A stretch of DNA of 64,000 bases from Treponema sp. CETP13 (lineage in GTDB: Bacteria > Spirochaetota > Spirochaetia > Treponematales > Treponemataceae), in assembly GCA_001885315.1 (NCBI GenBank), contig MLPZ01000001.1:310001-374000 (forward strand). The letters are read 5' to 3'. The translations under genes and the position numbers were made by a program. How positions within the stretch are numbered: position 1 is the first letter of the stretch; each line of letters begins with the position of its first letter. Below, piece by piece: positions 1 through 64,000 of the stretch. The notes under the pieces were generated by a model. That model saw only the letters and a program-made list of their open reading frames with translations. It was not told the DNA's origin and ran no database searches.

Positions 1-1
1 G

Positions 2-394
2 TTTAAACAAGTTCTTATGAATCTTGTGCAAAATGCGATTGCAGCAATGTTAAATAAAGAAGATTGTGATTCTTATGAATTAGAAGAGAAAGGATCTTCT
101 AAACTTTGGATTGGTACTCATGTAAAGGATGACCGCTTTTATTTTACAATTATTGACAATGGATGTGGAATGAATGAAGAGACGCAAAAACGTATTTTTG
201 AACCATATTTTACGACAAAGGCAAAGGGTACTGGACTTGGGATGACAATGGTCTATAAAATTGTACGTGAATTCTCTGGTGATATTAGTGTAAAGTCTTT
301 TTTAGGTGAAGGAACGTGTTTTGTTATTTCTATTCCTGTTCCACAAAAAGAGTTGAGACTCTTGGAATATACAAAGACAAAAAACAAAGGATAG
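2..394 (+). CDS. Sensor histidine kinase, C-terminal part (NtrB-like), 5' truncated
   Basis: This is the end of a two-component histidine kinase; the reading frame is open from base 2, so the gene starts outside the window. Only the ATP-binding HATPase domain is present. Its N box (NLVQNAIAAM), G1 box (DNGCGM), F box (IFEPYFTTK) and G2 box (GTGLGM) are all intact, so the kinase looks active. The order and spacing of these boxes fit the NtrB/AtoS type. The next gene, 4 nt downstream, encodes an NtrC-family sigma-54 activator and is its obvious phosphorylation partner. The sensor region, and therefore the signal, cannot be seen. Confidence 0.9.
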   Translation, partial: FKQVLMNLVQNAIAAMLNKEDCDSYELEEKGSSKLWIGTHVKDDRFYFTIIDNGCGMNEETQKRIFEPYFTTKAKGTGLGMTMVYKIVREFSGDISVKSFLGEGTCFVISIPVPQKELRLLEYTKTKNKG

Positions 395-398
395 TTTT

Positions 399-1745
399 AT
401 GCAATGTACAATACTTGTAATAGATGATGAAAAAAACATTCGTGAAGGACTTGGAGCTTCACTTCAAATGGAAGGATGGAATGTTGCTCTTGCAGAAAAT
501 GGTAATAAAGGACTTGAACGGTTTGGGAAAGGTGATATAGATTTAGTAATTACCGATTTGAGAATGCCTGGAATTACAGGAGAAGAAGTTCTTTCAAAAG
601 TAATGGCACAAAATCCTAGTGTTCCGGTCATTATTCTTACAGGGCATGGTTCTATCGATTCTGCCGTCGATGCAATGCGAAATGGCGCCTATGATTTTTT
701 GACAAAACCACTTAATCTTGATCAACTTACTATGATTGTTAAACGAGCTCTCCAAGGTCGTGAACTGGCAATAAAACACCGCGAGTTACAAGAAGAATTA
801 AACTCAAGTAAAAGTTTTGAAAGTATTATTGGGAAAAGTTCTGAAATGCAAAAGATTTTCCAAATGGTTAGAAAAGCTGCTAAATCAAAGGCTTCTGTAC
901 TCATAACAGGGGAAAGTGGTGTAGGTAAAGAACTTATAGCAAATGCACTCCATAATTTATCCGATCGTAAAGATAACTCCATGATAAAAGTACATTGTGC
1001 TGCTCTTTCTGAAAATTTGCTGGAAAGCGAGTTGTTTGGACATGAAAAAGGTGCTTTTACAGGGGCAGTCAATCGAACGCGAGGTCGCTTTGAATTGGCT
1101 AATAATGGAACTATTTTTTTAGATGAAATAGGCGAAATAGATCAAAATGTTCAGATTAAGATTTTACGTGTTTTACAAGAAAAAAAGTTTGAGCGTGTAG
1201 GGGGAGAGCAAACGCTAGAAGTAGATGTTCGTGTTGTGGCAGCTACAAATCGCAATTTGCTAGAAGAAATTAAAGAAGGTCGTTTTCGTGAAGATCTTTA
1301 TTATAGGCTTAACGTTGTGCATATTCATGTTCCACCACTAAGAGAACGTAAAGATGATATTCCTCTTATGATAACCTCCTTTTTACAAGAATTTGCAAAA
1401 GAAAGTGGAAAAAAAATAGAAGGAATAGATAATCGTACTCGTTCTGCTCTTTACAAGTATGATTGGCCTGGGAATATTAGGCAACTAAGAAACTGTATTG
1501 AAAGTGCTGTTGTTATGTGCAGTGGCAATGTTATTACTTTTGATGACTTGCCTCCTGGAATTGTTGATGATTCAGATACTAATACAATTTCGATTCCTAC
1601 AGGAATACCTATGGCAGAAGCAGAAAAAATTCTTATTGCTGAAAATCTGGCAATTAATAAAGGAAATAAATCTAAAACAGCGGATATTCTTGGTATAGGA
1701 CGTAAAACACTTCATCGAAAAATTACTGAGTATAATATTGAATAA
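399..1745 (+). CDS. Sigma-54-dependent response regulator, NtrC/AtoC family
   Basis: This 448-residue cytoplasmic transcription activator has the full NtrC layout. A receiver domain (about 1-120) has acidic residues Asp9/Asp10, phospho-acceptor Asp53 in VITDLRMPG and a conserved Lys near 103. An AAA+ domain (about 140-370) has Walker A GESGVGKE, the sigma-54 contact loop GAFTGA and Walker B IFLDEIGE. A Fis-type helix-turn-helix ends the protein (about 410-448). It should be phosphorylated by the kinase encoded 4 nt upstream and then open sigma-54 promoters by ATP hydrolysis. The target genes are unknown: I saw no convincing -24/-12 element in the window, so its regulon probably lies elsewhere. 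Confidence 0.93.
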   Translation: MQCTILVIDDEKNIREGLGASLQMEGWNVALAENGNKGLERFGKGDIDLVITDLRMPGITGEEVLSKVMAQNPSVPVIILTGHGSIDSAVDAMRNGAYDFLTKPLNLDQLTMIVKRALQGRELAIKHRELQEELNSSKSFESIIGKSSEMQKIFQMVRKAAKSKASVLITGESGVGKELIANALHNLSDRKDNSMIKVHCAALSENLLESELFGHEKGAFTGAVNRTRGRFELANNGTIFLDEIGEIDQNVQIKILRVLQEKKFERVGGEQTLEVDVRVVAATNRNLLEEIKEGRFREDLYYRLNVVHIHVPPLRERKDDIPLMITSFLQEFAKESGKKIEGIDNRTRSALYKYDWPGNIRQLRNCIESAVVMCSGNVITFDDLPPGIVDDSDTNTISIPTGIPMAEAEKILIAENLAINKGNKSKTADILGIGRKTLHRKITEYNIE

Positions 1746-1775
1746 TTGTAAAATATAAAAAAGTAGAACATGACA

Positions 1776-1828
1776 AGTATAAAAAGTTTTTTCTTTTTTA
1801 TACTATTGAACAATACAATTGTATTGTT
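1776..1828. repeat. Two perfect inverted repeats between the response regulator and galM
   Basis: A 10-bp inverted repeat (1776-1785 with 1795-1804, 9-nt loop) is followed directly by a 20-bp perfect palindrome at 1809-1828 centred on CAATTG. The first could form an A/T-rich hairpin at the end of the two-component operon, but no clean T-run follows it. The second has the symmetry expected of a dimeric repressor site just upstream of galM. No specific regulator can be assigned. Confidence 0.5.
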
Positions 1829-1859
1829 ATTATCTTTATTTATTATTATCTTTATTTAT
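1828..1859. repeat. Tandem 16-bp direct duplication upstream of galM
   Basis: The 16-bp unit TATTATCTTTATTTAT occurs twice head to tail (1828-1843 and 1844-1859), immediately before the galM ribosome binding site AGGAAA. It starts at the last base of the 20-bp palindrome. It may be a replication-slippage duplication in A/T-rich DNA; variation in copy number between strains would change the distance between palindrome and start codon. Confidence 0.6.
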
Positions 1860-1870
1860 AGGAAACAAAA

Positions 1871-2902
1871 ATGGAAGTTAAAGCGTTTAAATTTGCTCGT
1901 TTATCGGATGGCTCAAAAGTAACATTGTATATTGTAAAAAATGATAGCATGTCTTTTTCGGTTATGGATTATGGCTGTACAATAACATCGATAAAAACTC
2001 CAGACAAAAATGGGAATGTTCAAGATATAGTACTTGGTTATTCTACTTTTGATGGTTATCTTCATGATGATAAATTTTTAGGAGTTTTTGTTGGTCGTTT
2101 TGCAAATCGAATAGGTAATGCAGCTTTTTCTCTGAATGGTACAAACTTTAAACTTGATAAAAATGACGGAGAAAATTGCTTACATGGTGGGCATCAGGGC
2201 TATAATAAAAAACTTTGGCATTCTGAAATAACCAAAACAAGACGTGGTTCTGGAGTTAGATTTACGAGAACAAGTCCTGATGGCGAACAGGGGTTTCCTG
2301 GTAATGTCAAAATTGAAGTTACCTATTTGCTCAATGATAAAAATGAAATACTAATGAGGTATCAAGCAAAAACAGATACTGATACTCCTATTAATCTTAC
2401 AAATCACACCTATTTTAATTTAAAGGGTGAAGGAAATGGAACTATATTAGACCATTCTCTTATGCTTAATTGTGATTCTTTTTTGGAAATTGATGATGCA
2501 GGCATTCCTACAGGGAAATTTGTTCCAGTCTTTGAAACTCCCTATGATTTTAATAAAGCAAAAATTATTGGGGCTGATATAAACAAAACAAAATTTGGGT
2601 ATGACCACAATTTTTGTATTAATCAAGATGGAAAACAATTAACTACTTTTGCTTCTGTAATGGAACAAACATCAGGTCGAAAAATGACAGTTTCTACAAA
2701 CCAACCAGGAGTGCAATTTTATTCGGGTAATTTTCTAAAAGATACTGTTGGTAAAAATGGATTACTGTACCCGAAACAAGGAGGGTTTTGCCTAGAAACA
2801 CAAAAATATCCAGATTCGCCGAATCATTCCGAGTTTCCTTCTTGCATTTTAAAAGCAGGAGAAACGGAAGAGTTCTTGACTGTATATTCGTTTGAATGGT
2901 AA
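1871..2902 (+). CDS. galM: Aldose 1-epimerase (mutarotase)
   Basis: This 343-residue cytoplasmic enzyme interconverts the alpha and beta anomers of glucose or galactose, feeding the Leloir pathway and hexose use. The family signatures are visible: the CLHGG substrate loop near residue 97, NLTNHTYFNL near residue 176 carrying the catalytic acid His, and the C-terminal base Glu in FCLETQKYPDSPNH near residue 305. Length matches the family (about 340). The ATG start is preceded by AGGAAA at a normal distance. No other galactose genes lie next to it, so it seems to be a single-gene unit; the palindrome and repeat upstream may carry its control. Confidence 0.93.
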   Translation: MEVKAFKFARLSDGSKVTLYIVKNDSMSFSVMDYGCTITSIKTPDKNGNVQDIVLGYSTFDGYLHDDKFLGVFVGRFANRIGNAAFSLNGTNFKLDKNDGENCLHGGHQGYNKKLWHSEITKTRRGSGVRFTRTSPDGEQGFPGNVKIEVTYLLNDKNEILMRYQAKTDTDTPINLTNHTYFNLKGEGNGTILDHSLMLNCDSFLEIDDAGIPTGKFVPVFETPYDFNKAKIIGADINKTKFGYDHNFCINQDGKQLTTFASVMEQTSGRKMTVSTNQPGVQFYSGNFLKDTVGKNGLLYPKQGGFCLETQKYPDSPNHSEFPSCILKAGETEEFLTVYSFEW

Positions 2903-2940
2903 AAAATAAAGCGACAAAACAATACATGTGTTTATTAATT

Positions 2941-2969
2941 TAGACAATTTTACTTGAATAAAATTTAAT
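2941..2969 (+). promoter_or_regulatory. Candidate sigma-70-type promoter of the V-ATPase operon
   Basis: TAGACA (2941-2946) and TTTAAT (2964-2969) are separated by 17 bp, about 45 bp before the first ATPase gene. It is the best match in this A/T-rich gap, but neither box is perfect. Confidence 0.35.
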
Positions 2970-3013
2970 ATACGTTTATTCTTAAATATAAGCTATTTTA
3001 CACGAGGTACTCT

Positions 3014-3634
3014 ATGGATGTCCAATTACAGGAATTGATTGACAAAATCAAAAAAGACGGGGTTGAAAGTGCAGAAGAAGCATCTGCTGCAATTATTGCT
3101 GATGCCGAACAAAAAGCTGCAGAAATTGTAGCAGCTGCTCAAAAAAAAGCCGATGACATGGTTGAAAATGCAAAGGCTGAGACTAAACGAATGGAAAAAG
3201 CAAGTGTTGAAGCTGTTTCTCAAGCAGGTCGAAATTTACTTATTTCTTTTCGTGATGGTATAAATTCAGAGCTTTCTTCAATTTTAGTTCACGAAATAAC
3301 AACTGCATACAATGAGGATATGCTAAAAACACTTATTCCTGAAATTGTAAAAGAATGGATAAAAAAAGAGGGTGTAGAAGATGTAACTATTCTTTTGCCC
3401 CAAGATGATGTTAAAAAATTTGAAAGCGCCTTTATTGATAAATTAAATAGAGAAATTTCTAAAGGAATAGAAATAAAGGTAGATGATACAATGTCAGCTG
3501 GATTTAAAATAGGGACAAAAGATGGTTCTGCATATTATGATTTCTCTGCAGAATCTGTTGCTGAGCTTTTCTCTACTTACTTAAACCCAAAAGTAGCAGA
3601 AATTATGAAAGATGCTGCAAAAGGATTAAAATAG
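3014..3634 (+). CDS. atpE: V-type ATP synthase subunit E (peripheral stalk)
   Basis: This 206-residue protein is the first gene of the V-ATPase operon. The N-terminal part (about 15-80) is a long Ala/Glu/Lys-rich helix (AAIIADAEQKAAEIV), as in E/G stalk subunits; the C-terminal half is the globular domain that binds the top of the catalytic head. The family member acts as a stator holding the A3B3 hexamer against the membrane subunit I. The ATG at 3014 follows a GAGG Shine-Dalgarno sequence. The next gene begins at a GTG overlapping the stop by one base, so the two are translationally coupled. Assignment rests on helix composition, length and position. Confidence 0.85.
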   Translation: MDVQLQELIDKIKKDGVESAEEASAAIIADAEQKAAEIVAAAQKKADDMVENAKAETKRMEKASVEAVSQAGRNLLISFRDGINSELSSILVHEITTAYNEDMLKTLIPEIVKEWIKKEGVEDVTILLPQDDVKKFESAFIDKLNREISKGIEIKVDDTMSAGFKIGTKDGSAYYDFSAESVAELFSTYLNPKVAEIMKDAAKGLK

Positions 3635-4188
3635 TGAGTAATTGGTATTATTTGATGGCGCAGTTACCTTCGTTCTCTATTGAACAAAGTGCTAAAATAC
3701 CTGTTACCCAAGAATACGTTACCGAACTTTGCTCTCGATTTCTTGACAAAAAAACTTTTTTTACGTTAAAAAATATATCACTTGAACCACCAGTAGAGAT
3801 TACTAAAACAGGGTCTGCTCTACTAGATGCATGGTATTCAAAAGAACGGTATCTTAGACTTGCGCTAGCACAAATTCGTGCATTAAAAATGAAAAAACAA
3901 TTTAAAGTTCCAGTACTTTCTTTTCCACCTGATATTTTGCAGGTAGCTCGAACCGCTACAGGTTTTGAAAATCCACTTGAAGCAGAAATGTATTTAGTAA
4001 AAGCTCGTATAAAAGCTCTTGAATCTTTAAGACCACTCGAAGAGTTTTCAAGTGATGCATTGTTTGCGTATGTTCTAAAATTAAAACTTACTTTACGATT
4101 AAATAAGTTTAATGCAGAAAAAGGAAAAGACTCTTATCATAGGATATATAGTAAAATATTGGCACAATCAACTGGAGACAATACATGA
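3634..4188 (+). CDS. DUF2764 family protein of the V-ATPase operon
   Basis: This 184-residue protein starts at a GTG overlapping the atpE stop and ends overlapping the atpA ATG by 4 nt, so it is tightly coupled to the ATPase. The N-terminus WYYLMAQLPSFSI is typical of DUF2764, a family known mainly from V-ATPase operons of spirochaetes and Bacteroidetes. The rest is predicted helical with no signal peptide or membrane segment. No classical subunit C or F gene is present in this operon. The protein therefore may take a central-stalk or stator role, but this is inference; its biochemical function is not established as far as I know. Confidence 0.75.
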   Translation: MSNWYYLMAQLPSFSIEQSAKIPVTQEYVTELCSRFLDKKTFFTLKNISLEPPVEITKTGSALLDAWYSKERYLRLALAQIRALKMKKQFKVPVLSFPPDILQVARTATGFENPLEAEMYLVKARIKALESLRPLEEFSSDALFAYVLKLKLTLRLNKFNAEKGKDSYHRIYSKILAQSTGDNT

Positions 4189-5954
4189 CAGATACAAAAG
4201 GAATGGTAGTTGCAGTTAATGGTAACATGATTTCTGTTAAATTTGACGGCAATGTAGCCTTAAATGAAGTAGCCTTCGTACATGTTGGCGATAAAAAACT
4301 AAAATGTGAAACGATTCGTATTAATCACGGAATAGCACAATTGCAGGTTTTTGAAGACACAAAAGGAATTCAAACTTCAGATGAAGTAGAATTTACAGGG
4401 GAACTGCTTTCTGTAGAATTAGGCCCTGGACTTTTAGGTCAAGTATATGATGGATTACAAAATCCATTACCTGATTTAGCCAAAAAAGCGGGTTTCTTTT
4501 TGCAACGTGGTATGTATATGGAACCTCTTTCAAAAACCGATAAATGGGAATTTACACCGTGTGTAAAAATAGATGATGTTGTGCGCCGTGGCGATGCTGT
4601 TGGTTCTGTACCAGAAAAGGCTTTTACGCATAAAATCATGGTTCCTTTTGGAATGTTGGGGTCATATAAAGTAAAATCTGTTGCTATTAAAGGTAAATAC
4701 ACCATAAAAGATACTGTAGCAGTTCTTACTGATGAAAAGGGAAAAGAATATCCTCTTACTATGAGTTTTGAATGGCCGGTAAAGCGTGCTATTGATTGCT
4801 ATGCAGAACGATTGCAACCAACAGAAACAATGGTTACAAAAGTTCGAACTATTGACACCTTTTTCCCAGTTGCTAAAGGTGGTACGTACTGTATTCCAGG
4901 TCCTTTTGGTGCTGGTAAAACAGTTTTACAACATACAACTAGTCAAAATGCAGATGTTGATATAGTAATCGTTGCCGCTTGTGGTGAACGAGCTGGTGAG
5001 GTTGTAGAACTTCTTAAAGAATTTCCTGAAATTATCGATCCAAATACGGGTAAGTCATTAATGGAACGTACAATGATTATTTGTAATACATCTTCTATGC
5101 CGGTTGCTTCACGTGAAGCATCTGTTTATACGGGTGTTACTCTTGCAGAATATTATCGACAGATGGGATTAGATGTATTATTACTTGCAGATTCTACCAG
5201 TCGTTGGGCTCAGGCTCTTCGTGAAATGTCAGGGCGGCTTGAAGAGATTCCTGGAGAAGAAGCTTTTCCTGCATATCTTGAATCTTATATTGCTGCTTTT
5301 TATGAGCGTGCCGGTCGAGTTAGATTGTCTGACGGTTCTATTGGATCTGTAACAATTGGAGGAACAGTATCTCCTGCTGGTGGTAACTTTGAAGAGCCTG
5401 TTACTCAGGCTACATTGAAAGTTGTTGGTTCTTTTCATGGGCTTTCAAGAGATCGTTCTGATGCTCGTAAATATCCAGCAATTGATCCTGTTGACTCGTG
5501 GTCAAAGTATAAAAGTGTCATGGCTCCAGCGAAGGTTGCCTTTGCTCGTAAAGAATATTTACATGGGGTAGAAGTAAGCCAAATGATGAAAGTCGTTGGT
5601 GAAGAAGGTACAAGCACAGATGACTTTGTTGCATATCTAAAAGGAGACTTTATGGATTCCGTTTATTTACAGCAAAACTCTTTTGATGATGTAGATGCAG
5701 CCCCTTCTGTAGAGAGACAGACGTATGTTTTTGATAAATTAATTAAAATTATGGGTTCTAATTATAATCTTGATGGAAAAGACGAAGCTCGTTCTTTCTT
5801 TAATAAGCTACGCCAAGAGTTTTTAGATTGGAATTATAGTAAATGGCAAAGTGATGCATTTAAAAAGCATGAAGCAGAACTAGATACTCTTTACGATAAT
5901 AAAAAAGGTAGACTTTTAAAGAATGTTGAAGAACTGCTGAAGGATGGTGAATAA
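4185..5954 (+). CDS. atpA: V-type ATP synthase catalytic subunit A
   Basis: This 589-residue catalytic subunit hydrolyses or makes ATP in the A3B3 head. It contains the beta-barrel N-terminal domain, the long non-homologous region typical of V/A-type A subunits (about 110-200), the P-loop GPFGAGKT at about 239-246, and the nucleotide-domain motifs CGERAGEV and [14 protein letters not shown]. Length matches the family (about 580-590). It overlaps the upstream DUF2764 gene by 4 nt and touches atpB downstream, so expression of A and B is coupled. The presence of a V-type rather than F-type enzyme is a spirochaete trait. Whether it pumps H+ or Na+ depends on the rotor subunit K. Confidence 0.97.
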
Positions 5955-7249
5955 TGAAAAAGGTCTACAGCAAAATTGATTCAATAAACGGAAGTGTTAT
6001 TACCGTTCGTGCAGAAGGTATAAAATATGGAGAACTTGCTGAAATTGAAACTCGTTTTGGGACTTCTCTTGCAAATGTAAACCGAATTGAAGGTGATGTT
6101 GTTTCACTTCAAGTTTTTTCCGGTGGTCGAGGTGTTTCAACGGGTGATCAGATTCGCTTTTTAGGTCACGAAATGCAAGTGTCTTTTAGTGATGATTTGT
6201 TAGGACGTATCTTTAATGGTTCTGGTGATCCACGTGATGGGGGACCAAAACTTCGTGATAACCTTGTAGAAATTGGTGGCCCATCGGTTAATCCTAGTAA
6301 ACGTATTATTGCAAATCGTATGATTCGTACCGGAATCCCAATGATTGATGTTTTTAATACTCTTGTTGTTTCTCAAAAACTTCCTATTTTCTCTGTATCT
6401 GGTGAACCTTATAATGCATTGCTTTCACGTATTGCTATGCAGGCTGAAGTTGACGTTATTATTTTAGGTGGAATGGGGCTTAAACATGATGATTATTTGC
6501 AGTTTAAAAGTGATCTCGAAAATGGAGGAGCTTTAAGCCGAACTGTTATGTTTATTCATACTGCCGCTGATCCAACTGTAGAATGTATGCAAATTCCAGA
6601 TATGTCACTAGCAGTTGCTGAACAGTTTGCTCTTCAAGGTAAAGATGTATTAGTTCTTCTAACAGATATGACAAACTTTGCAGATTCTATGAAAGAAATA
6701 GCAATTACCCAAGAACAAGTTCCTTCTAATCGAGGGTATCCAGGTGATTTATACAGTCAGCTTGCTGCACGTTATGAAAAAGCAGTTGATTTTGATGATG
6801 CAGGTTCCGTAACTATTCTTGCTGTTACAACGATGCCTGGTGACGATGTAACACATCCTGTGCCTGATAATACTGGATATATTACAGAAGGTCAGTATTA
6901 TTTAAAGGGTGGAAGAATTGAGCCATTTGGTTCTCTTTCTCGCTTAAAGCAGAATGTAAATAAAAATACTCGTGATGATCATCGTTCTCTTATGGATGCT
7001 ATGATTCGTTTATATGCTTCTTTTAAAGATACTCTCGAAAAGAAATCTATGGGATTTATTATGTCAGAATGGGATGAAAAACTTCTTAAATATGGCAACC
7101 TCTTCGAAAGTAGAATGATGAATCTTGAATTAAATGTTCCTCTAGAAAAAGCACTTGACAGTGGTTGGGAAATTTTAGCAGAATGTTTTGAAAAACAAGA
7201 AACCGGTCTTAAGACTGATTTAATTGAAAAATATTGGCCTACAAAATAG
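5954..7249 (+). CDS. atpB: V-type ATP synthase regulatory subunit B
   Basis: This 431-residue non-catalytic subunit alternates with A in the head. Where A has a P-loop, this protein reads [13 protein letters not shown] near residue 149, so the Walker lysine is missing as expected for B. Conserved motifs [23 protein letters not shown] and [12 protein letters not shown] are intact. The ATG shares one base with the atpA stop codon. Length is slightly short of the archaeal 455-465 but normal for spirochaetes. No oddities. Confidence 0.97.
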
Positions 7250-7268
7250 GCGGAATAGAGGTTTGTAA

Positions 7269-7898
7269 ATGGCAAAGGTAAAGCTGACAAAAAACGAACT
7301 TAAGACTCAAAAAGATTCACTTGCAATGTATCAGAGATATCTTCCGACTCTTTCGCTCAAAAAACAACAGCTACAGACCGAAATCCGCGGAATTGATGCT
7401 CGGGCTAAAGAAGTGCGAGCTGCACGTAAGCAACTAGAAAATGAGTTCAATAAATGGATTTCTGTTTTTGGTGAAGCTGAAGCATTTACTCCTGATATGG
7501 TAAAAGTTTCCAACATTCGTAAAGGAAAAGGAAATATTGCTGGTGTTGAGATTCCTGTATTTGAGAGTGCGGATTTTTTACGAGGAGATTACGATTTATA
7601 TTCGACTCCTTTGTGGATAGATGTCGCTGCTGATAAAATGGAAAAAGTACTTTCTCTTGATTTAGAAGCTGAAGTTTTAGATGAACAAGTCCGTTTGTTA
7701 TCAAAGGAACTTCGAACGACAACTCAAAGAGTAAATCTTTTCGAAAAAATAAAGATACCTGAAACAAAAGCAAATGTAAAGAAAATATCAGTATATCTTG
7801 GCGATCAAGATGTTCAAGCTGTTATTCGAGGTAAAATTTCTAAGAGCAATGCTGTTAAAAAAGCAGCAAAAGCAAAGAGGGAGGAAGAAAGCAAATGA
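7269..7898 (+). CDS. atpD: V-type ATP synthase subunit D (central rotor shaft)
   Basis: This 209-residue protein is the central-shaft subunit that rotates inside the A3B3 head. It shows the family pattern: an N-terminal basic helix beginning AKVKLTKNELKTQKDSL with LKKQQLQTE, a middle variable part, and a long C-terminal helix containing TTQRVNLFEKIKIPETK, which matches the conserved RRVNALE-type motif of subunit D. A GAGG Shine-Dalgarno precedes the ATG. The stop overlaps the atpI start by 4 nt. Its usual partner, subunit F, has no gene in this operon. Confidence 0.93.
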   Translation: MAKVKLTKNELKTQKDSLAMYQRYLPTLSLKKQQLQTEIRGIDARAKEVRAARKQLENEFNKWISVFGEAEAFTPDMVKVSNIRKGKGNIAGVEIPVFESADFLRGDYDLYSTPLWIDVAADKMEKVLSLDLEAEVLDEQVRLLSKELRTTTQRVNLFEKIKIPETKANVKKISVYLGDQDVQAVIRGKISKSNAVKKAAKAKREEESK

Positions 7899-9841
7899 TT
7901 GTACCTATGAAAAAAGTCTCCCTTGTAGTACTTGATTCTGAACGAAAGGAAGTCTTAAAGAAACTTCGTAAGCTTTCTGTTGTTCATCTTGATGAGGTCA
8001 AAGGAAGTGGACAAAATCTCGAATATTTAAAAGGAGAATATGATTCTATTCAAAAAGCATGTTCTTTGCTTTCTGAAGTAAAACTGCCAAAAGGAAGTCC
8101 TTATCAAAAGCAAAAGAAACTTTCAAAAGAAGATTCTTTGGTATTGGCTAAAAAAATAGAAGCTCTCTTTGATAAAAAGAAATCTTTGTATAATATTATT
8201 GCTTCTAATACCTCAGAAATTGAGCGACTAAATAAGTGGGGTGGTGTAAATCCAGATGATTTTGAGTATCTTAAAGAAAAGGGAGTTACGCTTTCTTTAT
8301 ATGAGATAGCTAATGCAAAATATCTTGAACTTCCTGATGATGTTCAATCAATCTTTGTTAATCGCGATAGAAATATAACTCGATTTATGTTTTTAAGTGA
8401 AGATGGAACAGAGCCTGAAGATATGCCAGCTGAAGCTTTTTCTGTTGTCATGCCTACAAAATCTACTCGTGAACTTTCTGCTGAGATAGAAGAATCTAAG
8501 GTTACACTTAAAAAAATTGATTTAGAATTAGAATCCTATTGTGTATATTTAAAAGCATTAAAAGATGCCCTTTCTATTCAAGAAAAGCAAATTGAGTTCG
8601 AAAATGTTTATTCTGGTATGTGGCGAGAGTCTCAAGATACAACATTAATTGACGAGAATGAGACGCACGATAAGGATGAAAAGGTACTTTTTAATAAGAA
8701 CTTAGCTTGTTTAACCGGTTATGTTCCTGCAGAAAAGATTTCTAAATTACAAAAGACTTCTAAAGAAAATCACTGGGCGTTAATGACAGAAGACCCAGCA
8801 ATTGATGATACAAAAGTTCCTACAAAACTTAAAAATAATAAATTAGTTAGCTTAATTTATCCAGTCACCGACTTTCTTGGAACTGTACCTGGCTATCATG
8901 AATATGATATATCAGGCTGGTTTTTGTTGTTTCTTACCTTGTTTTTTGCAATGATCTGGGGGGATGCTGGCTATGGTGCTATACTTACTCTAGGTGCCCT
9001 TTTAGGAATATTTGTAGCTTTATCAAAGAAAAAAAAGGTATCACCAGCAATTTTGTTATTGCTGCTACTCGGTGTGACTACTGTTGTATGGGGAGTGATT
9101 ACTTGTAATTATTTTGGTATTCAACTTGATTATTTACCAGAGTGGTTAAAAAATCTATCGATACCAGCGTTGTCAAATGCAACAGCAGCTGAAAGTGCAG
9201 AAAAAAGTACTTGGGTTAATCAAAATATGCAAATTTTCTGTTTCTCAGTTGCACTTGTTCAATTGTCAATTGCCCATATAAAAGGTATTGTTCATTTTAT
9301 TAAAAGTCCTCGCTGTCTTGGAGAGTTTGGCTCTTTATTTATGGTATGGGGGATGTACTATGTTGTTTTGTTCCTTGTAGTCGATAAAACTCGTTTCCCA
9401 TTTGATTCAATGTTTGGAAACATACCTGTGTCAAGTATCGTTTTAGGTCTTATAGGTATTGGTTTTATTCTAAACTTTATGTTTTCTAGCTATGAAGGAT
9501 CCCTAAAAGACTCTGTTTTAAATAGTTGTATAAATATAGTTTCTGTTTTACTCGGTGTAGTAAACGTTTTTTCAGACATCGTTTCTTATATCCGATTATG
9601 GGCAGTTGCTTTGGCAGGAGCGGCAATTTCTGCAACAGTAAATTCTATGGCAGGGCCACTTCTTGGTGGATTCATCATTTTTGCAGGAATTTTAATTTTA
9701 TTTGTAGGTCATGGTTTGAACTTAATGTTGAATGTTCTTTCAGTTATAGTTCATGGTGTCCGATTAAATACACTTGAGTTTACTAGCCACCTCGGTATGG
9801 AGTGGTCTGGTTTTAATTATAAACCTTTCAGTGAAGATTAA
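7895..9841 (+). CDS. atpI: V-type ATP synthase membrane subunit I (a-subunit)
   Basis: This 648-residue subunit forms the ion half-channels beside the rotor ring. The N-terminal half (about 1-310) is cytosolic and helical and binds the peripheral stalks. The C-terminal half has about seven or eight membrane helices, with the conserved stretch VFSDIVSYIRLWAVALAGAA whose Arg is the one needed for rotation. MIVPMKKV is the usual start of the family, which supports the ATG at 7895 overlapping atpD. Length fits the family (620-660). Subunit K follows after 75 nt. Confidence 0.96.
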   Translation: MIVPMKKVSLVVLDSERKEVLKKLRKLSVVHLDEVKGSGQNLEYLKGEYDSIQKACSLLSEVKLPKGSPYQKQKKLSKEDSLVLAKKIEALFDKKKSLYNIIASNTSEIERLNKWGGVNPDDFEYLKEKGVTLSLYEIANAKYLELPDDVQSIFVNRDRNITRFMFLSEDGTEPEDMPAEAFSVVMPTKSTRELSAEIEESKVTLKKIDLELESYCVYLKALKDALSIQEKQIEFENVYSGMWRESQDTTLIDENETHDKDEKVLFNKNLACLTGYVPAEKISKLQKTSKENHWALMTEDPAIDDTKVPTKLKNNKLVSLIYPVTDFLGTVPGYHEYDISGWFLLFLTLFFAMIWGDAGYGAILTLGALLGIFVALSKKKKVSPAILLLLLLGVTTVVWGVITCNYFGIQLDYLPEWLKNLSIPALSNATAAESAEKSTWVNQNMQIFCFSVALVQLSIAHIKGIVHFIKSPRCLGEFGSLFMVWGMYYVVLFLVVDKTRFPFDSMFGNIPVSSIVLGLIGIGFILNFMFSSYEGSLKDSVLNSCINIVSVLLGVVNVFSDIVSYIRLWAVALAGAAISATVNSMAGPLLGGFIIFAGILILFVGHGLNLMLNVLSVIVHGVRLNTLEFTSHLGMEWSGFNYKPFSED

Positions 9842-9916
9842 TATCTACTGAAAAAAATTAATATAAAAAAATGCCCATTGTGGCTACGGCAATTGCCGTT
9901 TTTATAGGAGATTATT

Positions 9917-10336
9917 ATGATTGGTATGTTCGGTGCAGCATGTGTTCTTGGTATTGCAGCTATTGGTTCTGCAATTGGTATTGGTACTGCAGGTCAGGCA
10001 GCTATTGGTGCATGGAAACGTTGTTATATGGACAACAAACCTGCTCCTTTCATTTTGACTGTTTTTGCAGGAGCTCCTCTTACTCAGACTATTTATGGTT
10101 TTTTGCTCATGCAGTCTATGATTACATCTGATAAAGATGGTATGTTTCTTTTAGCACTTGGTATTTTTAGTGGTCTTGCAATGGCTGCTTCTGCCGTTTT
10201 TCAGGGAAAAGCTGGTGCTGCCGGTTCTGATGCTCTTGGTGAAACAGGAAAGGGTTTTGCTAACTACATTATGGTAGTTGGACTTTGTGAAACTGTTGCT
10301 TTATTTGCAATGGTATTTTCAATGATTGTTTGCTAA
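9917..10336 (+). CDS. atpK: V-type ATP synthase subunit K (rotor proteolipid)
   Basis: This 139-residue membrane protein has four helices, a duplicated hairpin as in V-type rotor subunits. The first hairpin has GAPLTQTIYGF in place of an ion-carrying acid; the second has the essential Glu125 in GLCETVALFAM. The duplication with a single carboxylate is the V-type plan. The Gln in LTQT and the Glu in ET resemble the Na+-binding arrangement of the Enterococcus hirae ring, so Na+ coupling is possible but not proven. AGGAG precedes the ATG. The stop TAA is followed directly by the ispG ATG. Confidence 0.94.
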   Translation: MIGMFGAACVLGIAAIGSAIGIGTAGQAAIGAWKRCYMDNKPAPFILTVFAGAPLTQTIYGFLLMQSMITSDKDGMFLLALGIFSGLAMAASAVFQGKAGAAGSDALGETGKGFANYIMVVGLCETVALFAMVFSMIVC

Positions 10337-11470
10337 ATGTCATATTTAAAACCGAAAGTTGTTACAATTGGTGGCCAACCACTTAAAGATGGTGGGACTG
10401 TAAATCGCGTGACATTCGGTGGTGATTCTCCAATTACAATCCAAACAATGTGGAAGGAGAGTATCCTTCCTGTTTTGGATTCTGAAGATTTTTTGTTTGA
10501 TATCCTTCGTCGGATAAATGAATTACAATCGCTTGGCTGTGATGTTTTGCGTTTTGCAGTACCTGATATGGAAAGTGCAACGGCGTTAAATAAAATTGCT
10601 GAACGGACCACCATGCCCCTTGTAGCTGATATACATTTTGATTATAGATTGGCACTTGCTTGTCTAGATGGTTCTGTAGCCAAAATACGCATTAATCCAG
10701 GGAACATAGGTTCTAAAGAGAATGTAAAGAAAGTTGTAGATAAATGCCGAGAAAAAGGTGTTGCAATTCGTATTGGAGTAAATACGGGAAGCCTTCCTAA
10801 AGAATTATATTCTAAGATTAATAGTGGAGAGTTAACCAGGGCTCAAGCTCTTTTACAGACTGCAGAAAAGGAAATTGCATATTTTAAAGAACTTAACTTT
10901 GATCAAGTTCTAGTTTCGATGAAATCTTCTGATGTACAAGAAACAATAGATGCTAATGAAGCTTTTGCTAGAGAGTTTGACTATCCGTTACATATCGGGG
11001 TTACAGAAGCTGGCCCACTTATTGGCGGGTTGGTAAAAAGCACACTGGCGTTTAGTTACTTATTAAAAGAGCATATAGGTTCAACAGTCCGTGTAAGTCT
11101 TTCAAATACCCCTATAAACGAAATTATTGCAGGAAAAGAAATTCTTAGAGAATGTGGTTTTCGTTCTGGTGGTGTAAGAATAGTTTCTTGTCCTCGTTGT
11201 GGCCGTGTTGGTTTCGATGTGCATGGTTTTGTAGAACGGTGGCAAAATGAATTATTGTCTATAAATAAAAATATTACTGTTGCTGTAATGGGCTGCATAG
11301 TTAATGGTCCAGGTGAAGGCAAACATGCCGATTTGGGTATTTGTGGGGCAGCAAATTCTGTGTTAATATTTAAACATGGCGAAATAGTTCACCGAATTAC
11401 AAATAATGATTTAAAGATTCTCTCTCAAACTGCCGATAGGTTGTTTAGAGAGGAATTAAATTCATTGTGA
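10337..11470 (+). CDS. ispG: 4-hydroxy-3-methylbut-2-enyl diphosphate synthase
   Basis: This 377-residue enzyme (also called GcpE) carries out the penultimate step of the MEP isoprenoid pathway, reducing MEcPP to HMBPP with a [4Fe-4S] cluster. Cluster ligands are visible: two Cys in SCPRCGR near residue 285 and one in MGCIVNGPGE near residue 318. The TIM-barrel part includes ADIHFDYRLAL and RINPGNIG. Length agrees with the short bacterial type. It begins one base after atpK ends, with no gap, so it appears to be expressed with the ATPase. Another MEP-pathway gene, dxr, lies elsewhere in the window. Confidence 0.96.
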   Translation: MSYLKPKVVTIGGQPLKDGGTVNRVTFGGDSPITIQTMWKESILPVLDSEDFLFDILRRINELQSLGCDVLRFAVPDMESATALNKIAERTTMPLVADIHFDYRLALACLDGSVAKIRINPGNIGSKENVKKVVDKCREKGVAIRIGVNTGSLPKELYSKINSGELTRAQALLQTAEKEIAYFKELNFDQVLVSMKSSDVQETIDANEAFAREFDYPLHIGVTEAGPLIGGLVKSTLAFSYLLKEHIGSTVRVSLSNTPINEIIAGKEILRECGFRSGGVRIVSCPRCGRVGFDVHGFVERWQNELLSINKNITVAVMGCIVNGPGEGKHADLGICGAANSVLIFKHGEIVHRITNNDLKILSQTADRLFREELNSL

Positions 11471-12705
11471 GTTATTATACAGAATCAATAAATTATTCTA
11501 CAAGATATAAATCTCGTCAAAAAGAATCGATAATGGTGCCTGCTAAAAAAACAGTAGGTACTTTTTTTTCTATTATTAAACCGGCTTTTTCTGTAATGAG
11601 CATTGCATTGTTATTTATGATAGTAACACCGATGTTTGCCACAACAACTTATCCAATAAAAGAAGGCCACGAAGCATGGCGCTCTCTTGAAAAAGCAGAG
11701 CTCGCCTATGATAATGGGAATTTAGGGGAGGCTCTAAAATATGCAAAAGAAGCTCGCGAAATAAGAAGAGTTGGCAGTGAATGGTGCGAAACAAAACTTA
11801 TAAATTCGTATAAACCTTTAGTTGTTCAACAAAAAGGTGTAGATATAAATGTTTTGTATAAAGTTTTTCTTGAGCGTGAAGATTTGGATGCAGTAGATAT
11901 TTTAGATCGTTCGCTTGCATTACATTCAATAGATTTTTATAATTCAGATATTACACAAGTTATTTCGTTTTGGCAAAAATCTTCGCATTATCCAGAGACC
12001 GATATAGTGCTTGCTAAGGTTTATAGAGATGAAGGGGAATATGATTTGTCAAAGCAATACTTAGAAAAGGCATGGGAATATAGAGAATTGCTGTATATTC
12101 CAGATGAAAAATATGATATTCTTTATGACTTAGCTAAAACGGCACTTTTGTTAAAAGATGATGATTTGTATGAAAAATCGCAATTACTTATATTAGCAGA
12201 CGATAGTGATTTCTCTGGTTTAAGTGGTGAGAGAACTAAAAATTGTCTTTCTTCTGGAATTATTAGTTCGATAAAAAATAAAATGAGTTCAGAAAAACTT
12301 TTTATGCTTTATCGACATATTAATAGAAATGGATTAAATGCAATGTTTAATCTTTCGAAATATTATCAAGATTTAGATGAAAACGAGAAGGCTCTAGAAT
12401 GTGCGGCTTTTGGTTGTATCACTGCAATTACGTTAATAAATGATTCTGTTGAACAATATTATCTTGATTATAAATTTACCACATTTGAACAATTATTAGC
12501 GCATGCAAATAATATTGACGAGATTTGTGTCTGGATGAATGTAAACAATATTTGGGATTCCTTCTTCGATTTTGCCTTATTGGTAGAAAAAACTACTGAT
12601 AATAAAGAATTAAGTGATGCGGTTTTAGTAGCCTTATCTAAAGAATCTTGTAATACTAAAGTTCAAATAAAAGCGCAATCAAAAGTTTCTTACGATTCAA
12701 ATTAA
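11467..12705 (+). CDS. Secreted or membrane-anchored protein of unknown function, TPR-like
   Basis: The 412-residue product is not recognised beyond a fold guess. A hydrophobic signal segment (about 35-58, ending MFATTTYP) points to export. The rest is helical with weak tetratricopeptide character (EKAELAYDNGNLGEALKYAK; YRDEGEYDLSKQYLEKAWEY). The frame opens at a GTG overlapping the ispG stop, but an ATG at 11533 gives a more usual signal peptide, so the true start may be there. It is the last gene of the V-ATPase/ispG transcript and converges with the barrel gene only 4 nt away, with no visible terminator between. Confidence 0.6.
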   Translation: MSYYTESINYSTRYKSRQKESIMVPAKKTVGTFFSIIKPAFSVMSIALLFMIVTPMFATTTYPIKEGHEAWRSLEKAELAYDNGNLGEALKYAKEAREIRRVGSEWCETKLINSYKPLVVQQKGVDINVLYKVFLEREDLDAVDILDRSLALHSIDFYNSDITQVISFWQKSSHYPETDIVLAKVYRDEGEYDLSKQYLEKAWEYRELLYIPDEKYDILYDLAKTALLLKDDDLYEKSQLLILADDSDFSGLSGERTKNCLSSGIISSIKNKMSSEKLFMLYRHINRNGLNAMFNLSKYYQDLDENEKALECAAFGCITAITLINDSVEQYYLDYKFTTFEQLLAHANNIDEICVWMNVNNIWDSFFDFALLVEKTTDNKELSDAVLVALSKESCNTKVQIKAQSKVSYDSN

Positions 12706-12709
12706 AACA

Positions 12710-14212
12710 TTAATAAAATAAACCTAACCCTGCATATATTTCATGGTTAATATTTTGAGGATCTGTTACATCAAATCCAAAGCTACCACGGACTTGTATG
12801 CTTCTCATTTTTAATGGAAATACGATTAATTCCAAGCCTGTAGTAAAAAAATACTTCGTATCTGAAGAGTTAATAGCTACATCTATATATGGAGAAGCTT
12901 GAAGTTCAAAATCTGCATATTTTGTAATCGATGGTAATCCTAACTTACGCCAATTAGTGGTGAAAAGTGATATAGGAATGTCGAGATTTAAAATTACTGC
13001 TTTAGTTACATAGTCTTCTGTATCTAGGATTCCTCTCATATAAGAACCAACGGGTAGAGTATCTGTTTCTAAAAAATGATAAAAGGCTGTAACTTGTGAA
13101 TTTATAGCAAAATGTGTAAAAGGAATAAAAAAAGTTGCGGAAAAATCAATCTTTTGCTTTATTTCATCGCTTTCTATTAATTTTATAATACTAAAACTTG
13201 TAGTTTGTGAAAAACCTTTTCGAAAATTGTGTATCCAATTAATATTAGTATTATTTAATTGAATTCCTCCTCCAAATTCTGGATTTGCCAATTGCGGATT
13301 TTCCATTCCAAGAACACTATCTGTGTTTGTAAAAATATCAAAGTCAGTATTAAAATCGATTATAGTAAATGGAGTTAAAAAAATATCTCCGGTAACATCA
13401 TAATTATATAAATAATAAGGAACTGAAAATATCATATTTGTATTGATATATGAAGAATCAGAATAATTTGAATAATAATCATTATAGGTATAAGTTTCTT
13501 GAATATCAAAATCTAAAGTAAATTTTGTGTAGGGTAATTGGAAATCAAATCCTGTTTGACTAACAAAATAGGGTGAGTCTTCTCCAAAAACATAAGCAAG
13601 GGTAATGGTGTTTTCCCAGACAACGTCAAAATAACTAATCTTAAAAGGGTAACTAAAGTTGATATTTGTTGAGATACCATTTCCATCAGAGAATGATAAT
13701 GGTATTATTTGCGAATTACTGTCAGTGTATGTAGGTAATTCAGTAAAATATTCTAGTTCGAACTCAAGTTCACTCATCGATCCAAAAAAATTATAGTCTT
13801 TTGCTTTTAATTTGGCAGAAAATCCATCGTTAGAATCATACAGAGGGTAAGGAAAAGCAATAAAATTCCATGAATCTACAATTGTAATAAGTAAATGAAC
13901 TTGTATAGGTTCTGTAATATCTTGCGGATTTTCAAATTGAGGTTCAATTTTTGTAGATTCTAAAACTCTTTGATTTAAAAATTCTTGTTTTAGTGATTCA
14001 AGATATGCATTTAATTCTTCTGTGGATAAAAAAATAGTATCTGTATCAATTGTGATTTTTGAATTTAGAGGGTACTCTTTTGTTCGGCCTGTAATATTAT
14101 ATTCAAAAGATGTTATTTTGTATTTTTCTGCAAATATAAAAGAGCTAAATAAACTAAAGACTAAAAAAAAAGTTAAATATTTAGATCTATTTTTTTTTAT
14201 TTGTTTTTTCAA
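12710..14212 (-). CDS. Outer membrane beta-barrel protein with one POTRA-like domain (Omp85-like)
   Basis: The 500-residue product has a signal peptide (FFLVFSLFSSFIFA), one POTRA-like beta-alpha-alpha-beta-beta unit (about 30-125), a YDSNDGF then DYNFFGS segment reminiscent of the start of BamA-type barrels, and many alternating aromatic strands ending in GLGLFY, with a terminal aromatic residue as in outer membrane barrels. It starts at TTG; no ATG fits the signal peptide. It is the last gene of a minus-strand operon with two FtsX permeases, a LolA-like protein and another barrel. A role in inserting or exporting lipids or lipoproteins is inferred from this context. It is short for BamA, which has five POTRA domains. 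Confidence 0.62.
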   Translation of the reverse strand: MKKQIKKNRSKYLTFFLVFSLFSSFIFAEKYKITSFEYNITGRTKEYPLNSKITIDTDTIFLSTEELNAYLESLKQEFLNQRVLESTKIEPQFENPQDITEPIQVHLLITIVDSWNFIAFPYPLYDSNDGFSAKLKAKDYNFFGSMSELEFELEYFTELPTYTDSNSQIIPLSFSDGNGISTNINFSYPFKISYFDVVWENTITLAYVFGEDSPYFVSQTGFDFQLPYTKFTLDFDIQETYTYNDYYSNYSDSSYINTNMIFSVPYYLYNYDVTGDIFLTPFTIIDFNTDFDIFTNTDSVLGMENPQLANPEFGGGIQLNNTNINWIHNFRKGFSQTTSFSIIKLIESDEIKQKIDFSATFFIPFTHFAINSQVTAFYHFLETDTLPVGSYMRGILDTEDYVTKAVILNLDIPISLFTTNWRKLGLPSITKYADFELQASPYIDVAINSSDTKYFFTTGLELIVFPLKMRSIQVRGSFGFDVTDPQNINHEIYAGLGLFY

Positions 14213-14239
14213 ATTAAACTCTTTGATACACTTTAAATT

Positions 14240-15433
14240 TTAATAATCAAAATCAAATACCAATCCCATATCCATTGTAACAGAAAATTCATTGTCTATA
14301 TATTCTATAGGAAATGATATATCAAATGTAGCACTGGTTAAATCATAAAATTCATAGACCGGAGTAATTGCAAAAGAATCCCAATTTGTTTCAAAAGAAA
14401 ACCCAATACGGGAAGTGTTATTAAATAAATGAGATAAACCGAAGTCTACAGCGATAGCAGGTTCGTAGCCATCATCCTCATTCCAGCCTAATGCATATTC
14501 AACATTAAAAGCCACACGGGGTTCGTCCCATTTTCTCCAAACACCTAAAGCATATGAGGTCGATATAGGATTTAACGGTAGTGCAAAAATTGTGTCTTCA
14601 TCAGTTTCGAATTCAAAATTATTGTGTGAATATAATTCAAACTCTTTGTAGGCTGTTGTAAAATCAATACCAAAAACAGGGTATCTGTCATTATCACTAT
14701 CACCTGTAGCCCATTTCCTTGCAAATACTGTTGTAGCTAATGGCCCTGTAACTATATTTGCTTTTGTAGCAATAGAAATCTTATCAGAAGTAACACCTTC
14801 ATCAGCATCCCAATCTGTGTTATAAAGTGCCAGAAGATTTACATCTGATGCACCAAAGTATTTTGTCATTGATATAGTTAGATTTTCAGAAGAATCAGAG
14901 ATAATATTTAAATCCTGAGAAATACTGTCTGGTAAAATTATATAGTCATCATCATCGTCTGTTTGCCAAGAATGTTTTGTGTTTCCCCATGAAATAGATC
15001 TCTTTCCTACTTGTAAATATATATCAGCCAATAAATAATCAAAATAAAACCTATTTAATTTATAATCGATATCCTCTCCATCAAATGAAATATAAAAGTT
15101 TCCATGAACACCAAAAATATCACTTGCGCGTGAGTAAAATGAAAGATTATTTTCTAGCGTTAATCCTGCTTCAGCATATTCAAAATCTGGATAGATATTT
15201 TGTTCAAAACCAATAGTTGATGAAAGATTTCCTGTGAACTTTATTGTTTTTAATGATTCTGTTAATTCATTTGCATCTGAAAATACAGGCTCAGGTGTAG
15301 GAGACTCTTCTACTTGAATATCTTCGGCAGTATTAAAAATGTCATCAACATCCATGCTAGTATCACTTTCCTGTGCAAAAATTGAGAATATTAAGAATAT
15401 AAAAAGTATAATTAAAGTTATTTTATTTTTCAT
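14240..15433 (-). CDS. Outer membrane beta-barrel (porin-like) protein
   Basis: This 397-residue exported protein has a signal peptide (IILFIFLIFSIFAQ), a short acidic linker (about 22-60), and then amphipathic strands with alternating aromatic residues through to a C-terminal FDFDY, as expected for an outer membrane barrel. The segment YLQVGKRSISWGN is like the strand-turn signature of DUF1302-type and other alginate-porin-like proteins, but the family is not certain. The ATG overlaps the LolA-like gene stop by 4 nt, so the two are coupled. Together with the neighbours it probably belongs to a trans-envelope export route. Confidence 0.6.
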   Translation of the reverse strand: MKNKITLIILFIFLIFSIFAQESDTSMDVDDIFNTAEDIQVEESPTPEPVFSDANELTESLKTIKFTGNLSSTIGFEQNIYPDFEYAEAGLTLENNLSFYSRASDIFGVHGNFYISFDGEDIDYKLNRFYFDYLLADIYLQVGKRSISWGNTKHSWQTDDDDDYIILPDSISQDLNIISDSSENLTISMTKYFGASDVNLLALYNTDWDADEGVTSDKISIATKANIVTGPLATTVFARKWATGDSDNDRYPVFGIDFTTAYKEFELYSHNNFEFETDEDTIFALPLNPISTSYALGVWRKWDEPRVAFNVEYALGWNEDDGYEPAIAVDFGLSHLFNNTSRIGFSFETNWDSFAITPVYEFYDLTSATFDISFPIEYIDNEFSVTMDMGLVFDFDY

Positions 15434-16206
15434 TCGTTTATCATTTGTAAATAAGCTTTTGTGAAAATTACATCTTTAAGTTTGTCAAAAGAGACATTGT
15501 TAATTGTAATTTGAGTTTTCTCGTATTGCATTTTATTATTAATTTTTTTGCCTCGCAAATTGTCGATAATAAGTATTGTAACCGGTACAGAACGTTTGTT
15601 TATTTTTTGATAAGAAGGCATGGCTGTTGTTCTTAATAATTGCGAAGAAAGACTAAAATCTTTTTTCATTCTAATTAAACCATCATCTTTTGAAACCCAA
15701 AGCTGAACTTTAGAATATGTTACGTTCTTAGTTTTTGCTGTTAAATAAAATAATGTGCATTTAAAATTTCCAAGGTTTACATCTTCTGTTTTTTCAATTT
15801 TGTAATCACGAGTATAATACTGTGGTGTAAAATCAGCAGGGGTTGCATTTGTACCTTCTACTTTATCTTTTTTTGTAGTAAATGTGAATTTCCTATCAGA
15901 AGGGTCAAAAAACCAAATACTAGAATTATATTGGATATAACCTTTTCCCTTATCATCATCATCAGGGCCGGTAATAACAATAGTATAAGTTTCTTCTTTA
16001 TCTCTTCTGTATAATACAGCATATGTTGCATTTTGACCTTGTCCCGGTTTAGATTGTACGATTGTATATTCAGCTGCAAAATCAGTGTCTTTAAAACTAG
16101 TTGATTCTTCTGCTTGCTTTAATAAAGCAGTATCTTCACTTGATACTGCAAATAATACTGTTAGTTCTAACAATAATAGGGTTAGAGTGATACCTAGTTT
16201 TCGCAT
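15430..16206 (-). CDS. LolA-like outer membrane lipoprotein-sorting protein
   Basis: This 258-residue periplasmic protein has a signal peptide (ITLTLLLLELTVLFAVS). The body matches the LolA-like family (COG2834): KGYIQYNSSIWFFDPSDRKF near residues 88-107 corresponds to the signature in which a tryptophan-containing strand is followed by a PSDR-like turn, and the C-terminal part contains RMKKDFSLSSQLLRTTAMPSY. Proteins of this fold shield lipid chains in the periplasm. It is encoded between inner membrane permeases and outer membrane barrels, overlapping the barrel gene by 4 nt. A carrier function between the membranes is the natural reading. Confidence 0.8.
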   Translation of the reverse strand: MRKLGITLTLLLLELTVLFAVSSEDTALLKQAEESTSFKDTDFAAEYTIVQSKPGQGQNATYAVLYRRDKEETYTIVITGPDDDDKGKGYIQYNSSIWFFDPSDRKFTFTTKKDKVEGTNATPADFTPQYYTRDYKIEKTEDVNLGNFKCTLFYLTAKTKNVTYSKVQLWVSKDDGLIRMKKDFSLSSQLLRTTAMPSYQKINKRSVPVTILIIDNLRGKKINNKMQYEKTQITINNVSFDKLKDVIFTKAYLQMINE

Positions 16207-16228
16207 AATAAAAAATCCTTATAAATGA

Positions 16229-17524
16229 TTATTGAGTTGTAGTGAGGGCTTTTACTGGATTCACTATAACTCCTTTCCTAATTGTAAACAATACAGATAA
16301 TAAAGTGGTTACAGAGATAGCTAACAATAAATATAAACATTGTAAAAAAGAAAGAGAGAGGGTAAGGTTCCCTTTTTGTAAAAAAACATCAAATGCAGGA
16401 ATAAAAGAAAAATCAATTGATCTTAAAAATGTTGCTAGAATAAATTGTAACACCAATCCTAGAAAAAAACCTGAAAAAATTACAGAAATTACTTCTGTTA
16501 GAAATATGGAATTGATAGAGGCGATTGACATACCTAAGGCTCTATACATGCCAATTTCACGAGTTCGTTTTATCACAATAACTCTATATGAATTGCTAAT
16601 CCCAATTGCAATAATCAAAGCCAAAAACGTAATCAAAGTATATAAAATAATTTTCATAGCTGAAATTATTATATTTAGGTCTTTTAAGCTTGCAGAAAGA
16701 GGAATAAGAGCAAACCCTTTCTCTGTGTCTGGAATGTTTTTTATGTGATTAACAAAATCCTGTTTATTATTAGTTAAGGGATACATGTTATTAAATGTTT
16801 TAGTTAGTTTTTTTTGATAGTCTTCTAGTCTTTTTTTGGTTACTTCATTTTCAAAATAAATACCAATACGGTTTCCTGTGTTTGGTTTTTCATTATCAAG
16901 GGTTAGTAAATGATCTATATCAACATATGAAGTATACATTCCAAATAAACTTGAATCTTTAAATATTCCTTGGACAATAAATTGTGCCGTATTTGTATAG
17001 CCATTTGAGGTTTGTTTCATAATTGTTAATTGGTCACCAACTTTAGTTCCTAATCTTTTTGCTATAGGTTCTGAAATCAAAATAGCATTTGATCCTGAAA
17101 TATTATCAATTCCACCTTCTATAAATGTTATTTTACTTAAAATTGGTTTCTCAAGATCAAAATTGACACCTTTTATTACTCTCTGACTAACACCGACTCC
17201 TTCAAAAAAAAGCGTAATATTTTTAGCTAGTATTTCATATCTGGGGAAAATTTTTACATCATCTTCTGTAAACACAGTTTCTAATTTTTTAATAATTTCA
17301 GGTGAATTAAAATCTGTTAATCCACGGCCTTTTTTTCCACTGACAAATTGTACATCTCCACCAAAATAAATTTTTGCTTTTTTATAAATTGTAGAGAGCA
17401 TTCCGTTCATTAAAGATAGGCATAGTAAAGAAATACAAAAACCTAAAACACAAACTACAAAAAGCGAACGGTATTGTTTTTTTCTTGAGAGTATTGATTT
17501 GATAGCAATTTGAAAATAGCGCAT
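16229..17524 (-). CDS. ABC transporter permease, FtsX/LolE/MacB family (second subunit)
   Basis: The 431-residue inner membrane protein has the LolC/E topology: one N-terminal helix (about 16-42), a large periplasmic domain (about 45-275, MacB-like core), then three helices. The conserved cytoplasmic loop VIVIKRTREIGMYRALGMS (about 315-333) is the coupling loop that contacts an ATPase. It starts with an ATG sharing a base with the stop of the upstream permease gene. No ATP-binding gene lies in this operon, so the motor must be encoded elsewhere. Spirochaete relatives are generally annotated as lipoprotein-release or macrolide-export permeases. Confidence 0.85.
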   Translation of the reverse strand: MRYFQIAIKSILSRKKQYRSLFVVCVLGFCISLLCLSLMNGMLSTIYKKAKIYFGGDVQFVSGKKGRGLTDFNSPEIIKKLETVFTEDDVKIFPRYEILAKNITLFFEGVGVSQRVIKGVNFDLEKPILSKITFIEGGIDNISGSNAILISEPIAKRLGTKVGDQLTIMKQTSNGYTNTAQFIVQGIFKDSSLFGMYTSYVDIDHLLTLDNEKPNTGNRIGIYFENEVTKKRLEDYQKKLTKTFNNMYPLTNNKQDFVNHIKNIPDTEKGFALIPLSASLKDLNIIISAMKIILYTLITFLALIIAIGISNSYRVIVIKRTREIGMYRALGMSIASINSIFLTEVISVIFSGFFLGLVLQFILATFLRSIDFSFIPAFDVFLQKGNLTLSLSFLQCLYLLLAISVTTLLSVLFTIRKGVIVNPVKALTTTQ

Positions 17525-18993
17525 TATTCTATGCCTCTCATTGCTGATACAGGGGTTTCTTGAAGCGCAACTCTAATAGGGGAGATACAACCAAGGAATC
17601 CTAATAATAAAACTAATAGAATTATTGAGATAATATTTGAAATTGTTATTTGTGGAGCTAAAACCGTGCTACCAAATAACTGAATGATATATTCATTTGT
17701 AAATGATATGTGTGCTATATTAAGTATGAGGGTTCCTATTCTTCCTAAGATTATACCAACGAAACCTGAAATTATTGTTAATATGTATGTTTCTAAGAAA
17801 AATAGTTTGGAAATAAAAGGTTTCCCTGCTCCTATAGCTTGAAGCATTCCGATTTCTTTTGTGCGATCCATGACATTTATAACAAGAGTATTATTTATGA
17901 CGAAGAAACCTGTAATAAGTATGATAACAACACCTATATTCAATATCATACGCATCCAGTATAGATAAATTGCTGTAGATCCAGCTGCTGTTCTCCATGA
18001 AACAGCTTCTAATGGCCAATCTTTTTTATGAAAGGTGTTATTTAGTTGTTTTATAAGCTTATTACTGTTTTCTCCTTGTTTTACCGAAATAATTATAAAA
18101 TTCCATAAGGTATGTGCTTCAATTGAAGGAATAGAAGTATCTACAGTAGTTGTATCCTTTTTTTCATCATGATTAAATTGTAATGAATCTAAGCTTGTAG
18201 AATTGTTATCAGAAAGTACAATATCATTTTGATTAGAAAAAAGATCGTCAACAGAAACATCTAGTAATGCTGTGTTTTCTTCGGCAATGTTTACTTGTTC
18301 GGTTGTTGTTTCTAACCCCATAAGGTCAGTAACCGTTGAATAATCTACTAGAACTATTCTATTTAGAAGATCATTGTCTGCAGAATAGCTATAAATAGCA
18401 GTAACTGGCACTGCACGAATTCTAAGTGTTGAGGCGTCAGCCACTATAAATTGTATAGAGTCGCCTATATTGATTTTTTTACCAGAAGCTTTTTCTAAAT
18501 TTTCTACCAGTTTAGAAGAAAGCATTGCTCCTTCTTCGTAGTCAGAAAAAGGTTGTCCTTTTAGGATAGTAATATTAGACATAAGCTTTATGTAGCTAGT
18601 ACCATTAATACCAAATAAAGGTGCAACTTGTTTTTTACCAACTATTTCTAATTGAGCAACACCTGTTAATTGTGGGGTAAAATTTTCAATTTTATCTATA
18701 GATTTAAGTTCTTTATAACAATCAAGATATGGAATAATTTGAGGTATTTCTGAAAGCTCACCTGTTACAGGTGTTTCATCCCCAAAAAGGCTTAACGGCA
18801 TATCACTTATAGGTCTAATTACAATATCACCTGTAAAACTACGTGTGAAAGCTTTTTGAATACCTGTTTCTGTTCCGTCAAAAATAGCATTAACAATGAG
18901 GAGCATAGCCATTGCAAGTGACATAAAAATGACTATTGCAATTGAACTTTTTCTATTAATTATATTTTTCCAAGCAAGATATAAAATCGACAC
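17524..18993 (-). CDS. ABC transporter permease, FtsX/LolC family (first subunit)
   Basis: This 489-residue inner membrane permease is the first gene of the export cluster. It has an N-terminal helix (about 15-38), a large periplasmic domain enlarged by a polar insert (about 225-285), and three C-terminal helices with the coupling loop VMDRTKEIGMLQAIGAG. It starts at GTG with no Shine-Dalgarno; a strong promoter places its -10 box just 6 nt upstream, predicting a leaderless message. Paired with the second permease it would form a LolCE-like heterodimer. No signs of transfer or damage. Confidence 0.85.
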   Translation of the reverse strand: MSILYLAWKNIINRKSSIAIVIFMSLAMAMLLIVNAIFDGTETGIQKAFTRSFTGDIVIRPISDMPLSLFGDETPVTGELSEIPQIIPYLDCYKELKSIDKIENFTPQLTGVAQLEIVGKKQVAPLFGINGTSYIKLMSNITILKGQPFSDYEEGAMLSSKLVENLEKASGKKINIGDSIQFIVADASTLRIRAVPVTAIYSYSADNDLLNRIVLVDYSTVTDLMGLETTTEQVNIAEENTALLDVSVDDLFSNQNDIVLSDNNSTSLDSLQFNHDEKKDTTTVDTSIPSIEAHTLWNFIIISVKQGENSNKLIKQLNNTFHKKDWPLEAVSWRTAAGSTAIYLYWMRMILNIGVVIILITGFFVINNTLVINVMDRTKEIGMLQAIGAGKPFISKLFFLETYILTIISGFVGIILGRIGTLILNIAHISFTNEYIIQLFGSTVLAPQITISNIISIILLVLLLGFLGCISPIRVALQETPVSAMRGIE

Positions 18994-18999
18994 TATTGT

Positions 19000-19028
19000 A
19001 TAATATATTAGATTTAAATTTATATCAA
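19000..19028 (-). promoter_or_regulatory. Promoter of the permease/LolA/barrel operon, abutting the GTG start
   Basis: On the minus strand TTGATA (19028-19023) and TATTAT (19005-19000) are exactly 17 bp apart. The -10 box ends 6 nt before the GTG at 18993, so transcription should begin at or next to the start codon. No Shine-Dalgarno is present. Confidence 0.65.
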
Positions 19029-19032
19029 TATG

Positions 19033-19061
19033 TTGAATTTACCCATTGTATAGGGTAGTAT
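19033..19061 (+). promoter_or_regulatory. Promoter of murC, abutting the ATG start
   Basis: TTGAAT (19033-19038) and TAGTAT (19056-19061) are 17 bp apart; 7 nt then separate the -10 box from the murC ATG. The -35 boxes of this and the divergent permease promoter are only 4 bp apart, so one bound regulator could affect both. Confidence 0.5.
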
Positions 19062-19068
19062 AGAAAAC

Positions 19069-20706
19069 ATGCAAAATAAAAAAAATATTATTTCTGATAA
19101 AATTGAGACAATTTTTAATTCTGAAAAAGGTCTATATAATAAACATATTCATTTTGTTGGGATAAAAGGGACAGGAATAGCTGCACTCGTTGAAATTTGT
19201 GCGTATCATCATGCTATTATTTCAGGTAGTGATGTTGAAGACGTTTTCTATACAGATGAAATACTTAAAAATCTTGGAATTACGCCTACTGTTTTTTCTA
19301 AAAAAAATATTAGTTCAGAGATAGATATTGTTGTATATTCTTCTGCATATCTTATCGATAAAAATCCTGAACTTATTGCTGCTACTGAACTTGGAATCCC
19401 ATGTATTAATTATGCTGAGGCTCTTGGTGCTGTCTCTTCTGGAGCAATTAGCTGTGGAATAGCAGGTGTTCATGGGAAAACTTCTACAACTGCAATTTGT
19501 GGAACAATTTTAGAAGAATTAAATTTACCGGTACAAGTTTTGGCTGGGAGCGTTGTTTCTTCTTTTAAAACCGATGGTAAAAAAAGCTGTTCTCATGGAT
19601 CTTGTACATTAAATATTGGAAAGAAATATTTTATTGCGGAAACGTGTGAATATCAGCGCCATTTTATGAATTTTCATCCTGATCAGATAATTCTTACAAG
19701 TGTTGAAAGTGATCATCAAGACTTTTATCCGACTTATGAAGATATTAGAGACGCTTTTGTAGATTATTGTTGTTTATTACCTTCTGGTGGTAAACTTATT
19801 TATTGCTGTGATGATAAAGGGGCTTGTGATGTTGTGTCCATTGTGACTAAAACAAGGCCTGATATTGTTTTGTCTCCGTATGGTTTTACTGCAACAGGCA
19901 GTTTTAGAATCTTTAATTATTCTGTTGCAAAGGGGAAACAACAATTTTGTCTTGAAGCTTTTGAACCTGATAATGTATTTACACTTTTTGTTCCTGGAGA
20001 GCATAATGTATTAAATTCTGCAGCTTCTATTGCACTTGCTTGCAATATACTATATAGAGAAACTGAAAAGAAACTTAGTGAATCATCATTTATTGAATCT
20101 GAATTACATGAAAAAAAATATGATTTAATTTCGACAGGACTTAAAAAATTTCATGGTTCAAGACGGCGTTGTGAAGTTCTTGCTGACAAAAAGGTTCCTC
20201 TTCCTTTTACTGTAATTGACGATTATGGGCATCATCCAACTGCTATAAAAAAAACTATCGAAGGATTACGAACTTTTTATAGTGATCGTTATATAATTGT
20301 AGATTTTATGTCTCATACATATACAAGAACAGCGGCTTTACTTGATCGTTTTGCAAGTTGTTTTGGGGATGCCGACATGGTTATTATTAATAAAATATAT
20401 TCTTCTGCACGAGAAAAATATACGGGAACAATAGATGGTAAAAAATTATACGAAGAAACAAAAAAATATCATTCAAATGTTGTATATGCTCATGAATTTG
20501 AAGATGCTAGTGTTATGATAGCAAAGGTTTTAGAGAAAAACCCTGCAAATTTAAAAAGTGGTAGTAATAGGGGTTCTGTCAATTCTAGTGTTAAAAAAGG
20601 ATTTTTGCTTGTATCAATGGGTGCTGGTGATAATTGGAAGGTTAGCACGAAAATACTTGATATGATAAAAAATAAACAAATAGCTTTATATAAAGCAGAA
20701 ATATAA
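19069..20706 (+). CDS. murC: UDP-N-acetylmuramate--L-alanine ligase
   Basis: This 545-residue cytoplasmic Mur ligase adds L-alanine to UDP-MurNAc in peptidoglycan synthesis. The N-terminal UDP-binding domain has HFVGIKGTGIAAL; the central ATPase domain has the P-loop GVHGKTSTTA near residue 141 and SVESDHQDFYPT; the C-terminal domain has DDYGHHPTAI near residue 385. The protein is about 80 residues longer than E. coli MurC because of several insertions. The recycling ligase Mpl is the main alternative, as it shares these motifs. No other mur gene is adjacent. It appears leaderless, with the promoter directly upstream. Confidence 0.85.
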   Translation: MQNKKNIISDKIETIFNSEKGLYNKHIHFVGIKGTGIAALVEICAYHHAIISGSDVEDVFYTDEILKNLGITPTVFSKKNISSEIDIVVYSSAYLIDKNPELIAATELGIPCINYAEALGAVSSGAISCGIAGVHGKTSTTAICGTILEELNLPVQVLAGSVVSSFKTDGKKSCSHGSCTLNIGKKYFIAETCEYQRHFMNFHPDQIILTSVESDHQDFYPTYEDIRDAFVDYCCLLPSGGKLIYCCDDKGACDVVSIVTKTRPDIVLSPYGFTATGSFRIFNYSVAKGKQQFCLEAFEPDNVFTLFVPGEHNVLNSAASIALACNILYRETEKKLSESSFIESELHEKKYDLISTGLKKFHGSRRRCEVLADKKVPLPFTVIDDYGHHPTAIKKTIEGLRTFYSDRYIIVDFMSHTYTRTAALLDRFASCFGDADMVIINKIYSSAREKYTGTIDGKKLYEETKKYHSNVVYAHEFEDASVMIAKVLEKNPANLKSGSNRGSVNSSVKKGFLLVSMGAGDNWKVSTKILDMIKNKQIALYKAEI

Positions 20707-20722
20707 TTTTGGAGTGTAAAAT

Positions 20723-21592
20723 ATGAAAAGCATGACTGGGTATGCTTATAATGAAGTGGCTACAGAAGAGGCCTTTGTATCTGTCGAAATAAAATCATAT
20801 AATTCTAGGTTTTTAGATTTAACTATAAATTATCCTCCATTTTTAGGGCGATTAGAAAAACAAATTAGAGAAATTTGTTCTGCTGAGATTCTGCGTGGTA
20901 AAGTGGATGTTAATATTCGTATTAGAGATTTATCACCAAAGATGGTTGTTGAAACAGATGAAAAAGTTGCAAAAGTTTATATTGATGCGATTTCAAAAGT
21001 TGCAAAAAAAATGGGAAAAAATACGGAAGATATCCCTATCTCTTTAATAACTCAACAAGATGGAGTTTTAATAACACAAAGAGAATATGATATGGATTGG
21101 TATTGGAATATAATAAAACCTGTACTAGATGCTTCGATGGATCAATTTGTTCATGATAGAATTCGTGAAGGTGAAAATATGAAATCTGATTTAATGGCAA
21201 AACTTGCTATTCTTGAAGAGTGTGAAAAAACTTTTGTTGAATGGATGCCTAAAATGGAATCATCTTTTCGTGATAACTTAAAACAAAGATTTAATGATAT
21301 TTGTGGTAGTGAATTTGATGAGCAACGTATTTTAACTGAAACTGCTGCAATGCTCGTAAAATACACAATAAATGAAGAAGTTGTAAGGTTACAAAGTCAT
21401 ATAGAGGCCATGAAAGAAGAATTTGAAAAAAACGATGCTCCTGGACGTAAAATAGATTTTATTTGCCAAGAAATGAATAGAGAAATTAATACTATAGGCT
21501 CTAAAAATCAATTTGTAGAAGTTGGGAAAACGGTTATCATAGCTAAGAATGCTCTTGAAAATATTAGAGAACAAGCTAAAAATGTTGAATAA
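20723..21592 (+). CDS. YicC/YloC family endoribonuclease
   Basis: This 289-residue cytoplasmic protein belongs to the YicC family, shown in other bacteria to be an endoribonuclease that affects small-RNA turnover. The family N-terminus is clear (MKSMTGYAYNE) and so is the C-terminal DUF1732 part (GRKIDFICQEMNREINTIGSK). Length fits (about 290). A GGAG Shine-Dalgarno precedes the ATG. It lies between murC and a cytidylate kinase and is probably cotranscribed with both; in many genomes yicC precedes gmk, another nucleotide kinase. Confidence 0.92.
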   Translation: MKSMTGYAYNEVATEEAFVSVEIKSYNSRFLDLTINYPPFLGRLEKQIREICSAEILRGKVDVNIRIRDLSPKMVVETDEKVAKVYIDAISKVAKKMGKNTEDIPISLITQQDGVLITQREYDMDWYWNIIKPVLDASMDQFVHDRIREGENMKSDLMAKLAILEECEKTFVEWMPKMESSFRDNLKQRFNDICGSEFDEQRILTETAAMLVKYTINEEVVRLQSHIEAMKEEFEKNDAPGRKIDFICQEMNREINTIGSKNQFVEVGKTVIIAKNALENIREQAKNVE

Positions 21593-21628
21593 TTCGATAT
21601 GCTGTTATATTAAATAAGGAAAAAAATT

Positions 21629-22192
21629 ATGAGGTTATATAAAATATCACAAAATAAAGAATTACGAGTTGCGATAAGTGGAAAAAGTGGTTGTGGAAAT
21701 ACAACTGTTAGCACATTACTTTCCGAAATGCTTGGTGTAAAAATTATTAATTTTACATTCCGACAATTAGCAATTGAACAACATATGACACTTGCTCAAG
21801 TAATTGAATCAGCAAAAACTAGTGATTGGTGGGATGAGCAGGTTGATACACGGCAGGTGGAACTTGCTCGAAAACAAAGTTGTATTTTAGCATCACGGCT
21901 TGCAATTTGGATGCTGAAGGAAGCAGACTTTAAAGTTTATTTACTAGCAAGTGATGATGAGAGAGCTCGTCGAATATTACAAAGAGAAGGTGGAAATTTA
22001 GAAGAAATAAAGGCATTTACCAGAATGCGTGATAGTGAAGATTCTAGAAGATATAAAAAAATATATAACATTGACAATACAGATACCTCTTGTGCAGATT
22101 ATGTTATAGATACTGCAAAATATACACCAGAACAAATTGTAAATCTTATTATAACAGAGCTTGAGAAACGTTGCTTAATAGAAAAAATATAA
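21629..22192 (+). CDS. Cytidylate kinase-like P-loop kinase (archaeal-type Cmk)
   Basis: This 187-residue kinase likely phosphorylates CMP/dCMP. The P-loop reads VAISGKSGCGNTTVS near residue 16-30, where Asn replaces the usual Lys in the GKS/T position of Walker A (GKSGCGNT), a feature of the short Cmk-like family. A substrate region with DWWDEQVDTRQ and LASRLAIWML and an RMRDSEDSRRYKKIY lid follow. It lacks the larger CMP-binding insert of E. coli Cmk and resembles the archaeal and spirochaete form. The stop overlaps the next gene by one base. Nucleotide specificity is inferred from family only. Confidence 0.78.
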   Translation: MRLYKISQNKELRVAISGKSGCGNTTVSTLLSEMLGVKIINFTFRQLAIEQHMTLAQVIESAKTSDWWDEQVDTRQVELARKQSCILASRLAIWMLKEADFKVYLLASDDERARRILQREGGNLEEIKAFTRMRDSEDSRRYKKIYNIDNTDTSCADYVIDTAKYTPEQIVNLIITELEKRCLIEKI

Positions 22193-23037
22193 TGGAATTA
22201 ACATCCATGCAAGTTGAAGAGTTTCAACAAACAATTTTATCCTATTACCATGAAAATGGACGGGTTTTTCCTTGGCGAAACACACATGATCCATATAAAA
22301 TACTCTGTTCTGAACTTATGCTACAGCAAACGCAGACAGAGAGAGTAGTTCCCAAATATCAAAAATGGATAGAACATTTTCCTACTGCAGAAACTCTCGC
22401 AAAAGCTCAATTCCAAGATGTTCTGACTTTATGGAATGGTCTTGGATATAATAGAAGGGCTCGCTTTTTGCAAAACGCCTGTAAGACAGTTGTCGAGGAC
22501 TTACATGGTAAGTTTCCTCATTCTGCTAAAGAGTTACAAAAACTTAGTGGAGTTGGTCCATACACCAGTCGTGCCGTTTCAGCTTTTGCATTTGGTAACC
22601 CTGAGGTTTTTATCGAGACTAATATAAGGGCCTTATATTTATTTTTCTTTTTTCCTAATGTAGAAAATGTACTAGATGTTCAATTGTTACCATTAATAGA
22701 ACAAACTTTATATAGAGAAAATCCTCGCACATGGTATTATGCACTTATGGATTATGGAGCCGAGCTTAAGCGTAAAGTTAAGAATCCTAATAGAAAGAGT
22801 GCTCATTATGCTAAGCAAAGTAAGTTCGAAGGGTCAATTCGTCAAGCACGAGGTGCAATTTTACACTATTTAACTAATTTATCAAATCCAGATGAGTCTA
22901 AAGTTTCTTTACAAACAATTGCTAAATCAAAAGCAATTGATTATGAACGCATTAAAAAAGCTGCATTAAAACTTGAAAAAGAGGGGTTCATAGTGGCTGA
23001 AGATGAAATGATTTATCTTGACAATTCAATAAAATAG
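22192..23037 (+). CDS. MutY-like adenine glycosylase without iron-sulfur ligands (HhH-GPD family)
   Basis: The 281-residue protein is a base-excision glycosylase of the MutY/Nth superfamily. MutY features present: SELMLQQTQ with the base-flipping Glu, and the helix-hairpin-helix LSGVGPYTSRAVSAFAFG. Two departures: the catalytic Asp position reads FIETNIRAL (Glu instead of Asp), and the four Cys that bind the [4Fe-4S] cluster are gone (the region reads KRKVKNPNRKSAHYAKQSKF). There is also no C-terminal 8-oxoG-recognition domain. I recall a subfamily like this in Firmicutes and spirochaetes. The start is the ATG sharing a base with the upstream stop; a TTG 21 nt earlier is less likely. Confidence 0.75.
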   Translation: MELTSMQVEEFQQTILSYYHENGRVFPWRNTHDPYKILCSELMLQQTQTERVVPKYQKWIEHFPTAETLAKAQFQDVLTLWNGLGYNRRARFLQNACKTVVEDLHGKFPHSAKELQKLSGVGPYTSRAVSAFAFGNPEVFIETNIRALYLFFFFPNVENVLDVQLLPLIEQTLYRENPRTWYYALMDYGAELKRKVKNPNRKSAHYAKQSKFEGSIRQARGAILHYLTNLSNPDESKVSLQTIAKSKAIDYERIKKAALKLEKEGFIVAEDEMIYLDNSIK

Positions 23038-23046
23038 TTTTATAAA
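23018..23046 (+). promoter_or_regulatory. Promoter of leuCD
   Basis: TTGACA (23018-23023) lies in the last codons of the glycosylase gene, with TATAAA (23041-23046) 17 bp downstream. Both boxes are close to consensus. The predicted leader is about 50 nt and ends with GGAGG before leuC. No T-box or leucine leader peptide was recognised. Confidence 0.6.
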
Positions 23047-23102
23047 TACTAAAGTAAATTAATTATAAGTAAAATATATAGGACATATTTGGAGGTATTA
23101 TT

Positions 23103-24404
23103 ATGGGCAAAACAATGGCTCAGAAAATTTTTGATTCTCATTTAGTAGATAAACCTTTCGCTGGTACTTGGGTATTAAAATTAGATCGTGTTTTTTGTCA
23201 CGAAATAACAACACCCATTGCTATTGCAGATTTAATGGATAAAAATAAAGATAGAGTTTTTGATGCAAGTAAAATCAAAGCTGTAATTGATCATGTAACA
23301 CCTGCTAAAGACTCTAAAACAGCCGAGCAGGGGAAGATTCTTCGTGATTGGGCTCATCGCAATGCTGTAAAAGATTTTTTTGATGTTGGTGCGAATGGGG
23401 TCTGCCATGCTATTTTCCCAGAAAAAGGATTTGTTCGTCCAGGTTTTACTGTAATTATGGGTGATAGCCATACATGTACTCATGGTGCTTTTGGTGCTTT
23501 TGCAGCAGGGGTTGGAACTACTGATCTTGAAGTTGGTATCTATAAAGGTGTTTGTTCCTTTAGAGAACCAAAAACAATGAAAATAAATTTGACCGGAGCA
23601 CTTAAACCTGGGGTTTATGCAAAAGATGTAATATTATATATAATTTCAAAAATTGGCGTTAATGGTGCTACAAATTGTGTGATGGAATTTTGTGGACCTA
23701 TTGTTGACGCTATGAATATGGAAGAACGTATGACAATTTGTAATATGGCTGTTGAAGCCGGTGGTACAAGTGGAATGTGTGCTCCTGATATGACAACTGT
23801 CGAATATTTGTGGCCTTTTATACAAGAGGAATTTGATAGCAAAGAAATGGCTTTTAACGAGTATTCTAAATGGGCTAGTGATGCAGATGCAAAATATGAT
23901 AAAGAAATAACTTTTGATCTTTCAAATCTAGAACCTCTTTGTACGTATGATTATAAACCTGAATGTGTTAAGACTATAACAGAAATGGAGGGAACTCCAG
24001 TTGATCAGGTGTATATTGGATCTTGTACAAACGGACGCATATCTGATCTTAGAGAGGCTGCAAAAGTGCTTAAACTTGCATTAAAAGATGGGAAACATAT
24101 CGCAGAGGGTGTTCGTGGTGTATTATCACCTGCAACTCCTGCTGTATATAAGCAGGCTCTAAAAGAAGGTATCATTGAAACTTTTATGGATTTTGGTTTT
24201 TGTGTGACAAATCCAACTTGTGGAGCTTGTCTTGGTATGAGCAATGGAGTTCTTGCTTCTGGTGAAGTTTGTGCTTCTACAACAAATCGAAATTTTAATG
24301 GTCGAATGGGAAAGGGTGGAATGGTTCACCTTATGAGCCCTGCAAGTGCGGCGGCAACTGCTATTACAGGGAAAATTACAAACTCTCTACTTTACAGTAA
24401 ATAG
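23103..24404 (+). CDS. leuC: 3-isopropylmalate dehydratase-type large subunit (aconitase family)
   Basis: This 433-residue aconitase-family subunit carries the [4Fe-4S] cluster used for hydro-lyase chemistry. Cluster ligands: Cys in YIGSCTNGRISDL near residue 308 and the pair in NPTCGACLGMSNG near residue 370. MGDSHTCTHGAFGAFAAGVG is the conserved substrate loop. The C-X2-C motif with GACLG is that of the short LeuC/homoaconitase/dimethylmalate-dehydratase group. The small subunit follows. Neither leuA nor leuB is in the window, so the true substrate (isopropylmalate, homocitrate or a methylated malate) is open. The gene has its own promoter. Confidence 0.85.
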   Translation: MGKTMAQKIFDSHLVDKPFAGTWVLKLDRVFCHEITTPIAIADLMDKNKDRVFDASKIKAVIDHVTPAKDSKTAEQGKILRDWAHRNAVKDFFDVGANGVCHAIFPEKGFVRPGFTVIMGDSHTCTHGAFGAFAAGVGTTDLEVGIYKGVCSFREPKTMKINLTGALKPGVYAKDVILYIISKIGVNGATNCVMEFCGPIVDAMNMEERMTICNMAVEAGGTSGMCAPDMTTVEYLWPFIQEEFDSKEMAFNEYSKWASDADAKYDKEITFDLSNLEPLCTYDYKPECVKTITEMEGTPVDQVYIGSCTNGRISDLREAAKVLKLALKDGKHIAEGVRGVLSPATPAVYKQALKEGIIETFMDFGFCVTNPTCGACLGMSNGVLASGEVCASTTNRNFNGRMGKGGMVHLMSPASAAATAITGKITNSLLYSK

Positions 24405-24466
24405 GCAATATATTATGATAAACTATAAAAGTGACATGGCACTATAGTTCGTGTGGAGGCATATTA

Positions 24467-25000
24467 ATGAAAGAATTTGGTGGTAAGGTTTTGTTCCTTG
24501 ACAGATCAGATATTAATACAGATGAGATTATCCCAGCTAAATATTTGACAGAGATAAAAAAATCAGCGTTAAAACCCTTTCTATTAGAAGATTTAAAATT
24601 AGAAGGTTTTAATCCTAAAATTGATATACCTGGGAAAAAAGTAATAATTTCGAGAGAAAATTTTGGTTGTGGGTCTTCTAGAGAGCATGCGCCTTGGGCT
24701 TTAGAGGTAAATGGCATATATACTGTTATTGCTGAAAGTTTTGCGCGTATTTTTAGACAGAACATGTATAATTGCGGTATGCTTGCAATTGAATTAAAAC
24801 GAAATGAAATAGATGAGATTTTTCGGCTATTTGCAGATAAAGATTGTGAATGTAGTGTCATACTGACTAATGAAGGTTCTGCTAAAGTAAAAATAATTGC
24901 CGGTAGTCTGTCTAAAAGTTATTCTTTTACATTAGATGGCTTTGATAAGGCGCTTGTTGAAGATGACGGTTGGCTAGGATATGCTGATAAAAAATTCTAA
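24467..25000 (+). CDS. leuD: 3-isopropylmalate dehydratase-type small subunit
   Basis: This 178-residue swivel-domain subunit completes the active site with the large subunit. The loop FGCGSSREHAPWALE near residue 66 is the LeuD signature, followed by ESFARIFRQNMYNCG. The ATG at 24467 is chosen over an upstream GTG (24431) because GGAGG sits 7 nt before it and the family starts with a short strand like GGKVLFLDRSDINTD. It follows leuC by 62 nt and precedes a terminator hairpin, so leuCD forms a two-gene unit. Confidence 0.87.
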   Translation: MKEFGGKVLFLDRSDINTDEIIPAKYLTEIKKSALKPFLLEDLKLEGFNPKIDIPGKKVIISRENFGCGSSREHAPWALEVNGIYTVIAESFARIFRQNMYNCGMLAIELKRNEIDEIFRLFADKDCECSVILTNEGSAKVKIIAGSLSKSYSFTLDGFDKALVEDDGWLGYADKKF

Positions 25001-25026
25001 GCTTGTACATATTTATTAAAAAATAT

Positions 25027-25075
25027 AAAAGAAATCTGTTATAAAATAAAATTGTGACAGATTTCTTTTTTTTAT
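25027..25075 (+). terminator. Rho-independent terminator after leuCD
   Basis: A 13-bp inverted repeat (25027-25039 with 25057-25069; loop 17 nt) runs into a T-tract. It ends the leuCD message and sits between convergent genes, so it may also stop minus-strand readthrough. Confidence 0.75.
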
Positions 25076-25079
25076 AAAA

Positions 25080-25292
25080 TTATTTATTTAGAACAGTCAA
25101 TCCAACACTTTCAATTGCAGAGTTAATTTTTGGTTCAATATCAGAAATTGATTCATCAAAACTAACTAAAATCTGGGCTTTGTCGGTGTTTGCAACGACT
25201 GAATTTATTCCTTCGACCGTTTTTACAACTTCTTCAGCTTTAGCTTTTATATCATCAGAGTCAAGACCTATTACATATATTTTCTTATCCAT
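25080..25292 (-). CDS. Small HMA-like (heavy-metal-associated fold) protein without the CxxC motif
   Basis: The 70-residue protein has the length, hydrophobic pattern and beta-alpha-beta-beta-alpha-beta order of metallochaperone domains (IYVIGLDSDDIKAKAEEVVKT ... VEGINSVVANTDKAQ ... INSAIESVGLTVL), but the metal-binding GMxCxxC loop is replaced by GLDSDD and the protein has no cysteine at all. It is therefore unlikely to carry copper in the usual way. GGAG precedes its ATG. It is the last gene of the minus-strand group that includes rlmN. Function unknown. Confidence 0.6.
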   Translation of the reverse strand: MDKKIYVIGLDSDDIKAKAEEVVKTVEGINSVVANTDKAQILVSFDESISDIEPKINSAIESVGLTVLNK

Positions 25293-25316
25293 ATACTTAC
25301 TCCTTAATAGTTTATA

Positions 25317-26336
25317 TTACTCGGTTATTGTTTTTCCTAATTGGCCACACGAACCACCAATTTTTCTGCCACGTTTGGCACGTTGAGTTACATTTATTCC
25401 AGCTGACTCTAATGCTAGAATAAAATTAGTACACTCTTTGCGGGTTGGCTCATGATACGGTAGTTCTGGAACAGGATTCCAAGGAATGAGATTTACATGA
25501 ATAGGTAAATTTTTTGTAAAATCTATCATTCTATCAATACTTTTAGTGTCTGTATTGACATCTCCAAGTAAAGCTGCTTCTAAAGTACATCTTTTTCCAG
25601 TCTTCTTTGTAAAATAATATATAGCTTTTTTTAGTTCAGGTAAAGGGTTTTTTTTATTTACAGGCATCAAAGTAGAACGTAATTCTGAATCTGCTGTAGT
25701 TAATGAAACAGCAAGTCTAACTGCTGGTCCGTTATCTGCTAAGTCATAAATACCTTTAACGATTCCGCAAGTAGAAATTGTTACTCGACGCATAGATAAA
25801 TTTCTACCCTCAGAATGGGATAAAATTTTAAGGGATTTTCTAATTGCGTCAAGATTCATAAGAGGTTCTCCCATTCCCATAAAAACGATGTTATCTAGTT
25901 TTCCTGCTTTTTCTTCTAAATATCTAAATTCTTCTACTATTTCACCAGCAGTTAAGTTTCTCGAAAGGCCAAGGGTTCCGGTTTTACAAAATTTACAACC
26001 CATAGCACAACCTGCTTGGCAACTAACACATGCAGTTTTCCGGTTTTCTGCATCTATTAACAAAACTGTTTCAATTTTATTTCCATCTTGTAATTCAATT
26101 TGTAATTTTATAGTCCCATCAGGATCTACAAGTGTTTCTGCAATAGTGCTTGTTCTAATTAAAGCTTTTTTTTTTAATATATTACGTAAATCAAGAGGAA
26201 GGTTTGTCATTTCATCAAAACTTTGAACATTAGATGAAAGCCATTTAAAGATTTGCATTCCTCTAAAGTTTTGTTTTAAAGATAATGCATTTGTAATTTC
26301 TTCTGGTAACATACATGACAATTCTAATTTATTCAT
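25317..26336 (-). CDS. rlmN: 23S rRNA (adenine(2503)-C2)-methyltransferase / tRNA A37 methyltransferase
   Basis: This 339-residue radical-SAM enzyme methylates C2 of A2503 in 23S rRNA and of A37 in tRNAs. The cluster motif is CAMGCKFC near residue 110; a methyl-carrying Cys is expected in the C-terminal GGSCGQLG, which is present. GEPLMNLDAI and RVTISTCGIV are conserved. Length is slightly short but complete. It follows the TPR gene by 7 nt with no strong Shine-Dalgarno, suggesting translational coupling. Confidence 0.95.
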   Translation of the reverse strand: MNKLELSCMLPEEITNALSLKQNFRGMQIFKWLSSNVQSFDEMTNLPLDLRNILKKKALIRTSTIAETLVDPDGTIKLQIELQDGNKIETVLLIDAENRKTACVSCQAGCAMGCKFCKTGTLGLSRNLTAGEIVEEFRYLEEKAGKLDNIVFMGMGEPLMNLDAIRKSLKILSHSEGRNLSMRRVTISTCGIVKGIYDLADNGPAVRLAVSLTTADSELRSTLMPVNKKNPLPELKKAIYYFTKKTGKRCTLEAALLGDVNTDTKSIDRMIDFTKNLPIHVNLIPWNPVPELPYHEPTRKECTNFILALESAGINVTQRAKRGRKIGGSCGQLGKTITE

Positions 26337-26343
26337 ATCTATG

Positions 26344-27504
26344 CTAGCCCAGTAATTTATCTAACATATCGTTAACTGATTGACTTCTAATACCTAGTTT
26401 TTGAAAATTTTGTAATATTTCAATTGCTTTATTTTTGTTATTTTTCTTTAGATAACAGTCTGCAAGATCAATATACAGTCGATAGTTTTTAGGATCTGCT
26501 TGAATAAGGCGCTCTAAGCTTTCAATTGCGGCATCGTAATTGCCTTCACCTTTGCTAATAAGAGCAAGACCTAACACAGCATAAAGGTCATATTCAATAT
26601 CAAGAGCTTTATTATAATATTCTGTTGCTTTTTTATAATCTCCAGTATTACGGTACGCATCACCAGCTCGAGTTAAAATGACTTTATTGTTTGGATCTAA
26701 ATCCAAAATTCTATTCCAATACTCTATGGAACGAAATTGTTGATTCATACCTCGATAACAGTCGGCAAGACCAAATAATGCATAAAAATTTTTATTATCA
26801 ATTTCTAGTGCACGTTCAAAAAAATAAATACCTTTATCAAATGTTTTTAGTTTTCTATGACAATTTCCTATAGAAGTAAGAACCCGAATATCTACAGCAG
26901 CTTCATTTATTTCTAACATTCTAGTCCAATAATAAAGCGCGTCACGATATTCTTTAAAATCGTAATGTAAATGTCCTAAGCCTATTAAAGCGTAGGCATT
27001 TTCTTCTTCCATATCCAGTACTTGTAGGTATAATTCTTTTGATTTTTTAAAATTTCTAATTTTACGATATGCATCGGCAACTCGAGTAAGTACAGTAATA
27101 TTTCGATCATCATGGATGAGGTATTGTTCCCAAATCTCAATCGCTTTATGATATTGATTTAGAGCTTTGTAACAATCTGCAAGCCCAAACAGTGCATAAT
27201 TATTACCATGATGATATGTTAAACAACGGGTATAGTATTCTGTGGCTTCTCTAAAATGATTTTGTTTTCTTTCAGAATCTCCTAATCCTACAAGTGCATA
27301 ATTATTATTTTCTTCTAATTTTAATATTTCTTGAAATGTATCTTTTGCTTCTGTAATACGATTTTCTTTTAGATAGGTGTATCCATGTTTTGAAAGGGTC
27401 GAAATTTGTTCAGCAAGTTCATTTATTTCTGAATTTTCATTATCTTGATTCAATGCATCGTCCAATACATTGGAGTTGTTGCTTTTTGAATTCGTATCTT
27501 CCAT
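26344..27504 (-). CDS. Tetratricopeptide-repeat protein with an internal higher-order repeat
   Basis: The 386-residue cytoplasmic protein has about ten TPR units from residue 30 to the end, for example YALFGLADCYKALNQYHKAI and ILTRAGDAYRNTGDYKKA. Repeats 2-4 and 6-8 resemble each other more than their neighbours, so a block of four repeats seems to have duplicated. There is no signal peptide. TPR stacks bind peptides or other proteins; the partner is unknown. The small gene upstream, 3 nt away, has a related single repeat-like segment and is probably a partner. Confidence 0.85.
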   Translation of the reverse strand: MEDTNSKSNNSNVLDDALNQDNENSEINELAEQISTLSKHGYTYLKENRITEAKDTFQEILKLEENNNYALVGLGDSERKQNHFREATEYYTRCLTYHHGNNYALFGLADCYKALNQYHKAIEIWEQYLIHDDRNITVLTRVADAYRKIRNFKKSKELYLQVLDMEEENAYALIGLGHLHYDFKEYRDALYYWTRMLEINEAAVDIRVLTSIGNCHRKLKTFDKGIYFFERALEIDNKNFYALFGLADCYRGMNQQFRSIEYWNRILDLDPNNKVILTRAGDAYRNTGDYKKATEYYNKALDIEYDLYAVLGLALISKGEGNYDAAIESLERLIQADPKNYRLYIDLADCYLKKNNKNKAIEILQNFQKLGIRSQSVNDMLDKLLG

Positions 27505-27507
27505 TTT

Positions 27508-27849
27508 TTATTCCTCTTCTGTCCATATCGATAAAATATGGGCTATTTTTTGTATAACAGATTCTATTTTATGTTTATTGTGTGCAAGCCAATAAAGCTT
27601 TAATGCATCTAAATCATTACCATTTTTTAAATATCTGTCACCACATCTTATAAGCCCATCAGAATAACCTGTAGTAATAAAAAGCTTTTGGGCTTCAGTA
27701 AACTTTCCCTCATTAAAATATTCATTACCTTTTCGGTTTAGGAGTGCTTTTTGACTTGACGATAAAGAAGTAAGGGGTCTATCAGTTTTTTTTATAAATA
27801 CAGAATCAGAATGTTGCTGTATAAAAGCATTCTTTAATTCATCTGTCAT
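27508..27849 (-). CDS. Small protein of unknown function, paired with the TPR gene
   Basis: This 113-residue cytoplasmic protein is not recognised. It has a polar N-terminus (about 1-30), then helices with a TPR-like unit (LNRKGNEYFNEGKFTEAQKL) and a second hairpin (IRCGDRYLKNGNDLDALKLY), and ends in an acidic tail. It lies directly upstream of the TPR gene and downstream of rsmD. The ATG follows AAGGAT. A helper or adapter of the TPR protein is a guess from position only. Confidence 0.6.
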   Translation of the reverse strand: MTDELKNAFIQQHSDSVFIKKTDRPLTSLSSSQKALLNRKGNEYFNEGKFTEAQKLFITTGYSDGLIRCGDRYLKNGNDLDALKLYWLAHNKHKIESVIQKIAHILSIWTEEE

Positions 27850-27892
27850 ATCAATAATCCTTAATTTAATTATAACTTTTTTCTACAATTAA

Positions 27893-28435
27893 TCAAGCAT
27901 TTTTATAAAAATTAAGTATTGATCTACCATATACCTTTTCGTCAGTTATTATTAAATTTCCAATCTTATTCTTCATTGGCTTTTCGCTTGGATGATGTAT
28001 TAAGACAATACCGTTGGAATTTAGTAAGTTTCGATCACTAATCGTCTTAATTAAATCTTCATGGAACATGTACGGGAAAGGGGGATCACAAAAAATAATA
28101 TCATAATGTTCCTTTGTTCGTTTCAAAAACAATTCAACAGGTTGAAATTTACATGTTATTTTTTTCCCCATAATTTGTTCTGTAATTTTTACGTTATCCA
28201 GAACAGTTTTTATTTTTATTTTATCTTTTTCACATAAGGTTACTTTCTCTGCTCCTCGTGAAACAGCTTCGATAGCTATTGTTCCAGAACCTGAAAAAGT
28301 ATCTAAAAATGATTTTCCGTCAAGATCACCTAAAATAGAGAAAAAAGATTCTCGCATTTTATCCATTGCTGGGCGAATGACGCCATTGGGACATTTTATT
28401 GTTCGCCCTTTTAGTTGTCCGCCGGTAATACGCAT
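27893..28435 (-). CDS. rsmD: 16S rRNA (guanine(966)-N2)-methyltransferase
   Basis: This 180-residue Rossmann methyltransferase modifies G966 in 16S rRNA. The N-terminus MRITGGQLKGRTIKCP is typical; the SAM loop is FLDTFSGSGTIAIEAVSRGA near residue 40, and the catalytic motif is DPPFPY near residue 116. Length fits (about 180-190). Its start overlaps the stop of the upstream FAD gene, whose last codons carry an AAAGGAG Shine-Dalgarno. In many bacteria rsmD sits beside coaD; here coaD is elsewhere. Confidence 0.92.
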   Translation of the reverse strand: MRITGGQLKGRTIKCPNGVIRPAMDKMRESFFSILGDLDGKSFLDTFSGSGTIAIEAVSRGAEKVTLCEKDKIKIKTVLDNVKITEQIMGKKITCKFQPVELFLKRTKEHYDIIFCDPPFPYMFHEDLIKTISDRNLLNSNGIVLIHHPSEKPMKNKIGNLIITDEKVYGRSILNFYKNA

Positions 28436-29724
28436 TATTTAGCTCCTTTTAGATTGATAATTCCTTCTGCTGCTCTCATACCTGAAGCCCAAGCTCCTGT
28501 TATTCCTCGTGAAGTTCCTGCTCCATCACCAATTAAATAAATATCGTCAGTTGCCATAAAGCATTCATTCTTAAATTTTGGTTTGTTTGCGTATAATTTA
28601 ATTTCTGGATAGTACATAATCGTTGATGGATGTAAAATCCCAGGAATGATAGTGTCTAATCGTTTCATTGCTTTCCATATAGATTTTAAGAACTTAGAGG
28701 GCATTGCAAGAGAGATATCTCCTGGGGTTGCGCTTTTTAAAGTTGGCTCAAAATCATACAGATCTTTATTTAGACTTTCTTCTGTAGATCTTTTATTTAA
28801 TCGAAAATCACCAACTCTTTGCATTATAGGATGTCCTCCTCCTGTGAGCATTGCTAGTTGGCCAAGATATTCGGCATAATCTTGTCCAGAGGCTAAAGGT
28901 TCTGTAAACTCGACTGAACGAAGCATGGCAAAGTTTACAAGGCCTGTTGGTTTCATTTTTGTTGAATATGCATGTCCATTAACGCTATAGTAAATATGAC
29001 CATCAGATGTAGTATATTTTTCTTGTACCACATGAGCACTTCCTGAGTTAGTGCAAAAAGTTCTAACCCTTTCGTTAAAAAAGAATTTAGGGTCGTAGTA
29101 GTCAGCGACTATGGGGTAGTGTTCTTGTTTTGTTTCGATGCGAATCCCAACATCAATGCTATTATCAGAAAACGTAATACCTGTTTCTGTCATAAATTTC
29201 CGTAAAAAATCAAATCCATGTCGCCCTGGTGCTATAACAAGAGAATCGTATTCTATATATCTTTTATTGGTTAATGCGATATGTTTTGTTTTATCTGTAC
29301 TAATAAGAGCCTCTTCAAATGAAATAGATACACCCTTGTTTTGTAATCGTTCTATTAGTTCATGAATGAGTTTTACACCACCATCAGTGCCTAAATGGGA
29401 TTGTCGTATCTTTAAAAGGGTAACCCCTATTTTATTAGCTCTATTTTCATAGGTATCAACTTTCATTTTTTCAAGTATTTGTGGTTTTAAAAAATTTTCT
29501 ACTTTTCTTAAATAAAAATCAGCTGTTTCTTTATTCCAATAGTCATAAGGAAATCCAACAGGAAAAGTAAAATTCATTTTACAATCGTTACGTAATCCAC
29601 CAGATGATATTTTAGAACTATCAATCATAAGTAATTTTGTAGAAGGAGATTTTTCTAATAATTCAAAAGCACAACCCAAACCAGCAGGGCCAGTTCCAAC
29701 AATAATACAATCATATTTTTCCAT
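28435..29724 (-). CDS. NAD(P)/FAD-dependent oxidoreductase (COG2509-type)
   Basis: This 429-residue flavoprotein has the N-terminal dinucleotide loop IVGTGPAGLGCAFEL, a middle domain with YDSLVIAPGRHGFDFLRKF, and a C-terminal FAD motif IYLIGDGAGTSRGITGAWASG. This arrangement matches the uncharacterised FAD-dependent dehydrogenase family COG2509. The substrate is unknown. The ATG at 29724 is preferred over a TTG two codons earlier: the promoter -10 box lies 8 nt before it and there is no Shine-Dalgarno. It leads the minus-strand operon that continues into rsmD and probably on to rlmN. Confidence 0.85.
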   Translation of the reverse strand: MEKYDCIIVGTGPAGLGCAFELLEKSPSTKLLMIDSSKISSGGLRNDCKMNFTFPVGFPYDYWNKETADFYLRKVENFLKPQILEKMKVDTYENRANKIGVTLLKIRQSHLGTDGGVKLIHELIERLQNKGVSISFEEALISTDKTKHIALTNKRYIEYDSLVIAPGRHGFDFLRKFMTETGITFSDNSIDVGIRIETKQEHYPIVADYYDPKFFFNERVRTFCTNSGSAHVVQEKYTTSDGHIYYSVNGHAYSTKMKPTGLVNFAMLRSVEFTEPLASGQDYAEYLGQLAMLTGGGHPIMQRVGDFRLNKRSTEESLNKDLYDFEPTLKSATPGDISLAMPSKFLKSIWKAMKRLDTIIPGILHPSTIMYYPEIKLYANKPKFKNECFMATDDIYLIGDGAGTSRGITGAWASGMRAAEGIINLKGAK

Positions 29725-29732
29725 ATTCAAAA

Positions 29733-29761
29733 AGTATATGTAATAATGTTTCTTTTGTCTA
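29733..29761 (-). promoter_or_regulatory. Promoter of the FAD oxidoreductase/rsmD operon, abutting the ATG
   Basis: On the minus strand TAGACA (29761-29756) and TATACT (29738-29733) are 17 bp apart; the -10 box ends 8 nt before the ATG at 29724. A leader of zero to two nucleotides is predicted. Confidence 0.6.
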
Positions 29762-29767
29762 TAATAC

Positions 29768-29796
29768 TTGAATAAAACTCAGTAGTTTGTTATATT
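29768..29796 (+). promoter_or_regulatory. Promoter of the rpsF-ssb-rpsR-rplI-dnaB operon
   Basis: TTGAAT (29768-29773) and TATATT (29791-29796) are 17 bp apart. The predicted leader is about 60 nt and contains a hairpin before the AGGAG of rpsF. It is back to back with the FAD-gene promoter. Confidence 0.65.
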
Positions 29797-29810
29797 ACTA
29801 GAACCCCTTG

Positions 29811-29837
29811 GAACATGAATCATTTTGATTTGTGTTC
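29811..29837 (+). promoter_or_regulatory. Hairpin in the rpsF leader
   Basis: An 11-bp stem with wobble pairs (29811-29821 with 29827-29837) lies between the predicted transcription start and the rpsF Shine-Dalgarno. In other bacteria S6:S18 binds its own leader for feedback control. I could not find the conserved CCG bulge of that element here, so the role is only possible. Confidence 0.4.
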
Positions 29838-29861
29838 ACATTGAGACCATAAGGAGTCCAC

Positions 29862-30143
29862 ATGAGAAAGTATGAATTAATGACTATCTTTCCAATTGAA
29901 GATGATTTATACAACGAAGGCTTAGAAAAAGCTCGAGCTGTATTAAAAGAATTCGGCGCTACAATTGAGAACGAAGAATCTTACGGTGATCGCGAACTTA
30001 CATACGAAATAAAAAATCGTACACACGGTCGTTATTTGCTATTAAACATTCAGGTTAGTCCTGCAAAAATTGTCGAAATTGATCGTCAATTTAAGCTTAA
30101 TACAAATCTTTTAAAATTTATGTTTGTTCGAAAAGAAAACTAA
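29862..30143 (+). CDS. rpsF: 30S ribosomal protein S6
   Basis: This 93-residue protein of the small subunit platform starts MRKYELMTIFPIEDDLY and contains the S6 motifs SYGDRELTYEIKN and HGRYLLLNI. It pairs with S18, encoded two genes downstream. A strong AGGAG precedes the ATG. It is the first gene of the conserved rpsF-ssb-rpsR-rplI-dnaB operon. Confidence 0.97.
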   Translation: MRKYELMTIFPIEDDLYNEGLEKARAVLKEFGATIENEESYGDRELTYEIKNRTHGRYLLLNIQVSPAKIVEIDRQFKLNTNLLKFMFVRKEN

Positions 30144-30195
30144 TTTAAACAGATATAATTATTAACAACGGTTACTTACTTGTAGGGAGAAAAAA

Positions 30196-30735
30196 ATGGC
30201 AGATGTAAATCATGTAATTTTGATTGGAAGATTAACTCGAGATGCTGAATTAAAATATACTAGTGGCGGATTTCCTGTATCTAATTTTTCAATTGCCATT
30301 AACCGACGGCGTAAGAATGGCGATCAGTGGCTTGATGAAGTGCATTATTTTGATATAACACTTTTTGGAAAAGCTGGAGAGAGCCTAAAACCATACCTTT
30401 TAAAAGGTAAGCAAATTGCTGTAGATGGTGAACTACGGCAGGATAGATGGGAAAAAGATGGACAAAGTCGTAGCAAAGTATATATTGCTGCAAACAATGT
30501 TCAATTACTTGGTGGTAATAATGGGCAAAGCGGTAATGCTGGTGGATATAATTCAGAAGCAAATTCCGGGGGTTACAGTCAAAATAATAACGCACCAAAT
30601 AATTCCTATCAACAACATTCTGAGCAGAATAATTTTAAAGGTCAGCAGTCTTATGCTCCTCAAAAAAATAATTATAATGCTGAGGCTCAATACGGTGGTA
30701 ATGATGCTACCTTCACCGAAGATATTCCATTCTAG
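30196..30735 (+). CDS. ssb: Single-stranded DNA-binding protein
   Basis: This 179-residue protein binds single-stranded DNA during replication and repair. The OB-fold occupies about 1-110 (VNHVILIGRLTRDAELKYT, AGESLKPYLLKGKQIAVDGE). A Gln/Asn/Gly/Tyr-rich flexible linker (about 112-170) leads to the acidic tip FTEDIPF, which recruits partner proteins. All typical features are present. It sits in its usual place between rpsF and rpsR. Confidence 0.97.
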   Translation: MADVNHVILIGRLTRDAELKYTSGGFPVSNFSIAINRRRKNGDQWLDEVHYFDITLFGKAGESLKPYLLKGKQIAVDGELRQDRWEKDGQSRSKVYIAANNVQLLGGNNGQSGNAGGYNSEANSGGYSQNNNAPNNSYQQHSEQNNFKGQQSYAPQKNNYNAEAQYGGNDATFTEDIPF

Positions 30736-30772
30736 CAATTAGCTGGAAGCATTCTATTAATAGGAGAACGCT

Positions 30773-31090
30773 ATGTCAGAAGAAACAGTAAATAAAACAG
30801 AAGTAAAAGAAACTTCTTCTAATGATCGACCAAGTAATGATCGAGTTCCAGAAGAACGACAACGCCGTCCACGTGGAAAATCATTCTTTCGCAAAAAGGT
30901 TTGTCGCTTTTGTTCAAATAAAGCAACAATTGATTATAAGGATCCAGAAACTTTACGTCGTTTTACTACAGATCGAGGTAAGATTCTTCCTCGTCGTATT
31001 ACTGGTACATGTGCAAAACATCAACGCAAATTGGCACTTGAAATTAAAAGATCTCGTGCAATTGCATTAATGCCATTTGTAAAAGACTAA
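30773..31090 (+). CDS. rpsR: 30S ribosomal protein S18
   Basis: At 105 residues this is longer than E. coli S18 (75) because of an N-terminal polar extension (about 1-38) before the conserved core. The core has a possible zinc site (CRFC near residue 44 and CAKHQ near residue 84) and ends [11 protein letters not shown]. It forms the S6:S18 pair on the platform. GGAGAACGCT precedes the ATG. Confidence 0.95.
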
Positions 31091-31095
31091 TCTTA

Positions 31096-31190
31096 TAATA
31101 ACACTTTATATAGTGTTATTAAATATTCTCAGTACGATCCAACTCCTGGTGACGGCTGAAAAAAAATTAAAAAGAGAAATAGTATTTCTC
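31096..31190 (+). promoter_or_regulatory. Leader with two perfect hairpins between rpsR and rplI
   Basis: The 121-nt gap holds a 9-bp perfect hairpin (31096-31104 with 31111-31119, loop 6) and a 7-bp one (31174-31180 with 31184-31190, loop 3) that ends 10 nt before the rplI Shine-Dalgarno. Neither has a T-run, so they are more likely translation or RNA-stability elements than terminators. Confidence 0.5.
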
Positions 31191-31211
31191 ATAATTCAAG
31201 AGGAGCTTGAA

Positions 31212-31760
31212 ATGAAAGTAATTCTTAATGAAGATGTAGAACATCTTGGTGAAATAGGCGACGTAAAAAATGTAGCAAGTGGTTATGCACGCAACTTCCT
31301 TTTTCCACGACAATTAGCATTCCCTTATAATGAAATAACTGTAGCTTATTTTGAAGGCAAAAAAGAAGAAATAGAGGCTAAAAAAGCTGAAAAAAGAGCC
31401 GCTTCTGCTAGCCTAAAAGAACGATTAGAAGCGAATCCATTCGAAATAGCAATGCCTGCAGGTCCTACTGGAAAATTATATGGTGCTGTTACAAATAATA
31501 CAATTGCTACTGTTCTTAAAAAAGCTGATTTTGATATTGAACGCAAAAAAATTAGTATTCCTGGTTTAACAATAAAACATACAGGAAAATATACTGTTAC
31601 AGTACATTTGTATGAAGATCAGAATGCAGAACTTACAGTAATGGTTGTTTCTGAAGATGGTAAAGCTGAAGCCGCAAAAGTTGTTGCTGATGAAGAAAAG
31701 AAAACAACTACTGAAAATACAGATTCAGAAGAAAATTTAGACACTGAAGAAAAGGCATAA
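31212..31760 (+). CDS. rplI: 50S ribosomal protein L9
   Basis: The 182-residue protein has the L9 N-terminal domain (MKVILNEDVEHLGEIGD, then GYARNFLFPRQLA), a central helix and a C-terminal rRNA-binding domain, followed by an extra acidic tail (about 150-182) rich in Glu and Thr not found in E. coli L9. The ATG at 31212 is chosen because AGGAG lies 6 nt upstream and it is the standard L9 N-terminus; the frame is open further upstream but that part is the hairpin leader. Confidence 0.95.
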   Translation: MKVILNEDVEHLGEIGDVKNVASGYARNFLFPRQLAFPYNEITVAYFEGKKEEIEAKKAEKRAASASLKERLEANPFEIAMPAGPTGKLYGAVTNNTIATVLKKADFDIERKKISIPGLTIKHTGKYTVTVHLYEDQNAELTVMVVSEDGKAEAAKVVADEEKKTTTENTDSEENLDTEEKA

Positions 31761-31762
31761 TA

Positions 31763-33100
31763 ATGTCACTCAAGGATATAGTTCCACCGAATGATTTAGA
31801 AGCTGAAAAGGCTGCCCTCGGTGCACTTCTCCTTGATTGGGAAGCAGTAGGGGTAGTTCTTCCCTATCTGCGACCTGATCGTTTTTATTCATTACAAAAT
31901 CAAAAAATATTTTCCGCGATGTTATCTCTTTATCAAAAAGGAGAGGTTCGTGGTGACATTTTAACTATAATTGAAGAGCTTAAATCTACTGGCGACTTAG
32001 AAAAAGCAGGGGGTCCTGCATATATAACTGCGCTTACAGACGAAGTTCCAACAAGCGCTAATATTGAATATTACGCAAAAGTTGTATATGACAATTATAT
32101 TCGGCGTTCGCTGATAAAAACGTCTTCTGTTATTATCGCCAATTCTCATGATAAGACTGTTGAAAGTCGTTCTGTTCTTGAAGATGCTCAAAAGCAAATA
32201 TTTGAATTATCTGATAATAATACAACACAAAGTTATAAAACAGCTCCAGAATTAGTTACAAAATCTATTGAAATGATAGAACAACTGTATAGCGATAAAA
32301 GTGCTTTTACTGGTGTTCCAACAGGATTAAATAAATTAGATGCGATGACAAGTGGATTTCATGCTTCTGAGTTTATTGTTATTGGTGCGCGTCCTTCAAT
32401 GGGTAAAACAGCTCTTGCGCTTTCTATGATAGCTAATATAGCTATTGAACAAAAAACATCATGTGCCTTTTTTTCTTTAGAAATGGCAGATGTTCAAATT
32501 ATGCAACGTTTGTTGTCTATAGAGTCGAATATTCCCTCTGACCTTTTAAGAACTGGACATCTTACAATGCAACATATGCAACAAATCCAAAATGCAGCTG
32601 GACGTATATATGATTCTCCTCTTTATGTGGTTGATACACCCAATATGAAATTGTTAGATTTGCGTTCTTTATGTAGGAGACTTAGAGCTGAAAAAAAGAT
32701 TGAAATTGTATTTATTGATTATATAACGCTTATACAGAGTGAAAATACAATGATACCACGACATGAACAAATTGCAGAAATTTCACGGTCTTTAAAGAGT
32801 CTAGCACGTGAATTAGAAATACCTGTTGTAGCTCTTTCTCAGGTTCGTCGTGATTCTGAAGGTAAAGAGCCTACTCTTGCTGATTTACGAGAATCGGGTT
32901 CAATTGAACAGGACGCAGATGTTGTTATGTTTATTCATCGCGAACGTCAGAACACTGATAATTCAGAAAATGGTTCTCAATTTGCTATACCTACTAAATT
33001 GCTTCTTTCGAAACAACGCAATGGCCCAACAGGGGCTATAGATATTGTATTTTTACCTACATATACAAAATTTGCTAATCTTGATAATTCAAATAGTTAA
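31763..33100 (+). CDS. dnaB: Replicative DNA helicase
   Basis: This 445-residue hexameric helicase unwinds DNA at the replication fork. The N-terminal domain (PPNDLEAEKAALGALLLD) binds primase; the RecA-like C-terminal domain has Walker A GARPSMGKTAL near residue 213 and Walker B region EIVFIDYITLI, plus DLRESGSIEQDADVVMFIHR. It starts 2 nt after the rplI stop. No intein is present. It is the last gene of the S6-L9 operon, converging on the propeller gene with 15 nt between. Confidence 0.96.
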   Translation: MSLKDIVPPNDLEAEKAALGALLLDWEAVGVVLPYLRPDRFYSLQNQKIFSAMLSLYQKGEVRGDILTIIEELKSTGDLEKAGGPAYITALTDEVPTSANIEYYAKVVYDNYIRRSLIKTSSVIIANSHDKTVESRSVLEDAQKQIFELSDNNTTQSYKTAPELVTKSIEMIEQLYSDKSAFTGVPTGLNKLDAMTSGFHASEFIVIGARPSMGKTALALSMIANIAIEQKTSCAFFSLEMADVQIMQRLLSIESNIPSDLLRTGHLTMQHMQQIQNAAGRIYDSPLYVVDTPNMKLLDLRSLCRRLRAEKKIEIVFIDYITLIQSENTMIPRHEQIAEISRSLKSLARELEIPVVALSQVRRDSEGKEPTLADLRESGSIEQDADVVMFIHRERQNTDNSENGSQFAIPTKLLLSKQRNGPTGAIDIVFLPTYTKFANLDNSNS

Positions 33101-33115
33101 TTTAAATTATCACGA

Positions 33116-35008
33116 TTAATATTCTAGCCAATCACCTTCATTTGTCACATACCAATTTTTTAGTAATTTTTTTGAGCCAGAGTCATACCAACTTATGCTT
33201 CCGTCTTTATTAAGAACTAAGAGATTTTGATTATTACCACACACTTTAGTTGGTAATGACGCAAAACGAGGTAGAGTAGTTTGTTTTTTTGTTCCTAAAT
33301 TAAATGAATAAATTTTATTTTTGCCAATGTTTGTATAAACAGTATTATTTAATACATAACTAAATGCACTCGTATCTTCATCAGACAATTGTAGTCGTGG
33401 CTTAAAATTATCAGTATTTGGATAATATTCAAAAATTTCAGTTTGTGTTTTACTCTTTGTTGTGTTTACACTAACACCATAAAAAGGACCATTTGCTTTT
33501 TGATTTTCAGATAAAGAAAATACAACATCTGTTGTTACTTGCAAAGGTACTGTTTCTTTCGTTTGCGCATCAACATGGATTAATGAAGATTTAGGGTTAC
33601 TTGTTGCAGTTTTTGCAACATATAAATCTTTTTCTGTGTATAATAAAGCATCTTGTATACCTGTCCCTGTGAAAACTGTATTAATGGCTCCAGTATCCAA
33701 GTTGTATGTTTTTACCGTTGTACTGCTTTCAACATATACTAAAGTGTTTTTAAACTTTCTTAGAATCATAATTGGTCGATCTGGAGTGAAAAGTGTACTC
33801 TTAGTTTTATCGATTAAAGAGCATTTAACAATACTATCAGTAGTTCCTGCTGTCCATAGTAAAATGGAGTCATCACAAGGTGTTATATTTTTTTTACCTG
33901 TATTATCAACTACAGAATAAATTGTATTGTCGGAATAAGAAGATTTAAATACTGAATTTGCTGTTAAAAAATAAAATTGATTATCAATAACCGTAATATC
34001 AAAAATTTTCCCATATAATTCTTCTGTAAAAGGAACAATTTCATTTGTTTCTGTGCTTGCTTGAGTTGTAAAAGAATATAAAGTACCGTTTTTACATCCT
34101 GCATAGAAATTATTTTGGTATTTAACTAAAGAAGTAATTTTTGTGTTTGTATCAATTTTAAATTTTTTTACTAATAATGGCGTTTCTATAACACTCTCGT
34201 TATCTGTTTCTATAAGTTTGAGTTCAATGTTGCGCCCATCTTGTTCAATAAAATATAAATTACTATCGGTTCTGTTTGCACAAATAATGGGATTGGACGC
34301 TGCTATCTTTCCTGTCGTTTTGCCGGTTGTAGCTTGAGTAATAAAAATAGTATTGTTTTTTACGCCTGCAAAAAAATAATCATTACTGTAGGTAAGTGGT
34401 TGTTCCAGATTTGATTCTACAGCAAAAGATTTTTTTCTACTCCCATTTTTAAGATTGGTATAGATTAGATATCCAAGAGGGGAATACATAAGACTGCTGT
34501 TTTCTGTATTACTTGAAAGACTCATGGTTATTATTCCTGCGCTGTCATCTATTTTATTAACAACGGTTCCGTTCGATGCGACTAAAAAGAGAATACCTTC
34601 AACAGAAGTTGTTCCTATCATTAAATAGGTACCTTTTTTTGAATAATTAAGGGAGGTTACATTTGCTGTAATACGTTTTGCAAACTTACGAGTCTGTGTT
34701 CTCCAATTCCAGACTGAAATACGATTAAGGGAATATCCATCAGTTTCATAAACGGCAATATCAGTTCCATTTGGACTAACTGATAAAAGTTTTATTTGAT
34801 AATCAGAAATTTGATAATGATCACCATTCCCTGAGCTTTGCCAATTGGTAATATATCCATCATCACCAGCAGAAAATAATGTGTTATTTGATGCTATACA
34901 TAAAGAAGTTACAGATCCCTCATGAGGCTGTTTTGACGTATGAACATCAGAAAAAGAAACTGTTATTGCTAAAAATAAAAAAGTAAAACTAAAGATAATT
35001 TTTCTCAT
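33116..35008 (-). CDS. Exported beta-propeller (WD40-like) protein
   Basis: This 630-residue protein has a signal peptide (MRKIIFSFTFLFLAITVSFS) and is then built of repeated four-strand units with WD40 character, for example HEGSVTSLCIASNNTLFSAG and DGYITNWQSS at the first blade. It should fold into one or two propellers in the periplasm or at the surface. Binding partner unknown. The second ATG (35008) is taken as start because GGAG ends 6 nt before it; the first ATG overlaps that site. It is the downstream neighbour of rseP. Confidence 0.75.
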   Translation of the reverse strand: MRKIIFSFTFLFLAITVSFSDVHTSKQPHEGSVTSLCIASNNTLFSAGDDGYITNWQSSGNGDHYQISDYQIKLLSVSPNGTDIAVYETDGYSLNRISVWNWRTQTRKFAKRITANVTSLNYSKKGTYLMIGTTSVEGILFLVASNGTVVNKIDDSAGIITMSLSSNTENSSLMYSPLGYLIYTNLKNGSRKKSFAVESNLEQPLTYSNDYFFAGVKNNTIFITQATTGKTTGKIAASNPIICANRTDSNLYFIEQDGRNIELKLIETDNESVIETPLLVKKFKIDTNTKITSLVKYQNNFYAGCKNGTLYSFTTQASTETNEIVPFTEELYGKIFDITVIDNQFYFLTANSVFKSSYSDNTIYSVVDNTGKKNITPCDDSILLWTAGTTDSIVKCSLIDKTKSTLFTPDRPIMILRKFKNTLVYVESSTTVKTYNLDTGAINTVFTGTGIQDALLYTEKDLYVAKTATSNPKSSLIHVDAQTKETVPLQVTTDVVFSLSENQKANGPFYGVSVNTTKSKTQTEIFEYYPNTDNFKPRLQLSDEDTSAFSYVLNNTVYTNIGKNKIYSFNLGTKKQTTLPRFASLPTKVCGNNQNLLVLNKDGSISWYDSGSKKLLKNWYVTNEGDWLEY

Positions 35009-35024
35009 AGGTAACTCCATTTAA

Positions 35025-36359
35025 TTAATTCCCCATAATAAGGTATCGGATGTCCCCAAATAATGCAAATATAAAAATAAAAGCAATAAAGGCTATTCCA
35101 ATAAATTGAAATTTGTATACTGTTTTTGGATGGATTTGTTTTCCATGAATCCATTCAATGATGGCAAATAAAATTAATCCACCATCGAGAATAGGTATAG
35201 GTAGAAGGTTCATTAAAAACAAAGAGATACTAATGATAGCTAGAAAATTACAAACAGTGATTATTCCTGTAGAAAATCCAGCTGTGAATCCTTCTTGTGT
35301 ACTTTCTCCTAACATTACAGTAATCCTTATTGGTCCAGAGACAGCTTTTGTAATATCTACACCCTTAAATAAAAGCCCTAAGCTTTTTATAGTTATGGTA
35401 AACATATCGAAGGTATCGATGATTCCATGTTCTATAGCTTGTACAATATTATAATTTGGGGTATGTATTTTTTCAATTTTAAAAATAATACCAGCTTTAC
35501 CATCATTAAGTGTTAAAGGTGAAGACATTGTAATGCCATCACGTATCCAAGTAATATTTATAGTTGATTTGTTTTTTATAGCGTTACGAACATCAATTGT
35601 ATTATGTATCGATAGATTATCTATTTTGGTAATTATATCTCCATTTTTAAGGCCAATAGAGGCTGCTCCTGAGTTTTCTGTGGTAGATGAAATAACTGGG
35701 TCAATCCAGTTTGTTATACCGATTTTACCTGCTCCTGTTTCTGTATCGAGTAAAGGGGTAATAGCTATGGTCTTTTTAACTAAGTTTCGTTCTATTTCTA
35801 ATAATAGAGGTTGTTTTGCATTTAATGAAATTTCTTGTGCAATAGAAGAGAAATAAGGAGTGCTTTTCCCATTTACAGAGATAATTTTATCCCCTGTTTG
35901 CAAACCAGCTTTTCGAGCAGGACTTTCACTGTTTGAATTGACCTCATCTGAAAGAATTATTTTATTAGAAGTCGTGTAATAGGAGTAACCAATACCAGCT
36001 ACAATAGAAAGAGCTATTATAGCAAAAAGGAAATTAAAAAAAGGACCACTAAAAGCAATAATGGCTCTTTTAGTTGGATGAACTCCATAAAAACTATTTT
36101 TTTCTTTTGGTATCGAATCAAGATTGTTGTCAATTGCTTCTTGAAAAGCATGTTCCCCTTTCATTCCACAATAGCCACCTAGAGGTAAAAGTGAAAGACG
36201 ATATTCTGTGTTTGTAATTTTTTTGCGTAGTAAAACTGGTCCCATACCAATAGAAAAGGTTTCAACTTCAACACCACATAAGCGTGCTGCTACAAAATGA
36301 CCAAGTTCGTGTATAAATACTATTAATCCGAGCCCAATTAGTCCGTAAACTATTGACAA
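35025..36359 (-). CDS. rseP: Site-2 intramembrane zinc metalloprotease
   Basis: The 444-residue inner membrane protease cleaves transmembrane helices, in many bacteria of anti-sigma factors. The zinc motif is FIHELGHFVAARL (HExxH) near residue 18; the C-terminal part has PIPILDGG near residue 390, the second catalytic motif. Two PDZ-like domains lie between (about 125-310), e.g. ARKAGLQTGDKIISVNGKS. The start is TTG, supported by GGAGG 7 nt upstream and by the membrane helix beginning immediately. It follows dxr in a lipid-envelope operon, as in other bacteria. Confidence 0.92.
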   Translation of the reverse strand: MSIVYGLIGLGLIVFIHELGHFVAARLCGVEVETFSIGMGPVLLRKKITNTEYRLSLLPLGGYCGMKGEHAFQEAIDNNLDSIPKEKNSFYGVHPTKRAIIAFSGPFFNFLFAIIALSIVAGIGYSYYTTSNKIILSDEVNSNSESPARKAGLQTGDKIISVNGKSTPYFSSIAQEISLNAKQPLLLEIERNLVKKTIAITPLLDTETGAGKIGITNWIDPVISSTTENSGAASIGLKNGDIITKIDNLSIHNTIDVRNAIKNKSTINITWIRDGITMSSPLTLNDGKAGIIFKIEKIHTPNYNIVQAIEHGIIDTFDMFTITIKSLGLLFKGVDITKAVSGPIRITVMLGESTQEGFTAGFSTGIITVCNFLAIISISLFLMNLLPIPILDGGLILFAIIEWIHGKQIHPKTVYKFQFIGIAFIAFIFIFALFGDIRYLIMGN

Positions 36360-36373
36360 TACAATACCTCCAA

Positions 36374-37510
36374 CTATAAATGAGCAATTACAGTTTGTGT
36401 TAACTGACGTGCTTTCTCATCAAACAATAATACATCATCAAAGGTAACAGGATTTTTATGCCAATCAGCCTTTAAAACAGATTGTGTAACGATAGGAATA
36501 TCTGTAAATTTAATACTGTTTTGTAAAAAAGCAGCAACAGCAATTTCGTTGGCTGCATTATAAGCAATTGTATAAGCGCCTTTTGTTTCTAAAGCTTTGT
36601 AAGCCAGATTTAACATTGGAAAATCTTGAAGTCGTGGAGGAAAAAACTGTAAGTTTAAACCTTCTCCAGAAGGTTTACTTTTGCTTGCAGTTCCTATCAG
36701 CGCAGTCAAATCTAATTTTTCTAATGAATTTGGAACATATTCAGGCCAACTAAGAGCAGATAAAATCGGATGACGCATGTCTGGTTTTGAAAGTTGCCCA
36801 TAAAGAACTCCATCCTTTGTTTGAATTAATGAATGTATAATACTTTGCGGATGAACGGTTACTTTGATCTTATTTGCTGGTATATCAAATAATTTCGAAG
36901 CTTCTATGACTTCAAGTCCTTTATTTGCAAGGCTTGCAGAGTCAATAGTTATTTTTTGTCCCATGTCCCAAGTAGGATGTTTTAATGCATCTTCTGGTTT
37001 TATACTAGCAAGTTTGTCTTTTGGCCAGGTTCGAAATGGACCACCCGATGCTGTAATAATAATTGAATCAACTGCATCATGCCCATAATTTTCTATTAAA
37101 TTGAAAATTGCAGAATGTTCTGAATCGACAGGTAAAATGCGACAATGATTGGTACTAGCAAGTTTTTTTATAATCGAACCGGCCATTACAATTGTTTCTT
37201 TATTAGCTAAAGCTAAGTCAATGCCCTGCTGTAATGTGTATACAGATGGGGCTAAACCAGCAGCTCCAGCAATGCCATTTACAACAATATCAGCATCTGA
37301 ATTTGCAATGACTTTTTTTGAAGCGTTTTCATCTTCACTAGTTAATAAAGCATTTAAGCAATCAAATTCTTTAGAGATAGTATACAACTCTTTTCTTTTG
37401 GTATGAGCTGTAAGACCACAAACAGTAAATCGATCTGGAAATTCTCTTATAATATTTAAAGTACTTGTTCCTATTGAACCTGTACAACCTAAAACTACAA
37501 TTTTTTTCAT
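36374..37510 (-). CDS. dxr: 1-deoxy-D-xylulose 5-phosphate reductoisomerase
   Basis: This 378-residue NADPH-dependent enzyme makes MEP, the first committed step of the non-mevalonate isoprenoid pathway. The dinucleotide loop is VLGCTGSIGTSTLNI at the N-terminus; the metal-binding motif LPVDSEHSAIFN is near residue 127 and ITIDSASLANKGLEVIEA near residue 180. Length matches the family. It lies between cdsA and rseP, a conserved order. ispG of the same pathway is elsewhere in this window. Confidence 0.96.
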   Translation of the reverse strand: MKKIVVLGCTGSIGTSTLNIIREFPDRFTVCGLTAHTKRKELYTISKEFDCLNALLTSEDENASKKVIANSDADIVVNGIAGAAGLAPSVYTLQQGIDLALANKETIVMAGSIIKKLASTNHCRILPVDSEHSAIFNLIENYGHDAVDSIIITASGGPFRTWPKDKLASIKPEDALKHPTWDMGQKITIDSASLANKGLEVIEASKLFDIPANKIKVTVHPQSIIHSLIQTKDGVLYGQLSKPDMRHPILSALSWPEYVPNSLEKLDLTALIGTASKSKPSGEGLNLQFFPPRLQDFPMLNLAYKALETKGAYTIAYNAANEIAVAAFLQNSIKFTDIPIVTQSVLKADWHKNPVTFDDVLLFDEKARQLTQTVIAHL

Positions 37511-37521
37511 AAAATCCTAAT

Positions 37522-38367
37522 TTATACAAAGAAAAATAATATTAAAATATAATATATAGGAGCGGCAAACAAAATAGAATCTATTGAATCTAAAAGCCCA
37601 CCTCTTCCTGGCATAATTGTTCCTGAATCTTTTACACTAGCTGAGCGTTTAATAGCACTTTCTGCTAAATCACCGAGAATTGCAGAAATTGCTGTAAAAA
37701 ACCCTATTATAAAAATAGCAACGTAATTGCTATTAAAGATTGTTGGATAAAATTTGCAAAATAAAAAAGTAATTGCAATAGAAGAAATAATCCCACCTAT
37801 AAAACCAACAAGACTTTTTTTAGGGCTTACAGTTATTATACCCCGTGTTCCCTTGCCAAATAACACTCCAAAAAGCCATGCAAAAGAATCACAAGAAAAT
37901 ACAATAAGAAAAAATAAAATTAAAAATTCACGAGAGTAGTTTAGAACTGTAAGTTTTGTAATAAAAGTTAATAAAAAGGGGATGTAAAAAATAATGAAAA
38001 TTGTTGAAAATATCTTTTCTAGAACGCCTTCAAAATTTCCAGATTTGTTATTTGCTAAAATTTCCCAAGAAATAGAAAAAAGAATCGAAAATACAAAAAT
38101 CAAAGTAAGCCATTTTGCAGTAATACCACAGGACCATACACATAAATTAATGATAGATATAATAAAATTTAATCCCATTGGAATCCATAATGGCTGAACA
38201 TGGATTTTTTGTTTAAGTATCGTATAAAGTTCATGAGTTGCAATAAGTATAGCAATCATTACTGCGATTTGAAGAGGTAAATGATTATAAGACTCAAAGA
38301 AGACGAGAAGTATAATTAAGGGTACACCTATAAAAAAAACTAATAGTCGTTGAAAAACTTTATTCAT
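37522..38367 (-). CDS. cdsA: Phosphatidate cytidylyltransferase
   Basis: The 281-residue inner membrane enzyme makes CDP-diacylglycerol from phosphatidate and CTP. It has about eight membrane helices and the CDS signature near the C-terminus: SASVKDSGTIMPGRGGLLDS, with the catalytic Asp residues in KDSG and LLDSIDS. The ATG at 38367 (MNKVFQRLL) is preferred to a longer frame because AGGAA precedes it and it overlaps the uppS stop, giving translational coupling. Its position between uppS and dxr is typical. Confidence 0.93.
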   Translation of the reverse strand: MNKVFQRLLVFFIGVPLIILLVFFESYNHLPLQIAVMIAILIATHELYTILKQKIHVQPLWIPMGLNFIISIINLCVWSCGITAKWLTLIFVFSILFSISWEILANNKSGNFEGVLEKIFSTIFIIFYIPFLLTFITKLTVLNYSREFLILFFLIVFSCDSFAWLFGVLFGKGTRGIITVSPKKSLVGFIGGIISSIAITFLFCKFYPTIFNSNYVAIFIIGFFTAISAILGDLAESAIKRSASVKDSGTIMPGRGGLLDSIDSILFAAPIYYILILFFFV

Positions 38368-39094
38368 CGTTATTTCCTGTTGTATAACCACCAAATCGGC
38401 GATCTTTATTTTGATACGATGCAATCGATTTATAAAATTCGTCTGGTGTATAATCTGGCCAAAGTATATCAGAAAATTCAAATTCAGAATAGGCAGAATG
38501 CCACATTAAAAAATTACTTAAACGTTTTTCTCCACCTGTACGAATTATCAAATCTGCATCAGGCATTTCTGGTATATCTAGAAATGAAGAAAAATTTTCT
38601 GAAGTTAATTTTTCTGAAGAAAAATCCTTATCTGAAGTTAATTTTTTTATTGCTCTTATTATTTCATCTCTTCCACCATAGTTTATAGCAAAAATTAAAT
38701 TAAGTCCGTCGAAATCTTTACTTGCATTTTGTACATCATAAATTTCTTTCTGGACATCTTTTGGCAAACCATTAATGTCTCCAGAAAAAAGAACTCGCAC
38801 TCTGTCAGCTTTATATCGCTCAAATTCTTTTCTTAAATTATTTTTAAGTAAAAACATAAGAAAATTTACTTCTTGTTCTGATCGTTTCCAATTTTCTGTA
38901 GAAAATGTATACAATGTTAAATATTTTATATGCGCTTTTCCAGCTGCTTTAATAATTTCTCTAGCTGTATTCATTCCTGCTTTATGTCCAGAACTACGAG
39001 GTAATTTCCTTTGTTGAGCCCAGCGACCGTTTCCGTCCATGATTATTCCAACATGTGTAGGAACAGTCGCTAAGTTTAGATTAGAAAGTTGCAT
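38360..39094 (-). CDS. uppS: Isoprenyl transferase (undecaprenyl diphosphate synthase)
   Basis: This 244-residue cis-prenyltransferase makes the C55 lipid carrier for cell wall synthesis. IIMDGNGRWAQQR with the catalytic Asp is near residue 18, YLTLYTFSTENWKRS near 59, and the isoprenoid-contact segment DADLIIRTGGEKRLSNFL near 185. The ATG shares a base with the frr stop and the stop overlaps cdsA. It links the isoprenoid pathway (dxr downstream) to cell wall supply. Confidence 0.95.
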   Translation of the reverse strand: MQLSNLNLATVPTHVGIIMDGNGRWAQQRKLPRSSGHKAGMNTAREIIKAAGKAHIKYLTLYTFSTENWKRSEQEVNFLMFLLKNNLRKEFERYKADRVRVLFSGDINGLPKDVQKEIYDVQNASKDFDGLNLIFAINYGGRDEIIRAIKKLTSDKDFSSEKLTSENFSSFLDIPEMPDADLIIRTGGEKRLSNFLMWHSAYSEFEFSDILWPDYTPDEFYKSIASYQNKDRRFGGYTTGNNDE

Positions 39095-39648
39095 TATCCT
39101 TCCAAGATATCTTTTTCTTTTGCTTCTAAGATTTTATTTATTTCGGCAATATAATTATCTGTAGATTTTTGAATATGTTCTTCAAAAACTTTTAATTGAT
39201 CTTCAGTTATCTCGGAGTTTTTTTCTTGTTTTTTTAATTCATCATTTGCATCACGGCGAATATTTCTAATTGCAATACGAGATTGTTCTGCAATGTTTTT
39301 TGCTTGTTTTACAAGTTCTTTTCTTCTATCAGCGGTTAAAGCTGGAATTGAAATTCTTACTACTTTACCGTCGTTTGAAGGATTTAATCCCAAATCAGCA
39401 GTTTGGATTCCTTTTTCTATTTCAGAAATAAGAGTTTTGTCGAAAGGTTGAATGAGAACAGATCTTGCTTCTGGTATTGAAATCGTAGAAACCTGGTTTA
39501 GTGGAGTGGGGGTACCATAATAATTTACTCGAACTTTATCAAAAATTGCAGCAGAGGCACGTCCTGTCCGAATAGCATTAAGTTCTTCTTGTAAATTTGC
39601 TATACTTTTTTTCATCCTGTTACTGGCTGAATCCTGAATGTCTGACAT
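39094..39648 (-). CDS. frr: Ribosome recycling factor
   Basis: This 184-residue protein releases ribosomes from mRNA after termination together with EF-G. It starts with a long helix (ANLQEELNAIRTGRASAAIFD), the signature of the family, and contains YYGTPTPLNQVSTISIPEAR. Length is normal. It lies 90 nt after tsf, with a terminator-like hairpin between; pyrH, which usually sits here, is absent. Confidence 0.96.
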   Translation of the reverse strand: MSDIQDSASNRMKKSIANLQEELNAIRTGRASAAIFDKVRVNYYGTPTPLNQVSTISIPEARSVLIQPFDKTLISEIEKGIQTADLGLNPSNDGKVVRISIPALTADRRKELVKQAKNIAEQSRIAIRNIRRDANDELKKQEKNSEITEDQLKVFEEHIQKSTDNYIAEINKILEAKEKDILEG

Positions 39649-39689
39649 TTTATCTCCTATAAATACTTAAATTGAATGTTCATAAAACT

Positions 39690-39711
39690 AAGCCTGCCTT
39701 TCGGCAGGCTT
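39690..39711 (-). terminator. Hairpin between tsf and frr
   Basis: A perfect 9-bp stem (39690-39698 with 39703-39711) closes a GAAA tetraloop on the minus strand and is followed by AGTTTT. It probably stops part of the transcripts after tsf, setting ribosomal-protein levels apart from the downstream envelope genes. Confidence 0.7.
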
Positions 39712-39738
39712 TAAGTTGCTTCAAAAAAAAGTAATTAA

Positions 39739-40575
39739 TTATTGACCAAGCTGAAAACTTACAACTTTTTCGAGTGTGAGTTTAGCATTGGTTTCTTTAG
39801 CAATCTGTTCTAATTTTTTAGCAACAGATACTTTATCATCTTTTACAAATGGTTGATCCATAAAACAGATAGATGCAAGATGTTTTTTAAGTTTACCTTT
39901 TACAATACCTTGTTTTACATTATCAGGTTTATCCATATCTGCTACTTGACTCATGAATATTTCTTTTTGTTCAGCAATGTATTTTTCATCTACATCATCT
40001 TCTTTTATAAAAGCTGGCATAAAAGCAGCAATATGTAAACAGCAATCATAAGCGAATTGTTTTACTGTATCATCTTCAGCAGCACTTGCAGAATCAGTTG
40101 AAATAAGAACTAATACTCCAGTTTTTGCATCACTATGTACATAACTTGAAAGAACAGACCCTGTAGGAACATCAATTGCAACGAGACGTTTAACACTCAT
40201 GTTTTCACGTATCTTTATCTGAAGCTCTTCAATCATTTTTTCAAGGTTTTCATTTACTTCAGTATAACCTTTTGCCAAGGCCTCAGTACAAATTGATTCT
40301 CCTAGCGCAATAAATTCTTTGTTATTAGCTACAAAATCTGTTTCACAAGTTAACTCAAGCATTACTGTTCGAGAACCTTCATTTTTAACAAATATTCGAC
40401 CTTCTAGAGTTTCTTTATCAGCGCGTTTTGAAACAGCTGCTAAGCCTTTTTCTTTAAGAAATTTTACAGCTTCAGCTTCATCCCCGTTGCATGCTACAAG
40501 AGCTTTTTTACAGTCCATCATACCAGCACCTGTTTTTTCACGAAGTGCTTTAACGTCAGCGGCTTTTATATTCAT
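39739..40575 (-). CDS. tsf: Elongation factor Ts
   Basis: This 278-residue guanine nucleotide exchange factor reactivates EF-Tu. The N-terminal domain starts NIKAADVKALREKTGAGMMD (UBA-like), followed by CKKAL and LKEKGLAAVSKRADKETLEG; the TDFVANN motif is near residue 80. Length is typical. It is 9 nt downstream of rpsB in the classic pair. Confidence 0.96.
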   Translation of the reverse strand: MNIKAADVKALREKTGAGMMDCKKALVACNGDEAEAVKFLKEKGLAAVSKRADKETLEGRIFVKNEGSRTVMLELTCETDFVANNKEFIALGESICTEALAKGYTEVNENLEKMIEELQIKIRENMSVKRLVAIDVPTGSVLSSYVHSDAKTGVLVLISTDSASAAEDDTVKQFAYDCCLHIAAFMPAFIKEDDVDEKYIAEQKEIFMSQVADMDKPDNVKQGIVKGKLKKHLASICFMDQPFVKDDKVSVAKKLEQIAKETNAKLTLEKVVSFQLGQ

Positions 40576-40584
40576 GTCTTACTC

Positions 40585-41469
40585 CTAGTCCTGATAAAGT
40601 TTATCTTCACCAACAAGTTTTTCAGCAACAGTTTTTTCTTCTTCTACTGGAGCTTTTTTCTCTTCTTCTTTGCTTGGATCATAATTGCTGTAATCTATAA
40701 TTTCTTCATCATCAGGTTTGACTATAGCATCTGTAGATACTTCATCATCATCTTCTTCTTGTAAGTTTTCGATGATTTTAAGTCCATTTTCGTTATCTGC
40801 TTCAATAACAGCATTTGCAATTACAGACGTAAACAAAGAAATAGCACGAATTGCATCATCATTTCCTGGAATAGGATAGTCGATACCATCAGGGTTTCCG
40901 TTTGTATCAACAATAGCAACTACAGGTATACCCATGCGCTTTGCTTCTGCTACGGCAATTTGTTCCTTGTATGTATCAATAATGAAAATAATTCCTGGAA
41001 GTTCTTTCATTTCTTTGATACCACCAAGATTTTTTTCTAATTTGGCTTTTTCTTTTTGAAACTGAGCTATTTCTTTTTTAGTGATATTTTCGTATGTACC
41101 ATCAATTTCCATCTTTTCTAGTTTTTTTAAACGTAGAATAGATTTTTTAATAGTAGTGAAATTTGTAAGCATCCCACCAAGCCAACGATTGTTTACATAA
41201 AATTGGCCACAACGTTCTGCATCTGTTGCAATAGCTTGTTGTGCTTGTTTTTTTGTTCCTACGAAAAGAACTGATTTTCCTGAAGCTGAAACTTTATGAA
41301 CTGCGTCATATGCTTCTTTTATTGCAGACATTGTTTTCTGCAAGTCAATTATATGAATCCCATTTCTTTCTGCGAAGATATATTTCTTCATTCTAGGATC
41401 CCAGCGCTTAACCTGGTGACCAAAATGTACACCTGATTCAAGCAAACTCTTCATGGTTACTACTGCCAT
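40585..41469 (-). CDS. rpsB: 30S ribosomal protein S2
   Basis: The 294-residue protein has the complete S2 fold ([52 protein letters not shown]) plus an acidic C-terminal extension of about 60 residues (Glu/Asp-rich, with [14 protein letters not shown]) beyond E. coli S2. GGAGAAATC precedes the ATG. The 157-nt gap upstream, toward maf, should hold the promoter; the best candidate on the minus strand is TTGTCC then TTAGAT, which is weak. Confidence 0.96.
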
Positions 41470-41626
41470 GATTTCTCCTTCACGTTGAGTTATGCTATTA
41501 ATTCAATTAAGCAAAACTCGCCATTCTCTATGTCTCGATACGGTAGTATAAAAAAATTATTCTACTCGAACGGAAGATTACAAAAAACTAATAAAATCTA
41601 ACAAATTTAAAAGTTTTAGGACAAAA

Positions 41627-42217
41627 TTATTGTATAAAATCATAACCTTGTTCGCTGATTATGTCATAAAATTCTGATATAGGCAACCCCATAATAGAAC
41701 TGTATGATCCTTCTATTTTGGAAATAAAACATTGTGCCAAACCCTGGATTCTATATCCTCCTGCAACGCCATGCCATTCACCAGTATTTATATACCAATC
41801 CAGTTCTTTTTCAGAAAGTTTCTTAAAAGTAACTAAATTTTTACTTGTTTTAGTTTCTAGATATTGAAGTTCTCCATTGAATAAAGCTATTCCTGATATT
41901 ACTTCATGTTGTTGGCCTGAAAAAGTTTGTAAAAATGATTTTGCTTCTTCTGCGTCGCGAGGTTTCCCATACATTTTGTTATTAAATATAATTGATGTAT
42001 CGGCGCCAAATATCCAACCAACTTGTTGATTTGCAGGAAACATTCTAACAACTGAACGAACTTTTTGAGCTGCAAAATATTCAGGTGCTTCTTGTAAACT
42101 GATATTATCAGGCTTTGTTTCTTCAAAGTCCGATGCCATTACTTTAAAGGGAATATTTAGTTGTTTAAATATTTCCTGACGACGAGGAGATGATGATGCT
42201 AAAATAATTGGTTCCAT
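41627..42217 (-). CDS. Maf family nucleoside triphosphate pyrophosphatase
   Basis: This 196-residue protein is a house-cleaning pyrophosphatase acting on dTTP/UTP or modified nucleotides. The N-terminal signature ILASSSPRRQEIFKQL is intact, as are VMASDFEETKP and the catalytic Asp in WIFGADTSIIF, with GVAGGYRIQGLAQCFI near residue 150. The ATG is only 3 nt from the mature 3' end of the tRNA-Arg gene and no Shine-Dalgarno fits outside the tRNA, so translation must rely on the uncut precursor or on a leaderless message after tRNA processing. Confidence 0.9.
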   Translation of the reverse strand: MEPIILASSSPRRQEIFKQLNIPFKVMASDFEETKPDNISLQEAPEYFAAQKVRSVVRMFPANQQVGWIFGADTSIIFNNKMYGKPRDAEEAKSFLQTFSGQQHEVISGIALFNGELQYLETKTSKNLVTFKKLSEKELDWYINTGEWHGVAGGYRIQGLAQCFISKIEGSYSSIMGLPISEFYDIISEQGYDFIQ

Positions 42218-42220
42218 AAA

Positions 42221-42294
42221 CGCGAAATACAGGATTCGAACCTGCCGCCTGCTCCTCCGGAGGGAGCCGCTCTATCCAAATGAGCTAATTTCGC
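42221..42294 (-). tRNA. tRNA-Arg (anticodon CCG)
   Basis: The 74-nt gene folds into a full cloverleaf: acceptor GCGAAAT pairing with ATTTCGC, D arm closed by GCTC/GAGC, anticodon stem GCTCC/GGAGC with loop CTCCGGA (anticodon CCG, reading CGG), and a T arm with GCAGG, loop TTCGAAT, CCTGT. The discriminator base is G and CCA is not encoded. The maf ATG follows after 3 nt. Confidence 0.95.
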
Positions 42295-42299
42295 AATAC

Positions 42300-42331
42300 A
42301 AAAAAAGCCGTCTTTGTTTTAAAAAAGACGG
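42300..42331 (-). terminator. Terminator after the HEAT-like gene, next to tRNA-Arg
   Basis: An 8-bp stem (42324-42331 with 42308-42315 on the minus strand) is followed by C and seven T. It ends 5 nt before the tRNA 5' end, leaving no room for a separate promoter in between. Confidence 0.75.
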
Positions 42332-42356
42332 ATTAAATTTGATTGTATTATATTTT

Positions 42357-43076
42357 TTATTCTTCGGTTAATGATAGGGTTTTTAATAAATCACGTGCTT
42401 TTGTTCTAATTGGTGTAACATAACGGTAATTTGCTGAAATTTGAGCAATAGAATTAATTACAGCTTCTTGACCCTCTTTTGTTTTAATAGTATCAAAAAG
42501 CATTTCATATGTATCAAGAACTTCATAAGCAAGACTATCTGTTGGATTTACTATAGAATAACGGTGTTCAACCCAAGCTATAGCATTTGTCACTTCATTG
42601 TTTTTGTTAATGCCAATTTTTCCTAATGATCGTACAGCACTAGAAAGAACCATTGGTTCAGTTTCAGCATTTACTATTTTTAATAGAGTTTCTTCTGCAT
42701 TTTGAGTTTTTATTTCTCCCAACATTTCACAAGCTTTACTTCGAATTTGTGGGTAGTTATTGGTTAATCTATTTGCTTTTCTTGTTTCTTTGAGAATGCC
42801 TTCTCCTGCTAAATCTTGGAGAGCACTTTCTATTTCTGGGCTTGAATGGCCTTCACTTAATGCATCTTCTATATGTTGCAAGGCAACAAGTTTTGTGTCA
42901 AAATTATCGGAATTTGCTAATTCTCTAATAACAACATCTTCTACTGTTCTTAAATATTCCTGTTCAACAGTAACCTCTGATTTTTCATTGTCTTCTGCAA
43001 CTGTATTTTGAGCAAAAGTAATAGAAATAGCGAAAAAAGTTATCAAAAAAAGATTGATAATCTTGTTGTATTTCAT
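42357..43076 (-). CDS. Exported HEAT-repeat-like protein
   Basis: This 239-residue protein has a signal peptide (IINLFLITFFAISITFAQ) and then paired helices in a HEAT-like pattern: DNFDTKLVALQHIEDAL, QIRSKACEMLGEIKTQNAEE, AVRSLGKIGINKNNEVTNAI, and PIRTKARDLLKTLSL at the end. Such solenoids mediate protein contacts. A strong AGGAGG precedes the ATG. It stands alone on the minus strand and ends at a terminator. Precise function not recognised. Confidence 0.72.
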   Translation of the reverse strand: MKYNKIINLFLITFFAISITFAQNTVAEDNEKSEVTVEQEYLRTVEDVVIRELANSDNFDTKLVALQHIEDALSEGHSSPEIESALQDLAGEGILKETRKANRLTNNYPQIRSKACEMLGEIKTQNAEETLLKIVNAETEPMVLSSAVRSLGKIGINKNNEVTNAIAWVEHRYSIVNPTDSLAYEVLDTYEMLFDTIKTKEGQEAVINSIAQISANYRYVTPIRTKARDLLKTLSLTEE

Positions 43077-43165
43077 ACATCCTCCTAATAAACTTCTTTT
43101 TATTGGTTGTTTTTTAAGTCATTATATCTATAATTATAAACTAATAGCAAGAAAAAAACAAATAG

Positions 43166-43762
43166 TTATGTTTCTAATTTTAGGAACCATTTACCATCTA
43201 TTTTTTTAAAACTATAGAATATAGCATCGCTATCCTCTCTGACTTGAACTGCTCGTACATAATCCTTGGATAAGTATCTAATTTCAGTTACCTCTCTTCC
43301 CAATCTAGCAGGAATAAAAATTAATTTAAAATAATCCTCAAGTGAAGTTAGTGTGTACCCTGAAATTGGAAGTTTTTTAGAAATCATGGCCAAGTTAGAG
43401 GGATTACTCCAATAGGTTATCGAAGATTTAGTAAGATATTTTGTCCATGATTCATAATCTTTTTTTGCCATTATAATATTAAGTTCTTTTATAATTTCTA
43501 ATATTGCTTTTTTATCTTCTTGAAATGTATCTTCAGAAATCTCATTTTTTAGATTTGTCGTAGATCTATTAAATTCATCTGAATGTATATTTTTTTCAAG
43601 CTGTTTTGGCTCAATAATTTGATTAGACTCTGTAATAAGATTATTTTTTGAGTCTACACTCTCATTTATAGTTTGGGATTTACTGCTAGTCGATTTACAT
43701 GAAACAGCAAAAAAAAGAGTCAAGCAAATTAGACAAAATAATAATTTAATAGTTTGTTTCAT
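43166..43762 (-). CDS. Lipoprotein of unknown function
   Basis: The 198-residue product has a lipoprotein signal ending in the lipobox FFAVSC, so it is anchored in a membrane by Cys19. A Ser/Asn/Glu-rich linker (about 20-70) precedes a compact domain (about 75-198, from EDKKAILEIIKELNIIMAKK to KKIDGKWFLKLET) with the feel of a small alpha/beta scaffold such as an NTF2-like fold, but this is uncertain. The ATG at 43762 is chosen because a longer TTG frame disrupts the signal sequence. Its promoter sits 7 nt upstream, predicting a leaderless message. Confidence 0.65.
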   Translation of the reverse strand: MKQTIKLLFCLICLTLFFAVSCKSTSSKSQTINESVDSKNNLITESNQIIEPKQLEKNIHSDEFNRSTTNLKNEISEDTFQEDKKAILEIIKELNIIMAKKDYESWTKYLTKSSITYWSNPSNLAMISKKLPISGYTLTSLEDYFKLIFIPARLGREVTEIRYLSKDYVRAVQVREDSDAIFYSFKKIDGKWFLKLET

Positions 43763-43769
43763 AGATATT

Positions 43770-43798
43770 ATAATACTATGGTTGTTTGAATCCGTCAA
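43770..43798 (-). promoter_or_regulatory. Promoter of the lipoprotein gene, abutting the ATG
   Basis: On the minus strand TTGACG (43798-43793) and TATTAT (43775-43770) are 17 bp apart; 7 nt separate the -10 box from the ATG at 43762. No Shine-Dalgarno is present. Confidence 0.6.
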
Positions 43799-43841
43799 AT
43801 GAAATAATTAGAATAATCACTATTTCTAAGTCATCTAGGAC

Positions 43842-43871
43842 TTGACCTCATTGCATTACTAATTATATAAA
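43842..43871 (+). promoter_or_regulatory. Promoter of coaD, abutting the ATG
   Basis: TTGACC (43842-43847) is followed by TATAAA (43866-43871) at 18 bp or TATATA (43864-43869) at 16 bp. The -10 box ends 6-8 nt before the ATG at 43878, with no Shine-Dalgarno. Confidence 0.6.
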
Positions 43872-43877
43872 TAACCT

Positions 43878-44369
43878 ATGATTAATGCATTATATCCTGG
43901 ATCTTTTGATCCGCCAACTTTTGGGCATCTTAATATAATTGAGCGTTCACATGATCTGTTTACTCATTTAGATATAGTTATAGCAGTTAATAAAAACAAA
44001 AAGTATTTATTTTCTGCACAAGAAAGACTGGACTTAATGACAAAATTAGTAAGCAAATATAATAATGTTTCTGTGCATTTATGGGACAAACTCATTGTAG
44101 ATTATGCACAAGAACATAACGCAAATGTTCTTTTACGCGGGATTAGGAATTTTACCGATTTTGCTTATGAATTTGATTTGTCACAATTAAATAGAGGATT
44201 AAATGGCAATATAGAAACATTATTTCTTCCAACTGTGCATGAATTTTCTGTTCTAAAGTCAAGCTCAATAAAAGAATTGGCTTCTTTTGGAGGCGATGTT
44301 TCAAAAATGGTTCCTAAAATTGTTGATGAAGCGTTAAAACGAAAATATGGATTTGAAAAAAAGCTGTAA
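43878..44369 (+). CDS. coaD: Phosphopantetheine adenylyltransferase
   Basis: This 163-residue cytoplasmic enzyme makes dephospho-CoA from phosphopantetheine and ATP. The nucleotidyltransferase signature YPGSFDPPTFGHLNIIERS (TxGH-type: TFGH) opens the protein, LLRGIRNFTDFAYEFDLSQL is the substrate region, and SSSIKELASFGGDVS matches the C-terminal motif. Length is exact for the family. It is a single-gene unit, leaderless by prediction, ended by a terminator. Confidence 0.95.
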   Translation: MINALYPGSFDPPTFGHLNIIERSHDLFTHLDIVIAVNKNKKYLFSAQERLDLMTKLVSKYNNVSVHLWDKLIVDYAQEHNANVLLRGIRNFTDFAYEFDLSQLNRGLNGNIETLFLPTVHEFSVLKSSSIKELASFGGDVSKMVPKIVDEALKRKYGFEKKL

Positions 44370-44394
44370 AACGACTAAAAAAGTTGTTTTTTTT
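44368..44394 (+). terminator. Terminator after coaD
   Basis: An 8-bp stem with one G-T pair (44368-44375 with 44383-44390, loop 7) runs into eight T. It overlaps the coaD stop codon. Confidence 0.7.
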
Positions 44395-44434
44395 AATAAT
44401 GCATGACAAAATAGCAAAAAATGTGATTTTGTTA

Positions 44435-44463
44435 TTGACAAATTTAAAATAACTGTTTAATAT
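44435..44463 (+). promoter_or_regulatory. Strong promoter P1 of rpmF-acpP
   Basis: TTGACA (44435-44440) and TAATAT (44458-44463) are 17 bp apart; the -35 is perfect and the -10 near perfect. This is among the best promoters in the window, fitting a ribosomal protein and acyl carrier protein operon. Confidence 0.7.
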
Positions 44464-44468
44464 CATGA

Positions 44469-44498
44469 TTGACACTTGGGTAATGAATGTGATATGTT
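44469..44498 (+). promoter_or_regulatory. Possible second promoter P2 of rpmF-acpP
   Basis: A second perfect TTGACA (44469-44474) is followed by TATGTT (44493-44498) at 18 bp. The -10 is weaker than that of P1, 34 bp upstream. Confidence 0.4.
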
Positions 44499-44542
44499 AA
44501 ATCTGTTACATTAATATCAAATTATATAGCGAGGTTAAATAT

Positions 44543-44731
44543 ATGGCAGTACCAAGATCGAAAACTTCAAAAGCCAGAACTCGAAGAAGAAAGACTATCA
44601 ATATGAAATTGACAGCTCCGACACTTACAGAGTGCAACAATTGTGGTAATCTAATAATGTCACATCGTGTATGTCCTAAATGTGGATTTTACGGTGGACG
44701 TCAAGTAATTACCCCAGAAAGCGATGGCTAA
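44543..44731 (+). CDS. rpmF: 50S ribosomal protein L32
   Basis: This 62-residue protein starts MAVPRSKTSKARTRRRKT and contains a four-Cys zinc ribbon (CNNCGNLIMSHRVCPKCGFY), so it is the zinc-binding form of L32. It is the first gene of rpmF-acpP; plsX and fabH, often between them, are missing here. A GAGG Shine-Dalgarno precedes the ATG. Its last codons overlap an out-of-frame ATG that is not the acpP start. Confidence 0.96.
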   Translation: MAVPRSKTSKARTRRRKTINMKLTAPTLTECNNCGNLIMSHRVCPKCGFYGGRQVITPESDG

Positions 44732-44750
44732 CGAATTAGGAGACAAAAAA

Positions 44751-44990
44751 ATGGCAAACGATGAATTATTCGTTAAAATGCAGAAATTAATTGCAGAGAA
44801 ATTGGAAATTGATGAAGACAAAGTAACAATGGATTCTTCTTTCCGTCAAGATTTAGGTGCAGACAGTTTAGATACCTACGAACTTGTTTATGCTATCGAA
44901 GAAGAACTTGGTGTGAGCGTTCCAGATGCAAAAGCAAATGAATTTGAAACTGTAAAAGATGCTTACGATTTTGTAAAATCACAACAGTAA
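44751..44990 (+). CDS. acpP: Acyl carrier protein
   Basis: This 79-residue four-helix protein carries growing acyl chains in fatty acid synthesis. The phosphopantetheine site is Ser in LGADSLDTYEL near residue 37. Composition is acidic, as normal. The ATG at 44751 is chosen because AGGAGA lies 7 nt upstream; the frame is open 27 nt further up at an ATG overlapping rpmF but that has no ribosome site. coaD, encoded nearby, makes the cofactor precursor. Confidence 0.96.
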   Translation: MANDELFVKMQKLIAEKLEIDEDKVTMDSSFRQDLGADSLDTYELVYAIEEELGVSVPDAKANEFETVKDAYDFVKSQQ

Positions 44991-45011
44991 TATAGTTAGT
45001 TCGTAATCAGA

Positions 45012-45046
45012 AAACACAGGTGTTGTATCCTGTGTTTCTTTTTTTT
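45012..45046 (+). terminator. Terminator after acpP
   Basis: A perfect 9-bp stem (45012-45020 with 45029-45037; loop 8) is followed by C and eight T, ending the rpmF-acpP message. Confidence 0.85.
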
Positions 45047-45116
45047 AAATTAGAAAGATTTCCACACAAGGTCTTATTCCCTTTCATTTTTTTTTAAATT
45101 GCAGTAATTTATATAT

Positions 45117-45857
45117 ATGAAAACAAGCAAATTACAGTTTCAACAATTATCACATAAAAGAATTCTTCAGCTAGAAAATTTTCAAAAAAAAATTTCAATA
45201 CATTTTAATAACATTAATCTTCTCGATTATGCTTTCCATCATCGTTCTTATTCTAATGAAGTTTTTAATTATTCAGGTAATAATGAACGATTAGAGTTTT
45301 TAGGGGATTCTGTGCTTGGTTTGGCTTGTGCAACCTATTTGTTTAAGACAATGGAGGATCATCCAGAGGGTGATTTAGCTAAGATTAAGTCAGTAGTTGT
45401 TTCTGAAGACACTTTGGCTATTATTGCAGTAAAAATAGGTATAAATAAATGTTTGTCACTTGGAAAGGGAGAAGAAAATTCTGGGGGACGAGAAAAAAAA
45501 GCTATTTTAGCTGATGCTACAGAGGCTGTTTTTGGGGCTTATTATATTGATTCTGGGTTTGAAGCTGCTGAGAAATTAGTATTGGAGTTATTAATACCTG
45601 AAATTGACAAAGTACGATCTAATAAACATCACAAAGATTATAAAACGCTTTTACAAGAATTTTATCAAAAGAAATATAAAGTTTGTCCTCGTTACGAGAT
45701 AGTTAAAAAAACAGGGCCTGATCATGATCGTACATATTGGGTTAGTGTTCATTTAAAAAATGATATTTATGGTCCAAAAAGTGGCAAAAGTAAAAAGGAA
45801 GCTGAACAAAATGTCGCTAAATTTACTTGGAATCAATTAACGGCTAACAATACCTAA
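45117..45857 (+). CDS. rnc: Ribonuclease III
   Basis: This 246-residue enzyme cuts double-stranded RNA, including rRNA precursors. The catalytic signature is NERLEFLGDSVLGLACA near residue 58, with the acidic residue motif ILADATEAVFGAYYIDSG near 130. A double-stranded-RNA-binding domain (about 165-240) starts DYKTLLQEFYQKKYK. It comes after the acpP terminator, yet no clear promoter or Shine-Dalgarno was found before the ATG. The CbiG-like gene follows after 13 nt. Confidence 0.95.
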   Translation: MKTSKLQFQQLSHKRILQLENFQKKISIHFNNINLLDYAFHHRSYSNEVFNYSGNNERLEFLGDSVLGLACATYLFKTMEDHPEGDLAKIKSVVVSEDTLAIIAVKIGINKCLSLGKGEENSGGREKKAILADATEAVFGAYYIDSGFEAAEKLVLELLIPEIDKVRSNKHHKDYKTLLQEFYQKKYKVCPRYEIVKKTGPDHDRTYWVSVHLKNDIYGPKSGKSKKEAEQNVAKFTWNQLTANNT

Positions 45858-45870
45858 AAGTAGGAGGTAC

Positions 45871-46626
45871 ATGAATAATTATAGTTCCAATTTACGCAGG
45901 GCTTTTGTTTTATCTTTTACTCATTCGGGAAATAATCTAGCTCGTAAAATTGCTTCTAGATTTTCTTGTCCAAATTTTTCATTCTCGATAGCTTTTGCTG
46001 GTGAGGTGGATATTGATGATTGGATTTGGAATGCTTGGTCTAAAGCTGACATAATAATATTTATAGGGCAGTCTGATAAATCTATTCGGTATTTTGCTTC
46101 TTATATATCTTCTCCAAATATAGATCCTTCTGTTATATTAATTGATGATAACGGAAAATTTGTTGTACCTCTTTTAAAACGTGCAGAGTCTAATAACGAT
46201 GATTGTATTCAAAGTATTGTAAGTTTTATGCATGCTACATTTGTAAATATGCAAGAGACAGTAGATACAATTTTTGATATTGGAGAGTGGGCTAAGAAAA
46301 ATCATTTGGTAATTGTTAATCCCACAGCATTACCAATCGTTGAAAATACTCTTAAACAAGGTAAAACTGTTAGTTTTTCTTCTTCTTTCCCTGTTAGAGG
46401 TACAATTCCTTCAATATTTGAAGAGGATCCAGATTTAGATGTTAAAATATTTATAACAAAAATATCTCCTATTGAAAGTACAGACGAATGGAGTCTTAAT
46501 ACTTTGTATCTAATTCCTAATAAAAAGGAAAGGTTTGTAGAGACTGCTATTACTAATGATAGTTTTGTAGTCGTTTTTACAAAAGAAGATAATCCTGATG
46601 ATATCATTTGCGGAGAGTATCACTAA
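45871..46626 (+). CDS. CbiG-like protein, orphan and degenerate
   Basis: The 251-residue protein resembles the N-terminal and middle parts of CbiG, the cobalamin-ring lactone hydrolase. Similar segments: FVLSFTHSGNNLARKIASRF at the start, ADIIIFIGQSDKSIRYFASY near 55 (CbiG: an IIFIGA-type strand and RAIAP-like helix), and DPSVILIDDNGKFVVPLL near 85. The following Gly-His/Gly-Gly-Ala-Asn motif of true CbiG is replaced by KRAESNNDD. The C-terminal CbiG domain is missing and no other cobalamin gene is near. Probably it has a new role; GGAGG precedes the ATG and the stop overlaps the next gene. Confidence 0.55.
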   Translation: MNNYSSNLRRAFVLSFTHSGNNLARKIASRFSCPNFSFSIAFAGEVDIDDWIWNAWSKADIIIFIGQSDKSIRYFASYISSPNIDPSVILIDDNGKFVVPLLKRAESNNDDCIQSIVSFMHATFVNMQETVDTIFDIGEWAKKNHLVIVNPTALPIVENTLKQGKTVSFSSSFPVRGTIPSIFEEDPDLDVKIFITKISPIESTDEWSLNTLYLIPNKKERFVETAITNDSFVVVFTKEDNPDDIICGEYH

Positions 46627-47255
46627 TGGATATTGTAAACTACTTAAAAAAGCATAAAAATACGCTCCTTGTTATAGCTTTTTTTATTTTTATAGGTATC
46701 TTTTGTTTTTTATTTTTTTATAATCGTCCTGAATTATTAAAAGATCCTTATGCTTTAAAAACACTTATTGAAGGGTATGGGCATTTTAGTATATTAGTTT
46801 TTTTATGTTTACAAATTTTGCAGATAGTATTTTTTGTAATTCCTGGTGAAATTTTTCAAATTGTAGCTGGATATATTTTTGGTCCTTTTTTGGGGTTTGC
46901 TTTGTGTCTTATTGGAAGTATTATAGGAGGGACTATAAACTTTTATATTGCTCGAATAGCTGGACGACACTATATTGAAAAATTAGTTACAGAGAAAAAC
47001 AACTGGCTTTTTGATAAAATAAATAAATTTAATGGGAAACCTAATTTTGAAAAAAGAGCTTCACGGGATATCTTTATATTATATCTTATTCCAGGAATGC
47101 CAAAAGATGTTCTTGGGTATGTTGCTGGCGTAACTGAAATAAGATATATACATTATATAATTGCATCTAACTTGGGTAAAATGCCAGCACTCTTTTTATC
47201 TACATTTTTTGGCGGAAACTTTTTTACTGTTTTCTCTCTTTTTAAGGGTGTGTAA
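46626..47255 (+). CDS. TVP38/TMEM64 family membrane protein
   Basis: This 209-residue inner membrane protein has about five or six helices and belongs to the TVP38/DedA-like group. Signatures: PGEIFQIVAGYIFGPFLG near residue 75, and GGTINFYIARIAGRHYIE, followed by IPGMPKDVLGYVAGVTEI near residue 155. Members of the wider DedA group have been linked to lipid flipping. The ATG overlaps the stop of the CbiG-like gene; GGAGAG lies 8 nt before it. It ends exactly where the convergent plsC gene ends. Confidence 0.85.
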   Translation: MDIVNYLKKHKNTLLVIAFFIFIGIFCFLFFYNRPELLKDPYALKTLIEGYGHFSILVFLCLQILQIVFFVIPGEIFQIVAGYIFGPFLGFALCLIGSIIGGTINFYIARIAGRHYIEKLVTEKNNWLFDKINKFNGKPNFEKRASRDIFILYLIPGMPKDVLGYVAGVTEIRYIHYIIASNLGKMPALFLSTFFGGNFFTVFSLFKGV

Positions 47256-48047
47256 CTATTTATGCCTTTTAGAATCCTTTTTTTTCTTTTTTGCTTCAAT
47301 TTTTGCTATTTCTTTTGGGTCTCGTAATGAACTTTGGGGGAAAGCTTCTTGTATTGTTTTTTGAACTTGTAATGGAATAGAATGTTGTTCTTCTTTTGTT
47401 ATTCCTTTTGTGTAAACTGGAGGATGAATTGTTAAAGTAATATTTCCTGGTCTTATTCTATTATGTTCTTCAAAAATACGCCAGGTTCCATCAATAGTTA
47501 TTGGTACAATAGGTGCCTCTGATCTATATGCAAGTTTAAAGCTTCCAGATTTAAATTCTTTTATAGGGCCACCTTTACTTCTTGTGCCTTCAGGAAATAT
47601 AACTAAAGAGTATCCTTTTTTAACTGATTCAATTGCTTCTTTCATTGCTTGTAATGATTGGCGAGGGTTTTTCCTTACAATAAAAGTGCATTGCATAAGA
47701 GCCATCCAATTTGCAAGATATCCTATTTTTTTTATTTCAGCTTTGGCCATAAATGCTGTAGGTTTATCTATAAATCCGAGTATTGAAACAATATCAACAT
47801 ATCCTTGATGATTTGCAACAAATACTACAGCTTCGTCTTTTGGAATATTTTCTTGACCTTTTACCGTTACCTTAGCACCAAATACTTCTGCTACATATTT
47901 TGCCCATGTAGGAACTAAATCTTGTACAATTTTATCACGCGCTTCTATATTCCCTTGTTTGTCATAGTTGATGGCTTCTTTAAGCAGTGGCTTTTTATGT
48001 TTTATCCATCTAATTATTTTTAGTGCTTTAAAAAGTGTTTTTAGCAT
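47256..48047 (-). CDS. plsC: 1-acyl-sn-glycerol-3-phosphate acyltransferase
   Basis: This 263-residue membrane-bound enzyme adds the second acyl chain to make phosphatidate. The catalytic motif H-x4-D is in VANHQGYVDIVS near residue 80; the substrate motif FPEGTRSKGG is near residue 153. An N-terminal helix and a Lys-rich C-terminus (KKKKKDSKRHK) frame it. AGGAG precedes the ATG. It is convergent with the TVP38 gene with no gap. Its product is the substrate of CdsA, encoded elsewhere in this window. Confidence 0.92.
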   Translation of the reverse strand: MLKTLFKALKIIRWIKHKKPLLKEAINYDKQGNIEARDKIVQDLVPTWAKYVAEVFGAKVTVKGQENIPKDEAVVFVANHQGYVDIVSILGFIDKPTAFMAKAEIKKIGYLANWMALMQCTFIVRKNPRQSLQAMKEAIESVKKGYSLVIFPEGTRSKGGPIKEFKSGSFKLAYRSEAPIVPITIDGTWRIFEEHNRIRPGNITLTIHPPVYTKGITKEEQHSIPLQVQKTIQEAFPQSSLRDPKEIAKIEAKKKKKDSKRHK

Positions 48048-48141
48048 AGTAGCTCCTTGTTGTATAAATAGTATTAAACATTAAGATATATAAGTATAAC
48101 TATACTGTTTTTTTTTGTCTATCAAAATAAATTTTATTAAT

Positions 48142-48206
48142 TGGCAGAATTAATTATGCCAGATTTGAAAACTGCCAAAATTCAAATTTCGTTTACTGCC
48201 ATAATT
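48142..48206. promoter_or_regulatory. Cluster of TGCCA half-sites with nested inverted repeats upstream of the PTS operon
   Basis: Four TGCCA/TGGCA boxes occur in 60 bp (48142-48146 inverted, 48157-48161, 48173-48177, 48197-48201). AATTATG (48152-48158) pairs with CATAATT (48200-48206) and, inside it, ATTTGAA (48163-48169) with TTCAAAT (48181-48187). This is the pattern of a multi-dimer operator or activator site; the PRD regulator at the end of the operon is the likely ligand. Confidence 0.55.
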
Positions 48207-48256
48207 AAATAAAAAAAACTTGTTTTATCCAAAAATCAATGATGTAATAGTTTTAT

Positions 48257-48295
48257 AAGTTTTTGAAATAGTTGCCGGCATGTATTTCAAAACTT
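48257..48295 (+). promoter_or_regulatory. 39-bp interrupted palindrome with TGCCGGCA core before the PTS operon
   Basis: Arms of 13-14 bp (48257-48270 with 48283-48295, one extra T) flank the perfect palindrome TGCCGGCA at 48273-48280. It ends about 18 nt before the GGAGG of the first gene. It may be an operator (its core matches the TGCCA boxes upstream) or an RNA hairpin bound by the PRD protein. Confidence 0.55.
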
Positions 48296-48327
48296 AAAAA
48301 AATCAAAAAAGATTCTTGGAGGTTTTT

Positions 48328-49707
48328 ATGGCAAATTCAGGACGCGTTAGGGTTCAGAAATTTGGACGTTTCATGAGTGGTATGGTAATGCCAAATCTTG
48401 GTGCATTTATTGCATGGGGACTTATTACTGCTTTATTTATTAGTACTGGATGGATTCCTAATGAACGATTTGCAAAACTTGTCGGACCGATGCTTACATA
48501 TTTGTTGCCACTACTTATTGGTTTTACTGGTGGTAAAATAGTTCATGGTATTCGTGGTGGGGTCGTTGGAGCTGTTGCAACAATGGGTGTCATTGTAGGT
48601 GCTGATGTAACCATGCTCATGGGAGCTATGATTATGGGTCCTGTTGGTGGTCTTTGTGTTAAAAAATTTGATAAATTGACAGAAGGTAAAATTGCCGGTG
48701 GATTTGAAATGCTAGTCGAAAATTTTTCGGCTGGGATTATAGGTCTCTTACTTGCTTTAATATCTAATATACTAATTCAGCCAATTATGACAGCAATACT
48801 AGCTTTCCTTACTATTGGTGTAAACTGGATTGTATATCATAAAATGCTTCCTTTTTCTGCTGTTTTTATTGAACCTGCAAAAGTCCTTTTCTTAAACAAT
48901 GCTGTTAATCATGGTGTTCTTGCTCCGATAGCAGTAGAACAGGTAAAAGAAACAGGGAAATCAGTTTTATTTCTACTCGAATCCAATCCAGGACCTGGAT
49001 TAGGTGTTCTTCTAGCTTATTGGATGTTTTCTAAAGGAACGGCAAAAGCTTCTGCTCCTGGGGCAATTATTGTTCATTTTTTAGGTGGAATACACGAGAT
49101 TTATTTCCCATATATTCTTATGCAACCAATACTTCTTCTCGCTACTATTGCAGGTGGATTTGTTGGCCAGCTGACTTTTGTAATAACAGGGGCTGGTGAG
49201 GTTGCTACACCATCACCTGGAAGTATATTTGCACTTATTGCTGTTGCGCCAAAAGGTGGTCTATTTCCAGTTTTATTAGGAGTTTTAACTTCTGCTATTG
49301 TAAGTTTTGTAGTTGCAATGCCTTTTGTTAAGAAAAATGCCGCTAAAATGGAACTTGAAGATGGTGATGATATGCTTGAAATGGCAAAAAAAAGTGTTCA
49401 AAATATGAAGGATATTGGAAAAACAGAAAATATTTATTTTGCTTGTGATGCAGGAATGGGTACGAGTGCTATGGGGGCTTCTAAACTAAAAAAGATGTTA
49501 AAAGAAGCTGGAAAAACTGAGATAAAAGTTGAACATGTAGCAATTGATGCTATCCCTCCTACTGCTCAGTTGGTAATTTGTCAGAAATCACTGGTTGATC
49601 GAGCAAAACAAACGTCTCCAAATGCACAAGTCTTTGGAATCAATAATCTTGTTAATTCTAAAGAATATAAGGAAATAGTTGAAACAATTACTAATGCTAA
49701 TAAATAG
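48328..49707 (+). CDS. PTS mannitol-type transporter, fused IICB subunits
   Basis: This 459-residue protein imports and phosphorylates a polyol or sugar. The IIC membrane part (about 1-335, GLITALFISTGWIPNERF at the start, PGPGLGVLLAY and HFLGGIHEIYFPYI as mannitol-family motifs) is followed by the IIB domain with phospho-Cys373 in CDAGMGTSAMGASKL. No IIA domain is fused; a separate IIA gene follows. The ATG at 48328 has GGAGG 5 nt upstream. Mannitol is the best guess from the family; the neighbouring SorE-like enzyme leaves other hexitols or sorbose possible. Confidence 0.9.
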   Translation: MANSGRVRVQKFGRFMSGMVMPNLGAFIAWGLITALFISTGWIPNERFAKLVGPMLTYLLPLLIGFTGGKIVHGIRGGVVGAVATMGVIVGADVTMLMGAMIMGPVGGLCVKKFDKLTEGKIAGGFEMLVENFSAGIIGLLLALISNILIQPIMTAILAFLTIGVNWIVYHKMLPFSAVFIEPAKVLFLNNAVNHGVLAPIAVEQVKETGKSVLFLLESNPGPGLGVLLAYWMFSKGTAKASAPGAIIVHFLGGIHEIYFPYILMQPILLLATIAGGFVGQLTFVITGAGEVATPSPGSIFALIAVAPKGGLFPVLLGVLTSAIVSFVVAMPFVKKNAAKMELEDGDDMLEMAKKSVQNMKDIGKTENIYFACDAGMGTSAMGASKLKKMLKEAGKTEIKVEHVAIDAIPPTAQLVICQKSLVDRAKQTSPNAQVFGINNLVNSKEYKEIVETITNANK

Positions 49708-49727
49708 AATCAGATAGATGGTTATGA

Positions 49728-49762
49728 AGAGAGCAGATATGCTAAAAACATGTTTGTTCTCT
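49728..49762 (+). promoter_or_regulatory. Intra-operon hairpin between IICB and IIA
   Basis: A 14-bp stem with several wobble pairs (49728-49741 with 49749-49762, loop 7) lies in the 83-nt gap and is not followed by T. It may stabilise or process the message so that IICB and IIA are made in different amounts. Confidence 0.45.
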
Positions 49763-49790
49763 GAATGACCAATAATAATAAGGAGATATA

Positions 49791-50249
49791 ATGGAGTTTA
49801 TAGAATATTTACTGGATAATAAAGCAATCGAAGCTGGAATTAGTGTTAAGGACTGGAAAGAAGCTATTCGAGAAGGTGGAAAACTGTTATTGAAACAAGA
49901 AGTTTGCAATTCTAATTATATTGAATCAATTATTAAAAGTTGCGAAGAAAATGGTCCATATTTTGTAATTGGTGAAGGTATTGCAATGCCTCATACCCGT
50001 CCTGAAAAGGGGGCTCTTGGAAACGGGTTTGCTTTAGTAACCCTTAATCCTCCTGTATTTTTTGATGATCCAGATAATGATCCTATAGATATACTAATAT
50101 TTATGGCTGCTAAAAACAGCAGTGAGCATGTTGAGGATTTAATGTGTCAAATTGGTGATTTTTGTGATGATGAAGATAAATTGAATTCATTACGAAGTCT
50201 TAAAACTACTGAAGATGTGGTCGCTTATTTTAAAACGATAAAACAATAA
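49791..50249 (+). CDS. PTS IIA component (mannitol/fructose/ascorbate type)
   Basis: This 152-residue cytoplasmic protein passes phosphate from HPr to the IIB domain. The active His68 is in GEGIAMPHTRPEKGA, a motif shared by the IIA-2 family and closest to the ascorbate/BglG-linked branch. It shows the usual TLNPPVFFDDPDNDPIDILIF. A very strong AAGGAGATATA precedes the ATG. It completes the IICB protein encoded upstream. Confidence 0.92.
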   Translation: MEFIEYLLDNKAIEAGISVKDWKEAIREGGKLLLKQEVCNSNYIESIIKSCEENGPYFVIGEGIAMPHTRPEKGALGNGFALVTLNPPVFFDDPDNDPIDILIFMAAKNSSEHVEDLMCQIGDFCDDEDKLNSLRSLKTTEDVVAYFKTIKQ

Positions 50250-50259
50250 GGAAGATGAA

Positions 50260-51519
50260 ATGAAAACAACGGCTGTTCGTTTGTATGGCAAAAATGATTT
50301 AAGAATGGAAACTTTCGATTTACCAGAAATCAAAGATGATGAAATACTTTTAAAAGTAGTTGCAGATAGTATGTGCATGAGTACATGGAAAGCTGTTCAG
50401 GCTGGGAAAGATCATAATAGGATTCCTGATAATGTAGCTGAAAATCCTATTATAATTGGTCACGAGTTGACTGGAGTCTTACAAAAAATTGGAAAAAAGT
50501 GGGAAAGTCAGTTTTCTGCAGGCCAAATGGTTACAATGCAACCTGCACTTAATTACAAAGGTTCAATGGCTTCTCCTGGTTATTCTTATAAATATTGTGG
50601 TGGGGATGCTACATATATAATTTTACCCCCAGAAGTTATGATTGTAGGTGCTCTTTTACCTGTTAAAGTTGATGGCTATTTTAAATCAGCTCTATCTGAA
50701 CCTTATTCTTGTGTTATAGGTGCAATGCATTCTTTTTTTAGAACAAGTCGCCAAAAACATGAACATGTTCTTGGTATGAAAGCGGGAGGAAATTTAGCTA
50801 TTTTAGGTGGTTGTGGCCCTATGGGATTAGCTGCTCTTGATTATTCTCTTGCTGCTGATCAGCATCCAGCTCACGTTGTTGTATCAGATCAAGATGATAA
50901 AAAGATAGCACGTGCAAAACTTATTTTTGATCCTGTTGCAAAAGAACGAGGTATTCGTCTTGATATTGTAAATACAAAAAATAAAGATGATTATGAAGTC
51001 TTGTTCGAAGCATCTGATAAGAAAAAATACGATGATATTTTAGTAATGCTACCTATTCCGGCTGTTCTTGAAACTGCAGACAAGTTACTTGCTTTTAATG
51101 GATGTATGAATTTCTTTTCGGGTCCAATCGATACAAATCTTTCTGCAAAAGTAAATTTTTACGATGTTCACTACTATGAAAAACATATTATAGGTACTAC
51201 GGGAGGAAATAACGATGACCAAAAAGAAGCTCTTTCCCTTATGGAAAAAAACTTGATTCATCCTGAGGCTCTCATAACGCATGTTGGAGGATTAAATTCA
51301 GCTGCAGAAGCTACGATGAATCTACCAAAAATACCAGGTGGAAAAAAACTTATCTATACACATAAAAAATTCCCATTAATAAGTCTTGAAAATCTTCCTG
51401 AACTTTCAGAAAACTCAAGCTTTTTGAAAGGACTTGCCGAGATAGTAACAGCAAATAATGGGTTATGGTCGCCAGAAGCAGAACAATACGTACTTGCAAA
51501 TGCGCCATCAATTGACTAA
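50260..51519 (+). CDS. Zinc-dependent sugar-phosphate dehydrogenase, SorE-like (sorbose 1-phosphate reductase family)
   Basis: This 419-residue medium-chain dehydrogenase resembles SorE of the L-sorbose operon. It has KTTAVRLYGKNDLRMETFDL at the N-terminus, IIGHELTGVL (catalytic zinc His/Glu), YSYKYCGGDATYIILPPEV and a dinucleotide loop NLAILGGCGPMGLAALDYS. SorE reduces L-sorbose 1-phosphate to glucitol 6-phosphate. In this operon it probably acts on the phosphorylated product of the IICB transporter, oxidising or reducing it toward the fruK substrate. AAGGAAG precedes the ATG. Substrate remains inferred. Confidence 0.8.
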   Translation: MKTTAVRLYGKNDLRMETFDLPEIKDDEILLKVVADSMCMSTWKAVQAGKDHNRIPDNVAENPIIIGHELTGVLQKIGKKWESQFSAGQMVTMQPALNYKGSMASPGYSYKYCGGDATYIILPPEVMIVGALLPVKVDGYFKSALSEPYSCVIGAMHSFFRTSRQKHEHVLGMKAGGNLAILGGCGPMGLAALDYSLAADQHPAHVVVSDQDDKKIARAKLIFDPVAKERGIRLDIVNTKNKDDYEVLFEASDKKKYDDILVMLPIPAVLETADKLLAFNGCMNFFSGPIDTNLSAKVNFYDVHYYEKHIIGTTGGNNDDQKEALSLMEKNLIHPEALITHVGGLNSAAEATMNLPKIPGGKKLIYTHKKFPLISLENLPELSENSSFLKGLAEIVTANNGLWSPEAEQYVLANAPSID

Positions 51520-51538
51520 TTTTTGTAGGAGAATAATA

Positions 51539-51799
51539 ATGATAGAAAAAGAAATACGAATAATGGATCCTGACGGTCTTCATACACGACCTGCAAAACA
51601 GTTTGTTGATGCAGCTAAAAAATTTATTTGTAGTGTAACCCTCATAAAAGATGATAAGGAAGGAACAGGCAAAAATCTTATAAAACTCATGAAACTTGGT
51701 ATTTCTTGTGGAACACTAATCACATTGAGATGTGAGGGACCTGATGAAAAAGAAGCTTGTGAAACACTTGGCACTATATTATTAAATATGAAGGGATAA
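51539..51799 (+). CDS. ptsH: HPr phosphocarrier protein
   Basis: The 86-residue protein relays phosphate from EI to IIA. The active His15 is in DPDGLHTRPAKQF. The regulatory Ser46 of Gram-positive and many spirochaete HPr proteins is Asn46 here (EGTGKNLIKLM), so HPr kinase should not act on it. The ATG at 51539 is preferred to a longer frame because AGGAGA lies 6 nt upstream and the usual HPr N-terminus begins there. Finding HPr inside a substrate-specific operon is unusual. Confidence 0.93.
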   Translation: MIEKEIRIMDPDGLHTRPAKQFVDAAKKFICSVTLIKDDKEGTGKNLIKLMKLGISCGTLITLRCEGPDEKEACETLGTILLNMKG

Positions 51800-51821
51800 T
51801 AATTTTGGGAGAAAATACTGA

Positions 51822-53546
51822 ATGTTTAATATAAATACCGTAACGCTTTCAGATGGAGTTGCCTCGGGCTCTGTTCTGAATTTTCGTAAAGCTATAAAAG
51901 TAGAAGAAACAAAAGATGTCCCAAAAGATAAACGTGGAATTGAAAGAAAAGAACTTGAGGAATCTTTATTAGTTTCATTAAATGAAATTAATTGTCTTGT
52001 TGATGAAGTAAGAAAATCTCTTGGTGACGATAAAGCCTCTATTTTTGAATGTCATGCAGATATTATCAGTGATGAAGAGTTTCAGAATGATATGTTTTCT
52101 CTCATTGATGAAAAAGGATACTCTGCTGCCTATGCGGCATCGGTTATTGCAGAACAAAATGCTTTAGAAATGGAAGAACTTGATGATCCATACTTTAAAG
52201 AGCGAGCAGCTGATTTTCGCGATATAGGACAACGAATTGTCTCTCATTTAGTTAAAGAACAGGGATGTGGTGAAGAAAATTTTCCTCCTCATAAAGCGGT
52301 CGTTGTTGCAGAAAGTTTAACTCCTGGAGAAACAATTCGTTTTTATAAACCTAATCTTTTGGGTTTTATTGTTGCAAAAGGTGGTAAAAATTCTCATGCA
52401 GCCATTCTAGCTCGATCAATAGGGGTGCCTGCTGTTGTTGTTTCTGAGAATATGTTATCTCTTTTAAAAGATGATACTCCTGTAGTTCTTAATATTGAAA
52501 ATAATACACTTATTGTTAATCCAGATGAGAAAACGATAGAAAAGGCTGAAAATATACAGGTATTACAGGAAAAAAGAAGAATCAGACTAAAGAAAATAAA
52601 AGGGAAGCCAGCAGTTACCAAAGACGGACACTTATTTAAATTATATGCTAATAGTGGAAGTATGAAAGATTTGGCTTCCGTAAAAACTGAACAGCCTGAT
52701 GGAATTGGTCTATTTCGAACAGAATTCTTATTTATGGAACAAAGTAGTCTTCCTAATGAAGAAATACAAGCGGCCTATTATACAAAAGTTCTTGAAACAC
52801 TTGAGGGTAAGCCTGTGATTTTTAGGTTGCTTGATATAGGAGGTGATAAACCTCTGCCATATCTGCAACATCCAGAAGAAAAAAATCCTTTTCTTGGTTG
52901 GAGGGGTATACGATTTTTGCTCGATAATGAGGAGATCCTTCGTACTCAAATACGGAGTATGTTGATAGCTTCTGATACTACTCATCAAATAGTTAGAATT
53001 ATGGTTCCAATGGTCTCTTGTATAGCAGAAATGCAAGCTGTGCAAAAAATAATAGAAGATGAAAAGAAACTTGTCGGAGGAAATGCAATTGCTGGTATGA
53101 TGGTAGAAACCCCGGCTGCAGCTATGAATGTTCTAAACTATAAAGGAATATCACATTTCATAAGTATAGGAAGTAATGATTTAACACAGTATACTGTTGC
53201 AGTTGATAGAGAGAGTGAAGTCTTAAGAAAACTATATAGTGAGTTTCATCCTTCTGTTTTGCAACTGATGTATAAAGCTGTTACTGATGCTCGAGAAGCT
53301 GGAATGGAGACAGGTATTTGTGGTGAGTTTGCAGGAAGAATTGAAGGAGCCGCAATCCTTGCTGGAATAGGATTTGATGAGCTTAGTATGTCAGCAGGGG
53401 CTATTCCTGCAGTGAAAGAAATCCTTCGTAGTTGCAATTTTGTAGACTTACAAAAGCTTACACAAGATGTGCTGGCCTTGCCGGATGCTGAATCAGTATA
53501 CAACAAAGCCCATACTTTTCTTGAAGAACAAGGATTGCTTTTATGA
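51822..53546 (+). CDS. ptsI: Phosphoenolpyruvate-protein phosphotransferase (enzyme I)
   Basis: This 574-residue EI starts the PTS phosphorelay by taking phosphate from PEP. The active His is in AKGGKNSHAAILARS near residue 191; the PEP-binding domain has GLFRTEFLFM, FRLLDIGGDKPLP and the catalytic Cys in GICGEFAGR near residue 502. Length is exact for the family. It overlaps the next gene by 4 nt. Encoded with HPr in the same operon, it makes this system independent of a housekeeping EI/HPr pair. Confidence 0.96.
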   Translation: MFNINTVTLSDGVASGSVLNFRKAIKVEETKDVPKDKRGIERKELEESLLVSLNEINCLVDEVRKSLGDDKASIFECHADIISDEEFQNDMFSLIDEKGYSAAYAASVIAEQNALEMEELDDPYFKERAADFRDIGQRIVSHLVKEQGCGEENFPPHKAVVVAESLTPGETIRFYKPNLLGFIVAKGGKNSHAAILARSIGVPAVVVSENMLSLLKDDTPVVLNIENNTLIVNPDEKTIEKAENIQVLQEKRRIRLKKIKGKPAVTKDGHLFKLYANSGSMKDLASVKTEQPDGIGLFRTEFLFMEQSSLPNEEIQAAYYTKVLETLEGKPVIFRLLDIGGDKPLPYLQHPEEKNPFLGWRGIRFLLDNEEILRTQIRSMLIASDTTHQIVRIMVPMVSCIAEMQAVQKIIEDEKKLVGGNAIAGMMVETPAAAMNVLNYKGISHFISIGSNDLTQYTVAVDRESEVLRKLYSEFHPSVLQLMYKAVTDAREAGMETGICGEFAGRIEGAAILAGIGFDELSMSAGAIPAVKEILRSCNFVDLQKLTQDVLALPDAESVYNKAHTFLEEQGLLL

Positions 53547-55528
53547 AACATAGGCAAGAAGAAATTATAAAACTTTTACTCAGTTCTCATGATTATATTC
53601 TTGTGCACGAAATAGCTGCTCGCTTAAAAACGGGGGAGAGAACAGTTTTCCGAGATATTAATGAACTGAGCAATTTTTTACCATTACTTGGGGCAAGACT
53701 CGAAAAAAAACATGGTAAGGGAATCCGAATTGGTGGAGACTTAACAAAGTTAATGGATCGACAATCAAATTTGCGAACCTATATGACATCTCTGTCTCCA
53801 GAACTCCGTTTGTATGTAGAAATTATTTATCTTTGTAATGCAGAAAAAAAAGTTCAAAATTCAGAATTAGCATCTCTTTTAAGAATTAGTGAATCTTGTA
53901 TGAGTAATGATCTTATTAGCATTACAGAGATACTGAATGACAACGAAGTTTTTGGAAATCTATTTTTAGACAGGAAAAGAAGTTATGGGGTAAGCATTGA
54001 GGGTCCTGTATGGTATAAAAGAATGGCTATGTTACAAGGATTCTTAAAAATCGTACCTATTTTAGAGCTGGGTAAAACAATTGTTAAAAAAAATCATTCT
54101 GATGAGTTTGAAAAGATAAAAAATGCATTAGGGTTTACCGCAGATACTAAAACTATATTAGATTTGGTATCTGAAATTGAAAATTTTCTGAATTGTCATT
54201 TTGCCTTGTATGATTTGGTAGTTTTGTTTTTTTATTTGTTTATCACTGTTTCTCATCCTTCTGATTCAGACAGTGATGTTATAGGCAATGGTTTTTCGGT
54301 TGAGCCAGTGATTCCTGAATCAGTTGTTAGTGAATTATCAATACCTTGTATCTCTAATAATAAGAACGAGCTGTATTGTCTTCGTTGTCTATTATCGTCA
54401 CTCGAACCTGCACATCAGACAGGAACAGGCTTTATACTTAGTGAAACTGAAACGTATATTTTAAATTTAGAACAGAATCTTTTTAGAGAGCACTGTATTG
54501 ATCAAAAATTTACAATAGAACTCCAAAATCTTCTTCAGGAACTCCTTTCTACAGTTATCTTTAAAAAAGCATATAAAATTCCACAGAATAGCCTTGATTA
54601 TTCGACGTCAATACCAATCCAGAAAACAGGCACTACAATTTTAGAAACTCTTTACGAACCAATTAAAAAAAGATTTAAAGTAATTCTAACTCTTGCTGAT
54701 GTAGAGCTTTTAAGAGTTCCGATTCGTGCTACAAGTCCACTAAAAACAATACACACAAGAAAACTTCGTGTTCTTGTTGCTTGCATAGAAGGTATTTGTT
54801 TGGCTCGTCTTATTGCATCGGTAATTCGTATATATTATCCTGATATAATAATTGTAGACACAGTTGGAGAAATTGATGTTGCTCCACAATTTATAAAAGA
54901 TAAAGAAGTAGATGTTTTAATTACAACCGTAGATGATATACCGAATACTATTCCACATTTTTTTGTAAAAATGCCTTTTCAACAAGATTCTTTTAGGCAT
55001 GATTTTGCAAGTTTTTTAGCAGATTTACCAAGAACAGAGAGAGAGATTTCTGCAGAAAAAGAAGATGAGAATATTAAAATAGACTTTCCTAATACAAAGT
55101 CTTTAGAACTTGTTTTTGATAATTTTACAATAACTGAGATTGATAGACCCTTAAGGGACAAGAGAATAACGACATTTCTTTCTGAAATCATACTTTCAGA
55201 TTCTAAATCTCAACAACAACTAAGACACGATTTTGATAAACGAGAAAAAAAAGGATCTGTTTATCTTGAAATATCTGATATTAGACTTTTTCATTGTCGT
55301 TCGTCTGCAATTACTATTCCTGTTGCCGGAATGGTACGGAGTAAAAAACCTCTTGCTACAATTTTATATCTTGCAGCACCTGAAAATGCAAATAAAGATG
55401 AAATAGAAGCACTTTCTCTTATTACTACAGGGTTAATTGAGTCTCCTGATTTTGTCTATTCTTTAAATCATGAGACAGCAGACGAAATCAGAAGACAACT
55501 TTTTTCTCTTATGTCTAATCTTTCATAA
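53543..55528 (+). CDS. PRD-containing transcription regulator (MtlR/BglG-like)
   Basis: This 661-residue regulator is the last gene of the PTS operon. It has an N-terminal HTH (about 1-65; LVHEIAARLKTGERTVFRDI), a second HTH-like part (to about 140), two PRD-like regions (about 180-400), a IIB-like domain (about 405-490; LRVLVACIEGICLARLI with a Cys) and a IIA-like C-terminal domain (about 510-650). The layout is that of MtlR-type activators, whose activity is set by PTS phosphorylation. The ATG overlaps the EI stop. The TGCCA operator upstream of the operon is its probable target. Confidence 0.85.
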   Translation: MKHRQEEIIKLLLSSHDYILVHEIAARLKTGERTVFRDINELSNFLPLLGARLEKKHGKGIRIGGDLTKLMDRQSNLRTYMTSLSPELRLYVEIIYLCNAEKKVQNSELASLLRISESCMSNDLISITEILNDNEVFGNLFLDRKRSYGVSIEGPVWYKRMAMLQGFLKIVPILELGKTIVKKNHSDEFEKIKNALGFTADTKTILDLVSEIENFLNCHFALYDLVVLFFYLFITVSHPSDSDSDVIGNGFSVEPVIPESVVSELSIPCISNNKNELYCLRCLLSSLEPAHQTGTGFILSETETYILNLEQNLFREHCIDQKFTIELQNLLQELLSTVIFKKAYKIPQNSLDYSTSIPIQKTGTTILETLYEPIKKRFKVILTLADVELLRVPIRATSPLKTIHTRKLRVLVACIEGICLARLIASVIRIYYPDIIIVDTVGEIDVAPQFIKDKEVDVLITTVDDIPNTIPHFFVKMPFQQDSFRHDFASFLADLPRTEREISAEKEDENIKIDFPNTKSLELVFDNFTITEIDRPLRDKRITTFLSEIILSDSKSQQQLRHDFDKREKKGSVYLEISDIRLFHCRSSAITIPVAGMVRSKKPLATILYLAAPENANKDEIEALSLITTGLIESPDFVYSLNHETADEIRRQLFSLMSNLS

Positions 55529-55543
55529 TTTATTTTACTAAAC

Positions 55544-55570
55544 AATAAAAGTAGTTGACTCTTTTATTTT
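55544..55570. terminator. Shared terminator between the PTS operon and fruK
   Basis: An 8-bp perfect stem (55544-55551 with 55561-55568, loop 9) with a run of T on the plus strand lies 15 nt after the regulator stop and abuts the fruK stop on the minus strand. It can serve both convergent units. Confidence 0.65.
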
Positions 55571-56485
55571 CTAGAAATTAAAATTTGTTGTTTTTATTAG
55601 ATTGCCTACCTGTTCTTTTGTTGCTAATTCTTCTGAACATGCGCTTGCTGTTCCAGCACATAATCCCGTTTTGAGAGCTTCCATATAACTGCCTGTATTT
55701 AAATATCCTGTTATAAATCCTGCAACCATAGAATCTCCGGCTCCTACAGAATTTACAAGATTTCCTTTAGGACAAGCGGCTTCATAAACTTTATTATCAG
55801 CTGAAATAAGAACTGCTCCTTGTTCTGCCATAGAAATAAGAACGTTTTGAGCTCCCATTTTACATAATTTTTTTGCATAAGGAATAACTTCCGCTTTTGT
55901 GTTTAATTTTATACCAAAGATATCTCCAAGTTCATGGTTGTTGGGTTTTACCATAAAAGGATGAAATTGTAATACATTTTTTAAGAGGTCTTTTGTTGCA
56001 TCAACAATAATTTTGATATTTTTGTCTTTAAGATATTTCATAATATCCATATAAAGAGAAGTAGGAAGAGTCGATGGAATACTTCCTGCAAGCACTAGCA
56101 TATCATCAGGAGTAAGTTGATCTAATTTTTTATATAATGAGTGTATATTATCTTGTGTAATAGAAGGCCCTTGCCCGTTTATTTCACTCTCTTCATTAGA
56201 GCGAAGTTTTACGTTTATGCGAGAAATTCCGTGTTCAACTTCTATGAATTCAGATGGTATTCCTTTTTCTTTTAATAAACGTTTAATTTCTTTTCCCGTA
56301 AATCCAGCAGTAAAACCAAAGGCTTTTGTCTCTATTCCAAGATTATGCAATACTATAGAAACATTAATTCCCTTTCCACCTGGGAAAAGTTTCTCTGAAG
56401 TAGTTCTGTTAATTTCACCAACAGTAAAGTTTGCAACATCAATTATATAGTCTAGTGATGGGTTCATGGTTACCGTGTAAATCAT
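55571..56485 (-). CDS. fruK: 1-phosphofructokinase (PfkB family)
   Basis: This 304-residue kinase makes fructose 1,6-bisphosphate from fructose 1-phosphate. PfkB signatures: FPGGKGINVSIVLHNLG near residue 36 and the C-terminal VNSVGAGDSMVAGFITGY with the catalytic Asp. YTVTMNPSLDYIIDV is the typical start. Tagatose-6-phosphate kinase is the alternative in this family. The ATG at 56485 follows AGGAG inside the deoR coding end and lies 2 nt after the deoR stop. It probably uses the sugar phosphate from the PTS operon. Confidence 0.9.
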   Translation of the reverse strand: MIYTVTMNPSLDYIIDVANFTVGEINRTTSEKLFPGGKGINVSIVLHNLGIETKAFGFTAGFTGKEIKRLLKEKGIPSEFIEVEHGISRINVKLRSNEESEINGQGPSITQDNIHSLYKKLDQLTPDDMLVLAGSIPSTLPTSLYMDIMKYLKDKNIKIIVDATKDLLKNVLQFHPFMVKPNNHELGDIFGIKLNTKAEVIPYAKKLCKMGAQNVLISMAEQGAVLISADNKVYEAACPKGNLVNSVGAGDSMVAGFITGYLNTGSYMEALKTGLCAGTASACSEELATKEQVGNLIKTTNFNF

Positions 56486-56487
56486 TG

Positions 56488-57231
56488 TTATATCTCCTTT
56501 ATGTTTATGCAATTTTTATAGTTTTCGTCTTCTAAATTTGTAGTTATTATTGTAGCACTGTCAAATGGAGCAAAGGTTACGCATGAAATCTGTGAAAACT
56601 TACTTGCATCACATATAATATACTTCTGCTGCGTTTGAGCCATAGCTGCTCTTTTTACAAGTGCTTCTTTTACATCTGGGGTACTACAACCTTTGTCTTT
56701 ATGTATTCCGTTTGTTCCCCAAAATCCTATTGAAAAGTTATATTTCCGAACATTTTCTTCTGCTTCTATACCTACAATGGCTTCTGTTGGATATTTTACT
56801 TCTCCTCCAAGTATATACGTTGTAAAACCTTTTTCTGATAATTTTTTTGCAAGTAAAAATCCATTTGTAACAAAGATTGCTGATTTTTCTGTGATAAAAT
56901 TGACCATTAATCCAGTAGTAGTTCCTGCATCAAGATAAACAAAATCATTTGGTTTTATAAGTGTTGAAGCATATTTTGCAATTTTTGTTTTTTCTTTAAT
57001 ATTGTAGTGTTCTCTTATTGGGATACTAGCATCTTTTGTTCGAAAAACAATTCCCTTTGCTATAGCACCTCCAAAGACTTTTGTGAGTTTTCCTTTTTCA
57101 TCAAGTGTTGTGAGGTCTCGTCGTGTTGTTGACTCAGAGGTACCAAGAACTTGCATAAGCTCTTGTATAGTAACACTTTGTCGTTCGTTAACAATGTTTG
57201 TTATTCGTACAAGCCGTTCTTCTAAAAGCAT
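56488..57231 (-). CDS. DeoR-family transcription regulator
   Basis: This 247-residue repressor has the DeoR N-terminal helix-turn-helix (about 1-57: MLLEERLVRITNIVNERQ, TIQELMQVLGTSESTTRRDL) and a sugar-phosphate-binding C-terminal domain (about 75-240; DFVYLDAGTTTGLMVNF and ITNGFLLAKKL). It should sense a phosphorylated sugar, likely a fructose phosphate, and control its own operon with fruK. GGAG precedes the ATG. Its promoter overlaps a cluster of short repeats, suggesting autoregulation. Confidence 0.92.
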   Translation of the reverse strand: MLLEERLVRITNIVNERQSVTIQELMQVLGTSESTTRRDLTTLDEKGKLTKVFGGAIAKGIVFRTKDASIPIREHYNIKEKTKIAKYASTLIKPNDFVYLDAGTTTGLMVNFITEKSAIFVTNGFLLAKKLSEKGFTTYILGGEVKYPTEAIVGIEAEENVRKYNFSIGFWGTNGIHKDKGCSTPDVKEALVKRAAMAQTQQKYIICDASKFSQISCVTFAPFDSATIITTNLEDENYKNCINIKEI

Positions 57232-57263
57232 TGGTGAATCTCCAAATTAATTTTTGATAATGT

Positions 57264-57292
57264 ATTTTACAACCAAAAACACTCAAAGTCAA
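57264..57292 (-). promoter_or_regulatory. Promoter of deoR-fruK
   Basis: On the minus strand TTGACT (57292-57287) and TAAAAT (57269-57264) are exactly 17 bp apart. The predicted leader is about 25 nt and ends at the GGAG of the deoR gene. Confidence 0.65.
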
Positions 57293-57326
57293 TCATAAAC
57301 AATCAATAAACGTTAAAAACAGTCAT
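57275..57326. promoter_or_regulatory. Repeat cluster over the deoR-fruK promoter (candidate operator)
   Basis: Plus-strand repeats AAAAACACTCA (57275-57285), CAATCATAAAC (57290-57300), CAATCAATAAAC (57300-57311) and AAAAACAGTCA (57316-57326) lie across and upstream of the -35 box. On the minus strand they read as repeated TGATTG and TGTTTTT, a pattern in keeping with DeoR-family operators. Confidence 0.5.
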
Positions 57327-57412
57327 ATATAAGTAAATTTAGTTATTGTATTCGCTAATAAAAATTAGTTAATTTTATTTTTGTGTAAAGAGATTCTTAA
57401 AACAGTTTTTGA

Positions 57413-58831
57413 TTAAAAAGGACAAGTAGAATGAAATTCCATTTGTTTTCCGGTATCAGGATGAAAAAAAGAAAGATATTCGGCATGTAGTAACATTCTG
57501 TTTTCATTTTTATTTCGGGTTCCATATAAGCTGTCTCCAACTATAGAAGATCCGAGTCCTTTTATGTGTGCGGAATGAAGTCTCAATTGATGTGTTCTAC
57601 CTGTTTTTGGTATAAACTTTATGCGTGTAACGGTTTCAGATTTTAATTTTTCTTCATTAATGTATAGCCAATCTGTTATTCCCAATTTTCCATTTTGTTC
57701 ATCATAAATTTGATGTGGACGGTTAGTAATGTCAAGACGAAAAGGAAGTTCAATATGCCCAGATAATGTTTTTTGTCTATTTTTAAATTCAGCTACAGCT
57801 TGTTTTGCAGAAAAGCCATCTGCATTAAAAATGCTGCCTCGAATAAGAGCTATATATTCCTTTTTTGTTTTTCGTTCTTGAAATTGAATAGAAAGTTTTC
57901 TATGGGCATCTTTTGTAAAAGCCATAACTAATATTCCAGATGTTTCCATATCAAGTCGATGGACAGATGGTTGTGGAATACACTCGGGGAAAAGGCGTCT
58001 TACACGGGAAACTACACAGTCTTTTTTATCTTCTGTTCTCCCTGGTACAGAAAGCATTCCTGCTGGTTTATTCACGACAATAATACTTTTATCATAATAC
58101 AGTATTTGTATTCCTAGTATTTCAGGAAGAACGAGTGAACACTTTTCTATACATGGTGTATAAAATTCTAGATGTCGTTTTGAGTTTGATCTATTCGATG
58201 AACCATAGTAAAATTCTGCAAGGCTTATAGGTTCTAGTCCATGCATAAAAGCATAATTTAAAAGTTTTGGAGCACAACAATCACCGGTTCCTGTTGGAGG
58301 AAGTTTATATTGTTGTTCTATTGAGTTATTTTTTTTGTATTTTAGAGTGGGGCTAAGACTATAAAAATCAGAAAAGGTCTTTTTTTTACCATCTATGCAG
58401 TGAAATATATACAAATTATATATTTTTTTTAGTAAAGTATTAGAAAGTTTTTTTTGTTTAGCCCCTTTTGCTTCTTTTATTTTTGAGTCATATTGTAATA
58501 CTTCTGCCTCCCATTTTGATACATCAAAGCAAGGGGGCACATATCCTGGAACAATCCATGTCCCAAAATATTGACCTGAAAAAGCTTTTAGCACAACATA
58601 GCCATCTTCATTTAAACTTGATAATGGTAAATCTGTTTTTCGAGTGGGTCGACATACTAAAATACCGAACATATGTCCTTTGTAAGGTTTAAAAAGTTGC
58701 TTTGTCGAAAAAAACGAATTAGAATCTTTGTTTTGTGAAATATTGGTTAAATTTCCTATTGTATCAAAATGCCTAACAAGTTGCATACAATATTTTGTAG
58801 CTAGCTCTGTGGGATAAGGGGAAAGTATCAT
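57413..58831 (-). CDS. RluA-family pseudouridine synthase with long N-terminal domain
   Basis: The 472-residue enzyme converts uridine to pseudouridine in rRNA or tRNA. The catalytic domain (about 245-465) has VNKPAGMLSVPGR, the active Asp in SVHRLDMETSGILV, and GRTHQLRLHSAH. The first 240 residues are extra compared with E. coli RluA (219 in all) and include GTGDCCAPKLLNYAFMHG near 190, a motif I recall from long RluA forms of Vibrio-like bacteria. No Shine-Dalgarno is near the ATG. It follows the P83/100 gene by 24 nt. Confidence 0.85.
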   Translation of the reverse strand: MILSPYPTELATKYCMQLVRHFDTIGNLTNISQNKDSNSFFSTKQLFKPYKGHMFGILVCRPTRKTDLPLSSLNEDGYVVLKAFSGQYFGTWIVPGYVPPCFDVSKWEAEVLQYDSKIKEAKGAKQKKLSNTLLKKIYNLYIFHCIDGKKKTFSDFYSLSPTLKYKKNNSIEQQYKLPPTGTGDCCAPKLLNYAFMHGLEPISLAEFYYGSSNRSNSKRHLEFYTPCIEKCSLVLPEILGIQILYYDKSIIVVNKPAGMLSVPGRTEDKKDCVVSRVRRLFPECIPQPSVHRLDMETSGILVMAFTKDAHRKLSIQFQERKTKKEYIALIRGSIFNADGFSAKQAVAEFKNRQKTLSGHIELPFRLDITNRPHQIYDEQNGKLGITDWLYINEEKLKSETVTRIKFIPKTGRTHQLRLHSAHIKGLGSSIVGDSLYGTRNKNENRMLLHAEYLSFFHPDTGKQMEFHSTCPF

Positions 58832-58855
58832 ACTTATTGTATTATTAGAGTTCCT

Positions 58856-60502
58856 TTATTCAGTTTGAATTTCAGATAAATCTTTTATATTTAGTAATTT
58901 TATCATACCGTTTGCATCAGTTACTGAAATTCCATTCTCAGAAACTATAATAGGACTTTGAGGCAAAACAGATACAACTGATTTTAGAACCAGATCCAAA
59001 TCTGTGTTAAATTTACCTAATACATAATCAGTGGAATCTTGTAAAATTGCATAAAATGATTGGCCGTCAGACACTAGAACAGAATCTTCTGCTATAAAAT
59101 AATCACTTTCATCTATAATTTCCATATTGTCTTTGTCTAGTGTGACAAGTTTAACAGCCCCATTTCCGCTATTTTCGCCTACAACAGCAGTATAATTTTC
59201 TCCGTTTGGTAGTACAATTCTATTCCTGATGTACGATACTGGAGATTCCTTTATCATTAAACCTGTATCAGAATTTATGAGTACAAGTGTAGAAAGCATT
59301 TTTTTTGTGTCTGACATTTTTAGACCGTAAGTAGTATGTATAATTTTTGCTGCTTCAGCTTTTGCTTTTATAACTGCAAGTTGGTCTTCTGCTATTTCAA
59401 TTCTTTCATCTTGAGCTTCGGATTGTTTTTTATCAGCGATTGCTTGTTTTTCAGTAGCTTCAGTTTGCTTTTCTGTTGCAATTGCCTGTTTTTCTTCAAC
59501 TATATCTTCTTGAGCTTCAACTTCTTGAGCTTTTGTAGTAGCAATTTCGTCCTTATTTTCACTTTCCGCTTGTTTCTCTTGAGCAATTTTTTGTAGTTCT
59601 AAATTGTCAGGATTTTCTTCTGCTATTTTTTGAGCTGTAATTGCTTCTTCTTTTGCTTCTTCTGCATTATCTTGAGCTTCTATGGCTTCTTCTTTTGTTG
59701 TTTGTAATACTTTTTTTTCTTCGGATACTTCTTCTTTTGCTTTGGTTGCTTCTTTTTGAGCAGCCTGAGCCTCTTCTGTTGCATTATTTGCTTCTCGTTC
59801 TTTTATATCTACCATATCTTTGCGAACTTCAATTTGTTTTTCTGGATCTTCTTGCATGGATTGTACAACTTGCTTATCCGAAATGATGGAAGTTTCTATT
59901 GTGCTCAATCCTCCATTTATATTTGAAAGAGGAATTACTATTTGTGTTTTTCCTGGCCAATCTTGGTAGTTTACAGAGAGACCACAGATATTTTCGTCTA
60001 GATTTTCTGTAACAACTTTTTTATATACTTCAAGAAAAGCATTTAAATTTTTATAATATACAGCATTATATACAGTTATAAAAACAGATAGGGTATCAGC
60101 ATCTTCTTGAGAATATCCATATGCTGTTTCTAAATAAGCTCCTATTATACGTCTTAGGTTTTTAATATGATCGACCGTTGCATTCTGACCAACAATTAAA
60201 ATATCAGCATCCAATCCTGTGTTTGTAGAGGCATCTATTGCATGAATGATTTGGTAATAATTACTGTCACCTACTTGATTTGAAGTGGTGATATCTTGAT
60301 TAATTGGAGTTGCAAATTGTTGTCCAATGGCTCGAATTTCATCTATCGAATCAATTTTGGCGTGAGGACCTGTATAATTTTGAAAAACAATATTTGCATT
60401 TATAGTTGCTTTTTCAAGCTCTGTTTTATTAACTTGCAAAGCTTGTAGGGGAATTAAGAATAGTATAAGTATAGAGATAATAAAAAAAATTTTTTTCATC
60501 AT
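58856..60502 (-). CDS. P83/100-family exported coiled-coil protein
   Basis: The 548-residue protein matches the spirochaete P83/100 antigen family. A signal peptide (IFFIISILILFLIPLQALQ) is followed by a globular N-terminal domain (about 22-215, with NIVFQNYTGPHAKIDS and QDWPGKTQIVIPL), a charged coiled coil of Glu/Ala/Lys/Gln repeats (about 220-385), and a C-terminal domain that looks like a small beta-propeller or WD-like part (about 395-545). GGAGG precedes two ATG codons; the first is used. It is a secreted or periplasmic protein; function is not established. A propeller gene is directly upstream. Confidence 0.85.
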   Translation of the reverse strand: MMKKIFFIISILILFLIPLQALQVNKTELEKATINANIVFQNYTGPHAKIDSIDEIRAIGQQFATPINQDITTSNQVGDSNYYQIIHAIDASTNTGLDADILIVGQNATVDHIKNLRRIIGAYLETAYGYSQEDADTLSVFITVYNAVYYKNLNAFLEVYKKVVTENLDENICGLSVNYQDWPGKTQIVIPLSNINGGLSTIETSIISDKQVVQSMQEDPEKQIEVRKDMVDIKEREANNATEEAQAAQKEATKAKEEVSEEKKVLQTTKEEAIEAQDNAEEAKEEAITAQKIAEENPDNLELQKIAQEKQAESENKDEIATTKAQEVEAQEDIVEEKQAIATEKQTEATEKQAIADKKQSEAQDERIEIAEDQLAVIKAKAEAAKIIHTTYGLKMSDTKKMLSTLVLINSDTGLMIKESPVSYIRNRIVLPNGENYTAVVGENSGNGAVKLVTLDKDNMEIIDESDYFIAEDSVLVSDGQSFYAILQDSTDYVLGKFNTDLDLVLKSVVSVLPQSPIIVSENGISVTDANGMIKLLNIKDLSEIQTE

Positions 60503-60565
60503 AGAATCCTCCAAAATTCACAACTATATTTATTATATAGCAGATATATAAATAATTCTAGTTAA

Positions 60566-62248
60566 TTACATTTTCAAGTTAAGTATTTTCTCAAAAGTAA
60601 GAATGGTATATTGTCTTATGTTCTTATCGCCATTTGCAATTGCTTTCATAAGAATATTTTTCCCTTGATTGTTAAATTCAGATCTGCCCATATATCTGCA
60701 AATAGAATAAATAGCATCGATACCACAAATTATTGTTTTGGGTGTATCATAATTTTTTTTTGTTGAAAATAGGTTTTCAATAGCTGTAAGTATTTTGCCA
60801 TCTTTGTCATATCCTAAAATTGAAGCAGCTAAAAGTGCGTGTTGAGTTATTGAAGAATTATTTGACTTGGCAATCATTGTTGCTATAATTGCATTGTATT
60901 CAGAGGTTCCTGATTTTGCAATTACTAGAGGAAATTCTGTGTCTAATAGAATGTTTTTGCTCGTTGTTTGTGTATATAAATCTTTGAGTACTAGTTCTTT
61001 TTGTTTTTCAAGATACCATTTATACACGAGTTCTTGCTCGCCATAATCACCGGTAGAAAAAGCTTGTGAAATTGTTTTTAAAGAAGGGTATTCTTTTTTT
61101 GTTGGAAAAGGGAAAACAGGATAGCTATTTTTTTTAATAGTTGAACAATCTAAATTTGATGAAATTTTTTGATAGAGTCTATAACCTAAAATAGTCCAAT
61201 CTGATGTAGTGTAAATAGCATACCCAGATTTTGAAATTGTAAAAAAATTATGATTTTTTGGTTCTTTTAAAAATTTCTTCCAGGCAATAGTTCCATCTGT
61301 TTCATTAAATGAAATAGAATATCCCTGTGAAGAAAAAATAAATTCACCATTGATATAAAAAAATGTTTCTTTCCCATTAATATGTAAATCTGTGATGTCT
61401 TTTTCCCAAATTTTTTTTTGTGTTGTACTATTAATGCAACAAAGGGAAATAGAAGACATATTTGGCTTTTTATATACTATACAAAAAGAACCTTTTCCAA
61501 TAATTAATTTTTTTTGAGTGCTTGTTGAATTGAAATCTTGTTTTGAAAGGGTCCATAAACAGATAGTAGTATTATCTTTGACTGTCCAGCATTTTATATC
61601 TCCGTTAGAATAAATTAGTATTATACCTTGGTAAAAAGAATAACAATTTGTTACAGTTTCTGAAAATTGTATTTCTTCTATAATTCCTCCATACGGTGAT
61701 ATTCTAATTGCGCAAGTATTTCCATTGCCCGTATTTTCAAGTATTCGTAGTAAGCTCCCGTCATTTAGTTCTAGAAGTTCAAAATGGGTATTTGCAGAAC
61801 TTGTTGCTAGTTTCCATTTTCGTATTCCATTTATTCCATAGCAGCTAATATTATTTTTAGTAGAAATGAAAACTCTGTCGTCTCTGCCAGAAAAAGGTTT
61901 TTCACATATTTTGTCAGTAATAGTTCTTTCCCAAAGTTTTACACCACTTGGATTAAATAAAGCAAATTTTCTTTTATTATCATACACGAGATATATAAAG
62001 TCATCTCTATTTATATAATAATACTGAGATGGTTTTGATTTTAATTTTTTTTGCCAAATTACGGTTCCTTGTTCTGTAAATGCATTAAGGAAATTCCCTT
62101 CAGAAATTGTAACAAAGCCCCAAGAAGTGGCTTGAGGAGGGGCTAAAACAGTTCCTCCTAACACTGCTTCCCAACTTGGGTTTGCATAAAGATGTTGGAA
62201 CGCAAAAGCTAGAAATATTAATAGCAAATATATGCTATTTTTTTTCAT
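60566..62248 (-). CDS. Exported PQQ-like beta-propeller protein
   Basis: This 560-residue protein has a signal peptide (SIYLLLIFLAFAFQHLYA) and then PQQ/WD-like blades with repeated Trp at strand ends, e.g. FTEQGTVIWQKKLK, NPSGVKLWERTI, GINGIRKWKLA and ETDGTIAWKKFL. The last part (about 400-560) is helical, with HEAT-like repeats near the end (AIATMIAKSNNSSITQHALL). It overlaps the RlmD-like gene by 4 nt and lies upstream of P83/100, so it is likely periplasmic and functionally tied to it. No active-site residues of quinoprotein enzymes were seen. Confidence 0.72.
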   Translation of the reverse strand: MKKNSIYLLLIFLAFAFQHLYANPSWEAVLGGTVLAPPQATSWGFVTISEGNFLNAFTEQGTVIWQKKLKSKPSQYYYINRDDFIYLVYDNKRKFALFNPSGVKLWERTITDKICEKPFSGRDDRVFISTKNNISCYGINGIRKWKLATSSANTHFELLELNDGSLLRILENTGNGNTCAIRISPYGGIIEEIQFSETVTNCYSFYQGIILIYSNGDIKCWTVKDNTTICLWTLSKQDFNSTSTQKKLIIGKGSFCIVYKKPNMSSISLCCINSTTQKKIWEKDITDLHINGKETFFYINGEFIFSSQGYSISFNETDGTIAWKKFLKEPKNHNFFTISKSGYAIYTTSDWTILGYRLYQKISSNLDCSTIKKNSYPVFPFPTKKEYPSLKTISQAFSTGDYGEQELVYKWYLEKQKELVLKDLYTQTTSKNILLDTEFPLVIAKSGTSEYNAIIATMIAKSNNSSITQHALLAASILGYDKDGKILTAIENLFSTKKNYDTPKTIICGIDAIYSICRYMGRSEFNNQGKNILMKAIANGDKNIRQYTILTFEKILNLKM

Positions 62249-63402
62249 TTTTTAAACCAAGCAAGGGCTTCGATATGACTTGTTTGAGGATAAAAATCCA
62301 ACATAAAAAGGCGTTCTATCGTGTAGCCATTTTGGACTAATACTTTTGCATCTCTGGCTAATGTAACGGGATTACATGACATATATCTTATTGTTTTAAC
62401 CGTACTTGTACTGAGCCAAGTAAGGACACTTTTTTCAATGCCACTTCTTGGGGGGTCTACAATTATGGCATCAAAATTTGATTGCTCTGGTTTAAGTGTT
62501 TTTACCCATCTTTCTCCAGATAAAGGGAATGTATTTATTTCAATTCCATTGTTTATTAAATGTTGTAAATTTTTTTTTGCAAAAGCGAGAGCTTTTTTGT
62601 TGTGTTCAACCAAGCTAACTTTTTTAAAATTCTTTCCTGCAAAGACCGATATAGTTCCTACCCCTGCATACATATCTAAGAGATGGTCGCCTGCAAGATC
62701 TTCTGTTAAATAGGGTATTGTCTTTTGAAGTAAATCTAAGTTTGATTGAAAAAAACCTCGGACATCAAACAGTATATTGTGTGTCTGATCATCTCCTTCA
62801 GCTTGTAAATTTATTGTACAAAGAGTATTTTCTGTTAAATCTGTGATTACTTTTGAGTCTCCTTGTATGCTCTTGTCAGCAAACACGTATGTCCGTCCGT
62901 ATTTTATTTTCTTTTGATTGGTTTTGTTGCTTAAAAACTTTCTGATTTCAGGTACGGCTACTGGGCAATCTTTAAGTTTTACACTTTCATTTTTTGCTTT
63001 TTTTTGTAGTCCACCTTCTGTAAACTGAAATCGATTTCTGTATTCAGTTTCTTTTCCAGTAATAACTTCGATTTTTGGAAGGATTACGTTTAAATGATAA
63101 AAAGTTCGAGAGAGAAGATCCTCCATTATTTGTTTTCGCAATGTACTTTGATATTCGAAATCTGCAATTTGTAGATTGCATCCTCCACAAATGCCATATA
63201 AAGGGCAAAAAGGTTTTACTCTATGCTCTGAAGGTTTTATTATTTTAGTTACACAAGCTTTGTCATAATCTTTTTTTTGGCTAGTAATTTTAATTTCTAC
63301 GGTTTCACCAGGGAGTGCTCCTGAAACAAAAATGGTTTTTCCGTTTATTTTTCCGATACAATCTCCACCGGAAACGATTTTATCTGTTATAATAGTTGAC
63401 AT
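62245..63402 (-). CDS. 23S rRNA (uracil-C5)-methyltransferase, RlmD/RlmCD family
   Basis: This 385-residue TrmA-type enzyme makes 5-methyluridine in 23S rRNA. A TRAM domain (about 1-55; GDCIGKINGKTIFVSGALPG) is followed by an iron-sulfur site (FCPLYGICGGCNLQ and later KDCPVAV), a SAM-binding domain (LLDMYAGVGTISVFAG) and the catalytic Cys in MSCNPVTLARD with IVDPPRSGIE. Which uridine is modified cannot be told. It begins 6 nt after a -10 box with no Shine-Dalgarno, so is probably leaderless. It leads the four-gene unit ending in the RluA gene, so two rRNA-modifying enzymes frame it. Confidence 0.92.
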   Translation of the reverse strand: MSTIITDKIVSGGDCIGKINGKTIFVSGALPGETVEIKITSQKKDYDKACVTKIIKPSEHRVKPFCPLYGICGGCNLQIADFEYQSTLRKQIMEDLLSRTFYHLNVILPKIEVITGKETEYRNRFQFTEGGLQKKAKNESVKLKDCPVAVPEIRKFLSNKTNQKKIKYGRTYVFADKSIQGDSKVITDLTENTLCTINLQAEGDDQTHNILFDVRGFFQSNLDLLQKTIPYLTEDLAGDHLLDMYAGVGTISVFAGKNFKKVSLVEHNKKALAFAKKNLQHLINNGIEINTFPLSGERWVKTLKPEQSNFDAIIVDPPRSGIEKSVLTWLSTSTVKTIRYMSCNPVTLARDAKVLVQNGYTIERLFMLDFYPQTSHIEALAWFKK

Positions 63403-63408
63403 ACTGTA

Positions 63409-63437
63409 AGTATATCAAAAAAAAAACAATAAGCCTA
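63409..63437 (-). promoter_or_regulatory. Candidate promoter of the RlmD-like operon, abutting the ATG
   Basis: A very good -10 box TATACT (63414-63409, minus strand) ends 6 nt before the ATG; the -35 at 17 bp (TAGGCT, 63437-63432) is poor, with a run of ten T between. Confidence 0.4.
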
Positions 63438-63494
63438 CTAGAGATATATCATTTTATAAACATACGAGAGTGAACAAAAAGGAGTGTTTTATTT

Positions 63495-64000
63495 ATGAAC
63501 AAAGAAAATGTATTTGTAACAATGAATGATGGGGAAAAAATTGCATTACACACATGGATTCCTTCTGGAGAAGTAAAAACAATTATACAAATAAGTCATG
63601 GTATGCAAGAATATGCTTTGCGCTATGATAGATTTGCTGAATTTGTTGGGAAAAGTGGAATTGCTGTTTATGCACATGACCATCGAGGACATGGTGATAC
63701 AGCTAAAAATGATGAGGAACTCGGTATTCTTGCAAAAAAAGATGGATTTAATAGAGTTGTTGAAGATTTACATGCTATGATTCTTAAATGCAAAAAAGAT
63801 TTTCCAAATGCCAGAATGATCTTATTAGGTCATTCCTTTGGTTCTTTTGTTGCACAAGCATTTATAGAACGTTATGGAGAAGAACTTGATGGATGTATTC
63901 TTTCTGGTACAGCGGGACCAAATAATGCAATAAATAGGGGAGGAAAAGTAATAGCTAGCATTGTGTGTGCATTAAAAGGATATGCGTATAAATCTTCTTT
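63495..64000 (+). CDS. Alpha/beta hydrolase, monoacylglycerol lipase-like, 3' truncated
   Basis: The gene runs off the window; 168 residues are visible. It has the serine-hydrolase fold: the oxyanion region ISHGMQEYALRYDRFAEF near residue 34, AHDHRGHGDT near 66, and the nucleophile elbow LLGHSFGSFVAQ with Ser near residue 117. The HGMxEHxxRY-type segment is typical of monoacylglycerol lipases and lysophospholipases. There is no signal peptide, so it is cytoplasmic. GGAG lies about 10 nt before the ATG. The catalytic Asp and His should be downstream and are not visible. Confidence 0.85.
   Translation, partial: MNKENVFVTMNDGEKIALHTWIPSGEVKTIIQISHGMQEYALRYDRFAEFVGKSGIAVYAHDHRGHGDTAKNDEELGILAKKDGFNRVVEDLHAMILKCKKDFPNARMILLGHSFGSFVAQAFIERYGEELDGCILSGTAGPNNAINRGGKVIASIVCALKGYAYKSS

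Follow-up and report, generated by a model that had tools for sequence, protein, structure and literature searches.

The window analyzed here, a stretch of 64,000 nucleotides from Treponema sp. CETP13 (contig MLPZ01000001.1, positions 310,001 to 374,000), contains a four-gene unit that is widely conserved in Treponematales and supplies a part for each layer of the envelope. Two type VII ABC permeases, a LolA-like periplasmic carrier and an outer-membrane barrel are encoded together in this unit, and a LolD-type ATPase is its recurrent partner in relatives. Taken as a whole, the locus is read as encoding a type VII ABC exporter that would move an amphiphile, probably a surface glycolipid, along a Lol-like route to a barrel of its own, a reading given a probability of about 0.45. 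The gene neighbourhoods of the relatives furnish a concrete and testable hypothesis for the cargo.

Gene Content of the Locus

A sequence-only reading of the window had described five minus-strand genes that overlap or are separated by short gaps, and open reading frames with exactly those boundaries are present (Table 1). From PermA onward, the successive junctions are one shared base, a gap of 22 nt, an overlap of 4 nt and a gap of 27 nt. Promoter and terminator scans of the region yielded matches at chance level only. The typing of the products in that reading is also correct by Pfam, AlphaFold2, Foldseek and hhalign, with two FtsX/MacB-type permeases, a LolA-like carrier and two C-terminal proteins that are indeed barrels, the first by AlphaFold2 and Foldseek and the second by Foldseek and hhalign.

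Table 1. Genes of the trans-envelope locus and its convergent neighbour, with coordinates in the window.
Feature	Length (aa)	Position	Strand	Basis and remarks
PermA, FtsX/MacB-type (type VII ABC) permease	489	17524..18993	-	Pfam; first gene in the conserved order
PermB, second FtsX/MacB-type permease	431	16229..17524	-	Pfam; follows PermA in the conserved order
LolA-like periplasmic carrier, PF17131	258	15430..16206	-	Pfam; nearest solved structure 3BUU (NE2245)
Outer-membrane barrel, ~18 strands, OprD/AlgE-like fold	397	14240..15433	-	AlphaFold2, VIA-align; homologue in surveyed sets
Mini-Omp85: signal peptide, one POTRA, ~16-strand barrel	500	12710..14212	-	hhalign, Foldseek, RG motif; associated, not a fixed member
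Secreted TPR-like protein, convergent with mini-Omp85, candidate partner		11467..12705	+	Weak TPR matches; conserved pair in the family

Both permeases carry the FtsX and MacB_PCD domains of type VII ABC permeases above cut-off (7.1e-15 and 9e-10 for PermA; 9.2e-12 and 6.5e-7 for PermB). The carrier matches the LolA_like family of Pfam with an E-value of 7.7e-28 and 97.8 bits, against a curated cut-off of 30, and its nearest solved structure with an E-value of 9.5e-11. The barrel encoded after the carrier was modelled with AlphaFold2 from an alignment of 72 sequences from named Treponema loci, and the resulting model (mean pLDDT 86, pTM 0.77) has about 18 strands. Its top Foldseek matches are OprD/Occ, MOMP and AlgE, and VIA-align superposes it on OpdL with a Z-score of 19.7 (3.9 Å over 279 residues) and on AlgE with 18.8, so that the protein has an OprD/AlgE-type 18-strand fold at Z 18-20. 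In sequence, it matches neither OprD, AlgE nor the other porin families of Pfam; among the 72 relatives, 2 match Porin_O_P (2.9e-4 at best). When the PDB was searched by sequence with a profile of each barrel, no relative turned up.

A Four-Gene Core Conserved Across the Order

The PermA-PermB-LolA-barrel order is kept, above chance, in 60 of the 61 named Treponema loci with enough room to show it, out of 80 such loci from GTDB genomes that include Treponema bryantii, T. ruminis, T. parvum, T. zioleckii and many gut MAGs. Across several families of the order, about 40 loci show the same arrangement, and a homologue of the barrel was found in all 42 loci compared (the window, a paralogous set in the same genome and 40 loci of other genomes). 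This neighbourhood survey bears out the earlier suggestion of a trans-envelope gene set as far as the permease pair, the carrier and the outer-membrane barrel are concerned, and it supports the conclusion that these four components are one conserved trans-envelope unit.

The genome of the window also encodes a complete paralogous set on contig C12 (L037:6338-12380), comprising an ATPase, two permeases, a LolA-like protein and a barrel. This second version is referred to here as set II, and the version in the window and its counterparts as set I. A third, diverged set was seen in another genome, G107 (L166:5615-10662), in which two permeases, a LolA-like protein and an ATPase are followed by a barrel-like protein of 405 aa.

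Location of the ATPase

The window has no ATPase gene within or adjoining the gene set, and the earlier description of a system without a motor is therefore accurate locally. As a statement about the system it is not supported. In 42 of 51 Treponema loci a LolD-type ATPase is encoded no more than about one gene away from the set; in 36 of those 42 it is on the opposite strand, downstream, which means that it has its own transcription unit there. In family f5 the ATPase is the first gene of the operon, and every set-II copy read has an ATPase at its start. Of the genomes in which set I lacks a neighbouring ATPase, five (G125, G024, G052, G056, and G072) usually cited here have one elsewhere, away from set II, as do most further genomes of this kind, while three gave none. 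The ATPase of the solitary type is divergent beside a PermA fragment in G162 and next to a barrel fragment in G158. In nearly all such relatives the solitary ATPases fall in the set-I clade, with clade support of 99/98 to 100/99. On the survey and the trees together, the idea of a motor-less system was rejected.

A search of the window's own genome, a 21-contig draft of 2.54 Mb that is 99.87% complete, found no ATPase of the set-I clade. The closest ATPase in this genome is that of set II on C12, with 59% identity; in the trees it is placed close to the base of the two clades, a position shared by the solitary ATPase of genome G084. Since the genome yielded no set-I-clade ATPase and the C12 protein is both the closest and placed near the base of both clades, sharing is the simplest reading, and sequence comparison suggests that set I is most likely powered by the set-II ATPase, which would be common to both sets.

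Motor sharing would depend on the absence of a set-I-clade ATPase from the 21-contig draft, and there is one other candidate. An orphan LolD/MacB-type ATPase on contig C17 (L150:6216-6956) follows a guaB-like gene and has no permease nearby. Its counterpart in G084, which alone among the other genomes read has a similar layout, likewise has no permeases alongside. However, the C17 protein is far from the set-I ATPase clade, grouping on long branches with the ATPase of the third set in G107, and its identity is 46%, as opposed to 59% for the C12 ATPase. It is thus unlikely to be the set-I motor here, and the C12 enzyme is retained as the likelier candidate.

Among ATPase families, a set-I ATPase scores best with the export families DarD and LolD. 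This would also suit export of a small hydrophobic metabolite or peptide by a MacAB-like efflux or secretion unit, in which the LolA-like protein would be the carrier and the barrel the exit duct. The MacB_PCD domains of the permeases point the same way, as does a relative of the set in Rahnella that is embedded in a cluster of beta-ketoacyl synthase and acyltransferase genes. Yet the set has neither a MacA-type adaptor nor TolC, and the wide retention of the same four genes through an order fits a component of the envelope more readily than a niche metabolite, making an efflux unit improbable.

Glycan Neighbourhoods and the Candidate Cargo

LolA-type carriers are best known for lipoproteins, and known members bind acyl chains. 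The neighbourhoods of set I in relatives point instead to glycans or glycolipids. Of the 64 loci with a co-directional neighbour, 23 have a gene of a Wzz-like group directly upstream of PermA, overlapping it or separated by at most 35 nt, and one member of this group matches Pfam Wzz at 1.3e-6. When Wzz, RmlABCD, Glf, GT2, Wzm, Ugd, NeuB and similar families are counted, 38 of 87 set-I loci have a glycan gene within 6 kb, as against 0 of 14 for set II (Fisher p 0.0007) and 2 of 22 in a wider control (p 0.0017), although these p-values overstate independence because set-I loci are related to each other. Glycan genes are also near 10 of 13 mini-Omp85 loci. Over half of the set-I loci have no glycan gene nearby, and the flanks of the set in the window contain none of those searched for.

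Given the relatedness of the loci and the lack of these genes around the set in the window, the enrichment is to be taken as a lead, short of proof. Together with a carrier of the LolA type, the neighbourhoods of the relatives nevertheless make a lipid-linked surface glycan or glycolipid the most likely cargo of set I. The lack of glycan genes at all 14 set-II loci indicates that the cargo of set II is probably different.

A second Lol-type lipoprotein pathway would make other use of the same parts. The permeases would extract a subset of lipoproteins and the LolA-like protein would carry them, with the barrel or the mini-Omp85 replacing LolB or flipping the cargo to the surface. The presence of a LolA-like carrier agrees with this, and LolB is unrecognised outside gamma- and beta-Proteobacteria (PMC11784454); lipoproteins are also named as a possible ligand by the authors of a study on the Borrelia BBJ23-29 cluster (PMC13078400). 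Among the proteins of the locus, no LolB-type lipoprotein was seen, as neither the carrier nor either of the two barrels shows a lipobox cysteine in its signal peptide when read by eye, and two barrels are found instead. The permeases do resemble LolC/E, but weakly. Against the lolCE equivalog model they score 52 and 61 bits, the latter for PermA, with a cut-off of 362, whereas the canonical LolC/E proteins encoded on contig C14 score 201 and 179 bits, which is also below the cut-off but in nearly full-length matches. The canonical LolD is encoded on the same contig (246 bits) and the canonical LolA (PF03548) on contig C19, while the window carrier matches PF17131 and not PF03548. Since the genome has LolCDE and LolA elsewhere, its housekeeping Lol pathway is a separate one from set I, and the position of many set-I loci amid glycan genes is a further argument against lipoproteins, so that this alternative is doubtful. 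Lipid or lipoprotein transport had been suggested from the sequence alone; the glycan genes of relatives favour its lipid half, in the form of a glycolipid, and the separate canonical system disfavours the lipoprotein half.

The Mini-Omp85 and Its Association With the Set

The 500-aa protein is a member of the Omp85 superfamily, with a POTRA domain, a barrel of about 16 strands and an RG motif. Its AlphaFold2 model, derived from three sequences, is of low confidence (pLDDT 55.6) and shows a POTRA-like beta-alpha-alpha-beta-beta arrangement followed by about 16 strands. Because the model is poor and VIA-align ranks other barrels above Omp85 for it, the class is drawn from Foldseek, in which all best matches are Omp85 proteins (BamA, TamA, FhaC, and similar), and from hhalign, in which the profile of 19 relatives matches the barrel and the last POTRA of treponeme BamA at 95%. 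The RG pair is invariant among these 19 relatives and the C-terminal motif invariant or nearly so. The window protein has no significant Pfam family, and Pfam Omp85 is matched by just 1 of the 19 members (0.027). A Pfam L29 match below the cut-off (0.0055) was taken as chance. A scan of viral contigs for the mini-Omp85 found nothing.

Of 149 genomes of the order, 109 have the mini-Omp85, mostly in single copy; beyond the order, members of its family are rare and divergent. In Treponemataceae it is usually convergent to a TPR-type gene and ispG, with no set alongside, and the mini-Omp85/TPR/ispG order is seen in most of the loci checked in that family. In 8 of 13 loci a Bac_transf sugar transferase is encoded close to the mini-Omp85, often upstream of it. 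In the window, set I meets the mini-Omp85/TPR/ispG spot. The layout in G084 is similar (set I/mini-Omp85/TPR), with two genes in between, one of which encodes a NeuB homologue. The sequence-only reading had treated all five genes as one set; they are rarely together in the survey, and on the distribution of the mini-Omp85 the five-gene set was abandoned for a four-gene core with an associated, not obligate, mini-Omp85.

The mini-Omp85 could be a bystander, set I having landed at the mini-Omp85/TPR/ispG spot and both working separately, which would be compatible with any cargo. The persistence of the mini-Omp85 beside TPR and ispG at Treponemataceae loci without the set is what this predicts, and in most genomes the two are far apart or on different contigs. 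However, they are within 7 kb of each other in 7 of the 76 genomes that have both, where about 0.5 would be expected. This proximity is seen in two families with differing gene orders, including in f5, where the mini-Omp85 is directly upstream of the ATPase (G138, G124, and G122) or after the barrel (G109). Set loci and mini-Omp85 loci also both adjoin glycan genes. Bystander status is thus quite conceivable, if a little short of even odds.

Several further observations concern the surroundings of Omp85-like genes. The TPR-like gene of the window ends 4 nt from the mini-Omp85 gene, and the Borrelia Omp85 gene also has TPR neighbours. In G072, a POTRA protein with room for a barrel (L168:7783-9237) is encoded directly upstream of the relocated set-I ATPase and is unmatched by the mini-Omp85 profile. 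In G177 (L346), a distant mini-Omp85 is encoded a few genes away from a LolA-like protein that lies between proteins of 968 and 451 aa, possibly an RND-type version of the set.

Proposed Mechanism

In the preferred reading, PermA and PermB would form a heterodimeric type VII ABC exporter of the FtsX/LolCE/MacB kind. A LolD-type ATPase encoded elsewhere would power it, here most likely the set-II ATPase of C12 serving both sets. The exporter is proposed to lift an amphiphilic cargo, with a lipid-linked surface glycan or glycolipid as the likeliest candidate, from the outer leaflet of the inner membrane and pass it to the LolA-like carrier, which would ferry it through the periplasm to the set's own 18-strand barrel. 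The mini-Omp85 may act as an optional outer-membrane helper in barrel assembly or cargo insertion. A more specific version, in which LPS-lacking spirochaetes would have a dedicated glycolipid exporter that does the job of Lpt with Lol-type parts, its own AlgE-like barrel, an Omp85 helper and one ATPase common to paralogous exporters, is put forward only tentatively.

Comparison With Known Systems

The locus shares with LolCDE-LolA-LolB an FtsX-type permease pair, a carrier of the LolA fold and, going by most relatives, a LolD-type ATPase. It differs in permeases that are far from the lolCE model, in a carrier of another Pfam family, and in ending at the outer membrane with a barrel instead of a lipoprotein. 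MacAB-TolC has the same MacB-type periplasmic core domain and FtsX fold, but the window set has no fused ATPase, MacA adaptor or TolC and features a soluble LolA-like carrier instead, and so falls outside that class. If the cargo is a glycolipid, the steps would parallel those of Lpt, namely extraction from the inner membrane, a periplasmic carrier and an outer-membrane barrel. The parts differ considerably, with FtsX-type permeases in place of LptF/G, a LolA fold in place of a beta-jellyroll bridge, and an OprD/AlgE-like barrel in place of LptD. In the MMPL sets with LolA-like proteins, such as P. gingivalis PG1175-81, an "outer membrane lipoprotein-sorting protein" is likewise encoded with an inner-membrane exporter, which is an MMPL transporter there and an FtsX-type ABC transporter here (PMC10434189).

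A dedicated pair of barrels beyond LolA had been suggested to be new; one barrel-like gene next to Lol-like ABC genes is no unique arrangement. Permease, LolA-like and barrel-like genes are found with an ATPase in Vibrio, Rahnella, and Persicobacter as well, where inspection of the sequences by eye served to recognise the barrels, and 2026 saw the publication of a Borrelia relative that includes an Omp85 protein (PMC13078400). The Rahnella sikkimica copy is on a plasmid (L310:4038-8856), where genes for an ATPase, a small protein, a permease, a LolA-like protein and a barrel-like protein lie between beta-ketoacyl synthase and ACP malonyltransferase genes.

The Borrelia cluster BBJ23-29 is the closest described system, a spirochaete type VII ABC transporter with a LolA-like protein, an Omp85-family barrel and TPR proteins, for which a non-polar cargo was proposed from models only (PMC13078400). 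It has one permease, proposed to act as a homodimer, an ATPase within the cluster, and an Omp85 without POTRA, and no porin-type barrel is reported (PMC13078400). The window, in contrast, encodes two permeases, a dedicated 18-strand barrel and an Omp85 protein with POTRA, and its ATPase would lie elsewhere. The resemblance is taken from the description in that paper (PMC13078400) and not from sequence homology to BBJ25, 27, and 28; a tblastn search for relatives on Borrelia plasmids returned none, Borrelia sequences lying beyond its reach. By description, then, the treponeme loci are a close but differently composed counterpart of BBJ23-29. They also qualify the statement in the Borrelia paper that the treponeme homologues of its Omp85 sit among unrelated genes (PMC13078400).
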